Below, piece after piece: positions 1 to 64,000 of a stretch of 64,000 bases of DNA (the stretch's first letter is position 1; each line of letters starts with the position of its first letter). The notes under the pieces are model-generated. The model saw nothing but the letters and a program-made list of their open reading frames with translations. It searched no databases and had not been told where the DNA came from. The stretch spans positions 62,001 to 126,000 of the forward strand of contig VHBB01000001.1 in the NCBI GenBank assembly GCA_016872155.1. Reading direction: 5' to 3'. The translations under genes and the position numbers were made by a program. This DNA comes from Sphingomonadales bacterium (lineage in GTDB: Bacteria; Bacteroidota; Bacteroidia; Chitinophagales; Chitinophagaceae).

Positions 1-2
1 AG

Positions 3-662
3 CAAATGATCGAAGACCTGCATAGCGGAAGGGCCAAGTACTCCTCTATTTTTAATTACCCCACACTCACCTGGGCCGATATGGGCGCTATAGGTTGGCT
101 GGTAGACGGAGCGGCCATTATGAACCAAGTGATGCTGACCCGTACTTCATACGGACCTTATGCAAGAGCAATGGTGCGAATCTGCAAAGAAGAGAGCTTT
201 CATCAGCGACAAGGCTTTGAAGTTTTACTGGTACTCTCGAAAGGAAGCGATGCACAAAAAGCCATGTGCCAAGATGCGATCAATCGCTGGTGGTGGCCGG
301 CCCTGATGATGTTCGGCCCCCGTGACGGAGAGAGCACCAACAGCGACATGAGCATGAAGTGGAAGATCAAGCGCAAGAGTAATGATGAACTTCGCCAGCA
401 ATTCGTAGATATGATCGCCGAGCAGGTCAAGCTGCTCAATATGACCCTTCCCGACGAGAAACTTCGCTGGAACGAAAGCAAAAAGCACTACGACTTTGGC
501 GAGATTGACTGGAATGAGTTCTGGCAAGTGGTCAAAGGAAACGGCCCCTGCAACAAAGAAAGATTGGCGGCCCGAAAGAAAGCCTGGGAAGATGGACGCT
601 GGGTGCGCGAAGCGGCCTCGGCCTACGCAGCGAAGCAAAAACAAAAACAACAAGCAGCCTGA
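3..662 (+). CDS. paaA: phenylacetyl-CoA epoxidase subunit PaaA (5' truncated by window edge)
   Basis: Catalytic alpha subunit of the multicomponent phenylacetyl-CoA 1,2-epoxidase, a ferritin-like diiron oxygenase that epoxidises the aromatic ring of phenylacetyl-CoA in the cytoplasm. About 219 residues are visible; family members are about 310-330 long, so roughly the first third lies outside the window and the internal ATG at position 6 is not the start. A diiron-type helix motif KEESFH is visible about 61-66 residues after that Met, followed by the typical [12 protein letters not shown] stretch. It is first in a rightward run with paaB (12 bp gap), paaC, paaD, paaG, paaI and paaY, as in known paa operons. 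The identification is firm; only the N-terminus is unseen. Confidence 0.95.
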
Positions 663-674
663 TAATTATTCATC

Positions 675-1037
675 ATGCAATTGATCAGAAAATTCTATTA
701 CGGCGATATTCCCGATGATGCCAGTGGTGCGGCCAAAGCGGGCCCGACACAACCGGCCTCTGATTGGCCCCTGTGGGAAGTATTTATTAGAAGCAAACAG
801 GGATTGGAGCATAAACACGTGGGTAGTCTGCATGCCGCCGATGCCAACATGGCCATCGAAAATGCAAGAGATGTCTACACTCGACGCAGCGAAGGCATTA
901 GCATTTGGGTCGTAGAGAGCAAACACATAAAAACAGCAGACCCCGAGGCCGCTGCCGAATTATACGAACCTGCGCAAGATAAGATCTATCGTCATCCTAC
1001 CTTTTATGATCTGCCCGACGAGATCAAACACATGTAA
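675..1037 (+). CDS. paaB: phenylacetyl-CoA epoxidase subunit PaaB
   Basis: Small non-catalytic subunit that bridges PaaAC heterodimers in the epoxidase complex. The 120-residue protein carries the family pattern WPLWEVFIRSKQGLEHKHVGSLHAADAN, in which a conserved aromatic and basic surface is followed by the helix with ENARDVYTRR. It lies 12 bp after paaA and 9 bp before paaC, so translational coupling within one mRNA is likely. The N-terminal extension of roughly 30 residues before WPLWEVF is longer than in the E. coli protein (95 residues), but this is common in Bacteroidota homologues. There is no catalytic centre to check; identity rests on sequence pattern and operon position. Confidence 0.93.
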   Translation: MQLIRKFYYGDIPDDASGAAKAGPTQPASDWPLWEVFIRSKQGLEHKHVGSLHAADANMAIENARDVYTRRSEGISIWVVESKHIKTADPEAAAELYEPAQDKIYRHPTFYDLPDEIKHM

Positions 1038-1046
1038 GTAACCGAC

Positions 1047-1793
1047 ATGACGAACGCTTCGCTTATTGATTTTACCCTTTATGTGGCCGACAGTACCCTT
1101 GTCTTAGCGCAACGTAATGGTGACTGGTGTGGTCACGGGCCTGTGCTGGAGCAAGACATTGCTATAACGAATGTTACACTCGATCTGATCGGACAGTCCC
1201 GCAGTTTTTATCAATATGCGGCACAATTGATCGGCAACGACTGCACCGAAGATCAACTGGCCTACTGGAGAAACGAAAGAGAATTCAAGAATGCATTGCT
1301 GTGTGAAAGACCCAATGGCGATTGGGCACAAACGATCTTACGACAAACCTTTTTTAGTTTCTACCAACGCGAGCTCTTTATGCAATTACTACAAGCAGCG
1401 GATACTACACTGTCGGCCATTGCCGAAAAATCGCTCAAAGAAGTGCGCTATCATTGCCGCTGGAGCAGCGAATGGGTCTGCCGATTAGGGGACGGCACCG
1501 AAGAGAGTCACCGTCGCTTACAAGTTGCAGTAGAGAATCTATGGCCGTATACAGGAGAACTTTTTATCGCCGCCCCCTACGAAACGGCGCTACAGATCGA
1601 TACAGATACGATTAAACGCAATTGGCTTGAGGCCCTCAGTACTCTTTTTGCAGCGGCCACCTTGCCCGCCCCTTCACTGACCGATACGTTTATGCAGACG
1701 GGTGGCAAGACCGGTCAACATACCGAAGCACTCGGTTATCTGCTGGCCGAATTGCAATACGTGCAACGCTCTTTTCCGGGGTGCGAGTGGTAA
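1047..1793 (+). CDS. paaC: phenylacetyl-CoA epoxidase subunit PaaC
   Basis: Structural beta subunit of the phenylacetyl-CoA epoxidase. It has the same ferritin-like fold as PaaA but without a functional diiron site, and it forms the PaaAC core. The 248-residue length matches the family (about 250). Recognisable stretches are LAQRNGDWCGHGPVLEQDIAI near residues 20-40, LDLIGQSRSFYQYA near 45-58, and KEVRYHCRWSSEWVCRLGDGTEES in the second half. It starts 9 bp after the paaB stop. The start ATG is the first in frame and fits family N-termini. Confidence 0.95.
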   Translation: MTNASLIDFTLYVADSTLVLAQRNGDWCGHGPVLEQDIAITNVTLDLIGQSRSFYQYAAQLIGNDCTEDQLAYWRNEREFKNALLCERPNGDWAQTILRQTFFSFYQRELFMQLLQAADTTLSAIAEKSLKEVRYHCRWSSEWVCRLGDGTEESHRRLQVAVENLWPYTGELFIAAPYETALQIDTDTIKRNWLEALSTLFAAATLPAPSLTDTFMQTGGKTGQHTEALGYLLAELQYVQRSFPGCEW

Positions 1794-1833
1794 CTATTTC
1801 GGCAGCGAATAATAGCTAATTAGAAAAAATTTT

Positions 1834-2337
1834 ATGAAAGCAGTAGCAGCAGACAATACCGAGTTACAGGACTGTTACGACTTGCTGGCCACGATCCATG
1901 ACCCCGAGATACCGGTACTTTCTATCTTGGACCTGGGTATCGTACGAGATGTTGAATTGCTACGCCCCCTGCAAGACGAAGGTCATATTCGCGTAACGAT
2001 CACGGCGACCTACACCGGATGTCCGGCCATGGACACCATTGCCCTGCTTATCAAGATGGCACTTCTTACGAAGGGATATAAAAAGGTAGAGATCGCTACG
2101 ACGATCGCCCCAGCCTGGACCACCGACTGGATGAGCGCAGCGGGAAAAGAAAAACTAAAGACGTACGGCATTGCTCCTCCCGATAAACGATTTGAGATAC
2201 CCGCCGACGGAATCGTTTGCCCGCAATGTGGCAGCAGTCATACCCGTTTGCTCAGTGAGTTTGGAAGCACGGCCTGTAAATCGCTGTTACAATGCAACGA
2301 CTGTGCCGAGCCCTTCGATTATTTTAAATGTCATTAG
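1834..2337 (+). CDS. paaD: phenylacetate pathway Fe-S/metal assembly protein PaaD (MIP18 family + zinc ribbon)
   Basis: Accessory protein thought to help mature the iron centres of the epoxidase system, probably those of PaaE or PaaA. The N-terminal half is a MIP18/DUF59 domain with IHDPEIPVLSILDLGIVRDV (residues 21-40) and the cysteine motif TGCPAMD (61-67). The C-terminal part (about 127-167) is the PaaD-specific metal-binding tail, with CPQC, a central Cys, CNDC and a final Cys. Length 167 equals the E. coli protein (165). Both cysteine groups are intact, so it is probably functional. It follows paaC after 40 bp in the same operon. Confidence 0.93.
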   Translation: MKAVAADNTELQDCYDLLATIHDPEIPVLSILDLGIVRDVELLRPLQDEGHIRVTITATYTGCPAMDTIALLIKMALLTKGYKKVEIATTIAPAWTTDWMSAAGKEKLKTYGIAPPDKRFEIPADGIVCPQCGSSHTRLLSEFGSTACKSLLQCNDCAEPFDYFKCH

Positions 2338-2375
2338 CCGATCGCAATAACTAACTTTATCGTAAACAGAAATGC

Positions 2376-3149
2376 ATGTCCTCTATTGTCGTTGAGATCA
2401 AAGACCAGGTGGCGCTGCTAACCCTTAACCGCCCCGAGAAATTCAATTCCTTTAACCGCGAGATGGCACTGCGGCTGCAACAAGAATTGGATGCTTGCCA
2501 ACGTAGCGCGGTGCGGGCGGTGATCATTACTGGCAGTGGAAAGGCCTTTTGTGCCGGTCAAGACCTGGGCGAAGTGGTCGATCCCGAAGGACCGGGCATG
2601 GCACGTATCTTAAAAGAACATTACAATCCGATCGTAACGCGAATTCGTGAACTGAATAAACCGGTGATCGCCGCGGTTAATGGAGTGGCCGCAGGGGCGG
2701 GGGCCAACCTGGCGCTCTGTGCCGATATTACCATGGCCGGCGAATCTGCCAGTTTTATACAAGCTTTTTCTAAAATAGGGCTCGTCCCCGATACCGGAGG
2801 GTCGTACTTCTTACCGAGACTCGTAGGCCTGCAACGAGCAACAGCACTCATGATGACCGGAGAAAAAGTTACGGCCACCCAAGCTGCAGCCATGGGCATG
2901 ATCTGGAAGGTCGTTGCAGATACCGATCTGTTACAACAAGCGGAGACCTTGGCTCAACAACTAGCCACGATGCCTACTACGGCATTGGGGCTTATCAAGC
3001 AACAACTCAAGGGTAGTTTTGAAAATTCCCTCGAAGAACAATTGCAACTCGAAGATCAACTGCAACAAAAAGCCGCGGGCACCGCTGATTTTAAAGAAGG
3101 CGTACAAGCTTTTCTAGAAAAGCGAACGCCCCGCTTTACAGGAGAATAA
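2376..3149 (+). CDS. paaG: 1,2-epoxyphenylacetyl-CoA isomerase PaaG (crotonase family)
   Basis: Crotonase-fold enzyme that isomerises 1,2-epoxyphenylacetyl-CoA to the oxepin form. Over 257 residues it shows the two oxyanion-hole regions, KAFCAGQDL (residues 56-64) and GVAAGAGANLALCAD (103-117), and the segment GLVPDTGGSYFLPRLVG, in which Asp139 corresponds to the catalytic Asp of PaaG-type isomerases rather than the Glu pair of true enoyl-CoA hydratases. That residue pattern and its place between paaD and paaI favour PaaG over PaaF/FadB-type hydratase, although crotonase-family specificity is hard to settle from sequence. It starts 38 bp after paaD. Confidence 0.87.
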   Translation: MSSIVVEIKDQVALLTLNRPEKFNSFNREMALRLQQELDACQRSAVRAVIITGSGKAFCAGQDLGEVVDPEGPGMARILKEHYNPIVTRIRELNKPVIAAVNGVAAGAGANLALCADITMAGESASFIQAFSKIGLVPDTGGSYFLPRLVGLQRATALMMTGEKVTATQAAAMGMIWKVVADTDLLQQAETLAQQLATMPTTALGLIKQQLKGSFENSLEEQLQLEDQLQQKAAGTADFKEGVQAFLEKRTPRFTGE

Positions 3150-3166
3150 CTTCTAAAATCATCTTT

Positions 3167-3598
3167 ATGTTATCTGCCGCCGATCAACTAGCCAACCGGG
3201 TCGTGACCCATATGATGAGCGAGGATCGCTTTTCGCAATGGCTGGGCATAACAGTACTGGACGTACGAGAGGGATATAGCCGTATTGAAATGACGATCAG
3301 ACCCGAGATGGTCAATGGGTTTGGGATCGTACATGGGGGCGTTAGCTTTTCGCTGGCCGACAGCGCCTTTGCCTTTGCTTGTAATAACCGTAACCAACTA
3401 TCCGTAGCGCTCGACACCTCTATAAATTTTACGCAACCGGTGCGAGTTGGAGACCACCTAACGGCCGAGGCCCGCGAGTTACATAATGGAAAAAGCACAG
3501 GACTTTACCAGATTAGTATCCATAATCAAGATCAAAAGTTGGTAGCCCAGTTCAAAGGACTTTGCTACCGCACCGATAAAAAACTCATTCACGAATAA
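3167..3598 (+). CDS. paaI: hotdog-fold acyl-CoA thioesterase PaaI
   Basis: Small cytoplasmic thioesterase, 143 residues, that hydrolyses hydroxyphenylacetyl-CoA-type intermediates and so releases CoA trapped in dead-end products. The hotdog signature GIVHGGVSFSLADSAFAFACN (residues 54-74) contains the HGG turn and the catalytic-position Asp65. Length and start agree with the PaaI family (about 140). It is placed 17 bp after paaG and 15 bp before paaY, matching the role of a rescue enzyme for the epoxidase pathway. Confidence 0.9.
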   Translation: MLSAADQLANRVVTHMMSEDRFSQWLGITVLDVREGYSRIEMTIRPEMVNGFGIVHGGVSFSLADSAFAFACNNRNQLSVALDTSINFTQPVRVGDHLTAEARELHNGKSTGLYQISIHNQDQKLVAQFKGLCYRTDKKLIHE

Positions 3599-3613
3599 CG
3601 AGTATAGCCATTT

Positions 3614-4213
3614 ATGTTTTATCAAGCCAATGGAATAAGACCTGTCGTAGATGCCAGCAGCTATGTGCACCCGCAAGCGGTGGTGATCGGTGCGGTAACG
3701 ATCGCTAAGAACTGCTATATAGGACCTGGTGCGGTATTACGGGGTGACTGGGGCGCCATTGAGATCGAAGAGGGATGCAACGTGCAAGAAAATTGTATCA
3801 TCCATATGTTTCCGGGACTCACGGTAAAATTATTGGCCGGGGCGCATATTGGCCATGGAGCGGTGATTCATGGTGCGATAATTGGGCGCAACTGTCTGGT
3901 GGGCATCAATAGCGTGATCATGGACCACGTAGTCTTGGGTGATGAGTCGATCGTGGGGGCGCTCACGTTTATTAAAGAAGGAGAACAGATCGCGCCGCGC
4001 AGTGTAGTGGTCGGAAATCCGGGCAAGGTTGTCAAGACTGTTACTGAAGAGATGCTGCGCTGGAAGACAGAAGGCACTACCCTTTACCAGCAATTGCCCC
4101 GGCATTGCTTTGAGGAGTTGAAAAAATGTACCCCGCTGCGAAAGCCACGCCGTCAAAAACCGCTTAGAAAACCCGCCTACCTGAGCTGGAAAAAAAAGCA
4201 ACAGATCAATTAA
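3614..4213 (+). CDS. paaY: PaaY-type left-handed beta-helix protein / thioesterase (gamma-carbonic anhydrase family)
   Basis: Hexapeptide-repeat protein of the gamma-class carbonic anhydrase fold. Known PaaY proteins are trimeric thioesterases that act on ring-hydroxylated CoA intermediates formed when the epoxide opens spontaneously. The 199-residue length matches (E. coli PaaY, 196). Isoleucine/valine hexapeptide repeats run from about residue 18 to 145, with metal-site histidines in ENCIIHMF and AHIGHGAVIHG. The tail is lysine/arginine-rich. Its TAA (4211-4213) overlaps the stop codon of the convergent TlpA-like gene, so the operon ends here with no visible hairpin terminator. Confidence 0.87.
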   Translation: MFYQANGIRPVVDASSYVHPQAVVIGAVTIAKNCYIGPGAVLRGDWGAIEIEEGCNVQENCIIHMFPGLTVKLLAGAHIGHGAVIHGAIIGRNCLVGINSVIMDHVVLGDESIVGALTFIKEGEQIAPRSVVVGNPGKVVKTVTEEMLRWKTEGTTLYQQLPRHCFEELKKCTPLRKPRRQKPLRKPAYLSWKKKQQIN

Positions 4214-5400
4214 CGCGGCAACAACTTATCTAAGGTGGCACTCAGATCATCGCCCCGTAGCGATTCGGCTACGATCTTTCCTTGTGGATCGATGAGTACG
4301 TTATACGGTATACCGGAAATCTGATAAAGAGATACCACCGCACTATCCCAGAATTTTAGATCGCTGACCTGTGTCCAGGTTAATCCGTCTTTCATAACGG
4401 CATTCATCCAATCGTCTTTGGCACCCGGCTGATCGAGTGAGACGCCCAGAACGGTAAAGTTTCTATTCTTAAATTGCTGATAGGCCTTGACCACCACCGG
4501 ATTTTCCATGCGACAAGGTTTACACCAACTGGCCCAAAAATCGACCAGTACATATTGGCCACGAAACGAACGCAAGCTGATCAGTTTTCCATTGGGATCA
4601 GGAAGACTAAACTCAGGGGCCGTTTGTCCGGTAAGCCCTTGCGGAGCCTGCTGCTGCTGCTTGATGATTGCATCGACCGCCCTTATGCCCTGATGAGTAG
4701 GAAAGCGACGAGCCAATGATGTTACCAAATTGGCCACCTCGGTATTGTCAAAGCCACGGAGCCCAAAAGCAGGGTTACCCGCCATGTTCTGATAATACCC
4801 CAAGATCATCATGGTAAGTGCCGGACTCTTGCAAGAAGTCAACGTCGATTGGGTATACGAATAAAGCGAGTCTGCTTTTTGTCTCAGTTGTGTAGCTTGT
4901 GTCTGTAGTAAACTGTTTTGGGCCGAGGTACGAACCCCGCTAAGCGTTTCTACACTATCGGTCAAGCGCCGCAACAGAAAGGCCTGCTGCAACTCGGTAT
5001 TAAAACGTAGCATGTATTGTTGTAATGCCTGGCTAGCCTCCGAGCCGCTAACCTCGTAACGATCGGGTAGCTGGCTGTTACCGGCCCCATAGAAGATATT
5101 CAATGTAATGTCCGCGGCATCATTGATAACCGAGGCGGCCGGATATTGTTGCTGGCCAACCCTAATGTTATATATCTTCTCTTCGGCGGCTGCCGTCTGC
5201 AATGTATAAACACCATCTTTTCCCAGTACAGCAGAGTCCACCACCTGTCGTTGCATGGTAGCCATAGGAACTTCTTCGAGGTAAACGGTCGCCTTACTGA
5301 TTCCGGTTATCTTTCCGCTTACAGAAAAAGAATTGCCCTGTTTTTTTCCGCAAGACAATAAAACAACAACGGCCAATACGCCACTATAAAATCTTTTCAT
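4210..5400 (-). CDS. TlpA/ResA-family thiol-disulfide oxidoreductase lipoprotein (DUF4369 type)
   Basis: Predicted periplasm-facing lipoprotein of 396 residues. The start at 5400 gives a lysine-free hydrophobic signal ending in the lipobox LLSC; an upstream in-frame extension exists but lies inside alaS and was rejected. The N-terminal part (GKITGISKATVYLEEVPM and following) looks like the DUF4369 module that often precedes thioredoxin domains in Bacteroidota. The C-terminal 130 residues form an AhpC-TSA/thioredoxin domain with active site WASWCKPC near residue 295 and the cis-proline region SGIPYNVLID. It is expected to reduce or isomerise disulfides in exported proteins; the specific partner is unknown. 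It begins 10 bp after alaS, so the two may be co-transcribed. Confidence 0.88.
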   Translation of the reverse strand: MKRFYSGVLAVVVLLSCGKKQGNSFSVSGKITGISKATVYLEEVPMATMQRQVVDSAVLGKDGVYTLQTAAAEEKIYNIRVGQQQYPAASVINDAADITLNIFYGAGNSQLPDRYEVSGSEASQALQQYMLRFNTELQQAFLLRRLTDSVETLSGVRTSAQNSLLQTQATQLRQKADSLYSYTQSTLTSCKSPALTMMILGYYQNMAGNPAFGLRGFDNTEVANLVTSLARRFPTHQGIRAVDAIIKQQQQAPQGLTGQTAPEFSLPDPNGKLISLRSFRGQYVLVDFWASWCKPCRMENPVVVKAYQQFKNRNFTVLGVSLDQPGAKDDWMNAVMKDGLTWTQVSDLKFWDSAVVSLYQISGIPYNVLIDPQGKIVAESLRGDDLSATLDKLLPR

Positions 5401-5410
5401 GTGCTTTGAT

Positions 5411-8026
5411 TTAAAGAAGTGCCTGAACAGCCGTAATAACTTCGGAAAGCCTTGAGGCATCTTGACCCCCGGCGGTGGCCAGTGTCTTTTGTCCGCCTCC
5501 GCCACCTTTAATAAGAGGAGCGACCACGGTTTTAATGATCGAATTGGCATCGAGCGAAGAGGTCTTAAGCAATTCCTCTGCAACACTCACCGCAACAAAG
5601 GGCTTTGCATCGATCAGCGCCGTCACAACGACCACCAGATTCTCTTTTTTTCCGCGCAGCTCCAGACAACATTTCTTAAGGGCATCCGGAGTGGAAACCA
5701 CTACCTGCTCACCGATAAAATGAGTGGCTCCCATTTTTTTAATTTGTCCGGCCAAGCGTTCGCATAGAGCCGTCAATTCTTTTTGTTCAAATTGCTCTAG
5801 CCGTTGACGCAGCAGGGTCTGTTCTTGTTGCAACTGTTCAATGGCCTTCGTAAGATCTTTGGGATGCTTGAGCAGCTCTTTCAGTGATTGGAGCGTATGG
5901 GCCGTAGCACGTACTTGATCGATGGCAGGTTGTCCGCAAACGGCCTCTACCCTACGCACGCCAGCCGCCACGGCCGATTCAGCAAGCAGAGAGAAAAGAC
6001 CCAGTGCTCCGGTAGCTCCCACATGCGTACCTCCACATAACTCTACCGAATAAGCAGGATCGGTAATGACCACTCTTACCTTGTCTCCATATTTTTCGCC
6101 GAACAAAGCCATGGCCCCAAGTTGTAAGGCCTCGTCTTTGGCCATGGTCTTAATGACCACCGGTATATTTTCTCTGATCTTAGTATTGACAATGGTTTCG
6201 ATCTGCAAGAGTTCGTCGGCCGTAACTTTTGCAAAATGCGAAAAGTCGAATCGTAGATGAGCCGCCTCTACTAACGAACCTTTTTGAGCGACATGGGTAC
6301 CGAGCACTTGGCGAAGGGCCGCATGCAACAGATGCGTGGCCGTATGATGAGCGGCCGTTTGCTGACGCAAGTGCGCATCTACCGAGGCTATGACCGCATT
6401 GGTTACCACCGCAGGCATCTCTACTGTATAATGAACAATCAGGTCATTGTCTTTTTTAGTATCGACCACAGCAATGGTCTGGTCGCCGAAGCGTAACCAA
6501 CCGGTATCGCCGACCTGCCCGCCACTCTCGGCATAAAATGGCGTTACGCTCAAAACCCACTGATAGCCCTCTTTCCCTTTGGCCGTAACCTTTCTGTACT
6601 TGAGTACTTGTGCGGGGGTCTCGAGTTGCTCATAGCCGACGAACTGATTAGCGCCTTCTTGCAAGACGGTCCAATCGCCGGCATCCACAGCTGTGGCCGC
6701 ACGGCTACGCTCTTTTTGTTGTTTCATCTCTACCTCAAACCCAGCCTCGTCTACACGCAGTCCTTGTTCGGAAGCGATAAGTCGGGTCAGATCGATCGGA
6801 AATCCATAGGTATCGTAGAGTTCAAAGGCGGCAGTCCCTGCGATCGTTCCCTCTTTTGTCGCTTGTACGATATCGTCAATGCGACGAAGTCCTTTTTCGA
6901 GGGTGCGCAAGAAAGCCTCTTCTTCTTCGCGCACCACGCGAGCCACAAATTCGACTTGCTGCTGCAATTCAGGAAACACGTCTTTGAACTGAGTTGCCAA
7001 CACGGGCACTAGTTGCGTAAGTAAGGGTTGACGATAATTCAAATACGAGTAATAATAGCGAACGGCACGGCGAAGAATGCGTCTGATCACGTATCCCGCT
7101 CCGGTATTAGAGGGGAGCTGCCCGTCGGCAATGGTAAATCCGATGGCGCGAATATGATCGGCGATAACCCGAAAGGCAACGGCCTGCTTGGTATCGGACC
7201 CATCATAGCGGACCTCGCAAATTTTTTCGGTAGCACCAATGGTACCCGTAAATATATCTGTATCGTAATTAGAGGTCTTCCCCTGCAATACACGTACCAA
7301 CCGTTCCAATCCCATTCCTGTATCGACATGCGTGGCGGGCAAGGGTTCGAGACTACCGTCTTTTTTTCGATTGAATTGAATAAACACGTTGTTCCAGATC
7401 TCAATGACCTGGGGATGATCTTTGTTGACCAATTCGCGGCCCGGCACTTGCTTTCTCTCTTCGTCGGGTCGGCAGTCAATATGGATCTCGCTACAAGGAC
7501 CACAAGGCCCGGTATCGCCCATCTCCCAAAAATTATCTTTCTTATTGCCAAAGACAATATGATCGTCAGGCAGCAGTGTCTTCCATTTTGCCAGCGCTAT
7601 TGTAGAGGGAGGGATGTTCTCGTTACGATCGCCTTCGAAGACCGTCGCGTATAATCGATCTTTGGGAATTTTATATACGTCGGTCAGCAATTGCCAACTC
7701 CATTCAATGGCTTCGTTCTTGAAATAATCACCAAAGCTCCAGTTACCGAGCATCTCGAACATGGTGTGATGATAGGTATCTACCCCCACTTCTTCGAGAT
7801 CGTTATGCTTACCGCTAACGCGGAGACATTTTTGGGTATCGACCGCCCGAGAATAAGGGGCCTTTTTATTGCCCAGAAAATAATCCTTGAACTGGTTCAT
7901 GCCCGCGTTGGTAAACATGAGTGTAGGATCGTTCTTGACCACAATGGGGGCAGAGGGCACGATAGTATGTCCCTTAGAAGCGAAAAAATCGAGAAAGGCC
8001 TTGCGTATTTCGAACGAGGTCATCAT
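5411..8026 (-). CDS. alaS: alanyl-tRNA synthetase
   Basis: Charges tRNA-Ala with alanine and hydrolyses mischarged Ser/Gly-tRNA. The 871-residue protein is the usual length. It begins with the class II core (FEIRKAFLDFFASKGHTIVPSAPIV, then TFTNAGMNQFKDYFLG-like sequence). The editing domain has HHTATHLLHAAL near residue 560 and CGGTHVGATG near 665, which together supply the zinc ligands. The C-terminal DHHA1/C-Ala part ends with GGGGGQKTLATAGG. Two adjacent ATGs (8026 and 8023) are possible starts. The gene is divergent from the M23 peptidase at 8104 and sits upstream of the TlpA-like gene. Confidence 0.98.
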   Translation of the reverse strand: MMTSFEIRKAFLDFFASKGHTIVPSAPIVVKNDPTLMFTNAGMNQFKDYFLGNKKAPYSRAVDTQKCLRVSGKHNDLEEVGVDTYHHTMFEMLGNWSFGDYFKNEAIEWSWQLLTDVYKIPKDRLYATVFEGDRNENIPPSTIALAKWKTLLPDDHIVFGNKKDNFWEMGDTGPCGPCSEIHIDCRPDEERKQVPGRELVNKDHPQVIEIWNNVFIQFNRKKDGSLEPLPATHVDTGMGLERLVRVLQGKTSNYDTDIFTGTIGATEKICEVRYDGSDTKQAVAFRVIADHIRAIGFTIADGQLPSNTGAGYVIRRILRRAVRYYYSYLNYRQPLLTQLVPVLATQFKDVFPELQQQVEFVARVVREEEEAFLRTLEKGLRRIDDIVQATKEGTIAGTAAFELYDTYGFPIDLTRLIASEQGLRVDEAGFEVEMKQQKERSRAATAVDAGDWTVLQEGANQFVGYEQLETPAQVLKYRKVTAKGKEGYQWVLSVTPFYAESGGQVGDTGWLRFGDQTIAVVDTKKDNDLIVHYTVEMPAVVTNAVIASVDAHLRQQTAAHHTATHLLHAALRQVLGTHVAQKGSLVEAAHLRFDFSHFAKVTADELLQIETIVNTKIRENIPVVIKTMAKDEALQLGAMALFGEKYGDKVRVVITDPAYSVELCGGTHVGATGALGLFSLLAESAVAAGVRRVEAVCGQPAIDQVRATAHTLQSLKELLKHPKDLTKAIEQLQQEQTLLRQRLEQFEQKELTALCERLAGQIKKMGATHFIGEQVVVSTPDALKKCCLELRGKKENLVVVVTALIDAKPFVAVSVAEELLKTSSLDANSIIKTVVAPLIKGGGGGQKTLATAGGQDASRLSEVITAVQALL

Positions 8027-8039
8027 GGGGGGTAAATGC

Positions 8040-8047
8040 TATATTTG
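8040..8047 (+). promoter_or_regulatory. candidate -7 promoter element for the M23 peptidase
   Basis: TATATTTG matches the Bacteroidota -7 consensus TAnnTTTG. It is 57 bp before the ATG at 8104, in the divergent alaS-M23 interval. No clear TTTG -33 element was found at the expected distance, so this is a weak call. Confidence 0.35.
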
Positions 8048-8103
8048 TCTATGTCGCAATGCTGGCAAAGGTAAGGCAATATTAAACGCAGCTGCGCTTT
8101 GGG

Positions 8104-9075
8104 ATGAAGAAGGTAAAGTACTTTTATAACACCAACACGCTTCGCTATGAGCGACTCGAAACCCCCTTGCGGGTAAAGCTGTTGCGTGTTTTCGGATTTG
8201 TCGCCTCGGCATTGGTAACCGCAGCGCTTATTGCTTATCTGGCCTTTCGATTTATTGGTTCTCCCAAAGAAAAAATGCTGGAACTTCAAAATCGCGAGAT
8301 CAGAGAAGATTATGTTGCCTTGGCCGAACAGGTGCAACAGTTGGAGCTTCAAATGAAAGAGCTCGAAAAAAGGGACAACGAAGTGTACCGTGCGATCTTC
8401 GAAGCCACCCCTATTCCCGACAGTGCACGCGCTCAAGAGATGGCCACCCAACTGGAAATTGAAAAAGTAGAGAAGCTGGGCACACGCGAACTCGTGACCT
8501 CTGTCTCAAAGACCATCCAGGCCCTGGTAACCCGTATACAGGCACAGCGAACCTCGTATCAAGAAGTGGCACAACTGATCAAAGACAAAGAAAAATTATT
8601 GGCACATACCCCGGCCATTCAGCCCGTTAGCAATAAAAATTTGAACCGGATTGCCTCGGGTTTTGGTTACCGGGTAGACCCGATATATAAGACCACCAAG
8701 TTGCATGCCGGATTGGATTTTACGGCTCCACAAGGCACGCCCATCTATGCGACCGCCAATGGCAGGGTCGAGACCGCTGGCAATACCGGAGATGGCTATG
8801 GTCGTCATGTGATCATCAACCATGGCTATGGATACAAAACACTCTACGCTCATATGGTCAGGGTCAAGGCAAGGGCAGGCCAGAACATCAAACGCGGAGA
8901 GGTAATTGGATGGGTAGGAAGCACCGGAAAGTCTACCGGCCCCCATTGTCACTATGAGGTTATCAAAAATGGCAGGCCCATTGATCCCATCTACTTTTTC
9001 TACAACGATCTGACCCCTGCACAATTTGACCGCATTCTAAAGCAGGCGGCCGCTTCGAACCAGAGTCTCGATTAA
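8104..9075 (+). CDS. M23 family (LytM-type) peptidoglycan endopeptidase with N-terminal membrane anchor and coiled coil
   Basis: Envelope protein of 323 residues. A short basic cytoplasmic N-terminus is followed by one transmembrane helix (about 36-56), a coiled-coil segment rich in Glu/Lys/Gln (about 60-95), and a C-terminal M23 zinc-peptidase domain. The domain has the ligand pair HAGLDF (H and D) and HCHYEV, the second HxH, so it should be an active endopeptidase that cleaves cross-linking peptides in peptidoglycan. The architecture resembles MepM/YebA-like or sporulation SpoIIQ-like anchored LytM enzymes. The ATG at 8104 is the first in frame. It is divergent from alaS. Confidence 0.9.
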   Translation: MKKVKYFYNTNTLRYERLETPLRVKLLRVFGFVASALVTAALIAYLAFRFIGSPKEKMLELQNREIREDYVALAEQVQQLELQMKELEKRDNEVYRAIFEATPIPDSARAQEMATQLEIEKVEKLGTRELVTSVSKTIQALVTRIQAQRTSYQEVAQLIKDKEKLLAHTPAIQPVSNKNLNRIASGFGYRVDPIYKTTKLHAGLDFTAPQGTPIYATANGRVETAGNTGDGYGRHVIINHGYGYKTLYAHMVRVKARAGQNIKRGEVIGWVGSTGKSTGPHCHYEVIKNGRPIDPIYFFYNDLTPAQFDRILKQAAASNQSLD

Positions 9076-9148
9076 GAAAGCCCTAGTTTTCCACAGCATA
9101 GGCAAACTGATACAATGGGGAGGTCCTTTATTATCTTTACAATACCGT

Positions 9149-9745
9149 ATGGCCAAAAAACCGCTCACCCAGATTCAACTGGATTTCGATACGCCTGCAC
9201 CGATCACGGTCACCAACTCGATTAGTGTGGAGCCCGCCGAGCCGGTACAGGCAATTCCCGAAGTGGCCATACCAATAGCCGATCCGACCCCTTCGGAAGA
9301 ACCGCTCGTGGGCATACGACGAGTAAAGCGTAAAGAAAATCCGGCCGCTGTTCCCGGTAAACGCGGAAGACGATCACTAAAAGAGATCGCCAGTCGTGTC
9401 GATTTAATACAGGTACCGCCAGACGAAGAACTATTTAAAAAACAATACTACTCGATCGGTGAGGTCGCCACGATGTTTCGCGAGAAACAATCCCTTATTC
9501 GCTATTGGGAGACCGAGTTCGATATTTTACAACCGCGTAAGAACAGAAAGGGCGACCGCTATTTTAGACCTATCGATGTCAAGAATCTGGTACTGATCTA
9601 CGATCTGCTGCGTAGAAGAAAATTTACCATCGACGGGGCCCGCGATTACCTTAAGAAAAATAAAAAGGCAGAAGATCGCTTTGCGCTCATTCAATCGTTG
9701 CAACAAATTCGTAGTTTTTTAGTGGAACTTCGCACTAACCTATAG
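9149..9745 (+). CDS. MerR family transcriptional regulator
   Basis: DNA-binding protein of 198 residues. The first ~95 residues are a low-complexity Pro/Glu/Arg-rich extension. A MerR-type winged helix follows, YYSIGEVATMFREKQSLIRYWETEFDILQPRKNRKGDRYFRPIDVKN in its recognisable blocks (about residues 100-150), then a short coiled coil. No effector domain or metal-binding cysteines follow, so the ligand cannot be predicted. The residue pattern is typical of the single-domain MerR regulators widespread in Bacteroidota next to envelope peptidase genes. It lies 73 bp after the M23 gene and 7 bp before the thioredoxin-like gene, which suggests a small operon. Confidence 0.85.
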   Translation: MAKKPLTQIQLDFDTPAPITVTNSISVEPAEPVQAIPEVAIPIADPTPSEEPLVGIRRVKRKENPAAVPGKRGRRSLKEIASRVDLIQVPPDEELFKKQYYSIGEVATMFREKQSLIRYWETEFDILQPRKNRKGDRYFRPIDVKNLVLIYDLLRRRKFTIDGARDYLKKNKKAEDRFALIQSLQQIRSFLVELRTNL

Positions 9746-9752
9746 CTAGGCC

Positions 9753-10277
9753 ATGTATCAAAAAAAAATTCTTTTCTTTTTTTTCCTGCTGCTGATGGGG
9801 GTCGCCTTTGCGCAGCCATCGTATGAGACCTTGCAAGAGCGACCGAACGAAAAAACATTCAAGGGCTGGCTAACCCGCGCAACGCTCGAACAAGAGAGCA
9901 GCTTTACGTGGATGCAAGAAAATTACAAAGCCTACCAACCTCACACAGCCGGACTACAACTGTTGCGCCAGTACAAAGACTCCGTTCGCTTTTTAGTTTT
10001 TATGGGAACCTGGTGCGAGGACTCCCATTTTATTATTCCACGCTTCTTTGCTATGGCCGATGCCGCAGGTCTTGCGGCCGACCGGATCTCGCTGGCTGGC
10101 GTAGACCGAAATAAAACCACATGGGGTCAGCTAAGCGCCACGCTGCAAGTCGACTTGGTACCGACCATTATCGTTTATCGGCAAGGAAAAGAGTTAGGAA
10201 GAGTCATCGAGTACGGCCGCTATGGTCAGTTTGACCGTGAGATCGGAGAGATTATTCAAAAAGGATTTCAGCAATAA
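9753..10277 (+). CDS. secreted thioredoxin-like protein with CxxS-type active site
   Basis: Exported thioredoxin-fold protein, 174 residues, with a signal peptide (a KK start, then a Phe/Leu-rich core, cleavage predicted near AFAQ at 20-21). The active-site region reads FMGTWCEDSHF, that is Cys88-Glu-Asp-Ser91, so the second redox cysteine is Ser. Monocysteinic CxxS thioredoxins usually act as isomerases or in thiol capture rather than as dithiol reductants. The pattern TWCxDS recurs in Bacteroidota homologues, so it is a family trait rather than a local mutation. It follows the MerR gene after 7 bp and converges on mscS. Confidence 0.82.
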   Translation: MYQKKILFFFFLLLMGVAFAQPSYETLQERPNEKTFKGWLTRATLEQESSFTWMQENYKAYQPHTAGLQLLRQYKDSVRFLVFMGTWCEDSHFIIPRFFAMADAAGLAADRISLAGVDRNKTTWGQLSATLQVDLVPTIIVYRQGKELGRVIEYGRYGQFDREIGEIIQKGFQQ

Positions 10278-10297
10278 GTTTTCGTATCGCGCTGCGG

Positions 10298-11371
10298 TTA
10301 TTTGAGAGGCCGCCCATCGGCGGGCCACTCCAGTTGCAGTTGGTGTACCAGCGTTAGTACCTGCATGTTGATCTTTTCGCGCAATCGATTAAAATCATCC
10401 AGCGGAAGAGGAGCCGTATAATAATCCGCCTCTACACAAACGGCCCCCGACCGAATATCGGATAAGAGTACCGAGAACTGCTCAATAGCAGGATCTTTCA
10501 ACAACGTTCTGATCTCGGCCAGCAAGGTCTCGAGTTGTGCCGGGGTGGCCTTGGCCGATAACTCGAGCTTGATGTCGGCCCTACGCTGCGAACGAAGCGA
10601 GAGATTATCGAGGATGCTATCGACCATCTGCTTATTAGGCACGGTAACGAAGGTCTTCTGTTCGGTTCGAATGCGAGTACTGCGAAGACCGATCTTCTCT
10701 ACGGTGCCGGTAATGGCATTTACCTTGACCAGATCGCCGGTAATAAAGGGCTTATCGAAAAATATAATAAACGAAGCGATCAGGTTTTCGAGACTCTCGC
10801 GTAACGCGAGTGCAATGGCAGCGCCTACAATGCTTAAGCCCGTGACCAGACTTCCAATATTGAATCCGAATACAAAACTGAGTACAAGCAGCACTGCATT
10901 GATGACCAAGATCACCTTAAAGAAATCCTTGAAAAAGACGATCAACTGGTTGTCAGAAAGATCGGGGGTTCGACTGGCACGCTTCTCTAATAAAATAGCG
11001 GCAAAATCAATGGCGCGCAGCAATAAAGAAGTAAGCGTGGCAATGAACAATAATTTTCCGATGGCATGCACTATGTCGCGTGCCTCGAATCGATAGATGT
11101 CGATATTGAGCGCCGAAGGAAATTGCAATCGATACAACGCAAGGGTCAGTACCAGTACCAACACGAATCGCTCGAGTGGGGCAATGACCAAGGCATTAAA
11201 CTGGTCACGTTCTACGGTGTTCAATACGCGTCCGAGCCAGCGAAACAGCCAGCCGGCCAACAGCGACGACAGATACCGGCGAAACAACCAAACTAGTACA
11301 ATAACTAACCCCACGACCGTGTAGGCCTGGATGGAATTATCTCCCCATTCTTGATGCCAAAAACTATTCAT
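10298..11371 (-). CDS. MscS-family small-conductance mechanosensitive channel
   Basis: Inner-membrane channel that opens on membrane tension to release solutes in hypo-osmotic shock. The 357-residue protein has four predicted transmembrane helices before the pore-lining segment NIGSLVTGLSIVGAAIALALRESLENLIAS, which carries the Gly/Ala-packed TM3 and the hinge. The beta domain follows with FDKPFITGDLVKVNAITGTVEKIGLRSTRIRT and VPNKQMVDSILDN. This is the standard MscS core with one extra N-terminal helix pair. It is the last gene of a leftward block (rsfS-ftsH-LUD-lpxH-mscS) and starts 13 bp after lpxH. Confidence 0.92.
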   Translation of the reverse strand: MNSFWHQEWGDNSIQAYTVVGLVIVLVWLFRRYLSSLLAGWLFRWLGRVLNTVERDQFNALVIAPLERFVLVLVLTLALYRLQFPSALNIDIYRFEARDIVHAIGKLLFIATLTSLLLRAIDFAAILLEKRASRTPDLSDNQLIVFFKDFFKVILVINAVLLVLSFVFGFNIGSLVTGLSIVGAAIALALRESLENLIASFIIFFDKPFITGDLVKVNAITGTVEKIGLRSTRIRTEQKTFVTVPNKQMVDSILDNLSLRSQRRADIKLELSAKATPAQLETLLAEIRTLLKDPAIEQFSVLLSDIRSGAVCVEADYYTAPLPLDDFNRLREKINMQVLTLVHQLQLEWPADGRPLK

Positions 11372-11383
11372 ACACTAAGCGTT

Positions 11384-12193
11384 TTACCGGTTCGTGATTA
11401 GTTTGTGCTGCTGATCGGTAAAGAACGAGAGCGAAAGAGCAGGGCCATCGAGCACCGCATAACTATAGTAGCGAATCCAGTCACCCAGATTAATATAGCG
11501 AACGGAGTTCGGCGGCGAAGCCAATTCCCAGTCAATGGGCAAATGACGATGCCCAAAAATAAAATAGTCAACGCGATCCTTGCGCTGCTGCTCTTTGCAA
11601 TACGAGATCAGCCATTCTTGATCGGCCCCCCGAAACACTTCTTCTGCGGCGCCGGTCCTGGCCCGACTTTGACGACTAAAAAATTCGGCGATCCCCATTC
11701 CAACCACAGGAGGCAATGCCCCGAATAAAAATTGACATAATGGGTTGCGAAAGATGCGCTTTAGCCGTTTGTATCCTTGGTCGCCGGGACCCAATCCATC
11801 TCCATGCCCTAGGTGCAGTCGACATCCGTTACGCTCGATGGTTATAGGATCGAAGTACAAGTGGAGTCCCAACTCTTGCTGAAAATAGTTTTTCATCCAC
11901 ATGTCGTGATTGCCCGTAAAAAGATGAAGGGCAATACCGGCATCGCTGCAAGCGGCGAGTTTTCCTAACAAGCGCACATATCCTTTGGGTACTACTTTTT
12001 TATACTCATACCAAAAATCAAAGAGATCGCCCATTAAAAAGATCTCGGCTGCATCTTGCAGGGCTTGGTCAAGAAAACGACAGATCGTTTTTTCTCGCTG
12101 CAAGCTGTCATGCGCAGTGGGCGCCCCCAAATGAAAGTCAGAGAGAAAATAAATTTTATGGCCAGGCGGTTGCGGACGATCGACAGTGGTCAT
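11384..12193 (-). CDS. lpxH: UDP-2,3-diacylglucosamine diphosphatase LpxH-type metallophosphoesterase
   Basis: Calcineurin-like phosphoesterase of 269 residues. LpxH hydrolyses UDP-2,3-diacylglucosamine to lipid X in lipid A synthesis at the cytoplasmic membrane face. Binuclear-metal motifs appear in order: LSDFHLGA (Asp, His), GDLFDFWYE, GNHDMW, HLGHGDGL and FGHRHLP. The ATG at 12193 was chosen because it lies just before the first motif and clears the LUD gene upstream; the 13-residue extension to 12232 would overlap that gene. Size and motif spacing fit LpxH of Bacteroidota. Related generic phosphoesterases cannot be fully excluded. Confidence 0.88.
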   Translation of the reverse strand: MTTVDRPQPPGHKIYFLSDFHLGAPTAHDSLQREKTICRFLDQALQDAAEIFLMGDLFDFWYEYKKVVPKGYVRLLGKLAACSDAGIALHLFTGNHDMWMKNYFQQELGLHLYFDPITIERNGCRLHLGHGDGLGPGDQGYKRLKRIFRNPLCQFLFGALPPVVGMGIAEFFSRQSRARTGAAEEVFRGADQEWLISYCKEQQRKDRVDYFIFGHRHLPIDWELASPPNSVRYINLGDWIRYYSYAVLDGPALSLSFFTDQQHKLITNR

Positions 12194-12221
12194 AGTATAA
12201 ATGTAAGAAAGCGAACCGAAA

Positions 12222-12857
12222 TCAGGATTCAACCAAGAACAAATACACTTCTTTGGGCCCGTGCACGCCTACTACCAATGTTTTTTCTATATCGGCTGTG
12301 CGACTCGGCCCGGTGGCCAAGGTAAGCAACGATGGAAACTGTGTGTCGTGCTTTTCACGGGCGGCCACCATGGCATCCTTGATATCTTCTACCAATTGAT
12401 CGACAAAGGCGATGCAAATATGAATAGGCGCATAGATACTGGCTGTACGTCCCTGTTGCTGGGCGCTGCTCAACACGATCGATCCGGTACGAGCCACCAA
12501 GTATTCGCATCCGGTAACCGATACCTGGCAACCGGCCAGATCGGTGGTGGTCAGACGCTCCGAGAGCGACTCACCCAATAAAGTAATAAGTTTTTCTTCG
12601 GTGCAATAGATCGGAGACCAATCTTGTTTGCGAACCAGGCTCGCAAATTGAAACGCCAGCTCTTGCCGATTGATACAATAGATGAACTTTCCTTGCAGCT
12701 TGGTAAATTGCTCGGCAAATTCGATCTCTGCCTCTTGGTGAGGCGCCGGATAAATGGTCTGGTTCTTTTCGCTCTGCGGAAAGGGCATGGGCGTGGTATG
12801 AGCCAAGGCCTCTCGAATGCGCTTTAATATATTCTCTTTGGCAGGTGATACGTTCAT
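12222..12857 (-). CDS. LUD domain protein (LutC/YkgG-like)
   Basis: Cytoplasmic LUD-fold protein, 211 residues. Such proteins include LutC of the lactate oxidation complex, but in Bacteroidota a LUD gene commonly sits directly after ftsH without lutA or lutB, as here. The function is therefore uncertain. Recognisable blocks are ILKRIREAL at the N-terminus, the central GCEYLVARTGSIVLSS, and ATGPSRTADIEKTLVVGVHGPKEVYLFLV at the C-terminus. The last is the conserved LUD substrate-site signature. It begins 9 bp after ftsH (stop at 12867). A LutB-like protein is encoded 13 kb away at 26077-27456; whether the two work together is unknown. Confidence 0.82.
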   Translation of the reverse strand: MNVSPAKENILKRIREALAHTTPMPFPQSEKNQTIYPAPHQEAEIEFAEQFTKLQGKFIYCINRQELAFQFASLVRKQDWSPIYCTEEKLITLLGESLSERLTTTDLAGCQVSVTGCEYLVARTGSIVLSSAQQQGRTASIYAPIHICIAFVDQLVEDIKDAMVAAREKHDTQFPSLLTLATGPSRTADIEKTLVVGVHGPKEVYLFLVES

Positions 12858-12866
12858 ATCATTCCA

Positions 12867-14930
12867 TTAGTAAGGAGGGGCTTCATGCGTCGAACCTGGC
12901 TCGTCAGAAAAGGCAGGCGGCAACACAGCCGGGGTATGATCGGACAACGGCTTTTTTTCTTCGAACGGACGCTTTCCGATCAAGGCCTCTACATCACTTT
13001 GAAACAATACTTCTTTTTCGAGCAGTGCATTGGCGAGGGTCTCTACTTCGGCACGCTTATTGGTTAGCAACTGCTTGGTCTTAGCATACGCCTCATCGAT
13101 CAGATGACGAACTTCAAAATCGATCATCTTGGCGGTATCGTCCGAATAAGGTTTGGTAAACGCATTCTCTTGTTGCGGATCGTAAAAACTTACGTTGCCC
13201 ACTTTTTCGTTCATCCCATAGACAGTCACCATTGCATAGGCCGTGCGGGTAATTTGCTGTAGGTCATTCTGGGCACCGGTAGAGATCTTGCCGAAGAAAA
13301 TATCTTCGCTGGCCCTTCCGCCCAAGGTCATACAGATTTGATCATTGAGTTGATCGGTATTGTACAGGTACTGCTCTTTGGGCGTGTATTGCGCATAGCC
13401 CAACGCAGCGGTGCCGCGCGGAACAATGGTTACTTTAAGCAACGGATAGGCATGCTCGAGGAACCAACCACAAATAGCATGACCCGCCTCGTGATAGGCA
13501 ATGATCTTTTTTTCTTCGGGAGAGATGATCTTGTTCTTTTTTTCGAGTCCGCCAATGACCCGATCTACCGCATCTTGAAAATCTTGCATATCGACGGCTT
13601 CTTTGTTCTTGCGAGCAGCGATCAGGGCGGCTTCGTTGCACACATTGGCAATATCGGCACCGGCAAAACCGGGTGTTTGCTCGGCCAGCTTATGAATGTC
13701 GAGTGTCTTAGATACTTTGATCGGCTTAAGATGCACTTTAAAAATATCCTCTCGTCCTTTTAGATCGGGTTTGTCTATGCTAATCTGGCGATCGAAACGA
13801 CCGGGACGAAGCAGCGCGCTATCGAGCACGTCGGGTCTGTTAGTGGCGGCCAACACAATAATTCCTACATCGGTACCAAACCCATCCATCTCTACCAGCA
13901 TTTGATTGAGCGTGCTCTCGCGTTCGTCGTTGCTCATCATGGCATTCTTGCCACGGGCTCTTCCGATTGCGTCGATCTCGTCAATAAAAATGATGCAGGG
14001 CGCTTTCTCTCGGGCTTGCTTAAAAAGATCGCGTACCCGACTGGCACCCACGCCTACGAACATCTCTACAAAATCAGATCCGCTCAAACTAAAGAAAGGC
14101 ACTTGCGCTTCTCCAGCCACCGCTTTGGCCAATAAGGTCTTTCCGGTACCGGGCGGGCCAATCAGCAACGCTCCCTTGGGGATCTTACCACCGAGGTTCG
14201 TATATTTTTTAGGATTCTTTAGAAAGTCAACGATCTCCATTACTTCTACTTTGGCCTCATCGAGTCCGGCTACATCGGCAAAGGTGATGTTGACACGGGT
14301 GCCCTTGTCGAACAACGTGGCCTTTGATTTTCCGATACTGAATATACCGCCACCACCCGGCCCACCGCCGGCACCGCCACCCATCTTGCGCATAATCAAG
14401 ATCCATACCGCAGCGAACGCTAAAATGGGTAAAATAAATTGAAGGATACCGCCGAACCAATCACGCTCTGTTTCGACATCGTAGGCGATCTCGCGAATGA
14501 CTACTTTATCGCCAGCCTCATTTTTTTTCTCTTTATTGTCTCGATAAAAATCATCCATCGATTTTTTAAATACATCGGCCCCCGTGATCTTAAAGGCCAT
14601 ATGCGGACCTTTCTCATCGATCGTTCCTCCGGAAGCCTCCTTGATGAGTTTCTCGTTCGCCTTGCGACCTTGCTCGGTAAGATAGACCTTTACCAGTTTG
14701 CGGTTGTCGACAATGGTATAACGATCGACCTCGCCCCTCGTGATCATATTCTTGAATTCGAGTTCGTTAATCTTGGCCATATTGGGGCTAAGCGGCCCCA
14801 ACAAAGACGATCCGATCAACAAGGCCAAAATGATCGCATAGAGCCAATAGATATTAAACTGCGGCGCTTTGCGAGGTGAATTACCGGAGGAAGGTCCGCC
14901 GGGGTTTCGTTTTTCGTTGGATGAAGGCAT
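12867..14930 (-). CDS. ftsH: ATP-dependent zinc metalloprotease FtsH
   Basis: Membrane-anchored AAA+ protease that degrades misassembled membrane proteins and regulatory substrates. With the start at 14930 (MPSSNEK), one base after the rsfS stop, it has 687 residues. A further ATG at 14948 overlaps rsfS. Features in order: N-terminal TM, an FtsH extracellular domain with [20 protein letters not shown], second TM near 160-178, Walker A GPPGTGKT near 260, Walker B IIFIDEID, second region of homology [10 protein letters not shown], and zinc motif HEAGH near 480. All catalytic elements are intact. A glycine-rich linker ([12 protein letters not shown]) follows TM2. The Pro/Glu-rich tail is unremarkable. 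Confidence 0.98.
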
Positions 14931-14931
14931 A

Positions 14932-15375
14932 TTATCGTTCCTGTTCATAAGTAGTATCATGTTCGGTAAGCAAGGCATCGCTCCACATTTCTTCGAGCCG
15001 GTAGAAGCGACGGCTGTCGGGATGCATAATGTGAACGACCACATTCACATAATCGATGAGCACCCATTGCAATTGTTGCTGGCCCTCTTGATGAAACGGG
15101 CCCTCGGCGCAGCTGTTTTTGACCTTATCGATAACGTTATCGGTAATGGCCCTGATCTGGGGGGCATTGCCCGCTTCACAAATAATAAAGAAATCGGCGA
15201 CGGCCTCGTTGATCTTTCTAAGATCGAGCGATACGATCTGTTGACCTTTTTTCTCCCCGATGGCAGCGATAATCGTCTTGATGATCTTGGAGCTTTTTGT
15301 AAGACGCTTTATCGTCTTTTTGCCAGCGGTCGAAGGCCTATTCTTGCCGCCGGCCAATAATGCCAGTTGTTCCAA
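14932..15375 (-). CDS. rsfS: ribosomal silencing factor RsfS, TTG start
   Basis: RsfS binds uL14 and blocks subunit joining when nutrients are scarce. The 147-residue product has the family core [25 protein letters not shown], then [11 protein letters not shown], and [28 protein letters not shown]. No ATG lies between the upstream in-frame TAG and the domain; the only plausible initiator is TTG at 15375, directly after that stop. This gives a basic 25-residue N-terminal extension. It is the first gene of the leftward ftsH block and diverges from birA, which also lacks an ATG. Confidence 0.93.
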
Positions 15376-15430
15376 CTATTCGATTGCTTTAGTTTCGTGT
15401 ATCCGTTTACACTGTAAAAATAGCAATTAA

Positions 15431-16195
15431 TTGCCACACCCCTCTGCTAACATAGGAGAGCCCTTTATCAGCTTTTCGCAGGTTGGAAGCACCAACGACG
15501 AGGCCCGAGAAGCTATACAGAAAGGCTTGGCCACCCATGGAATGACCTTTTTTAGCAGCAATCAGGTGGCCGGAAGGGGGCAACGAGGAAAAACCTGGTT
15601 GTCCGAACCCGGAGCCTCGGTAGCCCTTACGGCGCTTATTAAGCCCGATTTTTTAACTGTTTTACAACAGTTTGAATTGAATAAAGCCATGGCCCTGGCG
15701 GTATGGGATACTGTCGCGGACCTTACAGGAAAAGAGGACCTGCGCATCAAATGGCCCAACGACCTGTATTGGAAAGATAAAAAACTCGGGGGCATCCTGA
15801 TCGAATCGGTGTTGACCAGCTCGGGGCAGTGGAGCTGGGCCCTTGTTGGCATCGGATTAAACTGCAACCAACGCAGCTTCGACCGTTCGCTACTCAATCC
15901 GGTTTCGCTGGCACAGATCTCAGACATTGCTCACGATCCCAACCTCGTGGCCCGGCGTCTTTGCGTTTCGTTACAACTCCGATTGGAGCAGCTGCGATCA
16001 AAAAATACGGCGCAGATCGAAGCGCAATACGAGCAGTTGCTTTACAAAAAAGATCAGGTGGCCCATTTTCGCACCGGTAACAGGCAATTCAGTGCCGTGG
16101 TCAAGGGAGTAAGTCGCACGGGTGAGCTACGGCTCGAGGGAGAGTCGACTGCCTATGCAACGGGGTCGATCGAGTGGCTATTGCACGGTCAATAA
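15431..16195 (+). CDS. birA: biotin-[acetyl-CoA carboxylase] ligase, TTG start
   Basis: Biotin protein ligase that adenylates biotin and attaches it to carboxyl-carrier proteins such as AccB. The 254-residue protein has the catalytic domain only; the helix-turn-helix repressor domain of E. coli BirA is absent, so no role as a transcriptional repressor is expected. Motifs: QVGSTNDEA (residues 17-25), GRGQRGKTW (49-57, biotinyl-AMP loop), KWPNDLYWKDKKLGGILIES, and a small C-terminal SH3-like domain. The first ATG in frame falls after the STNDE motif, so initiation must be at TTG 15431, immediately after an in-frame TAA. It converges on and overlaps bcp by 7 bp. Confidence 0.93.
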   Translation: MPHPSANIGEPFISFSQVGSTNDEAREAIQKGLATHGMTFFSSNQVAGRGQRGKTWLSEPGASVALTALIKPDFLTVLQQFELNKAMALAVWDTVADLTGKEDLRIKWPNDLYWKDKKLGGILIESVLTSSGQWSWALVGIGLNCNQRSFDRSLLNPVSLAQISDIAHDPNLVARRLCVSLQLRLEQLRSKNTAQIEAQYEQLLYKKDQVAHFRTGNRQFSAVVKGVSRTGELRLEGESTAYATGSIEWLLHGQ

Positions 16196-16650
16196 GCAGG
16201 GTCTAAGATCTCTTTGGCATGCTCGCTGCTGCGAGGCTTGGTAATGACCCTTTCTATGATACCTTTTTCGTTTATGATAAACGTGGTGCGAAGTACCCCC
16301 ATGTATTTTCTTCCGTACATCGATTTTTCGGCCCAGACGCCATAGGCCTTGAGTATCTTTTGATCGGTATCGGCCAGTAAGGTAAATGGTAGTTCGTGCT
16401 TTGCGCGAAATTTTTGATGCAAGGGGGTATCATCGGGACTCACCCCCACCACGACATATCCTTTTTTCAGCAGCGCCTTATGATGATCGCGAAGATTGCA
16501 AGCCTGCACGGTGCAAGTAGCGGTTAAGTCTTTAGGATAGCAATACAAGATGAGCTTCTTTCCTTTAAAAGAAGAGAGCGTTACTTTTTTTCCATCTTGG
16601 TCAATGCCGCAAAAAGAAGGGGCTTTATCGCCAGGTTGCAGGGTAGTCAT
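16189..16650 (-). CDS. bcp: thiol-dependent peroxiredoxin, Bcp/PrxQ type
   Basis: Cytoplasmic peroxidase that reduces hydrogen and organic peroxides. With the ATG at 16650 it has 153 residues, the family length. The peroxidatic site is DLTATCTVQACNLRD, with Cys46 and the nearby resolving Cys51 of the PrxQ class; the usual TPGCT is TATCT here, so the conserved Thr is kept but Pro-Gly is replaced. The longer upstream frame overlaps the M23 gene and was rejected. It starts 4 bp after the stop of the M23 gene and is probably co-transcribed with it. Confidence 0.92.
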   Translation of the reverse strand: MTTLQPGDKAPSFCGIDQDGKKVTLSSFKGKKLILYCYPKDLTATCTVQACNLRDHHKALLKKGYVVVGVSPDDTPLHQKFRAKHELPFTLLADTDQKILKAYGVWAEKSMYGRKYMGVLRTTFIINEKGIIERVITKPRSSEHAKEILDPAY

Positions 16651-16654
16651 ATTC

Positions 16655-18436
16655 TTAACGTTTTTTAGAAGAGCCCGCTCGTTTCTTTTTGACGGGCGGC
16701 CGGTAAGGAGCACGTTTAATGGTCCAGTTGCGCGTCGATTCGTTGCCCACTGCATCTTGTACGGTAATGCTAAGTTGATGAGTTCCGTATGGACAACGCT
16801 CGTCAAAACGATAGACCCAGCTTCTACCTTTATCATTGGTAAAACGCAACCATTGACCATTTAGTTCGGCACGAAACGAACGAATAACCCCGAAATTATC
16901 GGTGGGGGTTATAACCAGCGCAAGACTGGCACTACAATCGATGGTATCTCCCTTGCCCGGTAGTCTGATCTCGGGGGGCGTAGTATCGAGATAGGCCTGA
17001 AAGTACCCGAAGTCATCAAAAGAAGCCGAGATCCATCCTTGTTGCCAAACAGCAGGTTTTATTTTTTTGATCGCTCCCCAGCTCCGTTGCATCAATAGTT
17101 TTTTTTGCAGGTTCGCCTCGAGGGGCACAGCAGCTCTTAGCTTGACCTGTACATCACTATGCAATGGCCACTCCGTACTGTTAAAGCGATGTCGTTGGGT
17201 AAGGGCAGGCGGCAAAAGCGCACCAGCATCGACGGCATACGCAAGCGGAACACTGTCGTAGACCGCACCGGCCGGAACCATAAGCTCTACGTCTTGTCGC
17301 TTGAACGAAAAAGGTTGAGTAGGAGTTATAAACAAAGAAAGTGGATCGGTCTTTTTAATGGGTAGGGCCACTGCCGGTAAAGGCAGTACGTCGGATTGTA
17401 TTTGAAATTGAATCAAGGACCGGTTGCCATAAGCATCTTCGATACGAATAAGCACCTTGTGCAAGGCGGTATCGTTTAGATGAACGATTCCATTGTCGGC
17501 AAAGTTCTTATAGATTCCACTGGCCTCGCCGGGCAATGGAGAGAGATGTTGATAGAGTGCCCCACCCTTTTGTTTGTGTGCGTAGTCGATATGTGCATTG
17601 ATGTATCCGGTCTGGTCGTAATCGATGCTGTCGATCACAAATCCTGCTATCCTTTTTTCGTCGACAGATACCGAAGCCGCGTAGATGCCATTAGGATTAG
17701 TAGAGCCACTGACCTGATCGTAGGCTTGAATTGCAAAACCAAGTTGATGCCAAGAGGTCTTGATAGGTTTTCCGCTTACAGGTTCGTAACCGAGGGCGGT
17801 TTTTTTTAGCGGAATGGCTTGCGGACGCTGGTTGCTCATACTGCGGCTTCTATCGTAGAAGACTAGCGATTTTACAACCGGAGGCACCCGGTCCGGCAAC
17901 GGAAATCCAAATAATAACGGATTGAGCCTTTTTGAGCTTTTGGTATCGATGATCTCAAAGTGCAAATGCGGGCCGGCCGATCCGCCGGTGTTACCACTGA
18001 AAGCGATCAGCTGCCCCTGCCGAATGGGAAACTGATCGGGGGTCAGTTTTAATTCAACGGCCCAGGACTCTTGTGCGTACTGTTGGCGGGTTACATATTG
18101 CTCAATGGCGGGGGCGAAATCGTTGAGGTGAGCATAGAGCGTAGAGAGACCATTGGGATGTTCGATAATTATAAAGCGACCAAAACTGAGCGGTCTGACC
18201 CCGATAAAGGAAATATGTCCCGCGGCGGCCGCCCTGACCGGAAGATTCTCCCGAGCATTGGTGCGGATGTCGAGGCCCATGTGCCAGTGGTTGTTACGAA
18301 GCTCTCCAAAATTGGCCGTAAGCTCCATCGGAACAGACATCGGATTAATAAAGTAGCCCTGGGGGTAGCGGGGCAGCTGGGCTCCGGTACCCAAAAAAAG
18401 GGTACAACAGGTTATTACCAGCCCAATTTTGCGCAT
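16655..18436 (-). CDS. secreted M23 family peptidase with large C-terminal extension
   Basis: Exported LytM-type endopeptidase of 593 residues. A signal peptide (about 1-20, ending GTGAQ) is followed directly by the M23 domain: NHWHMGLDIRT has the first His and Asp ligands, and GPHLHFEI the HxH. The rest (about 200-570) has beta-rich, Ig-like character with repeated VDAVGNES- and YGNRSLIQF-like segments of the type seen in cell-surface proteins, and the tail is strongly basic (KKKRAGSSKKR). The peptidase site is intact; the C-terminal region may bind envelope components. ATG 18436 is preferred over an in-frame TTG six bases upstream. Confidence 0.88.
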   Translation of the reverse strand: MRKIGLVITCCTLFLGTGAQLPRYPQGYFINPMSVPMELTANFGELRNNHWHMGLDIRTNARENLPVRAAAAGHISFIGVRPLSFGRFIIIEHPNGLSTLYAHLNDFAPAIEQYVTRQQYAQESWAVELKLTPDQFPIRQGQLIAFSGNTGGSAGPHLHFEIIDTKSSKRLNPLLFGFPLPDRVPPVVKSLVFYDRSRSMSNQRPQAIPLKKTALGYEPVSGKPIKTSWHQLGFAIQAYDQVSGSTNPNGIYAASVSVDEKRIAGFVIDSIDYDQTGYINAHIDYAHKQKGGALYQHLSPLPGEASGIYKNFADNGIVHLNDTALHKVLIRIEDAYGNRSLIQFQIQSDVLPLPAVALPIKKTDPLSLFITPTQPFSFKRQDVELMVPAGAVYDSVPLAYAVDAGALLPPALTQRHRFNSTEWPLHSDVQVKLRAAVPLEANLQKKLLMQRSWGAIKKIKPAVWQQGWISASFDDFGYFQAYLDTTPPEIRLPGKGDTIDCSASLALVITPTDNFGVIRSFRAELNGQWLRFTNDKGRSWVYRFDERCPYGTHQLSITVQDAVGNESTRNWTIKRAPYRPPVKKKRAGSSKKR

Positions 18437-18505
18437 GCGCAAAAATAATGGGGATCGTTAAAGAAAATTCAGCGCAAGCCTGATATAAAAACAACCGCAT
18501 TCCCT

Positions 18506-18513
18506 TAGTTTTG
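18506..18513 (+). promoter_or_regulatory. candidate -7 promoter element for carB
   Basis: TAGTTTTG matches TAnnTTTG and lies 45 bp before the carB ATG in the divergent M23-carB interval. No good -33 TTTG was seen at 19-21 bp upstream, so support is partial. Confidence 0.35.
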
Positions 18514-18557
18514 CACAATTTGTTTTTTTTTACCGCCCTGCAGCGAAAAAATAAAAA

Positions 18558-21383
18558 ATGCCTAAAGACAACTCCCTCCATTCGGTACTGATTATTGGTT
18601 CGGGCCCCATAATTATCGGGCAAGCCTGCGAATTTGACTACTCGGGCACGCAAGCCGCCCGCAGCCTGCGCGAAGAAGGCATCAAGGTTATTCTGATCAA
18701 CAGCAATCCGGCCACCATTATGACCGACCCCATGATGGCCGATAAAGTTTATCTGTTGCCCCTTACGGTCGAGAGCATCGAGAAGATCTTACAAGAAAAC
18801 CAGATCGATGCCGTTTTGCCCACCATGGGAGGACAAACCGCACTCAACCTGGCCAAAGAGGCCGAAGAGCTGGGGCTGTGGAAACAATACAATGTTCGAT
18901 TGATAGGGGTCGATATCAAGGCCATCGACAAAGCCGAAGACCGTGAGAAGTTCAGGCAATGGATGATAGAGCTGGGGGTGCAAGTTGCCACTGCCAAAAC
19001 CGCGAACTCTTTTTTAGAAGGAAAGGAATTTGCCCAAGAGATCGGATTTCCGCTAGTGATCAGGCCCTCTTTTACATTGGGCGGAACGGGCGGTGGATTT
19101 GTACACGATAAAGAGGATCTCGACGAGGCGCTCAACCGTGGCTTACAAGCCTCTCCGATACACGAAGTGCTGGTCGAAAAAGCGGTATTGGGTTGGAAAG
19201 AGTTTGAATTGGAATTATTGCGTGATGCAGCGAACAACGTATGCATTATTTGCACTGTTGAGAATTTTGATCCGATGGGGGTGCACACCGGCGACTCCAT
19301 AACGGTAGCCCCGGCCATGACGCTCAGCGATACGGCCATGCAATTGATGCGCAATACCGCCATTACCATGATGCGTGACCTGGGTAATTTTGCCGGCGGA
19401 TGCAATGTGCAATTTGCGCTTAACCCAGACACCGAAGAGATCATTGCCATCGAGATCAATCCGCGCGTAAGCCGCTCCTCGGCGCTGGCCAGCAAGGCCA
19501 CGGGCTATCCGATCGCCAAGATCGCAGCCAAACTAGCCATTGGTTACACGCTCGATGAATTAGAAAATCAGATTACCAAGACCACATCGGCCTACTTCGA
19601 ACCTGCCCTCGACTATGTGATCGTCAAGATACCAAGATGGAATTTTGATAAGTTCAAAGGCGCCAACGATACCCTCGGACTTCAAATGAAAAGTGTCGGC
19701 GAGGTCATGGGTATCGGTAGAAGTTTTACCGAAGCCATTCAAAAAGCCTGTCAGAGTTTAGAGAACAACGCCGTAGGGCTGGGCTACTATGGAAAGAGTT
19801 TAATGCGGGCCGAAGAGTTATTAGAATATATCAAGACCCCAAAATGGGATCGGCTGTTCAGGATCAAAGACGCATTGCAAGCCGGTATTTCGGTGGGTTC
19901 GATCTCTAAGGCCACCAATGGCATCGATCGCTGGTTTCTCTTCGAGATCCAAAAGATCGTGGCCATCGAAAAAGAATTAGAAAACTACAGTGTGGACGAT
20001 CTGCCCGAGGCCCTTCTCGAAAAAGCGAAGCTGCATGGTTTTAGTGACGAGCAGATCGCCCGTATTATTCGAAATGGCGACGAAGAGCGCATCTATGAAA
20101 AAAGAAAGCAGCTCGGGCTGACCCGTGTTTATAAAATGGTCGATACCTGTGCAGCCGAGTTCGAAGCCAAGACGCCTTATTTCTACTCGACCTTCGAAAG
20201 AGGGCATCACAATGAAAGTATCGTTAGCGACAAGAAAAAAATTATCGTGCTGGGTTCTGGGCCTAACCGAATTGGTCAGGGCATTGAGTTCGACTATTGC
20301 TGCGTGCACGGACTACTCGCCATTAAAGAGGCCGGCTTCGAGGCGATTATGGTCAATTGTAATCCCGAGACCGTATCTACCGATTTTGACATGGCCGATA
20401 AACTTTATTTCGAGCCCGTGTACTGGGAGCATCTTTGGGAAATTATCGAACATGAGAAACCCGAAGGCGTAATTGTGCAGTTAGGCGGACAAACGGCACT
20501 CAAACTGGCAGAGCGTTTGCACAAAAAAGGAATTCGCATTATTGGCACCTCATTCGACAGCCTGGATATTGCCGAAGACAGAGGGCGTTTTAGCGACATG
20601 CTCAAAGAGCTATCCATTCCCTATCCGGAATATGGAACCGCCTGGTCGGTAGATGATGCGGTCCACGTAGCAAACAAAGTTGGCTATCCTGTATTGGTAA
20701 GACCCTCGTATGTGCTGGGTGGTCAACGCATGCGAATCGTGATCAACGACGAAGAGGTCGAACGTGCGGTGGTCAGCTTGCTCAAACATATTCCCGGCAA
20801 TAAAATCTTGATCGATCATTTTCTGGACCGTTGTCAAGAGGCCGAGATCGATGCCATCTTTGACGGAGAGGATTTTCATGTAATGGGCGTTATGGAGCAT
20901 ATTGAGCCGGCCGGAATTCATTCGGGCGACAGCAATGCAGTACTGCCGGCCTTTAATCTGTCTCCACTGCTTGTACAAAAGATGGAGGAGTACGCCGAAA
21001 AAATTGCCAGAGCCCTCGAGATCCGCGGACTCATCAATATTCAATTTGCCATCAAAGAGGGTAAGGTCTATGTAATTGAAGCCAACCCACGAGCCTCTCG
21101 TACCACTCCCTTTATTGCCAAGGCCTACCAAATTCCTTATTTGAATATCGCCACCAAGGTGATGTTGGGCACACACAAGTTGCGCGATTTTACCATCAAA
21201 AAGAACCTCAAGGGATTCGCCATCAAAGAACCGGTCTTTAGTTTCAATAAGTTCCCGGGCGTCAACAAAGAGCTGGGGCCCGAAATGAAATCGACGGGTG
21301 AGGCCATCCGCTTTATTGATAATCTGCGTGACCCGTACTTTAGACAGCTCTACAAAGACCGAAGTATGTATTTGAGCAAGTAA
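18558..21383 (+). CDS. carB: carbamoyl-phosphate synthase large subunit (short form without MGS-like domain)
   Basis: Uses ammonia delivered by CarA, bicarbonate and two ATP to make carbamoyl phosphate for pyrimidine and arginine synthesis. The 941-residue protein has two ATP-grasp halves: the first opens with IIGSGPIIIGQACEFDYSG (residues about 11-30), the second with VLGSGPNRIGQGIEFDYCCVH (about 565-585). Each has the PSFTLGGTGGG or PSYVLGGQRM loop. It ends at RQLYKDRSMYLSK, where the E. coli protein (1073) continues into the MGS-like allosteric domain. This short form is usual in Bacteroidota and is not a truncation. No carA is adjacent. UMP/ornithine control of the E. coli kind would not be expected. 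Confidence 0.97.
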   Translation: MPKDNSLHSVLIIGSGPIIIGQACEFDYSGTQAARSLREEGIKVILINSNPATIMTDPMMADKVYLLPLTVESIEKILQENQIDAVLPTMGGQTALNLAKEAEELGLWKQYNVRLIGVDIKAIDKAEDREKFRQWMIELGVQVATAKTANSFLEGKEFAQEIGFPLVIRPSFTLGGTGGGFVHDKEDLDEALNRGLQASPIHEVLVEKAVLGWKEFELELLRDAANNVCIICTVENFDPMGVHTGDSITVAPAMTLSDTAMQLMRNTAITMMRDLGNFAGGCNVQFALNPDTEEIIAIEINPRVSRSSALASKATGYPIAKIAAKLAIGYTLDELENQITKTTSAYFEPALDYVIVKIPRWNFDKFKGANDTLGLQMKSVGEVMGIGRSFTEAIQKACQSLENNAVGLGYYGKSLMRAEELLEYIKTPKWDRLFRIKDALQAGISVGSISKATNGIDRWFLFEIQKIVAIEKELENYSVDDLPEALLEKAKLHGFSDEQIARIIRNGDEERIYEKRKQLGLTRVYKMVDTCAAEFEAKTPYFYSTFERGHHNESIVSDKKKIIVLGSGPNRIGQGIEFDYCCVHGLLAIKEAGFEAIMVNCNPETVSTDFDMADKLYFEPVYWEHLWEIIEHEKPEGVIVQLGGQTALKLAERLHKKGIRIIGTSFDSLDIAEDRGRFSDMLKELSIPYPEYGTAWSVDDAVHVANKVGYPVLVRPSYVLGGQRMRIVINDEEVERAVVSLLKHIPGNKILIDHFLDRCQEAEIDAIFDGEDFHVMGVMEHIEPAGIHSGDSNAVLPAFNLSPLLVQKMEEYAEKIARALEIRGLINIQFAIKEGKVYVIEANPRASRTTPFIAKAYQIPYLNIATKVMLGTHKLRDFTIKKNLKGFAIKEPVFSFNKFPGVNKELGPEMKSTGEAIRFIDNLRDPYFRQLYKDRSMYLSK

Positions 21384-21435
21384 GCCGGTTAATTATCACT
21401 GGTAGCGGGCATGGCCAAGCCTTATCTTATGGTCC

Positions 21436-23546
21436 ATGCATCCCGCGCTACTTTACTATTGGTACCGCACCCCCTTATTGCGACCGGTCATAGGACTTGC
21501 TGCCGGGATCCTCTTTCAATGGTATAAGCCACTGCCTATTTTTTTTATTGCGGCGGTAGCAGGCCTGGCACTATGGCTCTTGCTTTATTGGGCAGCCGTT
21601 CCCTTGCGAAGATGGGTAACCGCTCTCTCACTGCTTTCAAGCGGCCTGCTCTTTTTTGCGGCCGGTAGCTGGCGTTGCATCAAGGCCGATGTTCGCCATC
21701 ACCCGCAGTGGCTGGGTGCAACCATAGAAAATAACTTCAATGTCAATACGGGTGACAGGACTAAAGCAGCCATTACCTGGGAATATGTACTAGACGAAGC
21801 CTCCGCAGAAAAAAAACAAAGTCTGTCGCTGGTGGCAACCGTACTGGCGCAATACCAAAACACCCTTCGCACTCCTTGTTACGGAAAGATCCTGATGGTG
21901 CTGGCAAAAGACAAACAAGCCGCGTTGTTACGCGCAGGCGATACGCTGCGCTCAGCGCGGCTCCCGCTTGCGATTACACCGCCCGCAAATCCCGGCCAGC
22001 GCAATTGGCAACAGGTGCAACTAATGAAAGGAATCACGCACCGACTTTTTTTAAAGACCGGCGACTATCATATTATGCCCGATACAACCTCGTTTATAGT
22101 GCAAAGAGCGCTCGTCGTGCTGCAAAAGAAAATACTATGTATTCTCCAACGCTATATTCCCGATACGGCAGCAGCCGCTCTGACACAGGCCTTGCTAATT
22201 GGATATCGCCAAGATCTCGATCCTGCACTAAGCCGATCGTATAGCAACACCGGTACTATTCATATTATTGCCATTTCGGGTATGCACCTGGCACTGATCG
22301 GCGGTTTGCTCAGTTGGGGTTTGCGCCCCCTCGACAGGTGGCGCTTGCTAAAACAAGTGACGCAACTACTTGTACTGGGCATATTGTGGCTATTTAGTCT
22401 GCTGGCGGGTGGCGCCCCTTCTTTGTTAAGAGCCACTTTATTATTTAGTTCGGTTGCCTTCGGAGAGATAATGCATAGAAGAGGCAACTCTTTAAATACG
22501 CTTATGGCGGCGGCCTTCTTGCTGCTGTGCTATGATCCCTTTTGGCTCTGGGACCTCGGCTTTCAGCTGTCGTTTGCCGCAGTGGCTGGCATTTTATTGG
22601 TCGGGAGATATTTAGCAAGAAAATTAAGTCATACCAAGATCTGGTGGCATGCCCCGGGACAATTGATCGCTATTAGTATCGCGGCCCAGTTATTTACCAC
22701 CCCGCTTTCACTTTTTCATTTTCATCAGTTTCCGGGTGCTTTTTTTTGCTGGGGAATTTACTCGCCGTTCCTATTTCGAACCTTGTGTTGACCGCCCTGC
22801 TATTATTGGTTATCGTCAGTCCGTTTTCGTTACCGGCTACCCTGATCGGAAAAGCGATCAGTTTTTTAATTCAAATCATGAACGGATTTATAACATGGCT
22901 AGAACGTATTCCCGGATTGTTGCTGACCGACCTGCAATGGGAGTTACCCGAAACGATACTGCTAATGGTCTTGCTACTCGCTGCCGCTCATTGGGTCATC
23001 AATAAAAGTCATGGGGGGCGTCTACTCACCTTGCTTTCGGGGCTGGCACTAGTCTACTGCCAAGCAACATTGAAACTACGTAATCAACAGCAGCGCCACA
23101 TAATCGTCTACCACCTGCCCGGTGCTACGGCCATTGACTGGATAGCGGGTACCACCTGCTACAGTTTTATAGATAGCGGGTCCACGAAAGACCCCGGTCG
23201 GCTGCAATACACCTTACAACAGGCTCGTCAACACTATGGAGTGCGTTACGTTACTTCGTTGCCCATCGGACAGCAACTTCGGTTGGGCGAAAATAAAATA
23301 TGGCTGGCCGACAAACAGCGCACCCCACCCACTCCCGATTCGACCCTGATCGACCTGCTTGTGGTCAACCAGCGATCTCCAATTAGGGGAGAGACCTGGG
23401 TGCATCACCGAACTATAAAAACCGTTATTATCGATGCTTCTGTCGGCACACGCACTCGTACGCAATGGCTGGCCCTGCTCGACAGCATGGGTCTTACGGT
23501 GCACGATACCCAGACAGAAGGCGCCTTTGTAAGCTCCTTTCGATAA
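21436..23546 (+). pseudogene. comEC: ComEC/Rec2 competence channel protein, split by a frameshift at a T8 run
   Basis: ComEC is the inner-membrane channel that passes single-stranded DNA into the cytoplasm in natural transformation. The first frame (21436-22791) encodes a DUF4131-like N-terminus with several TM helices and the competence core, including YSNTGTIHIIAISGMHLALIGGLLSWGL. It then runs into unrelated residues after QFPGAFF. The second frame takes over from about 22746 with LLGNLLAVPISNLVLTALL, the expected continuation, plus the remaining helices and the C-terminal soluble domain to 23546. Together they make about 700 residues, the normal Bacteroidota length. The switch lies in GC-T8-GC at 22740-22747; nine or six Ts restore the frame. 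It could be a real inactivating slip, a phase-variable tract, transcriptional slippage or a sequencing error. Confidence 0.88.
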
Positions 23547-23582
23547 AGTACCTTCGCCCCTTCTTACCCACCGGCTTTAGCA

Positions 23583-25094
23583 ATGGAAAAAAAAATTAGC
23601 ACCGCTCTAATCTCCGTCTTTTACAAAGACGGGCTGGAACCTCTACTTCATCAACTGCACCAACTGGGAGTTACGATCTACTCCACCGGAGGCACGCAAC
23701 AGTTTATTACATCGCTGGGCATACCTGTTATTGCGGTTGAAACACTCACCGGCTATCCTTCTATCTTAGGTGGAAGGGTCAAGACCTTACACCCCTCGGT
23801 GTTTGGTGGCATCTTAGGAAAGCGAGATGATGCCACGCATGTGCAAGAAATGCAGCAGTACCAAATTCCTACACTAGACCTGGTCATCGTCGATCTCTAT
23901 CCATTCGAAGAGACCGTAGCGGCCACGGCAGACGAAAAGGCCATCATTGAAAAAATCGATATCGGCGGGCCTTCGATGATCAGGGCCGCCGCCAAGAACT
24001 TTAGTGACGTTACCGTGGTGGCTGCAAAAAAAGAATATGAGCCGCTACGACAATTACTGGCCGATCAACAAGGGATGATTACACTGGCCCAACGAAAACA
24101 ATTGGCAGCCCATGCCTTTGCCATCGTGGCCCAATACGACGCCGCCATTGCGCAGTATTTCGATCCGCAAGGGTCGACCGGTTTTGTAAAGGCCATCGGC
24201 ACATCGCGCTCGCTTCGCTACGGAGAAAATCCACACCAAGCTGCCCTATTCTATGGCCGCACCGAAGACCTGTTTACACAATTGCGTGGCAAGGAACTTT
24301 CGTACAATAATTTACTCGATATAGAAGCAGCTCTTCAATTGATCGGAGAGTTCGAAGAAACCTGCTTTGCCATAATCAAACATAATAATGTATGTGGCGT
24401 TGCCCTTCGCCCCACGGTCTTTGAAGCCTGGCAGTCGGCGCTAGCCGGCGATCCGGAGAGTGCATTTGGAGGCGTGCTGGTATGTAACCGTACCATCGAT
24501 AAAGAAACGGCGGCCTCTATTCAGGATATTTTCTTCGAAGTGCTCATGGCCCCTTCTTTTAGCGAAGAGGCCTTACAGCTTTTACAAACAAAAAAGAATC
24601 GCATTCTGCTGCAGTTGGTTTCTACAAAACCTAACCAAAGACAATTTCGGTCTGCGCTGGGCGGTGTATTGGTACAAGACAGCGATAACGGCAATGTGTC
24701 CGAATGGAACCAGGTGTCCGGCCCGCCTTGCTCGGAGGCTACCAAGGCCGACCTGTTATTTGCCAACCTTATTGCCAAGCATCTTAAGTCGAATGCGATC
24801 GCACTGGTAAAAAACAAGCAACTGATCGGAAAAGGATGCGGACAAACCAGTCGAATCGATTCACTTCGCCAAGCCCTGGAGAAAGCCCGACAGTTCAAGT
24901 TCGAGTTACGGGGAGCCGTTATGGCCAGTGATGCCTTCTTTCCATTTGGGGATTGTGTCGAAATGGGACACCAGGCTGGCATCGATGCCTTTATTCAACC
25001 CGGCGGTTCCATTCGTGATCAGGATTCCATTGATTATTGTAAACAACATCAGCTTACGCTGATCATAACGGGGCAACGACATTTTAAGCACTAA
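23583..25094 (+). CDS. purH: bifunctional AICAR formyltransferase / IMP cyclohydrolase PurH
   Basis: Catalyses the last two steps of IMP synthesis. Over 503 residues it shows the N-terminal MGS-like IMP cyclohydrolase domain (STGGTQQFI and LGGRVKTLHPSVFGGILG, about residues 34-80) and the C-terminal AICAR transformylase domain with RYGENPHQAALF near 210, IIKHNNVCGVA near 265, and GKGCGQTSRIDS followed by ASDAFFPFGD and FIQPGGSIRDQD near the end. The lysine-histidine pair IIKHNN of the transformylase site is intact. The ATG follows comEC after 36 bp. Length matches the family. Confidence 0.97.
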   Translation: MEKKISTALISVFYKDGLEPLLHQLHQLGVTIYSTGGTQQFITSLGIPVIAVETLTGYPSILGGRVKTLHPSVFGGILGKRDDATHVQEMQQYQIPTLDLVIVDLYPFEETVAATADEKAIIEKIDIGGPSMIRAAAKNFSDVTVVAAKKEYEPLRQLLADQQGMITLAQRKQLAAHAFAIVAQYDAAIAQYFDPQGSTGFVKAIGTSRSLRYGENPHQAALFYGRTEDLFTQLRGKELSYNNLLDIEAALQLIGEFEETCFAIIKHNNVCGVALRPTVFEAWQSALAGDPESAFGGVLVCNRTIDKETAASIQDIFFEVLMAPSFSEEALQLLQTKKNRILLQLVSTKPNQRQFRSALGGVLVQDSDNGNVSEWNQVSGPPCSEATKADLLFANLIAKHLKSNAIALVKNKQLIGKGCGQTSRIDSLRQALEKARQFKFELRGAVMASDAFFPFGDCVEMGHQAGIDAFIQPGGSIRDQDSIDYCKQHQLTLIITGQRHFKH

Positions 25095-25120
25095 CCGCTT
25101 GTATCGCGCCCATCTCTACT

Positions 25121-26038
25121 ATGTCTACCTTGCCTAACACCCGGCCGAAAGCACTCTTGGCGCTGGCAGCCGTTTGTTTGTTGTGGGGAACCACCTGGGT
25201 GGCCTCTAAAGAAGGAACAAGACATATCCCCGCCCTTCAGCTGGCCGGAATGCGACAACTGGCTGCGGGCATTCTCTATGTTTGTTTTTTTCTTTACAAG
25301 AAAACTCCCCTGCCCAGCGGCAAAGAGTGGAGAGCGGTACTACTACTCAGTTTTTTGAATTTTGTAATGAGTAACGGACTTAGCACCTGGGGGGTCAACT
25401 ATATTTCTGCCGGACTGGGCTCTATAATGGGAGCCATCTTTCCGTTGTGGCTGGTGGTGATCGGATTCTTTACGCAAAAAGAGAGAATGCCCGGCAAAGC
25501 AATTTCCGGACTACTACTTGGATTTGGGGGTGTATGCATAATTTTTTACGATCACTTAAAAGATTTTCTCGATCCCGATTTTCGGTTCGGCATATTGCTC
25601 TCGCTGATCGCCACGTGGACCTGGGCCTTTGCCACGCTGTACACCAAACAACAGGCCACACGCTTTAATCCCTATTTTAGTTTGGGTATACAAATGTTCT
25701 TATCCGGCCTGCTGCTTACTGTCTTTACCCAAGCCACTGGCTGGTCCATTCCTTTTACCGCCATTTCATGTAATGCGTGGATGGTGATCGGCTATCTGGT
25801 TTTTTTTGGATCGGTGCTCTCTTTTATTGCCTATCTGTATGCCTTACAACATTTACCTACCGAACAAGCCTCGATCTATGCCTATGTAAATCCGGTCGTA
25901 GCGTTACTGTTTGGAGCCCTTCTTTTCGACGAGCGAATAACAGTTTTTATTTTAGGAGGAGGCGCAGTAACCCTGCTGGGTGTATGGATGGTCAACAAAG
26001 CGTTCAGTGCAGAAAGAAGAACAGAGACACAACCTTAA
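25121..26038 (+). CDS. EamA/DMT-superfamily metabolite transporter
   Basis: Integral membrane protein of 305 residues with ten predicted helices arranged as two EamA repeats. The N-terminus has the family pattern AAVCLLWGTTWVASKEGTRHIPALQLAGMRQLAAG. The second repeat includes FFGSVLSFIAYLYALQHLPTEQASIYAYVNPVVALLFGALLFDERIT, a classic RhaT/EamA signature. Members export amino acids, nucleobases or other metabolites, but the substrate cannot be read from sequence or context. It follows purH by 26 bp and may share its transcript. It converges with lutB. Confidence 0.88.
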   Translation: MSTLPNTRPKALLALAAVCLLWGTTWVASKEGTRHIPALQLAGMRQLAAGILYVCFFLYKKTPLPSGKEWRAVLLLSFLNFVMSNGLSTWGVNYISAGLGSIMGAIFPLWLVVIGFFTQKERMPGKAISGLLLGFGGVCIIFYDHLKDFLDPDFRFGILLSLIATWTWAFATLYTKQQATRFNPYFSLGIQMFLSGLLLTVFTQATGWSIPFTAISCNAWMVIGYLVFFGSVLSFIAYLYALQHLPTEQASIYAYVNPVVALLFGALLFDERITVFILGGGAVTLLGVWMVNKAFSAERRTETQP

Positions 26039-26076
26039 GTAGAAAATTTATCGGTACAACGAAAGTATCGAAGACC

Positions 26077-27456
26077 TTAGCGGTCGCCGTACTTTTCTCT
26101 CCAGCGTTGGTTAAAGGTCTTTTCAGGAAAATGCAGTTCGCCCCGTTTGGCGGTCCATCCCGTAACCACTTTATTGACAAACCAGTTTTTCATCTTACCC
26201 GTAGCCAGGTTGAGGGCCGGACGAAACAGCATGGCTTGTTTCCAAGCACGCCAGGCGATCTTTTCTAATAACTCGGCCTTGCCTTCTCGCACCGACTCGT
26301 AACGATTTTCGAGTAGCAATTCGTGCAAGTTGATCTTAACGGCACAAACCTCTGTACAGTTTCCGCATAGCGAAGAAGCAAAGCTCAAATGCTTGAATTC
26401 ATCCATGCCCTGCAAGTGGGGGGTAATGACCGAACCGATCGGACCGCTATACGTAACACCATAGGCATGCCCGCCAATATTTTTGTAAATAGGACAAGCA
26501 TTCAAACAAGCGCCGCAACGAATACAATACAGACTTTCGCGTTGCCGTTCGTCGGCCAGTATATGGGTACGTCCATTATCGAGTAAGATCACATACATAT
26601 CGGTAGGACCATCGGTCTCGCAGGGTTGACGAGGACCGGTCACTAACGAATTATATACCGTTACCTGCTGTCCGGTACCGAAGGTGGCCAGCAAAGGCCA
26701 GAAGAGTCCCAGTTCGTTGATCGATGAGATCACTTTTTCTATACCCGCAATAACGATATGCGTGTCGGGCCAGGCACAGCTTAATCTTGCATTGCCTTCG
26801 TTCTCGGTTACCGCAATACCGCCTACATCACTAACAATAAAATTGGCGCCGGTAACACCGATCTCTGCTTGTACATATTTTTCGCGCAAGATCTCGCGAG
26901 CGGTCAAGGTGAGTTGCTCGGGAGTGGCCTTGGGATCGGTACCCAATTTTTCTGCAAAGAGTTTCGCTACATCCTCTTTGCTCTTATGCATGGCAGGCGT
27001 TACAATATGATAAGGGGCCTCCCCATCTAATTGCTGAATATATTCACCCAGGTCGGTCTCTACACTATCTACACCGATGCTTTGCAGGTAATCATTAAGA
27101 TGGATCTCTTCGGTTACCATACTCTTGCTCTTGACCAGGGTCTTGCACTTTTTCTCGCGACAGATGCGACCAATGGCGTCCAGTGCCTGTTGCGCATCTT
27201 CGGCCCAGATTACTTTGGCTCCGCGGCGGGTAATAGTTGCTTCGAAGAGTTCCAGTTGTTGATCGAGCGTAGCGATCGCTTTCCATTTGGCATTCTTGGC
27301 ACGCTCACGCGCCAACTCGAGGTCCATGAATTGCTGTTTGCCCTTAGGAACGACCGCATTGTACTTGCCAATATTAAAATTGATCTTGCGACGATGCTCC
27401 CGATCGGCGGCTTTGATGGTACTTTTCGCTAAAAATTGTTCTTGGGTCGTGTTCAC
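26077..27456 (-). CDS. LutB-type iron-sulfur LUD protein (lactate utilization protein B)
   Basis: Protein of 459 residues of the LutB/YkgF family, the iron-sulfur component of the LutABC lactate oxidation system. The N-terminal LUD domain (about 70-300) is followed by two 4Fe-4S ferredoxin motifs, CIRCGACLNACPIYKN near 307-322 and LCGNCTEVCAVKINLHELL near 360. A C-terminal helical tail completes it. The start is GTG at 27456. No LutA-like CCG-domain gene is present in the window, and a LutC-like LUD protein is 13 kb away in the ftsH block. The assignment to lactate oxidation is therefore by family only. It is preceded by the DUF3109 gene, 16 bp upstream. Confidence 0.88.
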   Translation of the reverse strand: MNTTQEQFLAKSTIKAADREHRRKINFNIGKYNAVVPKGKQQFMDLELARERAKNAKWKAIATLDQQLELFEATITRRGAKVIWAEDAQQALDAIGRICREKKCKTLVKSKSMVTEEIHLNDYLQSIGVDSVETDLGEYIQQLDGEAPYHIVTPAMHKSKEDVAKLFAEKLGTDPKATPEQLTLTAREILREKYVQAEIGVTGANFIVSDVGGIAVTENEGNARLSCAWPDTHIVIAGIEKVISSINELGLFWPLLATFGTGQQVTVYNSLVTGPRQPCETDGPTDMYVILLDNGRTHILADERQRESLYCIRCGACLNACPIYKNIGGHAYGVTYSGPIGSVITPHLQGMDEFKHLSFASSLCGNCTEVCAVKINLHELLLENRYESVREGKAELLEKIAWRAWKQAMLFRPALNLATGKMKNWFVNKVVTGWTAKRGELHFPEKTFNQRWREKYGDR

Positions 27457-27472
27457 GGTCGAAAATTACACA

Positions 27473-28075
27473 CTATTCTTTAAAGTCGATCTCTTCCCAG
27501 TCGCCTTTTGCGATCGTGTCTAGCGCATTCCAGAAATCGAGCCCCCACTTTCGAACAATAGGTTCTTTTAAAAATTGATAGACGGGCACCTGTAGTTTCT
27601 CTCCTAATGCACAGCCGCCCGCACACAAGACTTGTCTGGGTTCGTAATTGACCCTTTCGTAATCACCGTGCTTTCCGGGTTTGGCGGTTACGGGATAAAG
27701 ATGACAGCTGATGGGTTTTTTCCAATCGATCTTGTTTTCGGCATGGGCCTTTTCGAACGCGCATTGGATCGAACCATCTTGCAGGCGAATTCCATACGCG
27801 CAGATCTCTTTATCGCTGTCTACGGTGGGTGTAACCCAGCCGAACTCGTCGTTCCACACATAACGTCCCTTTTGTTCGAGCGTAGCGAGCGCTGTGGCCG
27901 ACAGGTAGGGCGTAATGGTATCGATAACGCGATCGATGATCGCTTTTTCAGTTTCGTCGAGTGGAGCACCGGCTGCTCCATCTTCGCAGCATCCTCCCTT
28001 GCAACGGGCCAGATCGCAGACGAATTTCTTATCGACCAGATCTTCGCTAATCAGTATGTTATCGAGTACGATCAT
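27473..28075 (-). CDS. DUF3109 family protein, cysteine-rich (YkgJ-like)
   Basis: Cytoplasmic protein of unknown function, 200 residues, conserved across Bacteroidota. The N-terminus has VCDLARCKGGCCEDGAAGAPL, a CxxxxC..CC cluster resembling the CxxCC metal-binding motif of YkgJ/UPF0153 proteins. Further cysteines occur in SIQCAF, ISCHLYPV and VLCAGGCALG. The pattern suggests a bound metal or Fe-S cluster, but no activity is known. Its ATG overlaps the gldD stop (ATGA, 4 bp), which indicates coupled translation with gldD upstream. Confidence 0.85.
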   Translation of the reverse strand: MIVLDNILISEDLVDKKFVCDLARCKGGCCEDGAAGAPLDETEKAIIDRVIDTITPYLSATALATLEQKGRYVWNDEFGWVTPTVDSDKEICAYGIRLQDGSIQCAFEKAHAENKIDWKKPISCHLYPVTAKPGKHGDYERVNYEPRQVLCAGGCALGEKLQVPVYQFLKEPIVRKWGLDFWNALDTIAKGDWEEIDFKE

Positions 28076-28680
28076 TGACCAGGGTTACGCCACTGCAAGG
28101 TGTTGATAAGATGAAGCAGATCTTTTTTTAGAAAGTCATTGACAATGCCCAACGAATCGGCATTGGGAGTAGCATCGAAATACAAGGCGCCTCGTAAAAA
28201 ATGATGAACAGAATCGGTTACGAAGAACTGATTGGCCGTGGCCGTATTACCTCCCAGCGAAAAATAAATTCCTTCGGTACCATTAGGAGTTCGCATTACG
28301 CTGTCTACGATCTGCGTGGCCATATTTACATGCTGTCGGTAGGCCAGCTTGAATCCATCTTGCACCAACGAATCGAATCCTGCACGACTGGTGACAGGCT
28401 TATAGCTAATGTAGATGCGTCCGGCAAACTGCGAAAAGTCGATATTGATCCACCAATCATCGGCCGGGTCTTGAAAAAAAGTACTGTCTTTGCTAACCGT
28501 CCCATACACAGGATACTCAAAAGTATAGGGGTAACCGGGCCGATCAAAGACCTGGTATCGCTTTTCCGGAAAAGCGATCTTATAGTATCCTCGTTTTTTT
28601 CCGGCCGTATAATCGCTATTACAAGATAGAATCATTAACAGGAGTCCCGCGCTATATACTATCTTTTTAAAAAGGTCCAT
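28072..28680 (-). CDS. gldD: gliding motility lipoprotein GldD
   Basis: Lipoprotein required for gliding and for type IX secretion in Flavobacterium. The 202-residue protein has a lipoprotein signal ending in LMILSC (Cys20), then the family hallmark KKRGYYKIAFPEKRYQVFD and YPYTFEYPVYGTVSKD, and ends without a membrane segment. The exact biochemical role of GldD is not established. Gene order here, mutY-gldE-gldD, follows the conserved Bacteroidota cluster. Its stop overlaps the start of the DUF3109 gene. Confidence 0.93.
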   Translation of the reverse strand: MDLFKKIVYSAGLLLMILSCNSDYTAGKKRGYYKIAFPEKRYQVFDRPGYPYTFEYPVYGTVSKDSTFFQDPADDWWINIDFSQFAGRIYISYKPVTSRAGFDSLVQDGFKLAYRQHVNMATQIVDSVMRTPNGTEGIYFSLGGNTATANQFFVTDSVHHFLRGALYFDATPNADSLGIVNDFLKKDLLHLINTLQWRNPGQ

Positions 28681-28723
28681 GCATTTGTTTTAAGCACAGG
28701 CTCACCTAAGGGTCTGCGCATTA

Positions 28724-29350
28724 TTATTCTTCGTCGAACTCATCGCGAACATCTCCGATCACTTCTTCTACTATATCTTCCATGGTAACGATTCCACAGA
28801 CGGTTTCGGCCTCATCGACCACCACTGCAAAATGAATTCTTTTTTGTTGAAATTCCTTTAATAACTCTTCGATACGGGTAGAGGCCGAAACAAAGAGCGG
28901 GGTACGCAGCAATTGGCGCCAATCAAACTGATCGTTGCCCTGCAAATAAGGCAACAGATCTTTGGTATTGAGTATGCCTACGATGCTACGTAGATCGCCC
29001 CGGTAGACCGGCAACCGCGAATAATGCAGCTCGGCCACTCGACGCAATACATCCGAAAGCGGCGTCTCGTACTCAATACCGCTTATATCCGATCGGTGGC
29101 GCATTACCTGGCGAACGGCCATGCTTGCGAACTTGACCTCGTTTTTCAACAGGGGTTGCTGAGGCTGCTGTGTCTCCAGATCTTTTCGTTGCCCTGAAAA
29201 AAAGATAGACCCTTTGCGCATCCTCCATAGTAAAAAGAGGAACGGCACAAGTAGTAGCAGGGCCAGCAAGACACTCCACCCTGGGGCGATCGCCAACAAT
29301 ACGTTGGGTTGATCGATGCGAACAAAACCGGCAGCCGGGTAAGGATCCAA
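28724..29350 (-). CDS. gldE: shortened GldE-like CBS-domain protein (lacks DUF21/CNNM and CorC domains), TTG start
   Basis: Relative of GldE, whose full-length form (about 430-450 residues) has a DUF21/CNNM membrane domain, a CBS pair and a CorC_HlyC domain. Here only 208 residues remain. One hydrophobic segment (about 25-43) and a short SIFFSGQRKDLETQQ piece resemble the start of DUF21. Then comes EVKFASMAVRQVMRHRSDI and a CBS pair (LPVYRGDLRSIVGILNTKDLL; IHFAVVVDEAETVCGIVTMEDIVEEVIGDVRDEFDEE). The ORF stops exactly where CorC_HlyC would begin. No ATG precedes the hydrophobic segment; TTG 29350 is the likely start, three bases after an A9 run. Position between mutY and gldD supports the name. 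It may be a reduced functional form or a deletion product. Confidence 0.75.
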   Translation of the reverse strand: MDPYPAAGFVRIDQPNVLLAIAPGWSVLLALLLLVPFLFLLWRMRKGSIFFSGQRKDLETQQPQQPLLKNEVKFASMAVRQVMRHRSDISGIEYETPLSDVLRRVAELHYSRLPVYRGDLRSIVGILNTKDLLPYLQGNDQFDWRQLLRTPLFVSASTRIEELLKEFQQKRIHFAVVVDEAETVCGIVTMEDIVEEVIGDVRDEFDEE

Positions 29351-29404
29351 GAATTTTTTTTTACAAACGACGCTGTAAAGTTATTGCATTTGGGGTTACC
29401 CCTC

Positions 29405-30493
29405 TTAGAACAACGAAGACTGGCGGCTGTCTGCCTTTAGATGTTGATTAATAAATTGCGGAAAGGCCAATTGATCGAGCGTGTCGTATTCGACCCATTG
29501 CCACTGGTTGCCAAGGACGGGTTTTTTTTTGAGAGACACATGAATAAATTGTCCGGCAATCAATTGATGAGAAAGGGTCTGTCGGTACAATACCGATACC
29601 TGCTCGGTTCGGTAGGCATTTGAAACAAGCCATCCTTTTTTTTCGGCTTGCCGAGACAGCGCGGGCCACGTAGCGGCCGAAGCCGTCTCGAGCAATGGAA
29701 ATTCGTAAAGCCCTTGCCAAATATCTTTTTGATCACGCACCCGCACGGCGACCCGGCCCCGGTACTGGAGCAATAAAAAATAGAACCAGCGTTGCTTAAG
29801 GGCCAGCGTTTTTGATTTGACCGGCCACTGGGCAACTTTTTTCTGGGCCAGCGCCACGCAGGTCTTAGAAAATGGACAAGCGCCACACTGTGGAGAGACC
29901 GGCTTGCAGACAACCGCCCCAAAATCCATGATGGCCTGGTTATACAAACCCGGACGCTTGAGGTCGAGCAGGGATTGCGCCAACGCAGTGAATTTCTTTT
30001 TGCCCTCGGTAGTATCGATGGGCAGGTCAATGCCAAACACCCGGGCCAACACCCGAAACACATTGCCATCCACTACCGCATAAGGCAGGTTAAAGGCAAA
30101 AGAAGAAATGGCCGCGGCCGTGTAGGTTCCCACCCCCTTTAGAGCCAGAATTTCATCGTAGGTACTAGGAAAAATGCCCTTTCGTTCGTTCGTAATGGAT
30201 CGGGCGGTAGCCAGCAAGTTGCGGCACCTGGAGTAATATCCCAACCCTTCCCATAACTTAAAAACTTGATTATCATTAGCTTTAGCAAGCTTTTTGATCG
30301 TGGGGAATGCCTTTACCATGCGTTCGTAATACCCCAGCCCCTGTTCGACCCGGGTTTGCTGTAAAATGATCTCACTCAACCATATCTTATAGGGGTCTTT
30401 TTCGCCTTTCCAGGGCATTTTTCGGTCATTTTTAGCCGAATTCCACCTTAAAAGTGTGGCCGAAAAGCCGGTTTTTGCCGATTTCTGCATCAT
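29405..30493 (-). CDS. mutY: A/G-specific adenine DNA glycosylase MutY
   Basis: Removes adenine mispaired with 8-oxoguanine. The 362-residue protein has the helix-hairpin-helix LKGVGTYTAAAISSFAFNLPYAVVDGNVFRVLARVFG, containing the catalytic Asp of VDGNV, and the 4Fe-4S loop CKPVSPQCGACPFSKTC near residues 195-211. A C-terminal NUDIX-like 8-oxoG recognition domain includes KDIWQGLYEFPLLET. All key residues are present. Two tandem ATGs (30493 and 30490) are both possible starts. It is divergent from the HU gene and upstream of gldE. Confidence 0.95.
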   Translation of the reverse strand: MMQKSAKTGFSATLLRWNSAKNDRKMPWKGEKDPYKIWLSEIILQQTRVEQGLGYYERMVKAFPTIKKLAKANDNQVFKLWEGLGYYSRCRNLLATARSITNERKGIFPSTYDEILALKGVGTYTAAAISSFAFNLPYAVVDGNVFRVLARVFGIDLPIDTTEGKKKFTALAQSLLDLKRPGLYNQAIMDFGAVVCKPVSPQCGACPFSKTCVALAQKKVAQWPVKSKTLALKQRWFYFLLLQYRGRVAVRVRDQKDIWQGLYEFPLLETASAATWPALSRQAEKKGWLVSNAYRTEQVSVLYRQTLSHQLIAGQFIHVSLKKKPVLGNQWQWVEYDTLDQLAFPQFINQHLKADSRQSSLF

Positions 30494-30528
30494 TTCGCCA
30501 TAAAGCTAAAAAAAATTATGCCTAGTTA

Positions 30529-30560
30529 TTTGATTATCACAGAATTTAATCTTAGATTGG
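30529..30560 (+). promoter_or_regulatory. candidate sigma-70-type Bacteroidota promoter for the HU gene
   Basis: TTTG at 30529-30532, a 20-bp spacer, and TAGATTGG at 30553-30560 (one mismatch to TAnnTTTG). Transcription would begin near 30567, about 18 bases before the ATG at 30585. Spacing and both boxes fit the described Bacteroidota consensus. Confidence 0.55.
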
Positions 30561-30584
30561 CATTGTAATTACAAAACCATCCCC

Positions 30585-30902
30585 ATGAGAAAGGCCGATT
30601 TGGTTAATCAGATTGCCGAAAAAACAGGCATTCCAAAAGTGGACGTGCTTGTTACGCTTGAAACCATGTTTAAAGAAGTTAAGGACACGCTTTCTGGCGG
30701 AGAAAATATTTATATCAGAGGTTTTGGAAGTTTCATCACAAAAAAAAGAGCTGCTAAGATCGGACGCAACATCAAAAAAAATGTTGCCGTTCACATTCCC
30801 GAGCATTACATCCCCGCCTTTAAACCTGCCAAGGAATTTGTGGCAGAGGTGAAGAAACTCAAAGAGCCTAAACCTGATAGCGGACCCGGCGATGATCTAT
30901 AA
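30585..30902 (+). CDS. HU/IHF family DNA-binding protein
   Basis: Histone-like nucleoid protein of 105 residues that bends DNA as a dimer. It starts MRKADLVNQIAEKTGIPKVDVLVTLETMFKEVKDTL (helical dimer core), followed by the beta-arm region GGENIYIRGFGSFITKKRAAKIGRNIKKNVAVHIPEHYIPAFKPAKEF. The arm tip differs from the canonical GRNPKTGE, and HIPEHYIPAFKP is typical of the IHF-like HU subgroup of Bacteroidota. The acidic/Pro tail (EPKPDSGPGDDL) adds about 12 residues. It has its own promoter-like sequence upstream and precedes the TPR gene by 40 bp. Confidence 0.94.
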   Translation: MRKADLVNQIAEKTGIPKVDVLVTLETMFKEVKDTLSGGENIYIRGFGSFITKKRAAKIGRNIKKNVAVHIPEHYIPAFKPAKEFVAEVKKLKEPKPDSGPGDDL

Positions 30903-30942
30903 GACGATCGGTTCGGTACCTTTGTGCCGAAATTAAGAGATC

Positions 30943-31791
30943 GTGAAAAGAACCCAATGGCTCATAGCCGGTGGCGCTCTGCTACTGGTTTTACTACTTG
31001 TTTCGTTAGGAAATTTTACCCCGGAGAAAAAGCCCATTCCGTCTGCCCCCGCCACAATGGATGCATCTGCCGGTCAAGCCTCCATTAGCATCGATACCAT
31101 CTTGGCCCTGGCCAAAGGGCAACTCACCGAAGCACAAAAAAACCGTTTTGCCCTTTTACAAGCACGAAAAGTGACCGACGAGGCCGGACAACTCGCTGTC
31201 TATCATGATATGGCACATTTTTGGCGCGATACAGTAGGTATCTTTGAACCCTATGCCTGGTACGAAGCGGAGGCCGCACGATTGGAAAAGTCCGAAAAAA
31301 GCCTGACCTTTGCAGCCCGTTTATTTCTGGATAACCTGCAATCCGACGAGAACCCGACCAGAAGACAATGGAAGGCATTGCAGGCCAAGGATTTATTCGA
31401 ACGTTCTTTGAACATCAATCCCGATAATGATTCTGCCCGTGTAGGATTGGGCGCCTGTTATCTTTTTGGTAACGTAAGCGCCAACCCCATGGAAGGGATC
31501 GCCAAGATTAGAGAAGTTCTGGCCAAAGACAGCACCAATCTTTATGCCCAGCTAATGCTGGTGCGCGGATCGCTGCTCTCCGGCCAATACGATAAAGGTA
31601 TTAGCCGACTCAATACGGTGCTCAAACTGGCACCCGACAATGTGGAGGCTACGCTTTTAATGGCCGACCTTCAAGAGCGAACCGGCAATAAGAAGCTCGC
31701 TATTGACTGGTATCAGAAAAGTATTTCGCTGATACCTGCTGAAGAGATTAAGGCAGCCATACGGGATCGAATCAACGAACTCAACAAATAG
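30943..31791 (+). CDS. membrane-anchored tetratricopeptide-repeat protein, GTG start
   Basis: Protein of 282 residues with an N-terminal signal-anchor (about 5-24, WLIAGGALLLVLLLVSLG) and a periplasmic part made of TPR-like helices. The clearest repeats are FERSLNINPDNDSARVGLGACYLFG, LAKDSTNLYAQLMLVRGSLLSGQYDKGISRLNTVLKLAPDN and VEATLLMADLQERTGNKKLAIDWYQKSISL. TPR repeats mediate protein contacts; no partner is evident. The start is GTG at 30943; no ATG lies closer to the signal-anchor. It sits between HU and the small ribosomal-protein gene, in a run that leads to rng. Confidence 0.85.
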   Translation: MKRTQWLIAGGALLLVLLLVSLGNFTPEKKPIPSAPATMDASAGQASISIDTILALAKGQLTEAQKNRFALLQARKVTDEAGQLAVYHDMAHFWRDTVGIFEPYAWYEAEAARLEKSEKSLTFAARLFLDNLQSDENPTRRQWKALQAKDLFERSLNINPDNDSARVGLGACYLFGNVSANPMEGIAKIREVLAKDSTNLYAQLMLVRGSLLSGQYDKGISRLNTVLKLAPDNVEATLLMADLQERTGNKKLAIDWYQKSISLIPAEEIKAAIRDRINELNK

Positions 31792-31850
31792 TCTCTGTAA
31801 ACTCTTTAGATAAACGTATTTAATAACAAGATTTAAAAAATTATTCTGGT

Positions 31851-31946
31851 ATGCCTTGTGGTAAAAAAAGAAAGCGTCATAAGATCGCGACGCACAAGCG
31901 TAAAAAAAGACTGAGAAAGAACCGTCACAAGAAAAGAAATAAATAA
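31851..31946 (+). CDS. 31-residue AURKAIP1/COX24-like (mS38/bS22-type) ribosomal protein
   Basis: Very small, strongly basic protein: starts MPCGKKRKRHKIATHKRKK and ends in RNRHKKRNK; about two thirds of its residues are Lys, Arg or His. The KKRKRHKMxTHKRKKRLRKxRHKK pattern is that of the AURKAIP1/COX24 domain family, whose mitochondrial member mS38 and mycobacterial bS22 are small-subunit ribosomal proteins; Bacteroidota carry such a gene upstream of rng. It starts 59 bp after the TPR gene. It is too short for most ORF calling and is easily missed. Confidence 0.85.
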   Translation: MPCGKKRKRHKIATHKRKKRLRKNRHKKRNK

Positions 31947-32156
31947 AGCCAGGCGCCGCCTAGTTGCGGACCTTGCTCTGTTTATTCACAGTCCCCGGTT
32001 GCTCTCGGTATTCCGTTAGTTTCCCTCTCTTACAGTCGCCGTCGTTCCAAGACAGGTTCTGTTTTGTTGGATGCGTCGCAACCGGCGTTTACAGCCCCCA
32101 TTCGTTCGGGTTCTCCCGCAGCAATGGTGAAAGGTAGATACAGTAGTTAAGCTGTA

Positions 32157-33716
32157 ATGAACAAAGAACTTATTATCAATGCCACTTCGCAAGGTGTAGA
32201 GATCGCCTTGCTCGAAGACAAGAAGCTAGTCGAGCTTCATAACGAAAGAAGTGATGCCCGCTTTGCCGTGGGTGACCTGTATTTGGGCAAGGTCAAAAAA
32301 CTGATTCCCGGACTCAATGCCGCTTTTGTAGACGTAGGCTTCGAAAAAGATGCCTTCTTGCATTATTCAGACCTGAGCCCCTATGCTAAATCGCTGCTCA
32401 AGTTTACCCAACTCTCTGTCAACAATACCAGCCCCAACCTCGGTGATTTTGCGAAGTTTACCGTAGAACCCGAGATCGTCAAGACCGGAAAGATCAACGA
32501 AGTGATGGGCGGTAAACCGCAAGTGTTGGTCCAGATCTTAAAAGAGCCCATTGCCGCCAAAGGACCTCGCCTAAGTTGTGAGCTGTCGCTGCCCGGTCGT
32601 TTTGTAGTAGTAACTCCTTTTAATGACATTGTAGCCGTCTCTCGCAAGATTCACTCAGGCGAAGAGCGCAAGCGCTTGCAAAAAATAGTGGAGGCCATCA
32701 AGCCCAAAAATTTTGGGGTGATCGTGCGCACGGCTGCCGAAGGAAAGAAAACCGCCGAACTGCACGAAGACCTCTCCATGCTGGTCGAGATGTGGAAGAC
32801 CATCCAGCGAAATCTAAAAGGCGCCGTGGCCCCGGCTAAGATTCTCAGTGAGCAGACCAAGACCACGAGCATCTTACGCGACCTGCTCAATGCCGACTTT
32901 AACCGCATTGTGGTCAACGACAAAACCATCTTTGCCGATACCAAAAGTTATATTCAACGTATTGCCCCCGAGAAAGCCGAGATCGTTTCGTTCTACCAGA
33001 ACGGGTCGGCCGTATTTGATTCGTTCGGTATTACCAAGCAGGTAAAATCGTCGTTCGGCAAAACCGTAAATCTCGACAGCGGCGCTTACATTATTATTGA
33101 ACATACCGAGGCACTCCATGTGATCGATGTCAACAGCGGCTATAAAAGTGTTGGCAGTAATCAAGAGCAGAATGCACTCGAGACCAATCTCGAAGCGGCC
33201 GAAGAGATCGCAAGACAATTGCGACTGCGCGACCTGGGTGGCATAATTGTGGTAGACTTTATTGATATGAAGTTGCCCGATAACAAAAAGAAATTGCTCG
33301 ACAAGATGGAGGCCTGTATGAGTGCCGATCGTGCCAAGCATACCGTGCTTCCTATCTCTAAGTTCGGCATCATGCAGATCACGCGCCAGCGCATGAAACC
33401 CGAGGTCAACATTAACACACAAGAGGCCTGCCCCAGTTGCAAAGGCACCGGCAAGATCGGCTCGGCCTTACTGCTCGAAGATGAGATCGAAAAAAATCTA
33501 AGCTATCTGCTCACGCATAAACACAGCGGCCTTACGCTGATCGTGCATCCTATCGTATATGCCTTTCTTACCAAGGGTTGGCCCTGGAATACCAAGCTGG
33601 CCAAGTGGAATAAGAAGTTCGGTCAGAAAACAAAAATTCAAGCCGACACCTCGTATCACTTAACCGAGTATCGCTTCTTTGATAAGAATGAAGAAGAGAT
33701 CAAAATTTTTGGTTGA
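32157..33716 (+). CDS. rng: ribonuclease E/G family protein (RNase G)
   Basis: Endoribonuclease of 519 residues with the length of RNase G rather than RNase E, since there is no long C-terminal scaffold. Features: S1 RNA-binding domain (about 35-125, with LYLGKVKKLIPGLNAAFVDVGFEKDAFLHYSDL), the 5'-sensor and catalytic DNase I-like domain with metal ligands in HVIDVNSGYKS and GGIIVVDFIDM, and the zinc-link CPSCKGTG near 425. It should process rRNA and decay mRNA. A 210-bp leader follows the small ribosomal-protein gene and has no recognised element, though RNase E/G genes are often autoregulated through their leaders. Confidence 0.95.
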   Translation: MNKELIINATSQGVEIALLEDKKLVELHNERSDARFAVGDLYLGKVKKLIPGLNAAFVDVGFEKDAFLHYSDLSPYAKSLLKFTQLSVNNTSPNLGDFAKFTVEPEIVKTGKINEVMGGKPQVLVQILKEPIAAKGPRLSCELSLPGRFVVVTPFNDIVAVSRKIHSGEERKRLQKIVEAIKPKNFGVIVRTAAEGKKTAELHEDLSMLVEMWKTIQRNLKGAVAPAKILSEQTKTTSILRDLLNADFNRIVVNDKTIFADTKSYIQRIAPEKAEIVSFYQNGSAVFDSFGITKQVKSSFGKTVNLDSGAYIIIEHTEALHVIDVNSGYKSVGSNQEQNALETNLEAAEEIARQLRLRDLGGIIVVDFIDMKLPDNKKKLLDKMEACMSADRAKHTVLPISKFGIMQITRQRMKPEVNINTQEACPSCKGTGKIGSALLLEDEIEKNLSYLLTHKHSGLTLIVHPIVYAFLTKGWPWNTKLAKWNKKFGQKTKIQADTSYHLTEYRFFDKNEEEIKIFG

Positions 33717-33781
33717 TTAAGAATTAGTTGTGGTTTTTGAACAAAAGCTTTTACAGATTGTTATCATGTAAACCTTTACCT

Positions 33782-34174
33782 ATGAAAACAATCTTTAAAA
33801 GCTCCCTCGTACTCTTACTTTTCTCATTTTCCCTCGTATTATTTAACCTCAGTTGCTCGAAAGAGTCTGTTGCCCAAACAACCACCCCCCAGAATGTAGG
33901 TCTGATCGTATTTGTAAAAGTGGGTGATAATTCGAACAATTTTTGGACGGCTAAATACGACGGAACCGGAGCCACCAAGGTCACGATTGCCTCTTTTCCC
34001 GCACAAGCCGAAACGGATGAAAGCAGTTTTCAATTGTCGCCTGATGGGAAAAAAGTATTCTTTTTGCTTTACATCCCAAGCACGCAAATTCAATCAATCT
34101 ATTCTTGCAATGTAGATGGCACTGGACTTACGCAAGTTGTAAGCAATGTCGATGAAATTGGAAATGTCATTTAA
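33782..34174 (+). CDS. short lipoprotein with TolB-like beta-propeller repeats
   Basis: Lipoprotein of 130 residues. A signal peptide ends in the lipobox LFNLSC (Cys near residue 22). Two blade-like repeats of the PD40/TolB kind follow: NNFWTAKYDGTGATKVTIASF with FQLSPDGKKVFFLL, and IQSIYSCNVDGTGLTQVV. Normal propellers have six or seven blades and this one stops after about two, so it is either a remnant or a short binding module. Base composition is visibly more AT-rich than rng and radA nearby, which could reflect transfer or relaxed selection. ATG 33782 places the signal correctly. It is followed closely by a strong terminator. Confidence 0.65.
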   Translation: MKTIFKSSLVLLLFSFSLVLFNLSCSKESVAQTTTPQNVGLIVFVKVGDNSNNFWTAKYDGTGATKVTIASFPAQAETDESSFQLSPDGKKVFFLLYIPSTQIQSIYSCNVDGTGLTQVVSNVDEIGNVI

Positions 34175-34190
34175 TGACCAAGTTATTAAT

Positions 34191-34221
34191 AAAAAAAGGT
34201 GTCAATTGACACCTTTTTTTT
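34191..34221. terminator. bidirectional rho-independent terminator
   Basis: Perfect 18-bp palindrome AGGTGTCAATTGACACCT (34197-34214) flanked by A7 on the left and T8 on the right. It can stop transcription from the TolB-like lipoprotein gene (ends 34174) and from the convergent Zn-protease gene (ends 34245). It is one of only two strong intrinsic terminators noticed in the window. Confidence 0.85.
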
Positions 34222-34244
34222 ATTTCTCCTGCTAAGCAAAAGTC

Positions 34245-34937
34245 TTATCGCTCCCGGCTATTCAAGAAGATCATCACGTACTGAATAAGCGTTACCACGG
34301 CAGCGAGCGCGGCGACCACATAGGTGGTAGCGGCCCACTTAAGGGCATCTTTGGCCATGGGATATTCTTCGGAGTTGGTGATGTTGGTGCGATCGAGCCA
34401 GGCCAGCGCACGGTTGCTGGCATCGAACTCGACAGGCAGCGTAACCAAACTGAACAATACGGTCACCGACATTAGGATAATGCCGATCAACAATACGGTA
34501 GAATTATTGGTAGAGGCCAGCAAAATAATTCCGGCCATCAGAATCCAATTAACGATGTTGGCGCTGAACTGCACCACGGGTACCATTTGGCTTCTAAAGA
34601 CCAGCGGTCCGTAGGCAGTAGCATGTTGAACGGCGTGTCCGCACTCGTGGGCAGCCACGGCTGCGGCCGATACACTGGTGCCATGGTACACATCGGGGCT
34701 CAGGTTGACCGTTTTATTGAGCGGGTTGTAGTGATCGGACAAAAATCCTTCTACCGAGGTTACGGTTACGTCGTAAATGCCGTTCTCGCGCAGCATTTTT
34801 TCAGCTATCTCCTTGCCGGACAGCCCATTAGAAAGGGGCTGTTTGCTATAACGGGAAAACTTTCCCTTAAGGATAGAAGAGACCAGAAAACTGATTCCCA
34901 GAAAAAGGAGGGACACCAGCATAATTTCGTTTGTCAT
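34245..34937 (-). CDS. YugP-type membrane zinc metallopeptidase
   Basis: Integral membrane protein of 230 residues belonging to the YugP/neutral zinc metallopeptidase family. It opens with a TM helix (about 3-22), has the zinc-binding motif AAHECGHAVQHA near 92-103, and ends in three further TM helices. A conserved NLSPDVYHGTSVSAAAVAAHECGH stretch supports the family. Substrate and function are unknown. A TAnnTTTG-type element lies upstream on the minus strand. The bidirectional terminator closes the gene. Confidence 0.88.
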   Translation of the reverse strand: MTNEIMLVSLLFLGISFLVSSILKGKFSRYSKQPLSNGLSGKEIAEKMLRENGIYDVTVTSVEGFLSDHYNPLNKTVNLSPDVYHGTSVSAAAVAAHECGHAVQHATAYGPLVFRSQMVPVVQFSANIVNWILMAGIILLASTNNSTVLLIGIILMSVTVLFSLVTLPVEFDASNRALAWLDRTNITNSEEYPMAKDALKWAATTYVVAALAAVVTLIQYVMIFLNSRER

Positions 34938-34973
34938 GGATAAAAAGGATTGATTTAATAATCAATATTACAA

Positions 34974-34981
34974 CAAATTTA
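34974..34981 (-). promoter_or_regulatory. candidate -7 promoter element for the Zn-peptidase gene
   Basis: On the minus strand the bases read TAAATTTG, an exact TAnnTTTG, 36 bp before the ATG at 34937. No convincing -33 box was seen. Confidence 0.4.
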
Positions 34982-35173
34982 TAGCCAGTCTAATGGGTGC
35001 TTTTTTTTGCGTCTTTCTGTCACGTCTTTGGGGGAAAATTACCGGGACCGGACTGAGGTTACCTTTTTTGATAAAGTCGCTAAAAAATTTATAACAATAT
35101 GATAACCAATTATATACAAATTAAAAAAGCCCCCCTTGGCAGCCCCTGACAGCCAAAAAGTTTAACAGAAAAG

Positions 35174-35182
35174 TTATGCACA
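35174..35182 (+). other. DnaA-box-like 9-mer upstream of radA
   Basis: TTATGCACA fits the DnaA-box consensus TTATNCACA exactly. A single such 9-mer is expected about twice by chance in 64 kb on both strands, so the position in a non-coding AT-rich region is the only extra support. Confidence 0.3.
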
Positions 35183-35240
35183 AACGGCAAATTTAATTTT
35201 TAATATCACCCCCTCCTTGCTAATTTAGCAATAGAATTTA

Positions 35241-35255
35241 ATGGGTTAGTAAGTA
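35241..35255 (+). repeat. 15-nt element complementary to the candidate small RNA at 51912-51980
   Basis: ATGGGTTAGTAAGTA is the exact reverse complement of 51930-51944. It lies in the presumed radA mRNA leader, 41 bases before the ATG at 35296, and is directly followed by a GAAA-loop hairpin (35255-35282). Confidence 0.5.
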
Positions 35256-35295
35256 AAGGGTCAGTCGAAAGATTGGCCCTTTGCATTTTATAGAG

Positions 35296-36681
35296 ATGAG
35301 TAAGACTAAGAGCAGTTTTTTTTGCCAGCAATGCGGACACGAGAGTGTCAAATGGATCGGTCAATGCCCCGGTTGCGGTGCCTGGAACAGCTTTGTAGAA
35401 GAGCTGGTTCAAAAGGACAAGTCAAAAGATTTTATTGATTGGAAAGAGTTGGGAGGCGAGAAAAGAGCCGGTCGTACCACTACGCTCGATGCGGTCAAAA
35501 GCAGCGAAGAAAAAAGGATCATCACGCCCGACAGTGAACTCAACCGAGTACTTGGGGGCGGTATCGTGCCCGGCAGTTTGGTGCTGGTAGCCGGCGAACC
35601 CGGTATCGGTAAATCGACCTTATTTCTTCAAAACGGGTTAGGCATTAAAGACGCGATCGTGCTGTACATAAGTGGCGAAGAAAGCGAGCAACAGATCAAG
35701 ATGCGCGCCGATCGCCTGCAGACCAAGAACCCGCAATTCTATTTACTGACCGAGACGAACACACAGATCATCTTTCAGGAAATAAAAAAACTTAAGCCGC
35801 AATTACTGATCGTTGATTCGATCCAGACCCTGCAAACACCGCATATCGATGCCTCTCCCGGATCGATCTCACAAATCAGAGAATGTGCTGCCGAGTTTCA
35901 GCGGTTTGCGAAAGAGACGAACACGCCGGTGTTCCTGATCGGTCATATTACCAAAGAAGGTCAGATCGCAGGGCCCAAGATGCTGGAACATATGGTCGAT
36001 ACTGTATTGCAATTCGAAGGGGATCGCCATTATACGTACCGCATCTTGCGCACGCTTAAGAATCGCTTTGGGAGCACCGCCGAATTAGGAATTTACGAGA
36101 TGAATGATACGGGTATGCGGGCCGTATTGAATCCAAGCGAACTGTTGTTGACCCAAAAAGACGAGCAGCTAAGCGGTATCGCGATCGCGGCCACCATGGA
36201 GGGCATGCGTCCATTGCTAATTGAAGTGCAAGCCCTGGTTACCCCCTCGGTCTATGGCACCCCGCAGCGGACGGTGAGTGGCTTTGATCTGCGCCGACTA
36301 CAATTACTACTAGCCGTGCTAGAAAAAAGAGGCGGGTTTCAGTTCGGCACCAAGGACGTTTTCTTGAATATTGCCGGCGGACTAAAAGTAGAAGACCCTT
36401 CGATCGATCTGGCGGTGCTTTGTGCGCTGCTCTCTTCGTACGAAGATGTGGCACTTTCGCCAAGACTTTGCTTTACGGGCGAAGTGGGATTGAGTGGTGA
36501 GGTTCGGGCGGTAAACCGCATCGACCAGCGAATTGCCGAAGCGGCCAAGTTGGGATTTGAAAAAATTATCGTGTCTCGCTATAATCAAAAAGAGAGTGGT
36601 GCTAAAAAGAATACGAAGGACCGGGGTATCGAAGTGGTGACCATGGCCCGGGTAGAAGACGTTTATCGTTATTTGTTTTAA
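35296..36681 (+). CDS. radA: DNA repair protein RadA (Sms)
   Basis: RecA-like branch-migration ATPase that processes recombination intermediates and, in transformable bacteria, extends the D-loop. Starting at ATG 35296 it has 461 residues; a TTG 15 bases upstream lies in the leader hairpin and was rejected. Features: four-cysteine zinc finger CQQCGHESVKWIGQCPGCG (about residues 10-28), Walker A GEPGIGKST near 100, Walker B LLIVDSIQTL, the RadA-specific LKNRFGST near 255, and a Lon-protease-like C-terminal domain. It begins an operon-like run with comF 20 bp downstream. The leader carries the hairpin and 15-mer described separately. Confidence 0.96.
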   Translation: MSKTKSSFFCQQCGHESVKWIGQCPGCGAWNSFVEELVQKDKSKDFIDWKELGGEKRAGRTTTLDAVKSSEEKRIITPDSELNRVLGGGIVPGSLVLVAGEPGIGKSTLFLQNGLGIKDAIVLYISGEESEQQIKMRADRLQTKNPQFYLLTETNTQIIFQEIKKLKPQLLIVDSIQTLQTPHIDASPGSISQIRECAAEFQRFAKETNTPVFLIGHITKEGQIAGPKMLEHMVDTVLQFEGDRHYTYRILRTLKNRFGSTAELGIYEMNDTGMRAVLNPSELLLTQKDEQLSGIAIAATMEGMRPLLIEVQALVTPSVYGTPQRTVSGFDLRRLQLLLAVLEKRGGFQFGTKDVFLNIAGGLKVEDPSIDLAVLCALLSSYEDVALSPRLCFTGEVGLSGEVRAVNRIDQRIAEAAKLGFEKIIVSRYNQKESGAKKNTKDRGIEVVTMARVEDVYRYLF

Positions 36682-36701
36682 TTTTTTTCATTTACTGTTG
36701 T

Positions 36702-37400
36702 ATGCAAGCGCTCACGACACTCGGTGTGGCGATCGGCCAATTGTTCTATCCGCACGTTTGTGCAGGATGCGGTTCTGACAAGCTGGAGCTAGACAGTTCC
36801 ATTTGTTGGTATTGTCTCGATGAGTTACCCGCTACGGGCTTTGCCGATCAGCACGATAACCCGGCCGAAAAGATCTTGTGGGGCCGTGTTCCTTTCAATG
36901 CCGTACAATCCGGCTTTTATCTGAATCGTGATTCGCTCATGGAGCAGCTTATCTATCAACTCAAATACAAAAACCGTCAAGAGATCGGAATACAACTGGG
37001 CCGGCTATTGGGCGCACAACTGAAAAAGAGTGGCCGCTTCGAAGCAGAGGCACTGGTACCGGTTCCGCTGCATCCAAAAAAACTAAGACAGCGCGGCTTT
37101 AATCAAGCGGCGACTATTGCCGAGGGAATGGCCCAAGAACTGAACCTGCCGGTAACACAGCACGTATTGGTCAGAAAAAATGTTAGCAACAGCCAGACTC
37201 GACTGGGGCGACTGGCCCGCTGGGAGAATAGCTATGCCAACTTCGGTATCGAGCAGGCGCACCGACTTCGCAACAAAAGGGTGCTGTTGGTCGATGATGT
37301 ACTAACCACGGGAGCCACGCTGGAATCGTGCGGACAGTTACTGGCCGGTATTTCGGGGGTTACGGTTAGCATGGCAACGGTCTGTATCTCTTCGGTGTAA
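36702..37400 (+). CDS. ComF family phosphoribosyltransferase-like protein
   Basis: Protein of 232 residues with an N-terminal zinc-type cysteine pattern (CAGCGSDKLELDSSICWYC, about 18-38) and a C-terminal PRTase domain with RGFNQAATIAEGMAQEL and the PRPP loop VLLVDDVLTTGATL near 200-213. ComF proteins are associated with natural transformation, where one role is linking with single-stranded-DNA helicases, but the biochemical activity is unproven. It lies between radA and gpx, 20 bp after radA. With radA and comEC in the window it hints that the ancestor was competent. Confidence 0.9.
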   Translation: MQALTTLGVAIGQLFYPHVCAGCGSDKLELDSSICWYCLDELPATGFADQHDNPAEKILWGRVPFNAVQSGFYLNRDSLMEQLIYQLKYKNRQEIGIQLGRLLGAQLKKSGRFEAEALVPVPLHPKKLRQRGFNQAATIAEGMAQELNLPVTQHVLVRKNVSNSQTRLGRLARWENSYANFGIEQAHRLRNKRVLLVDDVLTTGATLESCGQLLAGISGVTVSMATVCISSV

Positions 37401-37466
37401 GGATTATTCAAGGAAATGGCTAACCTTTTTTAGCTTGCCTTGTTATAGAATTTGAAATCCACTAGT

Positions 37467-37985
37467 ATGAAACTTATTATCACCTTTTTTATGAGTCTGT
37501 TAGCCCTCTCTGCCGGTTCGATCTACGATTTTAATGTGCCCGGTCTAGAAGGAAAAGAAATTAATTTCGCCGATTTTAAAGGCAAAAAGATATTGATCGT
37601 CAACACGGCCTCTCGCTGTGGCCTTACCCCGCAATACGAAGGGTTGGAACAACTCTATAAAACCTATGGCAAAAAGCTGGTGATCGTGGGCTTTCCGGCC
37701 AACAACTTTATGGGGCAAGAGCCCGGCTCGAACGAAGAGATCAGCGCTTTTTGTAAACGCAACTACGGCGTAAGTTTTCCGATGGCCGAAAAGATCTCTG
37801 TAAAAGGAAACGACACACATCCTCTTTATAAATACCTTAAAGAGCAAGCCAAGGCCAAGGATTTCAACGATCCGGTAAGCTGGAATTTTGGCAAATTTTT
37901 GCTCGACGAAAAAGGCGAGTTGATCGCTACCTTTTCGCCTCGTACCGAACCGATGAGCAAGGAGATCACTAAGTGGCTCGACTAA
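37467..37985 (+). CDS. glutathione peroxidase-family protein, exported
   Basis: Thiol peroxidase of the GPx family, 172 residues, Cys form (no selenocysteine). A hydrophobic signal peptide (about 1-17) precedes the domain, so it probably acts in the periplasm. The catalytic site is NTASRCGLTPQY with Cys51, followed by VGFPANNFMGQEPGSNEEI, which contributes the conserved Asn/Gln residues, and WNFGKFLLDEKG with the Trp of the tetrad. The start ATG 37467 was preferred over a TTG 15 bases earlier. A second GPx is encoded at 60170-60850. Confidence 0.93.
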   Translation: MKLIITFFMSLLALSAGSIYDFNVPGLEGKEINFADFKGKKILIVNTASRCGLTPQYEGLEQLYKTYGKKLVIVGFPANNFMGQEPGSNEEISAFCKRNYGVSFPMAEKISVKGNDTHPLYKYLKEQAKAKDFNDPVSWNFGKFLLDEKGELIATFSPRTEPMSKEITKWLD

Positions 37986-38037
37986 TAGCGAAGGTCTTCG
38001 CTGTGTTTTCTCTGGCATATGAAGTACATTCGCCTTA

Positions 38038-39183
38038 ATGCGATACGATCAGGTAATAGGGCAAGCCCCGTTGCAACGACAATTGACCGAGTTGGCTCAG
38101 CAAAACAGATTGAGTCATGCGTTGCTGTTGCTTTCGAAAGAAGGAAGTGGTGCCCTGCCGCTGGCGATCGCCTTTGCACAATACCTGGTTTGTGAAACGG
38201 CGGCTGGAACGAACGCCGATGCCCCTTGCGGCAATTGCCCGGCTTGCACGAAAGCCACAAAACTGATTCATCCCGATATTCATTTTTCGTATCCTACGGT
38301 TACCAAAAAACCGGGAGAGAAACCCATTGCCACCGACTTTATCAACGAATGGCGCTCGTTCGTGCAGTTGCATCCCTATGGCAATCTGTTTGACTGGATC
38401 GAAATGATCAAGACCAAAGAAAACAGCCAGGGTAAGATTACCGCCGAAGAATGCAATGATATTATTAGAAAACTAAGTCTGAAAAGTTTTGAGAGCCCTT
38501 GGAAAATTCTCATCATCTGGATGCCGGAGCTACTGGGTAACGAAGGCAACAAACTCCTAAAACTTATCGAGGAGCCGCCGGCCGATACCTTATTGATACT
38601 GGTCAGCGAGAGTGAAGCACAACTGCTTTCGACGATCGTAAGCCGTTGTCAATTGATTAAAGTACCCTCACTCGAGACCGCAGTGATCGAGAAGGCATTG
38701 ACAGAAAGAAATAATACGCCACCTGCCCTGGCCGCCCAAGTGGCCCCGCTCTGTGAGGGCAATTACCGAGAGGCCCTGCAACTGGTTCAGCATGCAGAAG
38801 AGGATTGGCAAGTATTGGTTCGCGATTGGCTCAATGCAATGCTAAAGACCGGACCGGTAGCACAGACCAAATGGGTCGAAGAGATCAGCCGCCTGGGGAG
38901 AGAAAAACAAAAACAATTCTTGCGCTATTTTATTCATTTGCTCGAACAGGCCCTACACTTGCGTATTCGCGGAAACGAGTATCTGATTAGCGAAAAAGAA
39001 AGGGACTTTGCCGAGCGACTCAACAAGATCGCCGGTATTGAGCAGCAAGAAGCCATGGTCAACGAACTAAACCAGGCCCATTACCAGGTAGAACGCAATG
39101 CCAATGCCAAGATCTTGTTTCATGCCCTCACGATTAGACTTTACCACATCATTCAAGACAAATACGTATTTTCGCTATCATGA
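38038..39183 (+). CDS. holB: DNA polymerase III delta' subunit
   Basis: Clamp-loader subunit of 381 residues. It starts with YDQVIGQAPLQRQLTELAQQNRLSHALLL, where the usual Walker A lysine loop is replaced (SKEGSGALPLA), as in delta' proteins that do not hydrolyse ATP. A DnaX-like zinc motif CGNCPACTKATKLIHPDIHF is present near 61-80, and the sensor region LLILVSESEAQLLSTIVSRCQLIKVP near 185-210. Its stop overlaps the ricT start (ATGA). Assignment as delta' rather than DnaX rests on length and the degenerate ATP loop. Confidence 0.92.
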   Translation: MRYDQVIGQAPLQRQLTELAQQNRLSHALLLLSKEGSGALPLAIAFAQYLVCETAAGTNADAPCGNCPACTKATKLIHPDIHFSYPTVTKKPGEKPIATDFINEWRSFVQLHPYGNLFDWIEMIKTKENSQGKITAEECNDIIRKLSLKSFESPWKILIIWMPELLGNEGNKLLKLIEEPPADTLLILVSESEAQLLSTIVSRCQLIKVPSLETAVIEKALTERNNTPPALAAQVAPLCEGNYREALQLVQHAEEDWQVLVRDWLNAMLKTGPVAQTKWVEEISRLGREKQKQFLRYFIHLLEQALHLRIRGNEYLISEKERDFAERLNKIAGIEQQEAMVNELNQAHYQVERNANAKILFHALTIRLYHIIQDKYVFSLS

Positions 39184-40478
39184 GTTGTTCGGGATGTGGC
39201 ACTGCAACTGGCGGTAAACCAAACGGATGTAAAAGTAACGGAGGATGTAGTTCCGGCGGTTGCAACCGTATGAATGCCCACGACTGGCTCAAGAACCTTC
39301 CCCTGGCCGACACCGATACCCAATGCCGTGTTATTGAAGTAAGCTTTAGCCAGGGCACCCGAAAAGATTTTTTTACCAACCCCACCTTACAACCCTTAGA
39401 AAAAGGTGATCTGATTGCCGTAGAAGGGGTCAGCGGGTTTGATGTAGGCGAGGTTTCGCTGACCGGAGAGATCGTGCGACTTCAGCTAAAGAAAAGAGGT
39501 GTCAAAGAAGATCACCCCGAGATGAAAAAAGTATTGCGACTGGCTACCGATCGCGATATTGAACAATGGAAACAAAATAAAAGGCGCGAGCCCGAGGCAG
39601 TTATTCGCAGCCGGGCCATTGCCAAACAATTACGACTCGACATGAAGATCAGCCAGGTCGAGATGCAAGCCGATGGCAGAAAGGCCACCTTCTTTTACAT
39701 TGCGGATGGCCGAGTCGACTTTAGGGAGTTGATCAAGATCTACGCTACCGAATTTAAAGTAAAGGTAGAAATGCGTCAGATCGGGGCCAGACAAGAAGCC
39801 GGAAAAGTGGGTGGCATCGGCAGTTGTGGACGAGAACTTTGCTGCAGCACCTGGCTTACCGATTTCAAGTCGGTCAATACAGCGGCCGCCCGTTATCAGA
39901 ATTTGTCGATTAACCAGACCAAACTGAGCGGTCAATGCGGACGACTTAAATGTTGTTTGAATTACGAACTGGATACCTACCTGGACGCCTTGCAGCATTT
40001 TCCTGATAACTGTGATGTCTTGCAAGTGGCCAAGGGAAATGCCTTTTTGATCAAAAAGGATATTTTTAAAAATCTCATGTGGTACACTTTGCCCGATAGC
40101 AACAAGCAATATCCTTTATCGATCGATCGGGTCAAGAAGATCAAAGAACTCAATCGGCAAGGTGTTCGCCCCGAAGATCTCGAACCCGTCGAAGTCGTAT
40201 CATCCAAACCTAAAGAAGAAGAACCTGAGTTTGTAGAACTGGTCGGGCAGATCAGTCTTAAATCGCTCGATAGGGCTGCACAGAAAAAAAGAAGACAGCA
40301 ACAAGGGCCTCGTTCTGATCAGCCTCGTCGCGATGGCGGGCCACAGCAACAACGCCCGCAACAGCGAGGCCCACAACGGGGTAATGCCCCCAGAGGTGCA
40401 GGGCCCTCTCGCCCGCAGTCACGCGGACCACGTCCCTCTCGTGGACCCAGACCCCCTGAGCAAGGATCAGGAAACTAA
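39180..40478 (+). CDS. RicT/PSP1-domain protein with Cys-rich start and Pro/Gln/Arg-rich tail
   Basis: PSP1 C-terminal-domain protein (YaaT/RicT family) of 432 residues. In Bacillus RicT is part of an Fe-S protein complex that stimulates RNase Y. The N-terminus is unusually Cys/Gly-rich (CSGCGTATGG, CKSNGGCSSGGC). The core has GGIGSCGRELCCSTWLTDF and LSGQCGRLKCCLNYE (about 215-265), conserved cysteines likely to bind Fe-S. The last 60 residues are Arg/Gln/Pro/Gly-rich and resemble an RNA-binding disordered tail. It overlaps holB by 4 bp, so it is translationally coupled. It converges with the GH3 gene, 6 bp apart. Confidence 0.9.
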   Translation: MSCSGCGTATGGKPNGCKSNGGCSSGGCNRMNAHDWLKNLPLADTDTQCRVIEVSFSQGTRKDFFTNPTLQPLEKGDLIAVEGVSGFDVGEVSLTGEIVRLQLKKRGVKEDHPEMKKVLRLATDRDIEQWKQNKRREPEAVIRSRAIAKQLRLDMKISQVEMQADGRKATFFYIADGRVDFRELIKIYATEFKVKVEMRQIGARQEAGKVGGIGSCGRELCCSTWLTDFKSVNTAAARYQNLSINQTKLSGQCGRLKCCLNYELDTYLDALQHFPDNCDVLQVAKGNAFLIKKDIFKNLMWYTLPDSNKQYPLSIDRVKKIKELNRQGVRPEDLEPVEVVSSKPKEEEPEFVELVGQISLKSLDRAAQKKRRQQQGPRSDQPRRDGGPQQQRPQQRGPQRGNAPRGAGPSRPQSRGPRPSRGPRPPEQGSGN

Positions 40479-40484
40479 GATCCG

Positions 40485-43385
40485 TTATTCATCGGCCCCA
40501 ATGGCGCAATACAGCGCATCTTGAATTTTTCCGCGTACCCCTAATTGCGCTAGTTTATTATTATCTCGTGTCGGATTGACCCGGTTCGATAAAAATACAT
40601 AGACCAGCTCTTGTTGAGGATCGGCCCATACACAGGTACCCGTAAATCCGGTATGACCAAAGGTGGCGGCAGAGGCCCATAAAGAAGGATAAGGATCTTT
40701 ACGCGATCGGTTATCTACTTCTGGCTTATCAAAACCCAGTCCGCGGCGACTACCCATGCGCTGGTAATAGGTAAATAAGCGAATGGTCTCGGGTTGTAAA
40801 TAACGTCTCCCTTGATAAACTCCTTTGTTCAATAATAGTTGGTACAAGATGGCCAGATCGTAGGCATTCGAAAATAATCCGGCATGACCAGCTACACCGC
40901 CCATTAGTGCAGCGCCCTCGTCGTGTACATCGCCGCGGGTGGTTTGGCGGCGAAAATTTTTTTCGGTCTCGGTAGGCACCAATCGGTCTACGGCAAAACG
41001 ATTGCGCGGTGTAAAGCCGGTGGCATACATTCCCATGGGTCTATAAAAATTCTCTTGACAAAAGGCTTCGAGCGATTTGCCCGATAGCTGCTCGACAATA
41101 TGGCCTAAAAAAATAAAATCATTGTCACTATATACATAATTGCCGGCTACCCCGAGCGGACTTTGCAAGATGCGCAAACGAACGCTGTCTTGCCAATCGT
41201 TTCTTACAAATAGTTTTTCGGCCACTCGCCGGGTAAAGCCGGGTTTGGATACCGGAGAGAAAATACTCGTATCGGGCACACCGTTTGCCTGAAGGGTCTC
41301 TTTATAAAATGGAATAAACGGAACCAGCCCCGCTTGATGCAATAATATATCGCGAATCAGCAGGTCTTGTTTGTTTGAACCACGTACCCACGGAAGATAC
41401 TCTCCCAAGCGACCCTGTAAGCGAAGCTTACCTTGCTCGTAGAGCTTCATTACCGCTACCGTAGTGGCCGATACCTTGGTTACCGAAGCCAGATCGAAAA
41501 TGCTTTCGGGTGTCAGGGGTTGGGTTTGTTCATAATCATAGTAGCCATAAGCCTTATGAAAAAGGATCTCTCCTTTATGCACAGCCAATACCACACAACC
41601 CGGAAAGGCCCTTTGTGCCATCGCACTATTTACTACTGCATCTACCCGTCGAAAAGCCGCATTCTTTCTATTGGCAGAGATGGGGAGTGGCTTCTCTTGT
41701 AGGCCGGACCCAAAGGGAAAGTTGCAAACAGAAACGGGCAATACGCCCCGAGCAGCAAACTCTCCCAGTAACCACTGCGAAGCTACGGTCTGCGTTATAT
41801 CATCATCTTGATAAGCGGCTACCAAAAAGCGAGCATCACATACCTGCTTTAGCGCTTGTACATTTCCAAATACAATGCTGATGGTGGAGTCGCTCTGCAA
41901 GGCCTGGTGCAACTGTAAAGCCTTTGTACCAATACCGAAATTATTCATGGGCTTATTAGCAAACCCTTGTAGTCCGATCAATAAAAGATCGTAGCGCCCC
42001 GATGTTTTAAGGGCCGCCACCACACTATCGACATTGAGAGTGCTGTCTTGCAATGAGAAGGAATAGAGATCGGCCCCTATTTGTGTTTGAAGTTGCTTGC
42101 CAAAGACACTCGTGGTCGATCCGCCCAATTGAATATACGCTAGCCGGCGATCTCCTTTTTGTAGGGGCAATTTTAGCGAGGCAGGAGCTTTACTAAGAAC
42201 GGTGAGTCCCTTTCGGGCTACCTCTTCTCGAATGGCATCGGTTGCGGCATTGAGATCGGCCACTAGCTGCGCGGTATCGACAAACTGCGGGCGATAAAGT
42301 CCAAGATTATATTTTTCTTGCAATACTTTTTTGACCTTACTATCGACATCGGTTTGTTGCAGACGACCCTCTTGTATGGCCGCTTTGATCGCCGCGATCG
42401 ATTCGGGTACACTGGCCGGTAAGCAAAGCATATCGTTGCCGGCTATGATCGCCTCTACCGAAATGGTGCCACCGGGAAAATAACTGGCGACTCCCTTCAT
42501 CTCGAGGGCATCGGTAAACGTGAGACCCTTGTACTGAAGTTTATTGCGCAGTAGCTCGGTTACATTATTGCGCGAAATAGAAGTAGCACGGTGGGCTGCT
42601 GTATCGATGGCCGGAATGGCCAAGTGGGCAACCATTACACTACCTACGCCGGCAGCAAAGAGGGCCCGGAACGGAACCAGTTCCATCGAATCGAGTTGGC
42701 TCATCGACTTATTGATGACCGGCAGGTCGTAATGAGAATCGACCGCCACATCTCCATGGCCCGGAAAATGTTTGGCACAGGCCATAATGCCCGCATCTTG
42801 CATCCCTTTCATATACGCCACGCCCATGCGACTTACTTTGTCGCGGTCTTCTCCGAACGAACGAAACCCGATGACCGGATTATCAGGATTATTATTGACA
42901 TCGACCACGGGTGCGTAATTGACATGCACACCGATTCGTTTGCATTGTTCTCCGACGGCTACGCCCATGCGATAAACAAGATTTTCATCTTGCAAAGCAC
43001 CCAAGGTTAATTGGTAAGGAAACCGGGTTACGCTGTCGAGTCGCATTCCTAATCCCCATTCACCATCGATGGTAACCAGCAGGGGCGTACGAGCCACTTG
43101 CTGATAACGGTTGGTAAGGATCGCTTGTCGAAGGGGCCCTCCCTGAAAAAAACATAGGGCTCCTACATTGTAATCTATAATATCGCGCTCCACCTTGGCA
43201 ATATGCTCAGGCCCCAGATTAGAGTGAGCCCGCACGACCATTAACTGTGCAATACGTTGATCTTCGGTAAGGCTGGCAAATACGCTATCGACCCAACGTT
43301 GCCGGGCCTTGCCGGCAGGAGATTGGGCCTGGATCGAATAAAAAGAAGAGAAGCCCAGCAAAACAATTGTCAGAAAAACTCGCAT
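40485..43385 (-). CDS. GH3 beta-N-acetylhexosaminidase fused to a serine beta-lactamase-family domain
   Basis: Secreted two-domain protein of 966 residues with a signal peptide (1-20, SIQAQ). The N-terminal half (about 25-560) is a GH3 domain of NagZ type with KHFPGHGDVAVDSH and the nucleophile region FTDALEM. It should cleave N-acetylglucosamine from muropeptides or glycans. The C-terminal half (about 600-960) is a class C beta-lactamase/esterase-like domain with SxxK in LASVTKVSAT and a YSDN motif. Such fusions occur in Bacteroidota; the second domain may act as a peptidase or esterase on the peptide or on ester groups rather than on antibiotics. It is divergent from mutL. Confidence 0.9.
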   Translation of the reverse strand: MRVFLTIVLLGFSSFYSIQAQSPAGKARQRWVDSVFASLTEDQRIAQLMVVRAHSNLGPEHIAKVERDIIDYNVGALCFFQGGPLRQAILTNRYQQVARTPLLVTIDGEWGLGMRLDSVTRFPYQLTLGALQDENLVYRMGVAVGEQCKRIGVHVNYAPVVDVNNNPDNPVIGFRSFGEDRDKVSRMGVAYMKGMQDAGIMACAKHFPGHGDVAVDSHYDLPVINKSMSQLDSMELVPFRALFAAGVGSVMVAHLAIPAIDTAAHRATSISRNNVTELLRNKLQYKGLTFTDALEMKGVASYFPGGTISVEAIIAGNDMLCLPASVPESIAAIKAAIQEGRLQQTDVDSKVKKVLQEKYNLGLYRPQFVDTAQLVADLNAATDAIREEVARKGLTVLSKAPASLKLPLQKGDRRLAYIQLGGSTTSVFGKQLQTQIGADLYSFSLQDSTLNVDSVVAALKTSGRYDLLLIGLQGFANKPMNNFGIGTKALQLHQALQSDSTISIVFGNVQALKQVCDARFLVAAYQDDDITQTVASQWLLGEFAARGVLPVSVCNFPFGSGLQEKPLPISANRKNAAFRRVDAVVNSAMAQRAFPGCVVLAVHKGEILFHKAYGYYDYEQTQPLTPESIFDLASVTKVSATTVAVMKLYEQGKLRLQGRLGEYLPWVRGSNKQDLLIRDILLHQAGLVPFIPFYKETLQANGVPDTSIFSPVSKPGFTRRVAEKLFVRNDWQDSVRLRILQSPLGVAGNYVYSDNDFIFLGHIVEQLSGKSLEAFCQENFYRPMGMYATGFTPRNRFAVDRLVPTETEKNFRRQTTRGDVHDEGAALMGGVAGHAGLFSNAYDLAILYQLLLNKGVYQGRRYLQPETIRLFTYYQRMGSRRGLGFDKPEVDNRSRKDPYPSLWASAATFGHTGFTGTCVWADPQQELVYVFLSNRVNPTRDNNKLAQLGVRGKIQDALYCAIGADE

Positions 43386-43552
43386 TAAAAATTATTTGGT
43401 GGCAGAAGAAATAAAAATACTCTTTTTACTTTAATCGGACAGCGTAGTCCGTTGGCTTAGCCACTCCCTGAATGCGTGTAAAAAAGCGATCGGGCTTAGC
43501 CCTCATATCTAGGGCAAAATCGTATTTTTGAAGGCTTAACCCGGGCAAACCC

Positions 43553-45343
43553 TTGATTACCGTTTTACCAGACCATATTGCCAACCAGATAGCCGCCGGA
43601 GAGGTCATTCAGCGACCGGCCAGCGCCGTAAAGGAGCTGCTCGAAAACGCCGTAGACGCTTCGGCCACCGCTATTCAACTTATTATTAACGACTCGGGTA
43701 AATCGCTGGTACAGGTCGTGGACAATGGAAAGGGAATGGACGAACAGGATGCAAGACTTTGTTTTGGCAGACATGCTACTTCTAAAATCAGCCGCATCGA
43801 AGACCTGTTTTGCATACAGACCATGGGATTTCGAGGAGAGGCGCTGGCCTCTATCGCCGCAGTGGCACAAGTAGAACTGCGAACAAGAACTGCCAGTTCG
43901 GATACCGGCTTTTATATAGAGGTAGAAAATAGCCAGCTCGTAAAAGCGACCCCCGTGGCGGCCCCACAAGGAACCAGTGTGGCCATGAAAAATTTATTCT
44001 TTAATGTGCCGGCGCGTCGCAATTTCTTAAAGAGCAATGCGGCAGAGATGCGTCATATTATTGATGAGTTTACCCGCGTTGCCTTGGCATTCCCATCGAT
44101 CTCCTTTAGCCTTCATGCCAATAATCAACAACTTTTTCAACTCGAAAGTGGCACGCTCAAGCAGCGCGTTGTGCAGTTGATGGGAGCTGCCTACGAATCG
44201 AGACTGGTGACCGTTAAAGAAGAGACCGATTATCTTAACATACGAGGCTTTGTAGGCAAACCCGATACGGCCCGAAAGACCAGAGGCGAGCAATACTTTT
44301 TTGTCAATAACCGATTTATTCGAAGCGCCTATTTGCATCATGCTATCATGAGTGCTTTTCAGGGAATGCTGGCCCCCGATCATTTTCCACTCTATGTACT
44401 CTTTATAGATCTTGATCCGCAACAGATCGACATCAATGTGCATCCCACCAAACAAGAAATAAAATTTGAGGATGAGAAGATCGTGTATGCGTTCGTACAA
44501 GCGGCCGTAAAGCATGCGCTGGCTCAATTTAGCATTACGCCCACGCTCGATTTTGACTTGGATGCCTCTATACAGCAACTCTCTTCGGTGCAACAACCCT
44601 TTACAGAAGACAAACGCTCGGCCGCTGCCGATAGCTCTATCTTTAGAAGCTTTACCAAAAAAAATCAAGCACACCTGATTCAGCCCAGTGGCTTTACGGC
44701 CTATTCGCCAGACTGGACGGCGAGCGAACCGGCTTCTGTTACAGCGACGCCCTTATTACCGAGCGAACCAGACGAGCACCCCCTTCGTGTAACAAGTTTG
44801 TTGAGCGGTTATATACTTTACCCGAATCGTGATGGGCTTTGGATTATAGACCAGCAAGCGGCGCACGAGAGAATTCTCTACGAACAATTGCAACAAAGCA
44901 GCGTAGAGCAACCCGTGCCTGCGCAACGCACACTATTTCCGATAACCCTTACACTGCCTGTGGCCGATGCCGCCTTGCTTCAAGAACTTTTGCCTGCGCT
45001 GAACTTGTTGGGCTTTCTGCTAGAGCCCGTTGGCCCTGGCTCATTTACCATACAGGCCACGCCATCGGATAGCCCATCGGGTCAAGAAAAAACGATCATT
45101 GAATCGCTGTTAGAAGAATATAAACACTTTAACAGCGATGCCGGCTACACGATACGAGAGAAACTCATTCGCTCGTTGGTAAAGCAGCGTCGTATCAAGT
45201 CGGGGACCCTTTTGAACGAAAAAGAGATGCGAGAACTGGTGGTGCAACTGCTGGCTTGTCAGCAACCAGGGCAAACCCCCGATGGAAGGCCCACCTATGT
45301 CGCCTTAAGTAGCGACTACCTGGCAACCTTATTTATACGATAA
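43553..45343 (+). CDS. mutL: DNA mismatch repair protein MutL, TTG start
   Basis: Mismatch repair coordinator of 596 residues. The GHKL ATPase is intact: LPDHIANQIAAGEVIQRPASAVKELLENAVDAS (residues 5-38, with Glu28 in the catalytic area), DNGKGM (57-62) and GFRGEALASI (92-101). A long Ser/Gln-rich linker (about 320-400) leads to the C-terminal dimerisation domain, which has the QxxHER motif QQAAHERILYE. No DQHAxxE endonuclease motif is evident beyond this. The only in-frame start ahead of the domain is TTG at 43553; an in-frame TGA lies eight codons upstream. It converges with dacB, 12 bp apart. Confidence 0.95.
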   Translation: MITVLPDHIANQIAAGEVIQRPASAVKELLENAVDASATAIQLIINDSGKSLVQVVDNGKGMDEQDARLCFGRHATSKISRIEDLFCIQTMGFRGEALASIAAVAQVELRTRTASSDTGFYIEVENSQLVKATPVAAPQGTSVAMKNLFFNVPARRNFLKSNAAEMRHIIDEFTRVALAFPSISFSLHANNQQLFQLESGTLKQRVVQLMGAAYESRLVTVKEETDYLNIRGFVGKPDTARKTRGEQYFFVNNRFIRSAYLHHAIMSAFQGMLAPDHFPLYVLFIDLDPQQIDINVHPTKQEIKFEDEKIVYAFVQAAVKHALAQFSITPTLDFDLDASIQQLSSVQQPFTEDKRSAAADSSIFRSFTKKNQAHLIQPSGFTAYSPDWTASEPASVTATPLLPSEPDEHPLRVTSLLSGYILYPNRDGLWIIDQQAAHERILYEQLQQSSVEQPVPAQRTLFPITLTLPVADAALLQELLPALNLLGFLLEPVGPGSFTIQATPSDSPSGQEKTIIESLLEEYKHFNSDAGYTIREKLIRSLVKQRRIKSGTLLNEKEMRELVVQLLACQQPGQTPDGRPTYVALSSDYLATLFIR

Positions 45344-45355
45344 TCGACGATCCTG

Positions 45356-46696
45356 TCAATATCGATTTCGCAGCTCCCCTAAAAATTTTTCAACCTGGCG
45401 TCGAACGGCAGTAGCGGTAGATTGATGATTATTGACCAGGACCGAAAAAGCCAGCCACTTTCCTTTTCGTGTTTGTAAAAATCCACTCAATGCCACCACT
45501 CCACTCAAGGTTCCCGTCTTAGCATAGATGGCGGTGCTGTCATTAACGTAGTAGCCCCGCAGGGTACCTTCGTTTCCGCTTGGAAAGATCGTCTTTATAC
45601 GCGACCAGCCAAACTCTTGCTGCATGCGGTACAAAATAGTGACCATGTCTTGAGGCGTAAATAAATTATAGCGACTAAGCCCCGAGCCATCTACCCAACG
45701 GGGCGGTTGTGGTAGCCCCCGCAGATCGGTTGCCAGCAGCGTGTCGATCAGGGCACGATCGCTCATGTATCCCAACATTCGCTGGCTTACCATGAGCAGA
45801 CTTTGTTCGGCAAAGAAATTATCGCTTCGATGCATTAGAGGAACAAGAAAAGAATCGAGGGGCTGAGAGTACAAAAGCCGGCCTTGCAGCGGCAGCGCCT
45901 CCAAACTAACCGATGCGGAGAGACCCATCTGTTGTAGCGTGTCTTGTAAGAAGATAAAATTGGTAACCCCCCGGTTGGTCTTGTACGGAATAGTGGTCTT
46001 GGTAAAAGGCCGAGCGCCTCGATTGATCGAAAACAGATTCTCGTCTTGGCTTCTAGAAATCGAAAAATTACCAGCAGTACCTATTAACTGCACCATGGGT
46101 TCTTTTATAAACGGAGGGCGAAGGACCCGCGAAGGAGTTGCCTTTACTCGTTGATTGGCGGCCTCGAAAGAAACCAAGTTGCCATAGAGCGGAAAAGCGC
46201 TTCGCTCGGCGAGATACGGCTCTTGGTAATCATCCCAAGACCAACCACTACCATAGGCCTCAAAGCGATCGCGAGTCGAAAAGCGCAAGACCACATGTTT
46301 CTTAGCGGCCAGCATTTGTTGCCACAAGGGCTGCATTGAAAAGTCAGGATGCAAAAAACTGGGATCGCCCTGTGGCTGCACATATAGCGTATCGGTGGTC
46401 TCTCGCACGACCGCAGCAGGTAATCGATCTTGCAGCTGTCGCATGGCCACATAGCAAGTCGGGATCTTTGTATTACTGGCCGGTACAAAATACTTATGGC
46501 CGTTTTGATTATACCAATACCGATTCGTTGCAAGGTCTAAGATGCTTACGCCCCAATGGGCTTTATCGAACGCGTCGGTAGCAGCCAGTTGGCGTTGTGC
46601 TATCTTTTGTACCTGTTGCTGGGTACCGCAAGAGGCCAAGAGTAACAGCAGCATCCAGTATCCTTGCTGCCAAAATCGTAATGGAGTACGTTGCAT
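45356..46696 (-). CDS. dacB: D-alanyl-D-alanine carboxypeptidase/endopeptidase, PBP4 (S13) family lipoprotein
   Basis: Peptidoglycan carboxypeptidase-endopeptidase of 446 residues. With the ATG at 46696 it has a lipoprotein signal ending in LLLLLASC. Penicillin-binding motifs are all present: SxxK in FVPASNTKIPTC near 75, SxN in HRSDNFFAEQS near 295, and KTG in AKTGTLSG near 400. The S13 insertion domain lies between SxxK and SxN. It should cleave terminal D-Ala and cross-links in the periplasm. The longer upstream frame (to 46804) overlaps the arginase-like gene and was rejected. It follows that gene after 25 bp. Confidence 0.92.
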   Translation of the reverse strand: MQRTPLRFWQQGYWMLLLLLASCGTQQQVQKIAQRQLAATDAFDKAHWGVSILDLATNRYWYNQNGHKYFVPASNTKIPTCYVAMRQLQDRLPAAVVRETTDTLYVQPQGDPSFLHPDFSMQPLWQQMLAAKKHVVLRFSTRDRFEAYGSGWSWDDYQEPYLAERSAFPLYGNLVSFEAANQRVKATPSRVLRPPFIKEPMVQLIGTAGNFSISRSQDENLFSINRGARPFTKTTIPYKTNRGVTNFIFLQDTLQQMGLSASVSLEALPLQGRLLYSQPLDSFLVPLMHRSDNFFAEQSLLMVSQRMLGYMSDRALIDTLLATDLRGLPQPPRWVDGSGLSRYNLFTPQDMVTILYRMQQEFGWSRIKTIFPSGNEGTLRGYYVNDSTAIYAKTGTLSGVVALSGFLQTRKGKWLAFSVLVNNHQSTATAVRRQVEKFLGELRNRY

Positions 46697-46721
46697 CGAT
46701 TGCTTTTTGTTGAGCGTTTGG

Positions 46722-47858
46722 TTAGCCCCGCTCTTGAGCGCGCAGCCATCGTTCGGGAATTTCGTTGCTACTGGCCAGCAAATAATCTTTATAGCTGCAG
46801 GCAATAAATTGCTTGTTGGGCAATTGCATCCACCAGCGACCGGTCTTTTTGCTTTGCAAAAAAATGGTCTCTACTTCGGCAAAGGCCATATAGTATTCAT
46901 TAAAGGAGTCCTTTTCTTGCAAGGCCGCTTCGCGACGACCTCGGCTTCTGCCATCGAGCAAATACCATAACATCTGCGCGATCTGCTTGGCACTTAGTTC
47001 TTGTCGATCGGCCCTGGGGTCATATCCATATACGCCCACCGTATTGACAGTGGGGCTCATTCCGGCATAGCGAAAGAGCGTACAAGCCTCTTCGCCTGTA
47101 AATCCATTGGGAGAAATCGTACTGGCAGGTGAATAGGCATTGGCCATAGATGATAGATCGAAACTAAACAGATGACTGTTTCGTATAACAGGCTCCATTT
47201 CGTCGGGGGCCTCTTTTACATTGCCCACGCGGTAACAATCAAATCGCAATTTATCGAGGGTCTCGAGCAACTGCGGATTAACACAATAGCTTTGAAACCC
47301 GATATGATTATAATGGCGAATAAAATTGGGGGTGCCGGTCAGCATCTCCATTAAAAACTGGTCGGCAGGCAGCACCGCATCGGTATCCAGATCTATAAGC
47401 GCATCTACCAGCGTAGCCTCGATAAGTTGCCGGCGATGCACATAGGCCTGGTATTGTGCCGTGGTCAGGTCATGCGATCCTCCTAAAATAATGACCGTCT
47501 TTCCTTCTGCTATAAGTGCAGATACCACGGTGCGAAGGGCTGCATAGGTGTCGGACAGCGAGGCACCGGTTCGAATATTACCCACATCGGCCAGCAGCAG
47601 ATCGGCATGCCAATAAAAAAGTGCATAGAACTGACGACGAATCGCATCGGGCCCCCCGGCCTGGTGCTGCTCAATGCCTGCCCCGCGGTGGTCGGGACAT
47701 CCTACTACGACCAACTGCGCCTCGTCTAACTCGGGCATGGCTTGTTCGTACGCTTGAATATGATGACCGATCTGTCCTTCTTTGTATCCCTGGTCTTGCG
47801 AAAGAACCGCTTTGTCGACAGGAACCAAAAAATCGGCGATACCAAGATGATCTGACAT
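46722..47858 (-). CDS. arginase/formimidoylglutamase-fold protein with altered metal ligands
   Basis: Ureohydrolase-superfamily protein of 378 residues. Family landmarks are VVVGCPDHRGAG (start of the fold), ILGGSHDLTTAQY (126-135, ligand His kept), VDALIDLDTDA (152-158; Asp kept but the His of canonical DAHxD is Leu154) and LFSFDLSSMA (234-236; the second Asp of canonical DxD is Ser). Two of six manganese ligands therefore appear lost, so ordinary arginase activity is unlikely. The C-terminal NGFTGEEACTLFRYAG segment is typical of a Bacteroidota subgroup often annotated formimidoylglutamase. Its real function is unknown. It lies upstream of dacB. Confidence 0.8.
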   Translation of the reverse strand: MSDHLGIADFLVPVDKAVLSQDQGYKEGQIGHHIQAYEQAMPELDEAQLVVVGCPDHRGAGIEQHQAGGPDAIRRQFYALFYWHADLLLADVGNIRTGASLSDTYAALRTVVSALIAEGKTVIILGGSHDLTTAQYQAYVHRRQLIEATLVDALIDLDTDAVLPADQFLMEMLTGTPNFIRHYNHIGFQSYCVNPQLLETLDKLRFDCYRVGNVKEAPDEMEPVIRNSHLFSFDLSSMANAYSPASTISPNGFTGEEACTLFRYAGMSPTVNTVGVYGYDPRADRQELSAKQIAQMLWYLLDGRSRGRREAALQEKDSFNEYYMAFAEVETIFLQSKKTGRWWMQLPNKQFIACSYKDYLLASSNEIPERWLRAQERG

Positions 47859-47902
47859 ACTTGCAAGATAATTAATTGCTGGTTTGGACTTACTTTTGTC
47901 GT

Positions 47903-48928
47903 ATGGAGAATCTATGGCAACAGATCGATGCCCTCCGCAGCGAGATCAGCAGCATTACTACCACCCGACCCGAAGAGATCGAGGCGTTCCGGATCAAGTA
48001 TCTGGGAACCAAAGGGGCCGTCAAGCAGCTGATGAATGCCATGAAAGAAGTACCCGCCGATAAGAAAAAAGAGGCCGGACAACTGCTCAATGATTTTAAA
48101 CTATTCGTTTCGGAGCGATACGAGCAATTACTAGCCGCTGCTGCTCCCGATCAGAAAGCCGCCAGCATCGACACAAGCCTGCCAGGACAACCTTTTTCGC
48201 TGGGTTCACGCCATCCGGTGACCCTAATGAAAAATAGGATCGTCTCTATCTTTCAACGATTGGGTTTTGCAGTGGCCGAAGGACCCGAGATAGAAGACGA
48301 CTGGCACAACTTCGGTGCCCTTAACCTGCCGCCGCATCATCCGGCCAGAGATATGCAGGACACGTTTTACATACAGCAAAATCCCGGTTGGGTACTGCGC
48401 ACGCATACCAGTAGTGTGCAAATACGCGAGATGGAAAAAGGAAAGCTGCCCATTCGAATGCTAATGCCGGGTCGGGTCTTTCGTAACGAGACGGTGAGTG
48501 CCAGAAGCCACTGTTTCTTTCATCAGGTAGAAGGATTGTACATCGACGAGCAAGTATCATTCGCAGACCTTAAGCAAACTCTTTACTTTTTTGTAAAAGA
48601 AATGTACGGGGCCGATGTAAACGTGCGTTTTCGCCCCTCTTATTTTCCATTTACAGAGCCGAGTGCAGAAATGGACGTCAGTTGTTTTATATGCAAGGGC
48701 GAAGGTTGCCCTGTGTGTAAGAAATCGGGCTGGGTAGAGATTCTGGGATGCGGCATGGTACATCCGAACGTACTTAGCAATTGCGGAATCGATCCCGAAA
48801 AATATAGCGGATTTGCCTTTGGCATGGGTGTAGAAAGACCCGCCATGCTCAAATATGGCGTTAGCGACCTGCGTTTGTTTAGCGAGAACGATATACGATT
48901 CTTACAACAATTCGCTGCCGCCACCTGA
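47903..48928 (+). CDS. pheS: phenylalanyl-tRNA synthetase alpha subunit
   Basis: Catalytic alpha chain of the PheST heterotetramer; 341 residues from ATG 47903 (an earlier TTG-initiated frame was rejected). The N-terminal coiled coil (about 1-85) is followed by class II motifs: RFFPGRVFRNE-like LPIRMLMPGRVFRNETVSARSHCFFHQVEGLYID near 185-215 and GFAFGMGVERPAMLKYG near 310. An extra Cys group (CFICKGEGCPVC, Cys261, 264, 269, 272, then Cys283) could bind zinc. pheT is not adjacent in the window. It is followed by the paaH-type gene 12 bp later. Confidence 0.96.
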   Translation: MENLWQQIDALRSEISSITTTRPEEIEAFRIKYLGTKGAVKQLMNAMKEVPADKKKEAGQLLNDFKLFVSERYEQLLAAAAPDQKAASIDTSLPGQPFSLGSRHPVTLMKNRIVSIFQRLGFAVAEGPEIEDDWHNFGALNLPPHHPARDMQDTFYIQQNPGWVLRTHTSSVQIREMEKGKLPIRMLMPGRVFRNETVSARSHCFFHQVEGLYIDEQVSFADLKQTLYFFVKEMYGADVNVRFRPSYFPFTEPSAEMDVSCFICKGEGCPVCKKSGWVEILGCGMVHPNVLSNCGIDPEKYSGFAFGMGVERPAMLKYGVSDLRLFSENDIRFLQQFAAAT

Positions 48929-48940
48929 TAAGCCCCCTAC

Positions 48941-49795
48941 ATGCAGATCAACACCATTGGAGTATGCGGAGCCGGCACCATGGGAAGAGGCATAGCTCTT
49001 ACCGCTGCCCTGGCCGGGTTCAACACTCTTTTATTTGACCTGCAGCCGGAAGCCCTCGAAAAAGCGCGGGGTCAACTTGTAAAAGAGCTAAACAAAAGCG
49101 TAGAGAAAAAAAAGATCACCGAAGCTATTGCCGCACAAGCCTTGTCTCACATTGCCTTTACCAGCGAGATCGAATATTGCCTGGCCGAGATCTTTATTGA
49201 AGCCATCGTAGAGCAGATCGAACCCAAGGTCGCGCTCTTTAATCAACTGGCCGAACTCAATCATGGTGATTGCATCTTTGCCAGCAATACCTCTTCGCTC
49301 TCTGTTACTCAGATGGCCAAGGCCATTCAACATCCGGAACGGGTAATCGGGTTGCATTTCTTTAATCCGGCTCATTTGATGAAGCTGGTAGAAGTGGTTA
49401 CTACGCCCTTTACAGCCACCGCCGTGCAGCAAACGGCTTGGCAATTGATGCTGGACCTTAAAAAGACCCCTGTGCTTTGCATCGACTCGCCCGGCTTTAT
49501 CGTAAACCGAGTGGCAAGACCTTATTACATCGAGTCGTTACGACTTATCGAAGAACAAAAAGCTACGATGGAGCAGATCGATCGCATACTCACATCGGCC
49601 GGATTCAAAATGGGCCCCTTTGCCCTGATGGACTTGATCGGTAACGATATTAACTATGCCGTAAGTTGTTCGGTCTACGATCAATTAGGTAAGCCGGAGC
49701 GACTTAAGCCCTCTTTCGTACAGCAACAACTGGTGCAAACCGGAAAATGGGGACAAAAATCTGGCGAAGGCTATTACCAATATAAAAATGCCTGA
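48941..49795 (+). CDS. 3-hydroxyacyl-CoA dehydrogenase (PaaH/Hbd-type)
   Basis: NAD-dependent dehydrogenase of 284 residues. It starts NTIGVCGAGTMGRGIALTAALAGF (Rossmann loop, residues 3-26), contains FASNTSSLSVTQMA and the catalytic HFFNPAHLMKLVEVV (His in FFNP context near 143), then FIVNRVARPYY at the domain boundary. Length is that of the single-function Hbd/PaaH class. In the phenylacetate pathway PaaH oxidises 3-hydroxyadipyl-CoA; in other settings the enzyme serves fatty-acid or butanoate metabolism. Here it is 45 kb from the paa cluster, so the paa role is a suggestion only. Its TGA overlaps the ATG of the epimerase gene (TGATG). Confidence 0.88.
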   Translation: MQINTIGVCGAGTMGRGIALTAALAGFNTLLFDLQPEALEKARGQLVKELNKSVEKKKITEAIAAQALSHIAFTSEIEYCLAEIFIEAIVEQIEPKVALFNQLAELNHGDCIFASNTSSLSVTQMAKAIQHPERVIGLHFFNPAHLMKLVEVVTTPFTATAVQQTAWQLMLDLKKTPVLCIDSPGFIVNRVARPYYIESLRLIEEQKATMEQIDRILTSAGFKMGPFALMDLIGNDINYAVSCSVYDQLGKPERLKPSFVQQQLVQTGKWGQKSGEGYYQYKNA

Positions 49796-50790
49796 TGGGT
49801 AAAAAAATTCTGGTTACAGGCGCAAGCGGTTTTTTAGGTTCTTATCTGGTAGTGGCCTTGTTGCAACAAGGCTACCAGGTAAGGGCGCTGGTGCGGAATC
49901 AAAAACGACCCGGCTGGATCGATCCTGCCATACTAGACAAGGCAGAATGGGTATTGGGAGACATCCTGGATAGTATTTCGCTCGAAGAGGCCATGGAAGG
50001 AGTGGATGCCGTTATACACAGTGCGGCGATGGTTTCGTTCGTTCCAAAAGACAGCCAACAATTGTATCAGGTAAATGTAGAGGGAACCAACAATGTGGTC
50101 AATGCCGCTATTGAGAAAAAGATCGGTCGATTGATACACATTAGTTCGGTGGCGGCACTGGGCCGGGTAGCAGGCGGCGGGTGGGTAGACGAAAAAGCAA
50201 CCTGGAAAGAAGGTCCGCTGCATACGCATTATGCCCGCAGTAAGTTCCAGGCAGAATTGCATGCCTGGCGCGGGTACGCCGAAGGACTCGATACCGTGAT
50301 CGTAAACCCCAGTACCATTCTTGGATATGGCAATTGGGAACAGAGCAGTTGTGCATTATTCAAACAATTCTATGATGGGTTTCGGTGGTACACCGGTGGG
50401 CTGAATGGATTTGTAGATGTTCAGGATGTGGCCCGTGCTTGTGTGCTACTACTAGAAAAGGCCAGCGGAGGACAGCGCTATATTATAAACGGAGATACCT
50501 GGACCTTTCAACAATTGCAGTATTGCATTGCCGATGGATTTGGACGCAAAAGACCATCGATGAAAGCGTCGGGTCTGCTGTTAGCCATCGCCTGGAGAAT
50601 TGAAGCCATCAGGGCCTTTTTGACCGGAGCGCGCCCCCTGTTGACCCGCGAGAGTGCAAGAGTAGCCATTAGCGCCACGCGTTTTGACAACCGTAAACTA
50701 TTGAATGATTTTCCTGAATTCACCTATACGCCCTTAGCGCAAACGATCCGAGAAGCCTGTAATCGATACGAGCAAAATAGCAACGCATAG
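49795..50790 (+). CDS. NAD-dependent epimerase/dehydratase (extended SDR)
   Basis: Extended short-chain dehydrogenase of 331 residues. The nucleotide-binding loop is VTGASGFLGSYL (about residues 6-17), followed by VIHSAAMV near 73 and the catalytic YARSKFQAE with Tyr-xxx-Lys near 147-151. The upstream ISSVAALG (about 118-125) supplies the Ser. Substrates of this family include nucleotide sugars and flavonoid-like alcohols; nothing here fixes the choice. It is translationally coupled to the dehydrogenase upstream (overlapping TGATG). Confidence 0.85.
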   Translation: MGKKILVTGASGFLGSYLVVALLQQGYQVRALVRNQKRPGWIDPAILDKAEWVLGDILDSISLEEAMEGVDAVIHSAAMVSFVPKDSQQLYQVNVEGTNNVVNAAIEKKIGRLIHISSVAALGRVAGGGWVDEKATWKEGPLHTHYARSKFQAELHAWRGYAEGLDTVIVNPSTILGYGNWEQSSCALFKQFYDGFRWYTGGLNGFVDVQDVARACVLLLEKASGGQRYIINGDTWTFQQLQYCIADGFGRKRPSMKASGLLLAIAWRIEAIRAFLTGARPLLTRESARVAISATRFDNRKLLNDFPEFTYTPLAQTIREACNRYEQNSNA

Positions 50791-50820
50791 ATCGAAGATC
50801 CGAGCGCAAAAGCAACGGTC

Positions 50821-51771
50821 TTAGCGAAGGAGCGCCTTCAGTTTTTCCCAAAGCGAGGGAATGCGCTTAACCCAGACTAACTCTCTTCTCTTTTCGTTAA
50901 AGTCAATGGCCGGAGTACCCCAGTAGGCCTTCTGTCCATCAATAGAACTGGCCACGCCACTCTGTCCGAATACGACCGCCCCGGCCCCAATGGTCAATGT
51001 TTTATTGACCCCTACCTGCCCCCATAAGATCACTTCGTCTTCGACAGTAACAGCCCCGGCCAGTCCTACCTGTGCGGCGATCAAACAATTTTTTCCGATC
51101 ACGCAATCGTGTCCGATATGAACCTGATTATCGATCTTGGTGCCGGCCCCAATGATGGTGCTGGCCGTGACGCCTCTATCGATGGTGCAACCGGCTCCGA
51201 TCTCTACCTGATCTTCTATTTGCACAAGACCACAGCTTTTCATTTTACGATACTGATGCGTAAGCTGTTTTTTTCTGTTGTAATAGAAAGCATCACTCCC
51301 GATAACGGTACCGGCCTGTACGATTACCCCGTTTCCGAGTTGGCAGTGGTCTAAAATAGTTACCTGCGGATGTATGATACAGTTCTTTCCGATGGTTACC
51401 CGATGTCCGATATAAGCGCCGGGCATTACGATGCTCCCCTCTCCGATCACAGCGGTCTCGCTGATCGAAACAAGCGAAGGCGTAAAGGGCCGATACTTAT
51501 CTACCAACGTAAGATAGGCGGCAAAGGGATCGGCTACCACCAACAATGATTTACCGGGCGGTAGCGGCACTTCACGATCAATAATGATGCAACTAGCCGC
51601 AGAACGAAGACAAGTATCATAATATTTGGGATGATCCACAAACACCAGATCGCCGGTCTCTACCTTGTGAATTTCATTGATGCCCGTTGCATATCCATTC
51701 ATATCTCCAATAAGCGTTGCTTGCAATAGCGAGGCTACTTCTGTTAGAGAGACAGGTTTTTCAAATTGCAT
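50821..51771 (-). CDS. LpxD-like UDP-3-O-acylglucosamine N-acyltransferase
   Basis: Left-handed beta-helix acyltransferase of 316 residues. The N-terminal LpxD domain (ATLIGDMNGYATGINEIHKVETGDLVFVDHPKYYD, about 15-50) and hexapeptide repeats from 105 onward are both present, with VHIGHDCVIGKNCLIAAQVG carrying the catalytic-position His. It would add a 3-hydroxyacyl chain to the glucosamine nitrogen in lipid A synthesis. It is somewhat shorter than E. coli LpxD (341) and could be one of two LpxD-like paralogues typical of Bacteroidota, so no symbol is assigned. It diverges from the yicC region. Confidence 0.83.
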   Translation of the reverse strand: MQFEKPVSLTEVASLLQATLIGDMNGYATGINEIHKVETGDLVFVDHPKYYDTCLRSAASCIIIDREVPLPPGKSLLVVADPFAAYLTLVDKYRPFTPSLVSISETAVIGEGSIVMPGAYIGHRVTIGKNCIIHPQVTILDHCQLGNGVIVQAGTVIGSDAFYYNRKKQLTHQYRKMKSCGLVQIEDQVEIGAGCTIDRGVTASTIIGAGTKIDNQVHIGHDCVIGKNCLIAAQVGLAGAVTVEDEVILWGQVGVNKTLTIGAGAVVFGQSGVASSIDGQKAYWGTPAIDFNEKRRELVWVKRIPSLWEKLKALLR

Positions 51772-51827
51772 CGCGTGTAATTTTAAGTAAAGGTAGCAAG
51801 CAATAGCTCGTTGAATTTTTTTTGCGT

Positions 51828-51858
51828 TTATCCACAGCTAATTTTAAAATGTTGATAA
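51828..51858. other. pair of inverted DnaA-box-like sequences beside an AT-rich stretch
   Basis: TTATCCACA (51828-51836, plus strand) is the canonical DnaA box. TGTTGATAA (51850-51858) is the minus-strand variant TTATCAACA. They are separated by 13 bp and followed by a tract that is nearly all A and T. This is the kind of arrangement found at origins or DnaA-controlled promoters, but two boxes are few and chance is possible. Confidence 0.4.
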
Positions 51859-51878
51859 AATCAAAAGAAAAAAATTTT

Positions 51879-51907
51879 TTTGATATATAAAATAAATACT
51901 AATATTG
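51879..51907 (+). promoter_or_regulatory. candidate promoter of the small RNA
   Basis: TTTG at 51879-51882 and TAATATTG at 51900-51907 (one mismatch to TAnnTTTG), 17 bp apart. The expected start point falls close to 51912-51918, at the first hairpin. Confidence 0.4.
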
Positions 51908-51929
51908 TGTAGGGAAATAAATTTCCCAG

Positions 51930-51944
51930 TACTTACTAACCCAT
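51930..51944 (+). repeat. 15-nt segment complementary to the radA leader
   Basis: TACTTACTAACCCAT is the exact reverse complement of 35241-35255. It lies in the predicted unpaired middle of the candidate small RNA, between its two hairpins, which is where a target-pairing region would be expected. Confidence 0.5.
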
Positions 51945-51953
51945 CCATATAGG

Positions 51954-51980
51954 ATCCCTCCGTTTTCGGAGGGATTTTTT
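51954..51980 (+). terminator. rho-independent terminator upstream of yicC
   Basis: ATCCCTCCG-TTTT-CGGAGGGAT forms a 9-bp perfect stem (51954-51975), followed by TTTTTT. The neighbouring gene on its left is on the opposite strand and reads away from it, so the terminator must serve a short plus-strand transcript or attenuate yicC. Confidence 0.8.
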
Positions 51981-52043
51981 CATTTGGGACCTTCCTCATT
52001 TACGAATGCGCTTTTAAAATACCTTTACGTAAAGTCTTTCCCC

Positions 52044-52919
52044 ATGATCAAATCAATGACCGGTTTTGGAAGAGCCGAAGTGCGTGCCGGCGATAAGTTG
52101 TTGGCGATCGAACTAAAATCGCTCAATGGAAAACAGTTTGACCTGCAAGTAAAACTGCCTGCCCTGCTAAAGCCCCATGAGTTTGACATACGCCGCTTAT
52201 TGGCCACATCACTAGAAAGAGGTACCGTCGATTGTATGATCAGTCTTAAAGAGACCGGTCAATCACAGCCGGTAGCGATCAACACGCAACTGGCACGATC
52301 GTACTACCAGCCGTTAGCCTCGCTGGCAGCCGAACTGCAACTCGATACCTCGCAATTATTACCTGCCCTGCTTAAATTGCCCGAAGTCATTACTCCGGGC
52401 GCCGATGCGCTAAGCGCGACAGAATGGGAGCACTGTAAATCGGGCATTGCAAAAGCGGTAGAACAGTTGAATGCACACCGACTAACAGAGGGTAAGGCCC
52501 TCGAAGCGGACCTGTTGGGCCGAATCGATGCGATCGTCGCGTTACAAAAAGAGATCAGCGAGCTGGAGCCAAAGCGAAGAGAAAAGCTTCGCCAAGGACT
52601 GGTCAGATTGCTCGAAGACAATCTGGGCAAAGAGGGATACGATCGCAACCGGCTAGAGCAAGAGCTCATCTATTACATAGAGAAAATGGACATTAGTGAA
52701 GAACAGGTACGACTTCTGAACCACTGCGACTACTTTATACAACAGCTACAGGAGCCCGGAGACAGCAAAGGGAAAAAGCTATCGTTTATCTTACAAGAGA
52801 TCGGTCGCGAGATCAATACGACCGGCTCGAAGGCCAACGATGCAGCTATTCAGCAACGGGTAGTGCGCATGAAAGACGAGCTCGAAAAAGCCAAGGAGCA
52901 AATTTTAAATGTGATGTAA
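52044..52919 (+). CDS. YicC family endoribonuclease-like protein
   Basis: Protein of 291 residues of the YicC/YloC family, members of which are RNA endonucleases. It begins with the hallmark MIKSMTGFGRAE. The C-terminal DUF1732 portion contains EEQVRLLNHCDYFIQQL and KGKKLSFILQEIGREINTTGSKANDAAIQQRVVRMKDELEKAKEQ, with the conserved Glu/His/Arg residues. ATG 52044 was chosen because it starts the hallmark; the frame extends upstream only through the terminator region. gmk, often adjacent, is not present here; gldH follows 9 bp later. Confidence 0.92.
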   Translation: MIKSMTGFGRAEVRAGDKLLAIELKSLNGKQFDLQVKLPALLKPHEFDIRRLLATSLERGTVDCMISLKETGQSQPVAINTQLARSYYQPLASLAAELQLDTSQLLPALLKLPEVITPGADALSATEWEHCKSGIAKAVEQLNAHRLTEGKALEADLLGRIDAIVALQKEISELEPKRREKLRQGLVRLLEDNLGKEGYDRNRLEQELIYYIEKMDISEEQVRLLNHCDYFIQQLQEPGDSKGKKLSFILQEIGREINTTGSKANDAAIQQRVVRMKDELEKAKEQILNVM

Positions 52920-52928
52920 CTTTACCCT

Positions 52929-53426
52929 ATGCAAAGGATAAGCCGGCGGTCAATGACCGCCTTCTTATGGGGAGGACTGGTTTGTATGATCGGGGGCTGT
53001 AGCCCACTGTCGTTATACGAAAAATCGGTGGCGCTGCCCCAACAACAATGGAAGAGCGACTATGTGCCCCAATTCGACTTTACGATCACCGATACTACGG
53101 CCCGCTACGATGCAGCGTTGGTGCTTCGCCATCGTGACCGCTATCATTACAATAACATCTGGCTTAGACTATCCATAACCGACCCCGAAGGCAACTCCTA
53201 CTCTATAGACACCGATCTGCTATTGGGCACTAACGAAAGCGGCTGGTTGGGCGTAGGCATGGACGATATTTACGAGCACCGCATCTCGCTTCAAAAAGAA
53301 TTATTAGAAAAAGGGGTTTCGTTTCGCCGGGCGGGTACCTATCGGTTTAGCCTGGAGCAACGCATGCGCGAAGATCCACTTCAAGAAATTATGAATGTAG
53401 GAATACGGATAGAAAAGAAACCCTGA
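52929..53426 (+). CDS. gldH: gliding motility lipoprotein GldH
   Basis: Lipoprotein of 165 residues required for gliding and chitin use in Flavobacterium; its molecular role is unclear. A signal peptide with lipobox MIGGC is followed by the family pattern YEKSVALPQQQWKSDYVPQFDFTITD, then LRHRDRYHYNNIWLRLSITDPEG and AGTYRFSLEQRMREDPLQEIMNVGIRIEK. It sits between yicC and a two-component system, 11 bp before the kinase, and so may share their transcript. Confidence 0.92.
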   Translation: MQRISRRSMTAFLWGGLVCMIGGCSPLSLYEKSVALPQQQWKSDYVPQFDFTITDTTARYDAALVLRHRDRYHYNNIWLRLSITDPEGNSYSIDTDLLLGTNESGWLGVGMDDIYEHRISLQKELLEKGVSFRRAGTYRFSLEQRMREDPLQEIMNVGIRIEKKP

Positions 53427-53437
53427 ATCGCCCCCGT

Positions 53438-54427
53438 ATGCCCGACGAAGTCAAAAGAAAGCTAACACGCACCACCCTCATATACTGGGCACTACTGCTC
53501 TACGTGCTGGCGGCCCTGCTCTGGTGGCTGATCTCGTTGCAACAGCAAAATCGATTGATCGCCCTCGAAAAAAGACAGCTGCTCGAACTGCGCTCATCCG
53601 AGCTTAGCCCCGATGAATACAAAATTGAACAACGATCGATCGACGACCAGTTCGAACGAAACGAGACCAAATACATTAGCGAGGGCATTACCTTTTTGAT
53701 CGTGATCTTGATCGGAGCCGTTTTTATTTACAGGGCCGTACGAAGACAGTTCAAGATGCAACAGCAGCAACAGCATTTTATGATGGCGGTTACCCACGAG
53801 CTTAAAACGCCCATCGCGGTCGCCAAACTTAACCTGGAGACCCTGCAGAAGTATCAACTGGACCCCGAAAAACAACAAAAGCTTATCCGCACCACCCTCG
53901 ACGAGACGGCTCGGCTAAACTTTCTAACCAATAATATTCTAATCTCGGCCCAGCTCGAGAACAAAGCCTTCATTAGCAGTAAAGAAGAATTAGACCTTTC
54001 GGCGCTCTTGCTAGACTGTGTAGCGGCCCTTCAAAAACGATTTCCCGATAGATCCATAGAAACGGAGATCGAAAAAGAGATCGATATGGTAGGCGATGCG
54101 CTGTTGCTGCAGATCTTGATCAATAATCTGCTGGAAAATGCGATCAAATATGCGCCGGGTCTTTCGTCGATTCGAACCACCTTGCACAGCACTCCAATAG
54201 GTATTCGTCTTGCGGTGGCCGACCAAGGGCCGGGGGTACCCGAAAGCGAAAGATCGAAAGTATTCGATCGCTTTTACCGAATTGGCAATGAACAAACCCG
54301 TACTACCAAGGGCACCGGACTGGGGCTTTATTTATGCCAGCGAATTGCACAAGACCATCGGGGTCGTATCGAGATCGAGAATAACCACCCCCAAGGCAGT
54401 ATTTTCAATGTTATCTTTGCCCAATGA
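53438..54427 (+). CDS. sensor histidine kinase with short periplasmic loop
   Basis: Membrane sensor kinase of 329 residues. Two TM helices (about 15-33 and 83-100) enclose a polar 50-residue periplasmic loop. The dimerisation helix has VTHELKTPIAVAKLNLETL with phosphoacceptor His120, and the ATPase domain has the N box NNLLENAIKYA, the G1 box ADQGPGVP and the G2 box GTGLGLYLCQRIA. The missing sensory domain means the stimulus may be membrane stress or small periplasmic signals. Its stop overlaps the regulator's start (ATGA), so it is paired with it. Confidence 0.93.
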   Translation: MPDEVKRKLTRTTLIYWALLLYVLAALLWWLISLQQQNRLIALEKRQLLELRSSELSPDEYKIEQRSIDDQFERNETKYISEGITFLIVILIGAVFIYRAVRRQFKMQQQQQHFMMAVTHELKTPIAVAKLNLETLQKYQLDPEKQQKLIRTTLDETARLNFLTNNILISAQLENKAFISSKEELDLSALLLDCVAALQKRFPDRSIETEIEKEIDMVGDALLLQILINNLLENAIKYAPGLSSIRTTLHSTPIGIRLAVADQGPGVPESERSKVFDRFYRIGNEQTRTTKGTGLGLYLCQRIAQDHRGRIEIENNHPQGSIFNVIFAQ

Positions 54428-55131
54428 GCGAAGCGACCCCCGCCACGATTTTACTGGTCGAAGACGAAGAGAATTTGCATGAGGCCCTCAAACTGAATCT
54501 GGAGCTGGAGGGCTACGAGGTAAGCTCTGCCTATGATGGTGCCGCTGCCTTAAAGGCCATAGACAACGCTTATTTCGATCTGATCATTTTAGATGTGATG
54601 CTTCCGGTCATGGATGGTATACAAGTGGCCGAGACCATACGGATTCGTAACAACGAGACACCGATTTTAATGCTGAGTGCCCGCAACAGCAGCGCAGACC
54701 GGGTAATGGGGCTCAAAAAAGGCGCAGATGACTACCTTACCAAACCTTTTAACCTCGAAGAGTTATTACTGCGCGTTTCGAAGCTGATCGATAAGAATCA
54801 GAAATTACAAGACCGATCGACCCTGGGCGATCAATACCAGTTTGGACCCAATAAGATCGACTTTAAGGCGCAAGAAGCCATTGGCGTTGAGGGGACCCCA
54901 ATTCGGCTGAGTAAAAAAGAGGCCATGCTCTTGAAATTACTGATCGAAAATAAAAACGAGGTGGTTCCGCGCGAAAAGATATTGCAAGCCGTTTGGGGCT
55001 ACCAGGTCTATCCCACGACACGCACGATCGATAATTTTATTCTGAATTTTCGCAAGTACTTCGAAGCGGATACTCGCAACCCCCGTTATTTTTATTCGGT
55101 ACGAGGCGTGGGCTACAAATACACCGAATAG
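54424..55131 (+). CDS. OmpR/PhoB-family response regulator
   Basis: Transcription factor of 235 residues. The receiver domain has acidic pair EDEE (residues 13-16), phosphoacceptor Asp57 in IILDVMLPVMDG, and Lys in YLTKPFNLEELL. The C-terminal winged helix has RLSKKEAMLLKLLIENKNEVVPREKILQAVWGYQVYPTTRTIDNFILNFRKYFE with RGVGYKYTE at the end. It is activated by the kinase whose gene overlaps it by 4 bp. Possible targets include gldH or envelope genes but none can be read here. Confidence 0.94.
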   Translation: MSEATPATILLVEDEENLHEALKLNLELEGYEVSSAYDGAAALKAIDNAYFDLIILDVMLPVMDGIQVAETIRIRNNETPILMLSARNSSADRVMGLKKGADDYLTKPFNLEELLLRVSKLIDKNQKLQDRSTLGDQYQFGPNKIDFKAQEAIGVEGTPIRLSKKEAMLLKLLIENKNEVVPREKILQAVWGYQVYPTTRTIDNFILNFRKYFEADTRNPRYFYSVRGVGYKYTE

Positions 55132-55132
55132 G

Positions 55133-55867
55133 TTAGAGGTCGCCCAACCGGGGGCGGATCACTATTTCTTCGACACAGGCTTGTGGAGAGAGATGAGCGG
55201 CCTGAAAGATCATCTTGGCAATATCCGAAGGCTCCATAATACGGCCGTTGCTATTATCGAAATTACCCCAGCTGTCGGTGAGCACGGCCCCGGGATACAC
55301 CCCTGTTACTTTTACACCGGTCGACTTAAGTTCTTCGCGCAGGTTTTGAGTAAAGCCATGCAGAGCATACTTGCTAATACTGTACGATCCTCCTTGTGCA
55401 TAGGGCTTTAACGAAGCAATGGAGCAAATGGTAAAGATGTGACCCGAACCACGCTGTATCATGTCGGGCATTAACGTGCGGGTCAGGTAATAGGCGCTGT
55501 ACAAATTGACCGCCATTTGTTGTTCGAGTTGTCCGGCTGGTTCTTCGCCCAGCGATCCCGGTAAGAACTGACCTGCATTGTTAATGAGAATATCCGGTTC
55601 TCCATAGCTTAGACACCAACGACCAAAGTCGATGGCCTCTTGCGATACGCTCAGATCGGCAGCCTTTCCATGAATTACGGCGGTGGGATAAGCGGCCGAC
55701 AACATCTGAATGGTCTGCGCAAGACGGCCTGCATCGCGCGCGGTCAGCAATAACCGATAACCCGCTTGTGCAAATAACGAAGCGATCTCTTTGCCAATAC
55801 CCCTTGATGCGCCCGTAACGATCACCGTTAGGGCATTAGCAGCTGCAGCAGTTACCGAAGAATCCAT
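55133..55867 (-). CDS. short-chain dehydrogenase/reductase (classical SDR)
   Basis: Oxidoreductase of 244 residues. The cofactor loop is VTGASRGIGKEIASLFA (about residues 15-31), with NNAGQFLPGSLGEE (about 85-98) and catalytic YSISKYALHGF (Tyr-xxx-Lys near 155-159) with Ser in the FTICSIASL strand. The loop lacks the Gly-rich NADPH arginine pattern needed to choose NAD or NADP. Substrate unknown. ATG 55867 is preferred over an in-frame TTG nine bases upstream. It converges on the response regulator (1-bp gap). Confidence 0.88.
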   Translation of the reverse strand: MDSSVTAAAANALTVIVTGASRGIGKEIASLFAQAGYRLLLTARDAGRLAQTIQMLSAAYPTAVIHGKAADLSVSQEAIDFGRWCLSYGEPDILINNAGQFLPGSLGEEPAGQLEQQMAVNLYSAYYLTRTLMPDMIQRGSGHIFTICSIASLKPYAQGGSYSISKYALHGFTQNLREELKSTGVKVTGVYPGAVLTDSWGNFDNSNGRIMEPSDIAKMIFQAAHLSPQACVEEIVIRPRLGDL

Positions 55868-55926
55868 ACTCGTCAATTAATTGATATATTGCAAAGTTAT
55901 TGACCCACTCTTACAATTAAGCAGCT

Positions 55927-56649
55927 TTGTTGTCTTCGCTTCGCTACCCGCATCTTTTTTTTGACTTGGACCATACCCTGTGGGACTTCGAGGCAAATGC
56001 CCTTGCCACCTTACGACAATTGTACGAAGAACTAGATCTGCGGCAATTGGGCGTTGATGACTTTACCCATTTTTATCGGCAATATCTACTTCATAACGAA
56101 AAGCTCTGGGACCGATACCGAAAGGGTTTTATAAAGCAAGAGGAACTTCGGATCAAACGGATGCGGCTGGCCCTGCTCGATTTTGGGGTGATCAACGAAG
56201 AGGTGGCCTCGGTAATGAATGTGCGCTTTTTGGACCTGCTTCCGACCCGCACTATTTTGTTTCCGCATACCTTGGAGCTGTTGAATTACCTGCAACAAAA
56301 GAGCTACCAATTACACCTTATTACCAACGGCTTTGAAAAAACACAGCATAGCAAACTACAGTATTCGGGACTGGCCTCTTATTTTTCTACTGTCATTACC
56401 TCGGAGGGATCGGGAAGCCTTAAACCCAGACCCGAGATCTTCTCGTATGCATTGGCAAAAACCGGGGCAACAACGGCGCAATCGCTCATGATCGGAGATA
56501 CGATAGAGGTAGATATTGCAGGTGCCAAAAACGCAGGTATCGATCAGATTCATGTCAATCATCTGAACCAAGAGCGGGTAGCACTATCCGATGGAAGCTA
56601 TCCTACCCATACCGTCTTTTCGTTGCAAGAGATTATGCAGATCTTATAA
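55927..56649 (+). CDS. YjjG-like HAD phosphatase, TTG start
   Basis: HAD-superfamily hydrolase of 240 residues, closest in pattern to the YjjG pyrimidine nucleotidase group. Motif I is FFDLDHTLWDF with Asp13 and Asp15, motif II is LITNGFEKTQHSKLQYSGL, motif III the Lys in SLKPRPEIFSYAL, and motif IV GDTIEVDIAGAKNAG. A cap domain of helices lies between motif I and II. No ATG precedes motif I in frame: TAA, then GCA GCT, then two TTG codons at 55927 and 55930, one of which must be the start. Confidence 0.88.
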   Translation: MLSSLRYPHLFFDLDHTLWDFEANALATLRQLYEELDLRQLGVDDFTHFYRQYLLHNEKLWDRYRKGFIKQEELRIKRMRLALLDFGVINEEVASVMNVRFLDLLPTRTILFPHTLELLNYLQQKSYQLHLITNGFEKTQHSKLQYSGLASYFSTVITSEGSGSLKPRPEIFSYALAKTGATTAQSLMIGDTIEVDIAGAKNAGIDQIHVNHLNQERVALSDGSYPTHTVFSLQEIMQIL

Positions 56650-56671
56650 CTGCTACGGATTGACTTACCGA

Positions 56672-57328
56672 TTACCAGGTAGCGATCTCAGTAACGCCCC
56701 CCAAAGGACGATCGCCGATTTTAACTTTAATGACAGCATCGAGCGGAAGTAATAAATCGACTCGAGATCCGAATTTAATAAACCCCATTTCTTCGGTCTG
56801 TCTTACAGATTGACCGGGTTGCAGGTAATTGACGATGCGCCTGGCCAGGGCCCCTGCGATCTGCTTGACCAAGATCTCACGACCATTTTTTTCGTAAACG
56901 ACCGTATGTCTTTCGTTTTCGGTAGAAGACTTAGGATGCCAGGCTACCAGATATTGGCCAGGATGATATTGGGAGTAACGAACTGTTCCACTTACCGGAT
57001 TGCGATTGACATGCACATTGAACGGGCTCATAAAAATGGACACCTGAATGCGGCGATCTGAAAAATACTCATCGGCCTGCACTTCTTCGATAACTACGAT
57101 CTCGCCATCGGCAGGAGCGATCACGCTGTTTTCCGCTATGGTATGTATCCGAGCGGGAACCCGAAAAAAAGAAAGAATGAATCCCCAGAACAACAGCGAA
57201 ACGGCCAGCAGCGCTACAAAACAGCCGGTGCAGGTCGCGTAAAGAAAATAATAGCTAAGGGCATTGCCGGCTACAAGCACCAAGGTTACAAGAGCAATAG
57301 TGGGAAACCCCTCGCGGTGAATGGTCAT
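56672..57328 (-). CDS. psd: phosphatidylserine decarboxylase (short, archaeal-type)
   Basis: Membrane-associated proenzyme that makes phosphatidylethanolamine. The 218-residue length fits the short Psd type common in Bacteroidota. Two N-terminal hydrophobic segments (about 9-28 and 38-57) are followed by APADGEIVVIEEV and FMSPFNVHVNRNPVSGTVRY. The autocatalytic site is KFGSRVDLLLP, with Gly187-Ser188 giving the pyruvoyl group. It follows cdsA by 44 bp on the same strand, together forming the CDP-diacylglycerol to phosphatidylethanolamine branch. Confidence 0.93.
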   Translation of the reverse strand: MTIHREGFPTIALVTLVLVAGNALSYYFLYATCTGCFVALLAVSLLFWGFILSFFRVPARIHTIAENSVIAPADGEIVVIEEVQADEYFSDRRIQVSIFMSPFNVHVNRNPVSGTVRYSQYHPGQYLVAWHPKSSTENERHTVVYEKNGREILVKQIAGALARRIVNYLQPGQSVRQTEEMGFIKFGSRVDLLLPLDAVIKVKIGDRPLGGVTEIATW

Positions 57329-57372
57329 ACGTTAAAAAATTAAAGGGCAAAGATAACGATTCACTCCGCTGC

Positions 57373-58074
57373 TTACAGAAAGACCCTCACATAGATCCAA
57401 ATAACCGGAGTGCCCCATAGTAGCGAATCGAATCGATCTAACCAGCCACCATGCCCGGGCAAGATGCGACCACTGTCTTTTACCCCCGCCATCCGTTTTA
57501 GTTTCGATTCAAAAAGATCGCCGGCCGTACCAAACGCAGCCGCCAGTAAGGCCATCAGGTATCCATCTAGTGAGCGAAGAGGCATGGAGACACCGGGTAG
57601 TAAATTACTCGCTATTAATCGAGGCAAGAGCGCTCCCGCGATCAGCACGGTAAGGACTACACCGCCAAGGGTGCCCTCCCATGTTTTTTTGGGAGAGACG
57701 GGGCTCAGGGGCGTGCGACCTATAAAAGACCCTACCAAGTAGGCCATCGTATCGTTGATCCACATACAGGCTAGTGCGAACAAACAAAGCACGGGTAAAG
57801 AGGTAGCAGCGGCGCTGGCCAATGGGTCTTGCATTTTTAGGTCAATGAACAAGGCCCAGGATAGCGACAGGTATAAGAACCCCAAAAGCAAATAACGAAT
57901 CGGAAAGCGAAATAAACTATATAAGCGTTGGTATTCGACCCAGCAGCCCGCATGGATGATCATGACCAACAAAACAAAACTCCACGTACTCCAGCATAAA
58001 CCAAACAGCATTACTGCCGCAAAAAAGAAGGCGGTGATGGTTCGTTGTTGAAAAACCTGCCGGTTAAATGCCAT
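57373..58074 (-). CDS. cdsA: phosphatidate cytidylyltransferase CdsA
   Basis: Multi-pass membrane enzyme, 233 residues, making CDP-diacylglycerol. The C-terminal signature is ESKLKRMAGVKDSGRILPGHGGWLDRFDSL, matching S-x3-KR-x4-KD-x5-PGHGG-x2-DR-x-D exactly, so the metal-binding Asp residues are present. Five or six TM helices precede it. It is between psd and the CPBP protease gene, 8 bp after the latter. In many Bacteroidota cdsA and psd follow ftsH; here the ftsH block is 43 kb away. Confidence 0.95.
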   Translation of the reverse strand: MAFNRQVFQQRTITAFFFAAVMLFGLCWSTWSFVLLVMIIHAGCWVEYQRLYSLFRFPIRYLLLGFLYLSLSWALFIDLKMQDPLASAAATSLPVLCLFALACMWINDTMAYLVGSFIGRTPLSPVSPKKTWEGTLGGVVLTVLIAGALLPRLIASNLLPGVSMPLRSLDGYLMALLAAAFGTAGDLFESKLKRMAGVKDSGRILPGHGGWLDRFDSLLWGTPVIWIYVRVFL

Positions 58075-58082
58075 TACTCAAT

Positions 58083-59081
58083 TTATGAAGGGTGCGCAGA
58101 AGATTCATCAGAAATATCGTGATCCTGATCAGTATCGCTATGACGCATCATCCAATGAAAATGCATGGTGACGAGCAGCGCACTCACCAACCCCGAGATC
58201 ATAAGGGTCTGGGGGCCTACTACCGGTTCTTCATTGAGCAGCACCGGATTAAAATAGACCAATACGATCAACAAGGCATCGTAGAAGAAATGAGACAGTA
58301 TAGCCGCCCATAAGCTCCCGCTATACCAATAGACAGCCCCTAGCAAAATACCTAATACAAACCGCGGCAAAAAGCCATAGAACTGCATGTGCATAGACGA
58401 AAAAAGAAAAGCCGACAGTAAGATAGCAGGCCAGGCCTGACCAAATTGCCGAAAGAACATCTTTTGCAATACGCCTCTAAACAATAATTCCTCGCCAACG
58501 GCCGCCAGCCCGGCTATAAACAGAATATTGAGCAAAAGATCGCTGGTACTACGCAGCCCCAGCAAGGCCTTTACCGTATCGTTAGCCTCGTTCTCTTGGG
58601 CCTTCATCCACTCGGCCAGTGCCGAAGGAAACTCCACCACGCGGTTCAACTCGCCCAGCCATTGAACCAATGGAAGCGCGAATAGCAATACAGTAACGCC
58701 TATGATCCAAAAACCGGAATGCACCGGTCTGTTGAGTTTAAGGTACGACCGGGCGGGCTCGGCAGAGAATAAGCGGGTCGCCAGCCAGGAGGGAACCAAG
58801 AACAAGCCCAGGAATTGTGCAAGCTGCATGCCTCTGATAAAAAATCCTAATTGGGGATGAGGCACTTTCATTTTACTAAGGGTGGCCAATTGCTCAACGG
58901 TAATACCGGTAATGGCCGAGAGTAAAAACGTACCCAATAATCCTATGCTAAAAAAACTCATCAGCGTCAGGCTCATCAGTAATAAAAGTTGCTGCCCCGA
59001 TGATCTTTCTTGATAAAATCCTTTTTTAAACACACGCCAGTTTTTGATTGTAAATTTGCCTTTCCGGACTTGCCGGCACAT
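58083..59081 (-). CDS. CPBP family intramembrane metalloprotease
   Basis: Polytopic membrane protein of 332 residues in the CPBP (Abi/CAAX prenyl protease-like) family. The motif pair is EELLFRGVLQKMFF with Glu197-Glu198 and Arg202, followed by HMQFYGFLPRFVLGILLGAVYWYSGSLWAAILSHFFYD, which supplies both His positions, so the protease site is intact. Seven or eight TM helices are expected. Substrates are unknown. It starts only 26 bp from the divergent dusB gene. Confidence 0.9.
   Translation of the reverse strand: MCRQVRKGKFTIKNWRVFKKGFYQERSSGQQLLLLMSLTLMSFFSIGLLGTFLLSAITGITVEQLATLSKMKVPHPQLGFFIRGMQLAQFLGLFLVPSWLATRLFSAEPARSYLKLNRPVHSGFWIIGVTVLLFALPLVQWLGELNRVVEFPSALAEWMKAQENEANDTVKALLGLRSTSDLLLNILFIAGLAAVGEELLFRGVLQKMFFRQFGQAWPAILLSAFLFSSMHMQFYGFLPRFVLGILLGAVYWYSGSLWAAILSHFFYDALLIVLVYFNPVLLNEEPVVGPQTLMISGLVSALLVTMHFHWMMRHSDTDQDHDISDESSAHPS
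59051..59058 (+). promoter_or_regulatory. candidate -7 promoter element for dusB
   Basis: TAAATTTG matches TAnnTTTG and lies 49 bp before the ATG at 59108. It is inside the beginning of the divergent CPBP gene. No -33 TTTG at optimal spacing was found. Confidence 0.4.
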
Positions 59082-59107
59082 TCAACAAATTTAGGCAAAA
59101 CCCTACG

Positions 59108-60148
59108 ATGGTTAAGATCGGTCCTGTAACGCTTCCTGATTTTCCGCTGCTGCTCGCTCCCATGGAGGATGTGAGTGACCCGCCCTTTCGTGCCGTCTGC
59201 AAAGACAAGGGCGCCGATCTTATGTATACCGAGTTTATTTCTTCTGAAGGGCTCATTAGAGATGCGATCAAAAGCAAGAAGAAGCTAGACATCTTCGATT
59301 ACGAAAGACCGGTGGGCATTCAGATCTTCGGAGGCGATGAAGAGAGCCTGGGGTTGGCCGCCAAGATCGTTGAGGTAACACAACCCGATCTGCTCGATAT
59401 TAATTTCGGTTGCCCTGTAAAGAAGGTGGCCCTTAAAGGAGCCGGAGCCGGGGTACTTCGTGATGTAGATCTGACGGTGCGCCTAACCAAGGCCGTCGTG
59501 CAATCTACATCGCTACCGGTAACCGTCAAGACGCGCTTAGGATGGGACGACAGCAATAAGAATATCGAAGAAGTAGCCGAACGGCTGCAAGATGTGGGCA
59601 TCAAGGCCCTGGCTATTCACGGCAGAACCCGCGTACAGATGTATAAAGGAGAGGCTGACTGGACCTTGATCGGAAAGATCAAGAACAATCCGCGTATCAC
59701 CATTCCGATCTTTGGCAATGGTGATATTGACTCGCCCGAAAAAGCCCTGGCTTACAAAAATCGCTATGGTGTGGATGGAATCATGATCGGAAGAGCGGCC
59801 ATCGGTTATCCGTGGATCTTTAACGAGATCAAACACTTTATGAAAACCGGAGAGCACCTGCCGGCGCCTACCATCGAAGACCGATTGGCAGTATGTCGAA
59901 AGCACTTGCGCTATTCGATCGAATGGAAAAACCCAGTGGTAGGTATCAACGAAATGAGAAGACATTATGCCAACTATCTAAAAGGACTTCCCAACATCAA
60001 AGAATACAGAAATAAACTGGTAACCTTAAGGACCGAAGAAGAACTGAATGCCGTATTCGACGAAATGGCCCGCGTATACGAGGGATTTACCTTCGAAAAA
60101 ACGCCGATCGCACTTATCAATTATCACGAGAAATGTCCGATCGACTAA
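59108..60148 (+). CDS. dusB: tRNA-dihydrouridine synthase (DusB-type)
   Basis: FMN-dependent enzyme that reduces uridine to dihydrouridine in tRNA. Over 346 residues it has the TIM-barrel start PLLLAPMEDVSDPPFRAVCKDKGADLMYTEF (residues 14-44), LLDINFGCPVKKVALKGAGAG with the catalytic Cys near 105, ALAIHGRTRVQMYKGEADW near 170, and GVDGIMIGRAAIGYPWIF near 220. The helical C-terminal domain follows. Length and motif variants fit the DusB group; DusA or DusC would differ in the C-terminal half. Confidence 0.94.
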   Translation: MVKIGPVTLPDFPLLLAPMEDVSDPPFRAVCKDKGADLMYTEFISSEGLIRDAIKSKKKLDIFDYERPVGIQIFGGDEESLGLAAKIVEVTQPDLLDINFGCPVKKVALKGAGAGVLRDVDLTVRLTKAVVQSTSLPVTVKTRLGWDDSNKNIEEVAERLQDVGIKALAIHGRTRVQMYKGEADWTLIGKIKNNPRITIPIFGNGDIDSPEKALAYKNRYGVDGIMIGRAAIGYPWIFNEIKHFMKTGEHLPAPTIEDRLAVCRKHLRYSIEWKNPVVGINEMRRHYANYLKGLPNIKEYRNKLVTLRTEEELNAVFDEMARVYEGFTFEKTPIALINYHEKCPID

Positions 60149-60169
60149 ACGATCGGGGCCATGGGGCCA

Positions 60170-60850
60170 TTACTGAATGGCCGTAACGACCATTTCGCTA
60201 AGTGGAGAAACCGATGGATCGAAGTAATGAGTTAGACGCCCATCTTCGTCGATCAGGTACTTAGAAAAATTCCAAGTAGGGGCTTTTGAATTCCATCCAT
60301 TTTTGGTGCTGTCGGTCAGCCAGCGATATACGGGATGCTGAAGCGCACCGGACACTACCGATGTTTTTTGCGTCAAGAAGAAACGAACCCCATAGTTCCG
60401 TTCGCAGAAAGCGGCGATCGAGGCGTTGCTTCCCTTTTCTTGTTCCTTAAAATCATTGGCCGGAAAGCCAATAACCTGCAAGCGATTGGCAAACTTATCT
60501 TGCAGTTGCTGCAGCTCTTTATACTGCCCCGTATAACCACAATCGCTGGCCGTATTGACAATTAAAACTTTTTTTCCCTTCAATAATGCCCAATCGATGG
60601 GAGCTCCATTGGTCAACGTCGCTTGCAAGTCATAAAACGAAACAGGGGCCTTTTGGGGAGCATGCGTTAGAACCATCGTATTCTTATTGCCCAGTCGTGT
60701 CGCCCACATAAGCGCCGGATAAATGGTCTTTAACATTCGTTGACGAAAGGTCATGGTGGTGTTAGTTTGTTGTAACCATAATAGACCCAGCGCGGCAACG
60801 ATCAAGATACCCGTCAGTAGCAGTCTTCGGCGCAGCTGGTCTTTTCTCAT
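60170..60850 (-). CDS. membrane-anchored glutathione peroxidase-family protein
   Basis: GPx-family thiol peroxidase of 226 residues. An N-terminal TM helix (about 9-27) and a 50-residue linker anchor it. The catalytic site is NTASDCGYTGQY with Cys104, then VIGFPANDFKEQEKGSNASI and WNFSKYLIDEDG, so the Cys-Gln-Asn-Trp tetrad is intact. It is a distinct paralogue of the protein at 37467-37985, with about 70 extra N-terminal residues. Its start overlaps the stop of the aldehyde dehydrogenase gene by 4 bp, indicating coupling. Confidence 0.92.
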   Translation of the reverse strand: MRKDQLRRRLLLTGILIVAALGLLWLQQTNTTMTFRQRMLKTIYPALMWATRLGNKNTMVLTHAPQKAPVSFYDLQATLTNGAPIDWALLKGKKVLIVNTASDCGYTGQYKELQQLQDKFANRLQVIGFPANDFKEQEKGSNASIAAFCERNYGVRFFLTQKTSVVSGALQHPVYRWLTDSTKNGWNSKAPTWNFSKYLIDEDGRLTHYFDPSVSPLSEMVVTAIQ

Positions 60851-62220
60851 CCTATTAATTTTTTTAAGATCGACAATTTTCCCTTGAACGGCGGATACTT
60901 GATGGCCGGATCGATCCAGCTGGGCGTTCGCAACACACTTTTGGAGTGCGAGAAGGTATCGAATGAATGTTTACCATGATAAAAGCCCATCCCGCTGTTA
61001 CCTCTGCCACCAAAGGGCAAGCGATGATTGAGAAAATGAAAGACAGAGTTGTTGACACAGGCGCCACCCGCCGGCACCTGCTCGAGCCATTTTTTTTCTT
61101 GCTGTCTGCTCTCGGTATAAACATAGAACGACAGCGGATTGGGATTGCGTTCAATAATGGTCTTGGCCTCTTCGAAATGCGTATACGTGAGAATGGGCAG
61201 CAGCGGACCAAAGATCTCTTCTTGCATTATGGGCGCATCGAGCGATACGTCGGTTAACACCGTGGGCGCCAGGTAGCGAGTGGCCCTGTCGTGCTGCCCC
61301 CCGTAGATGATCTTGCCAGTCGCTAAATAAGAAACAAGTCGGTCGAACTGTCGGGTGTTGATGATACGACCGTAATGATCGCAATGGGTGGGGTCCGATG
61401 TGTAAAAGGTCTGTATCACCTTTACTAGCGCCTCTACAAAACGATCGCGCACCGACGCATGTACTAAAATATAATCGGGGGCAATACAGGTTTGTCCGGC
61501 ATTGTTCCATTTGGCAAGTGCAATACGCTTGGCTGCCACTTCGATATGGGCGTCGGCCTCTACTATACAAGGACTCTTGCCTCCCAACTCTAGCGTAACG
61601 GGGGTCAGTTGTTCGGCAGCCATCTTGTACACGATCTTACCGACCGCGGTGCTACCCGTATAAAATAAATGATCGAAACGAAAAGATTGCATGAGTGAAG
61701 GCACCACCGTAGCTCCATCCCCCTCTAGGAGCCAAACATATTTGCTATCGAATACCTGCTCGATGATCTTTTTCATTACAGCACTGGTGGCAGGCGTAAA
61801 CTCACTGGGCTTTAAGACCACACAATTACCTGCTGCAAGGGCACCCACCAAGGGCCCCAACAATAACTCGAGCGGATAGTTCCAAGGAGCCACGATCAAT
61901 ACCACGCCCAGCGGCTCTGGCATAATAAGGCTGGCCGAAGGAAGATTGGCCAAATTGGTACGCACGCGTTGTGGGCGGGTCCAGCTATTTAATTTTTTGA
62001 GGGCCAGTTTGCACTCCGCCAATACCAAACCGGTCTCTGACACCCATACTTCTTCTGGACTCTTATGCAGATCTTGATAGAGGGCTTCGTTAATGGCCTG
62101 TTCATGCGCCAGCAGACAATCCTGCAATAGTCTTATCTGTTGTTTTCTAAACTCAACGGAGCGGGTGGCGCCGGAAGCAAAATAATCCCTCATCTTTGTC
62201 AGCGAAGGCAAATACGACAT
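60847..62220 (-). CDS. class 3 aldehyde dehydrogenase
   Basis: NAD(P)-dependent aldehyde dehydrogenase of 457 residues (start at ATG 62220). Motifs: PWNYPLELLLGPLVGALAAGNCVVLKPSE (cofactor site), TGSTAVGKIVYKMAA, catalytic Glu211 in TLELGGKSPCIV and nucleophile Cys245 in NAGQTCIAPDY. The length and loop are those of the ALDH3 group acting on medium- or long-chain aldehydes. Its ATG overlaps head-to-head with a possible ATG of tadA (CATG at 62218-62221). It is coupled to the downstream peroxidase, suggesting a role in lipid aldehyde or peroxide detoxification. Confidence 0.92.
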   Translation of the reverse strand: MSYLPSLTKMRDYFASGATRSVEFRKQQIRLLQDCLLAHEQAINEALYQDLHKSPEEVWVSETGLVLAECKLALKKLNSWTRPQRVRTNLANLPSASLIMPEPLGVVLIVAPWNYPLELLLGPLVGALAAGNCVVLKPSEFTPATSAVMKKIIEQVFDSKYVWLLEGDGATVVPSLMQSFRFDHLFYTGSTAVGKIVYKMAAEQLTPVTLELGGKSPCIVEADAHIEVAAKRIALAKWNNAGQTCIAPDYILVHASVRDRFVEALVKVIQTFYTSDPTHCDHYGRIINTRQFDRLVSYLATGKIIYGGQHDRATRYLAPTVLTDVSLDAPIMQEEIFGPLLPILTYTHFEEAKTIIERNPNPLSFYVYTESRQQEKKWLEQVPAGGACVNNSVFHFLNHRLPFGGRGNSGMGFYHGKHSFDTFSHSKSVLRTPSWIDPAIKYPPFKGKLSILKKLIG

Positions 62221-62257
62221 GGCAGAAATTTCAGACAAGTTAGTAAAACCGCAGGGG

Positions 62258-62695
62258 ATGGATGACGTTCACTTTATGAAACAAGCCCTGCAAGAGGCCC
62301 AACGAGCCATGGACGAAGAAGAAGTACCGGTGGGGGCGGTGGTGGTCATGAACGGAAAGATCATTGCCCGGGGTCACAATATGACCGAAAAACTGCAAGA
62401 CCCTACAGCACACGCCGAGATGATCGCGCTCACCGCCGCCTTTAATGCCCTTGGAAGCAAGTATTTACCCGAGGCCACCCTCTATGTAACCCTCGAGCCC
62501 TGCCCTATGTGTGCCGGAGCCTTGTACTGGAGCAAGATCGGGCGCGTTGTCTATGGCGCAGATGATAGTAAGAACGGATATCGAAAAGTGGCCGGTGACC
62601 GCTGGCCCTTTCACAAGAACACCGAATTGAGTTATGGTTGTTGCGCCGAAGAGGGAGCCCGCCTTATGAAGGATTTCTTTCAACAAAAGCGTTGA
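62258..62695 (+). CDS. tadA: tRNA-specific adenosine deaminase TadA
   Basis: Deaminates A34 of tRNA-Arg(ACG) to inosine. Starting at ATG 62258 (MDDVHFMKQALQEA) it has 145 residues, the normal length. An ATG at 62219 would add 13 residues but overlaps the ALDH start. Zinc-site motifs are HAEMIAL (His52, Glu54) and PCPMCAGAL (Cys82, Cys85). It is followed by sodA, whose promoter -33 box lies at its 3' end. Confidence 0.94.
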   Translation: MDDVHFMKQALQEAQRAMDEEEVPVGAVVVMNGKIIARGHNMTEKLQDPTAHAEMIALTAAFNALGSKYLPEATLYVTLEPCPMCAGALYWSKIGRVVYGADDSKNGYRKVAGDRWPFHKNTELSYGCCAEEGARLMKDFFQQKR

Positions 62696-62719
62696 ACGTG
62701 GCCGGTCGTAGTACCTTTG
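62691..62719 (+). promoter_or_regulatory. candidate promoter of sodA
   Basis: TTG at 62692-62694 and TACCTTTG (an exact TAnnTTTG) at 62712-62719, 17 bp apart. Transcription would start about 62726, leaving a short leader before the ATG at 62742. The -33 box overlaps the tadA stop. Confidence 0.5.
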
Positions 62720-62741
62720 CATCATCCAAAAAATAGTTACC

Positions 62742-63347
62742 ATGCCATTTACACTCGCTCCCCTTCCTTACGCGCACGATGCGTTAGAACCACACATCGA
62801 CACAGTTACCATGCAGATTCACCATGGTAAACATCACCAGGCCTATGTAGATAATCTCAACAAGGCCTTGGCCGGAACGCCCAATGAAAATCTATCGATC
62901 GAAGAGTTGGTCGCCAAGGCCGGCAGCATCTCTGCGGCCGTGCGTAACAATGGAGGCGGTCACTGGAATCATAGTTTTTTCTGGGAGAGTCTGGCTCCGA
63001 ACGCCGGTGGAGCCCCCACCGGTTCATTAGCCGATGCCATCAATGCAGCCTTTGGCTCGTTCGACAGTTTTAAAGAAAAATTTGCGGCCGCCGGCATGAC
63101 TCGCTTTGGAAGTGGCTGGGCCTGGTTGATCGTTGCCAATGGTAAACTCGAGATCTGCTCAACCCCCAATCAAGATAATCCGCTAATGGATATTGCGGAG
63201 ACCAAAGGCTTGCCCTTGCTGGGAGCCGATGTTTGGGAACACGCTTATTACTTAAAATATCAGAACCGTCGCGCCGATTACCTGGCTGCCTTCTGGCAAG
63301 TGGTCAATTGGAACGTGGTGGCGGCCCGTTACGAAAAAGCCAGCTGA
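62742..63347 (+). CDS. sodA: superoxide dismutase, Mn/Fe family (Mn-type features)
   Basis: Cytoplasmic superoxide dismutase of 201 residues. Metal ligands are His27 ([11 protein letters not shown]), His77 ([11 protein letters not shown]), Asp163 and His167 ([11 protein letters not shown]). Gln144 in TPNQDNPLM and the Gly at position 73 favour the manganese form over the iron form, but cambialistic enzymes exist. It has a good promoter match upstream and is followed 24 bp later by the convergent yidD gene. Confidence 0.95.
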
Positions 63348-63371
63348 TCGCTAGAAAACTAAAGACTACGT

Positions 63372-63617
63372 TTACGGTACCGGATCATAGCCGCTGCTTC
63401 CCCACGGATGACAGCGGCTGATTCTTTTTAACGAGAGCCAGGTTCCTTTTAGCAGCCCATAGCGTTGCAAAGCAGTGGCTGCATACTGCGAGCAGGTAGG
63501 CGTATACCGACAAGAGGGGCCCAGCCACGGAGAGACGATCCATTGATACAATTTGATCACCATCAAAAACGGAAGTACCAATAAGCGCTTGATAAAGGGC
63601 GTACGTTCGGTGATCAT
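63372..63617 (-). CDS. yidD: membrane protein insertion efficiency factor YidD
   Basis: Small protein of 81 residues (start at ATG 63617) that assists YidC-dependent membrane insertion. The family core is [32 protein letters not shown], with the cysteines of [11 protein letters not shown]. Lengthening upstream would run into rnpA and has no support. It starts one base after the rnpA stop (63619), matching the conserved rpmH-rnpA-yidD order, with rpmH expected just outside the window. Confidence 0.94.
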
Positions 63618-63618
63618 G

Positions 63619-63999
63619 TTAAGAAGATTGATAAAGTGCCAACAATTTCGTGAGCCCCTTTTGCATTTGTGAAAATAAATGAGCGTACTCGGGCAGCTCC
63701 CGGTCGGTGTACACAAAAAAAAGGTTCAGCCCTTTGGGTTCTTGGGCGATGGCTAACAAGATCTCTTTTTGCAATCGGTAACATTCGCGCATTTGGCGTT
63801 TGATTCGATTGCGATCGACCGCCCGCTTAAAATTTTTAGCCGATACCCCCACCCCCATCCTGATGCCCTTCTCGTTGGAGCGCGCATGAAAGATACGCAA
63901 GGGTCCTACCACCGATCGCTGTCCGGTGTTAAATAGGCCATCGATCGATTTTTTGCTTTTGAGGCGCTGCGCGGATGATAATGTATATCGTTGGGTCAA
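63619..63999 (-). CDS. rnpA: ribonuclease P protein component (5' end at window edge)
   Basis: Protein subunit of RNase P, about 126 residues visible. It has the RNR motif [23 protein letters not shown] near 65-85 and the N-terminal strand [16 protein letters not shown]. The visible frame begins with TTG at 63999, and since the window ends at 64000 the true start may lie outside. The stop is 1 bp before the yidD start. Function: 5' maturation of tRNAs with the M1-type RNA. Confidence 0.92.
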
Positions 64000-64000
64000 G

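Follow-up and report, generated by a model that had tools for sequence, protein, structure and literature searches.

Does the intergenic region between lpxD and a yicC/yloC-family gene encode a free-standing small RNA or the leader RNA of yicC, and with which transcripts might such an RNA interact? The window, i.e. the whole stretch of 64,000 nt analyzed here, corresponds to positions 62001-126000 of contig C1 of a draft genome. The two genes, both identified with NCBIfam, are located there at 50821-51771 (lpxD, minus strand) and 52044-52919 (yicC/yloC family, plus strand), and the original prediction had left both possibilities standing for the RNA candidate lying between them.

Predicted structure of the sRNA1 locus

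The candidate RNA, referred to below as sRNA1, would extend over about 69 nt (51912-51980, plus strand), its start being set from the promoter and its end from the terminator. The putative promoter consists of a -33-type TTTG element (51879-51882) and a -7-type element, TAATATTG (51900-51907), both on the plus strand and separated by a 17-nt spacer; the Bacteroidota promoter consensus is TTTG / TANNTTTG. The promoter-like boxes announced ahead of the candidate are present in this form, and TAATATTG is exactly conserved in all 32 loci picked by overall DNA similarity. The transcript would comprise a 6-bp 5' hairpin, GGGAAA-UAAA-UUUCCC (51912-51927), an unpaired middle (51928-51950) including an exposed core, UACUUACUAACCCAU (51930-51944), which is complementary to an RNA predicted upstream of radA, and a 12-bp intrinsic terminator hairpin followed by U (51951-51978, the strong terminator having previously been placed at 51954-51980), all on the plus strand. 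The folding energy of 51911-51980 amounts to -25.5 kcal/mol, as compared with -14.45 (SD 2.87) in shuffled sequences (z = -3.85), and none of the 200 shuffles folded as well, which agrees with the small-RNA shape originally proposed (a 5' hairpin, an unpaired middle and a 3' terminator). As had also been stated, no plus-strand gene ends shortly before sRNA1, lpxD being on the opposite strand. The numbers of terminator-like sites (6 vs. 3.5, SD 1.7, in shuffles) and promoter-like sites (3 vs. 3.6) in the region are unremarkable in themselves, and it is because of its conservation that the locus stands out above chance.

Distribution and covariation of sRNA1

sRNA1 occurs in nearly the whole of a family of soil and freshwater bacteria, which the names of related entries identify as the Chitinophagaceae. 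In a DNA search on 58 genomes, matches at E <= 1e-12 were obtained in 34 of the 35 labelled as belonging to the same genus or as the genome itself, most of the same-genus matches stopping at the sRNA1 terminator, while the 23 genomes of other families gave short, weak matches at best (top E 3.8e-4). In the alignment of 32 loci, which includes that of the window and was assembled on the basis of overall DNA similarity, not of any motif, GTACTTACTAACCC and the core are exact in all 32 loci and TACTTACTAACCCAT in 31. A pattern scan of named genomes yielded at least 117 listed loci, mostly from Chitinophagaceae, the genera including Chitinophaga, Niabella, Niastella, Ferruginibacter, Sediminibacterium, Hydrotalea, and Terrimonas. 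Since the scan pattern fixed 21 bases, conservation within the pattern is not evidence: across 104 sequences, the core forms 15 invariant columns, of which 13 were imposed by the pattern itself. The core is altered in the genus g43 and in a few other cases.

The covariation analysis on homologous loci, which had been put forward as a check, showed that both helices of sRNA1 covary and that the hairpins are conserved in relatives. In 100 model-aligned sequences (96 distinct), 96.3% of the cells are paired, and changes on both sides occur, in some sequences, at 15 of the 16 pairs and at 10 of the 10 terminator pairs. The double-change cells number 331, vs. 90.8 in shuffles (none of 500 as high), and when the partner was slid by one column, pairing fell to 62.8-69.9%. 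RNAalifold returned 0 pairs from a plain MAFFT alignment, owing to helices that were out of register in it. A structure-guided model was used instead of this alignment; the pair counts it gives lean towards the structure supplied, and the slid controls fall sharply.

With the first model, 173 of the 396 genomes of the order matched at E <= 0.1, the top match outside the family having an E value of 1.8e-5. The second covariance model matched 279 of the 294 family genomes at E <= 0.01, and 89 of the 92 genera. Among 296 genomes of the class, 41 matched, and every match with E < 1e-10 belongs to Chitinophagaceae, the top match outside the family (E 2.1e-7) resembling a chance match on inspection. 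Distant homologs outside the family seem improbable among the class-level matches inspected: these lack TAATATTG along with the exact core and resemble chance 3'-end terminators, two of them sharing parts of the core.

Some loci depart from the usual arrangement. In several divergent genera (loci L401, L404, L405, L407, L411, and L416), inspection by eye places the core in the loop of an AGGAU...AUCCU stem, which replaces the separate 5' hairpin downstream of the same TAATATTG promoter. Two entries titled Sphingomonadales and Sphingobacterium thalpophilum (L179 and L087) carry the sRNA1 locus beside a similar lpxD, and their titles may be wrong. The draft genome G012, which shows about 4% contamination and may be a mixed bin, contains two copies of the locus (contigs C131 and C395).

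Neighbors of sRNA1 and the possibility of a yicC leader

The divergent lpxD lies within 1.5 kb of sRNA1 in 106 of the 117 loci listed, and in 89 of the 91 loci with at least 1.5 kb of upstream sequence; in the remaining two, it is located at 1561 nt in one case and is absent from 2.3 kb in the other. The yicC gene, which adjoins sRNA1 in the window without being a constant partner, is found at most 1.5 kb downstream in 59 of the 117 loci listed, or, when the count is restricted to the 94 loci where 1.8 kb or more of sequence follows, in 50. That sRNA1 might be the leader or an attenuator of yicC was suggested by its position in the window, on the same strand as yicC and just upstream of it, but since lpxD is a near-constant neighbor while yicC is present in about half of the loci, constant linkage fails; the leader RNA half of the original prediction was rejected on these counts, and we consider that there is hardly any chance of its being correct. 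The other half has gained in strength: the conserved promoter, the covarying hairpin and terminator, the family-wide occurrence and the independence from the downstream gene give good support to the prediction that the locus encodes a free-standing intergenic small RNA with its own putative promoter.

Occurrence of sites complementary to the core

The exact 15-nt complement of the core, AUGGGUUAGUAAGUA, is located at 35241-35255 on the plus strand, upstream of radA and inside the same window, 16.7 kb from sRNA1. In an antisense search of the 1.79-Mb genome, the 13-nt sequence GGGTTAGTAAGTA was found at exactly two places, sRNA1 and window positions 35243-35255, the chance expectation for a 13-nt complement being arithmetically about 0.05; at radA, the match extends to 15 nt, ATGGGTTAGTAAGTA (35241-35255). 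When up to two mismatches were allowed, the core complement occurred at 25 places in this genome (reversed control, 27). Apart from the two exact places, there are 23 with two mismatches each, and as judged by eye, no terminator follows any of these in the adjoining bases. In G000, no site other than that of radA was found. The duplex predicted between sRNA1 and the radA leader has an energy of -22.7 kcal/mol, vs. a median of -7.2 and a best value of -21.7 for 3000 random 61-mers from the contig, a sample which may include true sites; since random 61-mers reach -21.7, the duplex energy does not by itself single out the radA site.

In 78 genomes of the family, the 12-mer complement was found 186 times, the genomes' own sRNA1 included, vs. 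58 times for the reversed control. The 93 places which were fetched and classified, intended as lying outside sRNA1 (three of them proved to be sRNA1), comprise 43 upstream of radA, nine after recA, four after bacilliredoxin genes, one at the end of an rpoD-type gene and 36 others. A terminator hairpin starts within 25 nt of the site in 67 of the 93 places, vs. 21 of 1576 control positions; for the opposite orientation, with sRNA1 copies left out, the figure is 4 of 93. The copies associated with recA and bacilliredoxin genes lie just 5' of the terminators in some lineages. In the rpoD-type case, where the gene scores under the NCBIfam cut-offs for RpoD, the site overlaps the stop codon. The 26 places at which no terminator was detected include several which lie in reading frames and resemble chance occurrences.

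In divergent lineages (loci L311, L406, L412, L441, L455, and L480), the same site was also observed in a third short RNA-like element, not classed as radA-linked. This element reads ...CTTACGATGGGTTAGTAAGT (CTAACGAT in L441), with TATTTG upstream in five of the six loci and a terminator detected in five of the six.

The short RNA upstream of radA

The complementary site belongs to a second putative short RNA, sRNA2, which would end at a terminator upstream of radA. Its predicted extent is 35232-35289 (plus strand; the model match covers 35232-35294), both ends being deduced from the sequence. It follows a -7-type element, TAATTTAG (35221-35228), and includes a covarying terminator-like hairpin (35253-35284), the lowest pairs of which overlap the end of the site; radA (sms), encoding a DNA repair protein (NCBIfam TIGR00416), comes next at 35296-36681, all these features being on the plus strand. 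The window and 23 other radA loci can be aligned without gaps from a TTATTCACA-like box via TTTTG and TAATTTAG to GAATTTAATGGGTTAGTAAGTA (24 of 24), after which come the hairpin and a T-run. These 23 loci were found by means of the 12-mer, and what counts as evidence is the sequence outside it, such as GAATTTAAT, which precedes the 12-mer in all 24 loci. In a model-fitted alignment of 60 sequences, 96.7% of the cells of the hairpin are paired, all 13 pairs show changes on both sides, and the double-change cells amount to 148, vs. 30.3 in shuffles. The RNA looks non-coding; in the window, the part of the site at 35241-35249 reads ATG-GGT-TAG, i.e. a start, one codon and a stop.

The position of this RNA raises the question of whether sRNA1 regulates radA in trans by attenuation, binding the nascent leader before the terminator and altering read-through. 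In the window, where 11 nt separate the hairpin from the radA ATG, and more generally in the 9 of 58 loci in which the gap between the terminator (T-run) and the start of radA is 40 nt or less, radA has to be read through the terminator or transcribed from elsewhere, in view of the short gap, and the fact that the site directly abuts the hairpin is also what such a mechanism would lead one to expect. The median gap over the 58 loci is 114 nt, however, and inspection of the leader by eye showed no element that could sequester the terminator's 5' arm. In addition, a promoter-like TAnnTTTA/G element lies within 20 nt of the start in 35 of the 44 loci where radA begins more than 90 nt past the site, which suggests that radA has a separate promoter. 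Over the whole set, this element lies within 20 nt of the predicted radA start in 39 of 58 loci (L293, L305, and L308 among them; a count made without a control), suggesting a separate promoter with a very short 5'UTR, and control of radA itself is consequently not implied. An antiterminator formed by pairing of the site with the 3' arm of the terminator was set aside, since it was judged by eye to be weaker than the terminator. We therefore regard attenuation of radA as a possible but rather doubtful general mechanism; it may apply to short-gap species such as that of the window. Judging from the same features, sRNA2 is in our view an independent short RNA in most cases and would serve as a leader in some species.

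Variation of the core and the site

The relationship between the core and the radA site was examined in a hand-picked set of 30 genomes with odd or weak signals; these genomes cluster by genus, and 29 of them have radA. In the 450 nt upstream of radA, a site agreeing at 13 or more of 16 positions is present in 15 of the 19 genomes with a match to the sRNA1 model, the sRNA1 sequence itself being seen in all but eight of these 19 (G250, G386, and G436 are among the places not showing it), and in 1 of the 10 genomes with no match or an altered core. Among the genomes with a match, the site is absent from the 450 nt examined in G425, where the core ends in CCCCU, in G068 and in G250, and the upstream region of radA is cut by the contig end in G437.

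In the genus g43, the core reads CUUACUAACACAU in all six genomes and the four radA leaders examined all lack the site. In one of these genomes, G319, the recA 3'UTR carries TGTGTTAGTAAGTAT just before the terminator, which matches the altered core; of the six genomes, G319 is the only one in which such a compensated recA site was detected, and two other extra matches in the genus resemble chance. In G429, a C-to-U change leaves a G-U pair, which is energetically somewhat less favorable, and in G461 and G464, the pairing extends into a GAAUUU stretch.

These observations also bear on whether the shared 15-nt sequence might be the DNA- or RNA-binding site of a protein, in which case the two RNAs would never meet. 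Near-invariance on both sides would be equally expected in this case, and the permutation tests comparing native with non-native pairs of sRNA1 and radA site were not significant, either in 36 genomes (1709 of 20,000 permutations as good) or in 14 diverse lineages (1890 of 20,000); both core and site hardly vary. Against a protein-binding site stand the matched change in G319, the G-U pair in G429 and the extended pairing in G461 and G464, all of which favor pairing, as well as the strict orientation: of 93 places, 67 have GGGTTAGTAAG positioned 5' of a terminator, vs. four in the opposite orientation once sRNA1 copies are left out, and sRNA1 carries the complement, whereas a DNA site would not need any particular orientation. 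A site of this kind seems improbable to us, and RNA-RNA pairing is preferred because of the exact complementarity, the strict orientation, the terminator context and the single compensated site.

DnaA-box-like elements upstream of both RNAs

Two DnaA-box-like sequences, TTATCCACA (51828-51836, plus strand) and its inverted partner TTATCAACA (51850-51858, minus strand), are located upstream of the sRNA1 promoter, and another, TTATGCACA (35174-35182, plus strand), upstream of that of sRNA2. Within 110 nt upstream of the -7 element, the motif TTWTNMACA was found in all 117 sRNA1 loci listed, vs. 7.5 in shuffles, mostly at -49 (94 occurrences) and -71 (48). For the radA-type upstream RNAs, the count is 34 of 51 (shuffles, 2.5), with positions from -45 to -47. 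The strict form TTATNCACA occurs in 91 of the 117 sRNA1 loci listed (1.1 in shuffles) and in 19 of 51 sRNA2 promoters (0.3), and these forms correspond to the DnaA box consensus. In the sRNA1 set, the variable position of the box shows all four bases, and some of the loose matches (TTTTAAACA, 18) probably reflect AT-rich sequence only. A common regulator of both RNAs thus seems likely from the shared element, and we infer that this regulator may be DnaA.

The inverted pairs have a start-to-start spacing of 22 in 58 cases over the 117 loci listed, and one may ask whether the locus is mainly a DNA site, used for DnaA titration or resembling an origin, the transcript being incidental. The regular spacing of the pair speaks for this, but the helices of the RNA covary, which a DNA function alone does not require, and there is no clear GC-skew switch at the locus, dnaA lies on another contig and a cluster of boxes elsewhere looks more origin-like, so that a mere DNA site at this place is very improbable in our opinion. 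The densest cluster of DnaA-box-like sequences on the contig lies outside the window, in a long intergenic stretch (C1:273487-273872; L074 13487-13872), which is likely to be the replication origin; the possibility of an origin at sRNA1 itself was discarded, the skew, the location of dnaA and this better candidate all being unfavorable to it.

Proposed interaction between the two RNAs

The analysis shows two conserved, structured RNA genes with an exactly complementary stretch, the site being placed next to terminators, and with upstream boxes common to both. We infer that both RNAs are transcribed and that they probably pair in the cell and regulate each other. The reading we favor, with reasonable though by no means full confidence, is that sRNA1 acts in trans by pairing with the RNA upstream of radA and with the 3' ends of repair mRNAs, mutual sequestration being the likeliest outcome. 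sRNA1 would be made from its own promoter, and its exposed core would form a duplex of about 15 nt with the site exposed in sRNA2. The direction of control would then be reciprocal: the two RNAs, produced from promoters with the same DnaA-box-like element, would titrate each other, and whichever remained free might set the stability or the read-through of repair-gene transcripts with the site in their 3' end or leader. In some lineages, the core might also pair with the sites lying 5' of the recA and bacilliredoxin mRNA terminators, and in one case with that at the end of the rpoD-type gene, lineage-specific copies of the site in 3' ends thus drawing recA and other mRNAs into the same net.

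A more far-reaching proposal, which we make tentatively and with more doubt than confidence, is that this complementary pair, with both members switched by DnaA (or by another factor acting at the same site), may link the replication status to the expression of radA and recA across most of the family, and that copies of the site in terminator-flanking 3'UTRs may have been recruited gene by gene as the lineages evolved. If the boxes do bind DnaA, there would be a route from replication control to the repair genes through RNA. Independently of this, two unlinked RNA genes, one of which adjoins a DNA-repair gene, have remained perfectly matched over about 15 nt in many genera and have the same kind of promoter element. 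The pair would amount to a concrete RNA circuit in which the sites are named, the partners are predicted and natural variants exist, the latter being the altered core in one genus and the few genomes with no sign of either RNA.

Comparison with known systems

Little is known, as far as we are aware, about the small RNAs of Bacteroidota and the targets of these RNAs. Intergenic small RNAs such as GibS occur in Bacteroides thetaiotaomicron. sRNA1 resembles these in being an intergenic small RNA of the same phylum and differs in that no Rfam 15 family reached the threshold in the window or in 15 loci of relatives; at a permissive threshold, 10 weak matches were obtained (lowest E 0.074), all under the gathering scores. 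No report of either RNA was found among the papers listed in searches of the open-licence PMC literature, nor by a term search within PMC2864571.

ChiZ/IspZ-type sponges and CcnA appear to be the nearest in kind. According to PMC7815308, ChiZ and IspZ of E. coli are 5'UTR-derived sponge RNAs of small RNAs, the function of which was characterized by experiment. They are short RNAs from the 5' regions of genes, and sRNA2, upstream of radA, has the same shape; E. coli, however, belongs to another phylum, and for sRNA2 a sponge role would be suggested by its complementarity. Unlike ChiZ and IspZ as described there, sRNA1 and sRNA2 form a pair that persists in most members of a family, the cores being nearly invariant and an upstream box being common to both. 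CcnA of Caulobacter crescentus, according to PMC8959179, is located at the origin, is presumed to be activated by CtrA and is reported to interact with mRNAs. This non-coding RNA is tied to cell-cycle and replication control, as sRNA1 might be, but CcnA lies at the origin, whereas sRNA1, with its DnaA-box-like elements, is not located at any apparent origin. Rfp18 of Flavobacterium, as presented in PMC9723704, is a conserved small RNA with predicted trans targets including proteases and a predicted pairing region in its third stem-loop. It resembles sRNA1 in its conservation, its phylum and its predicted trans targets, and it can be set apart by its description, since it comes from another family and sRNA1 consists of two hairpins and a single exposed core.
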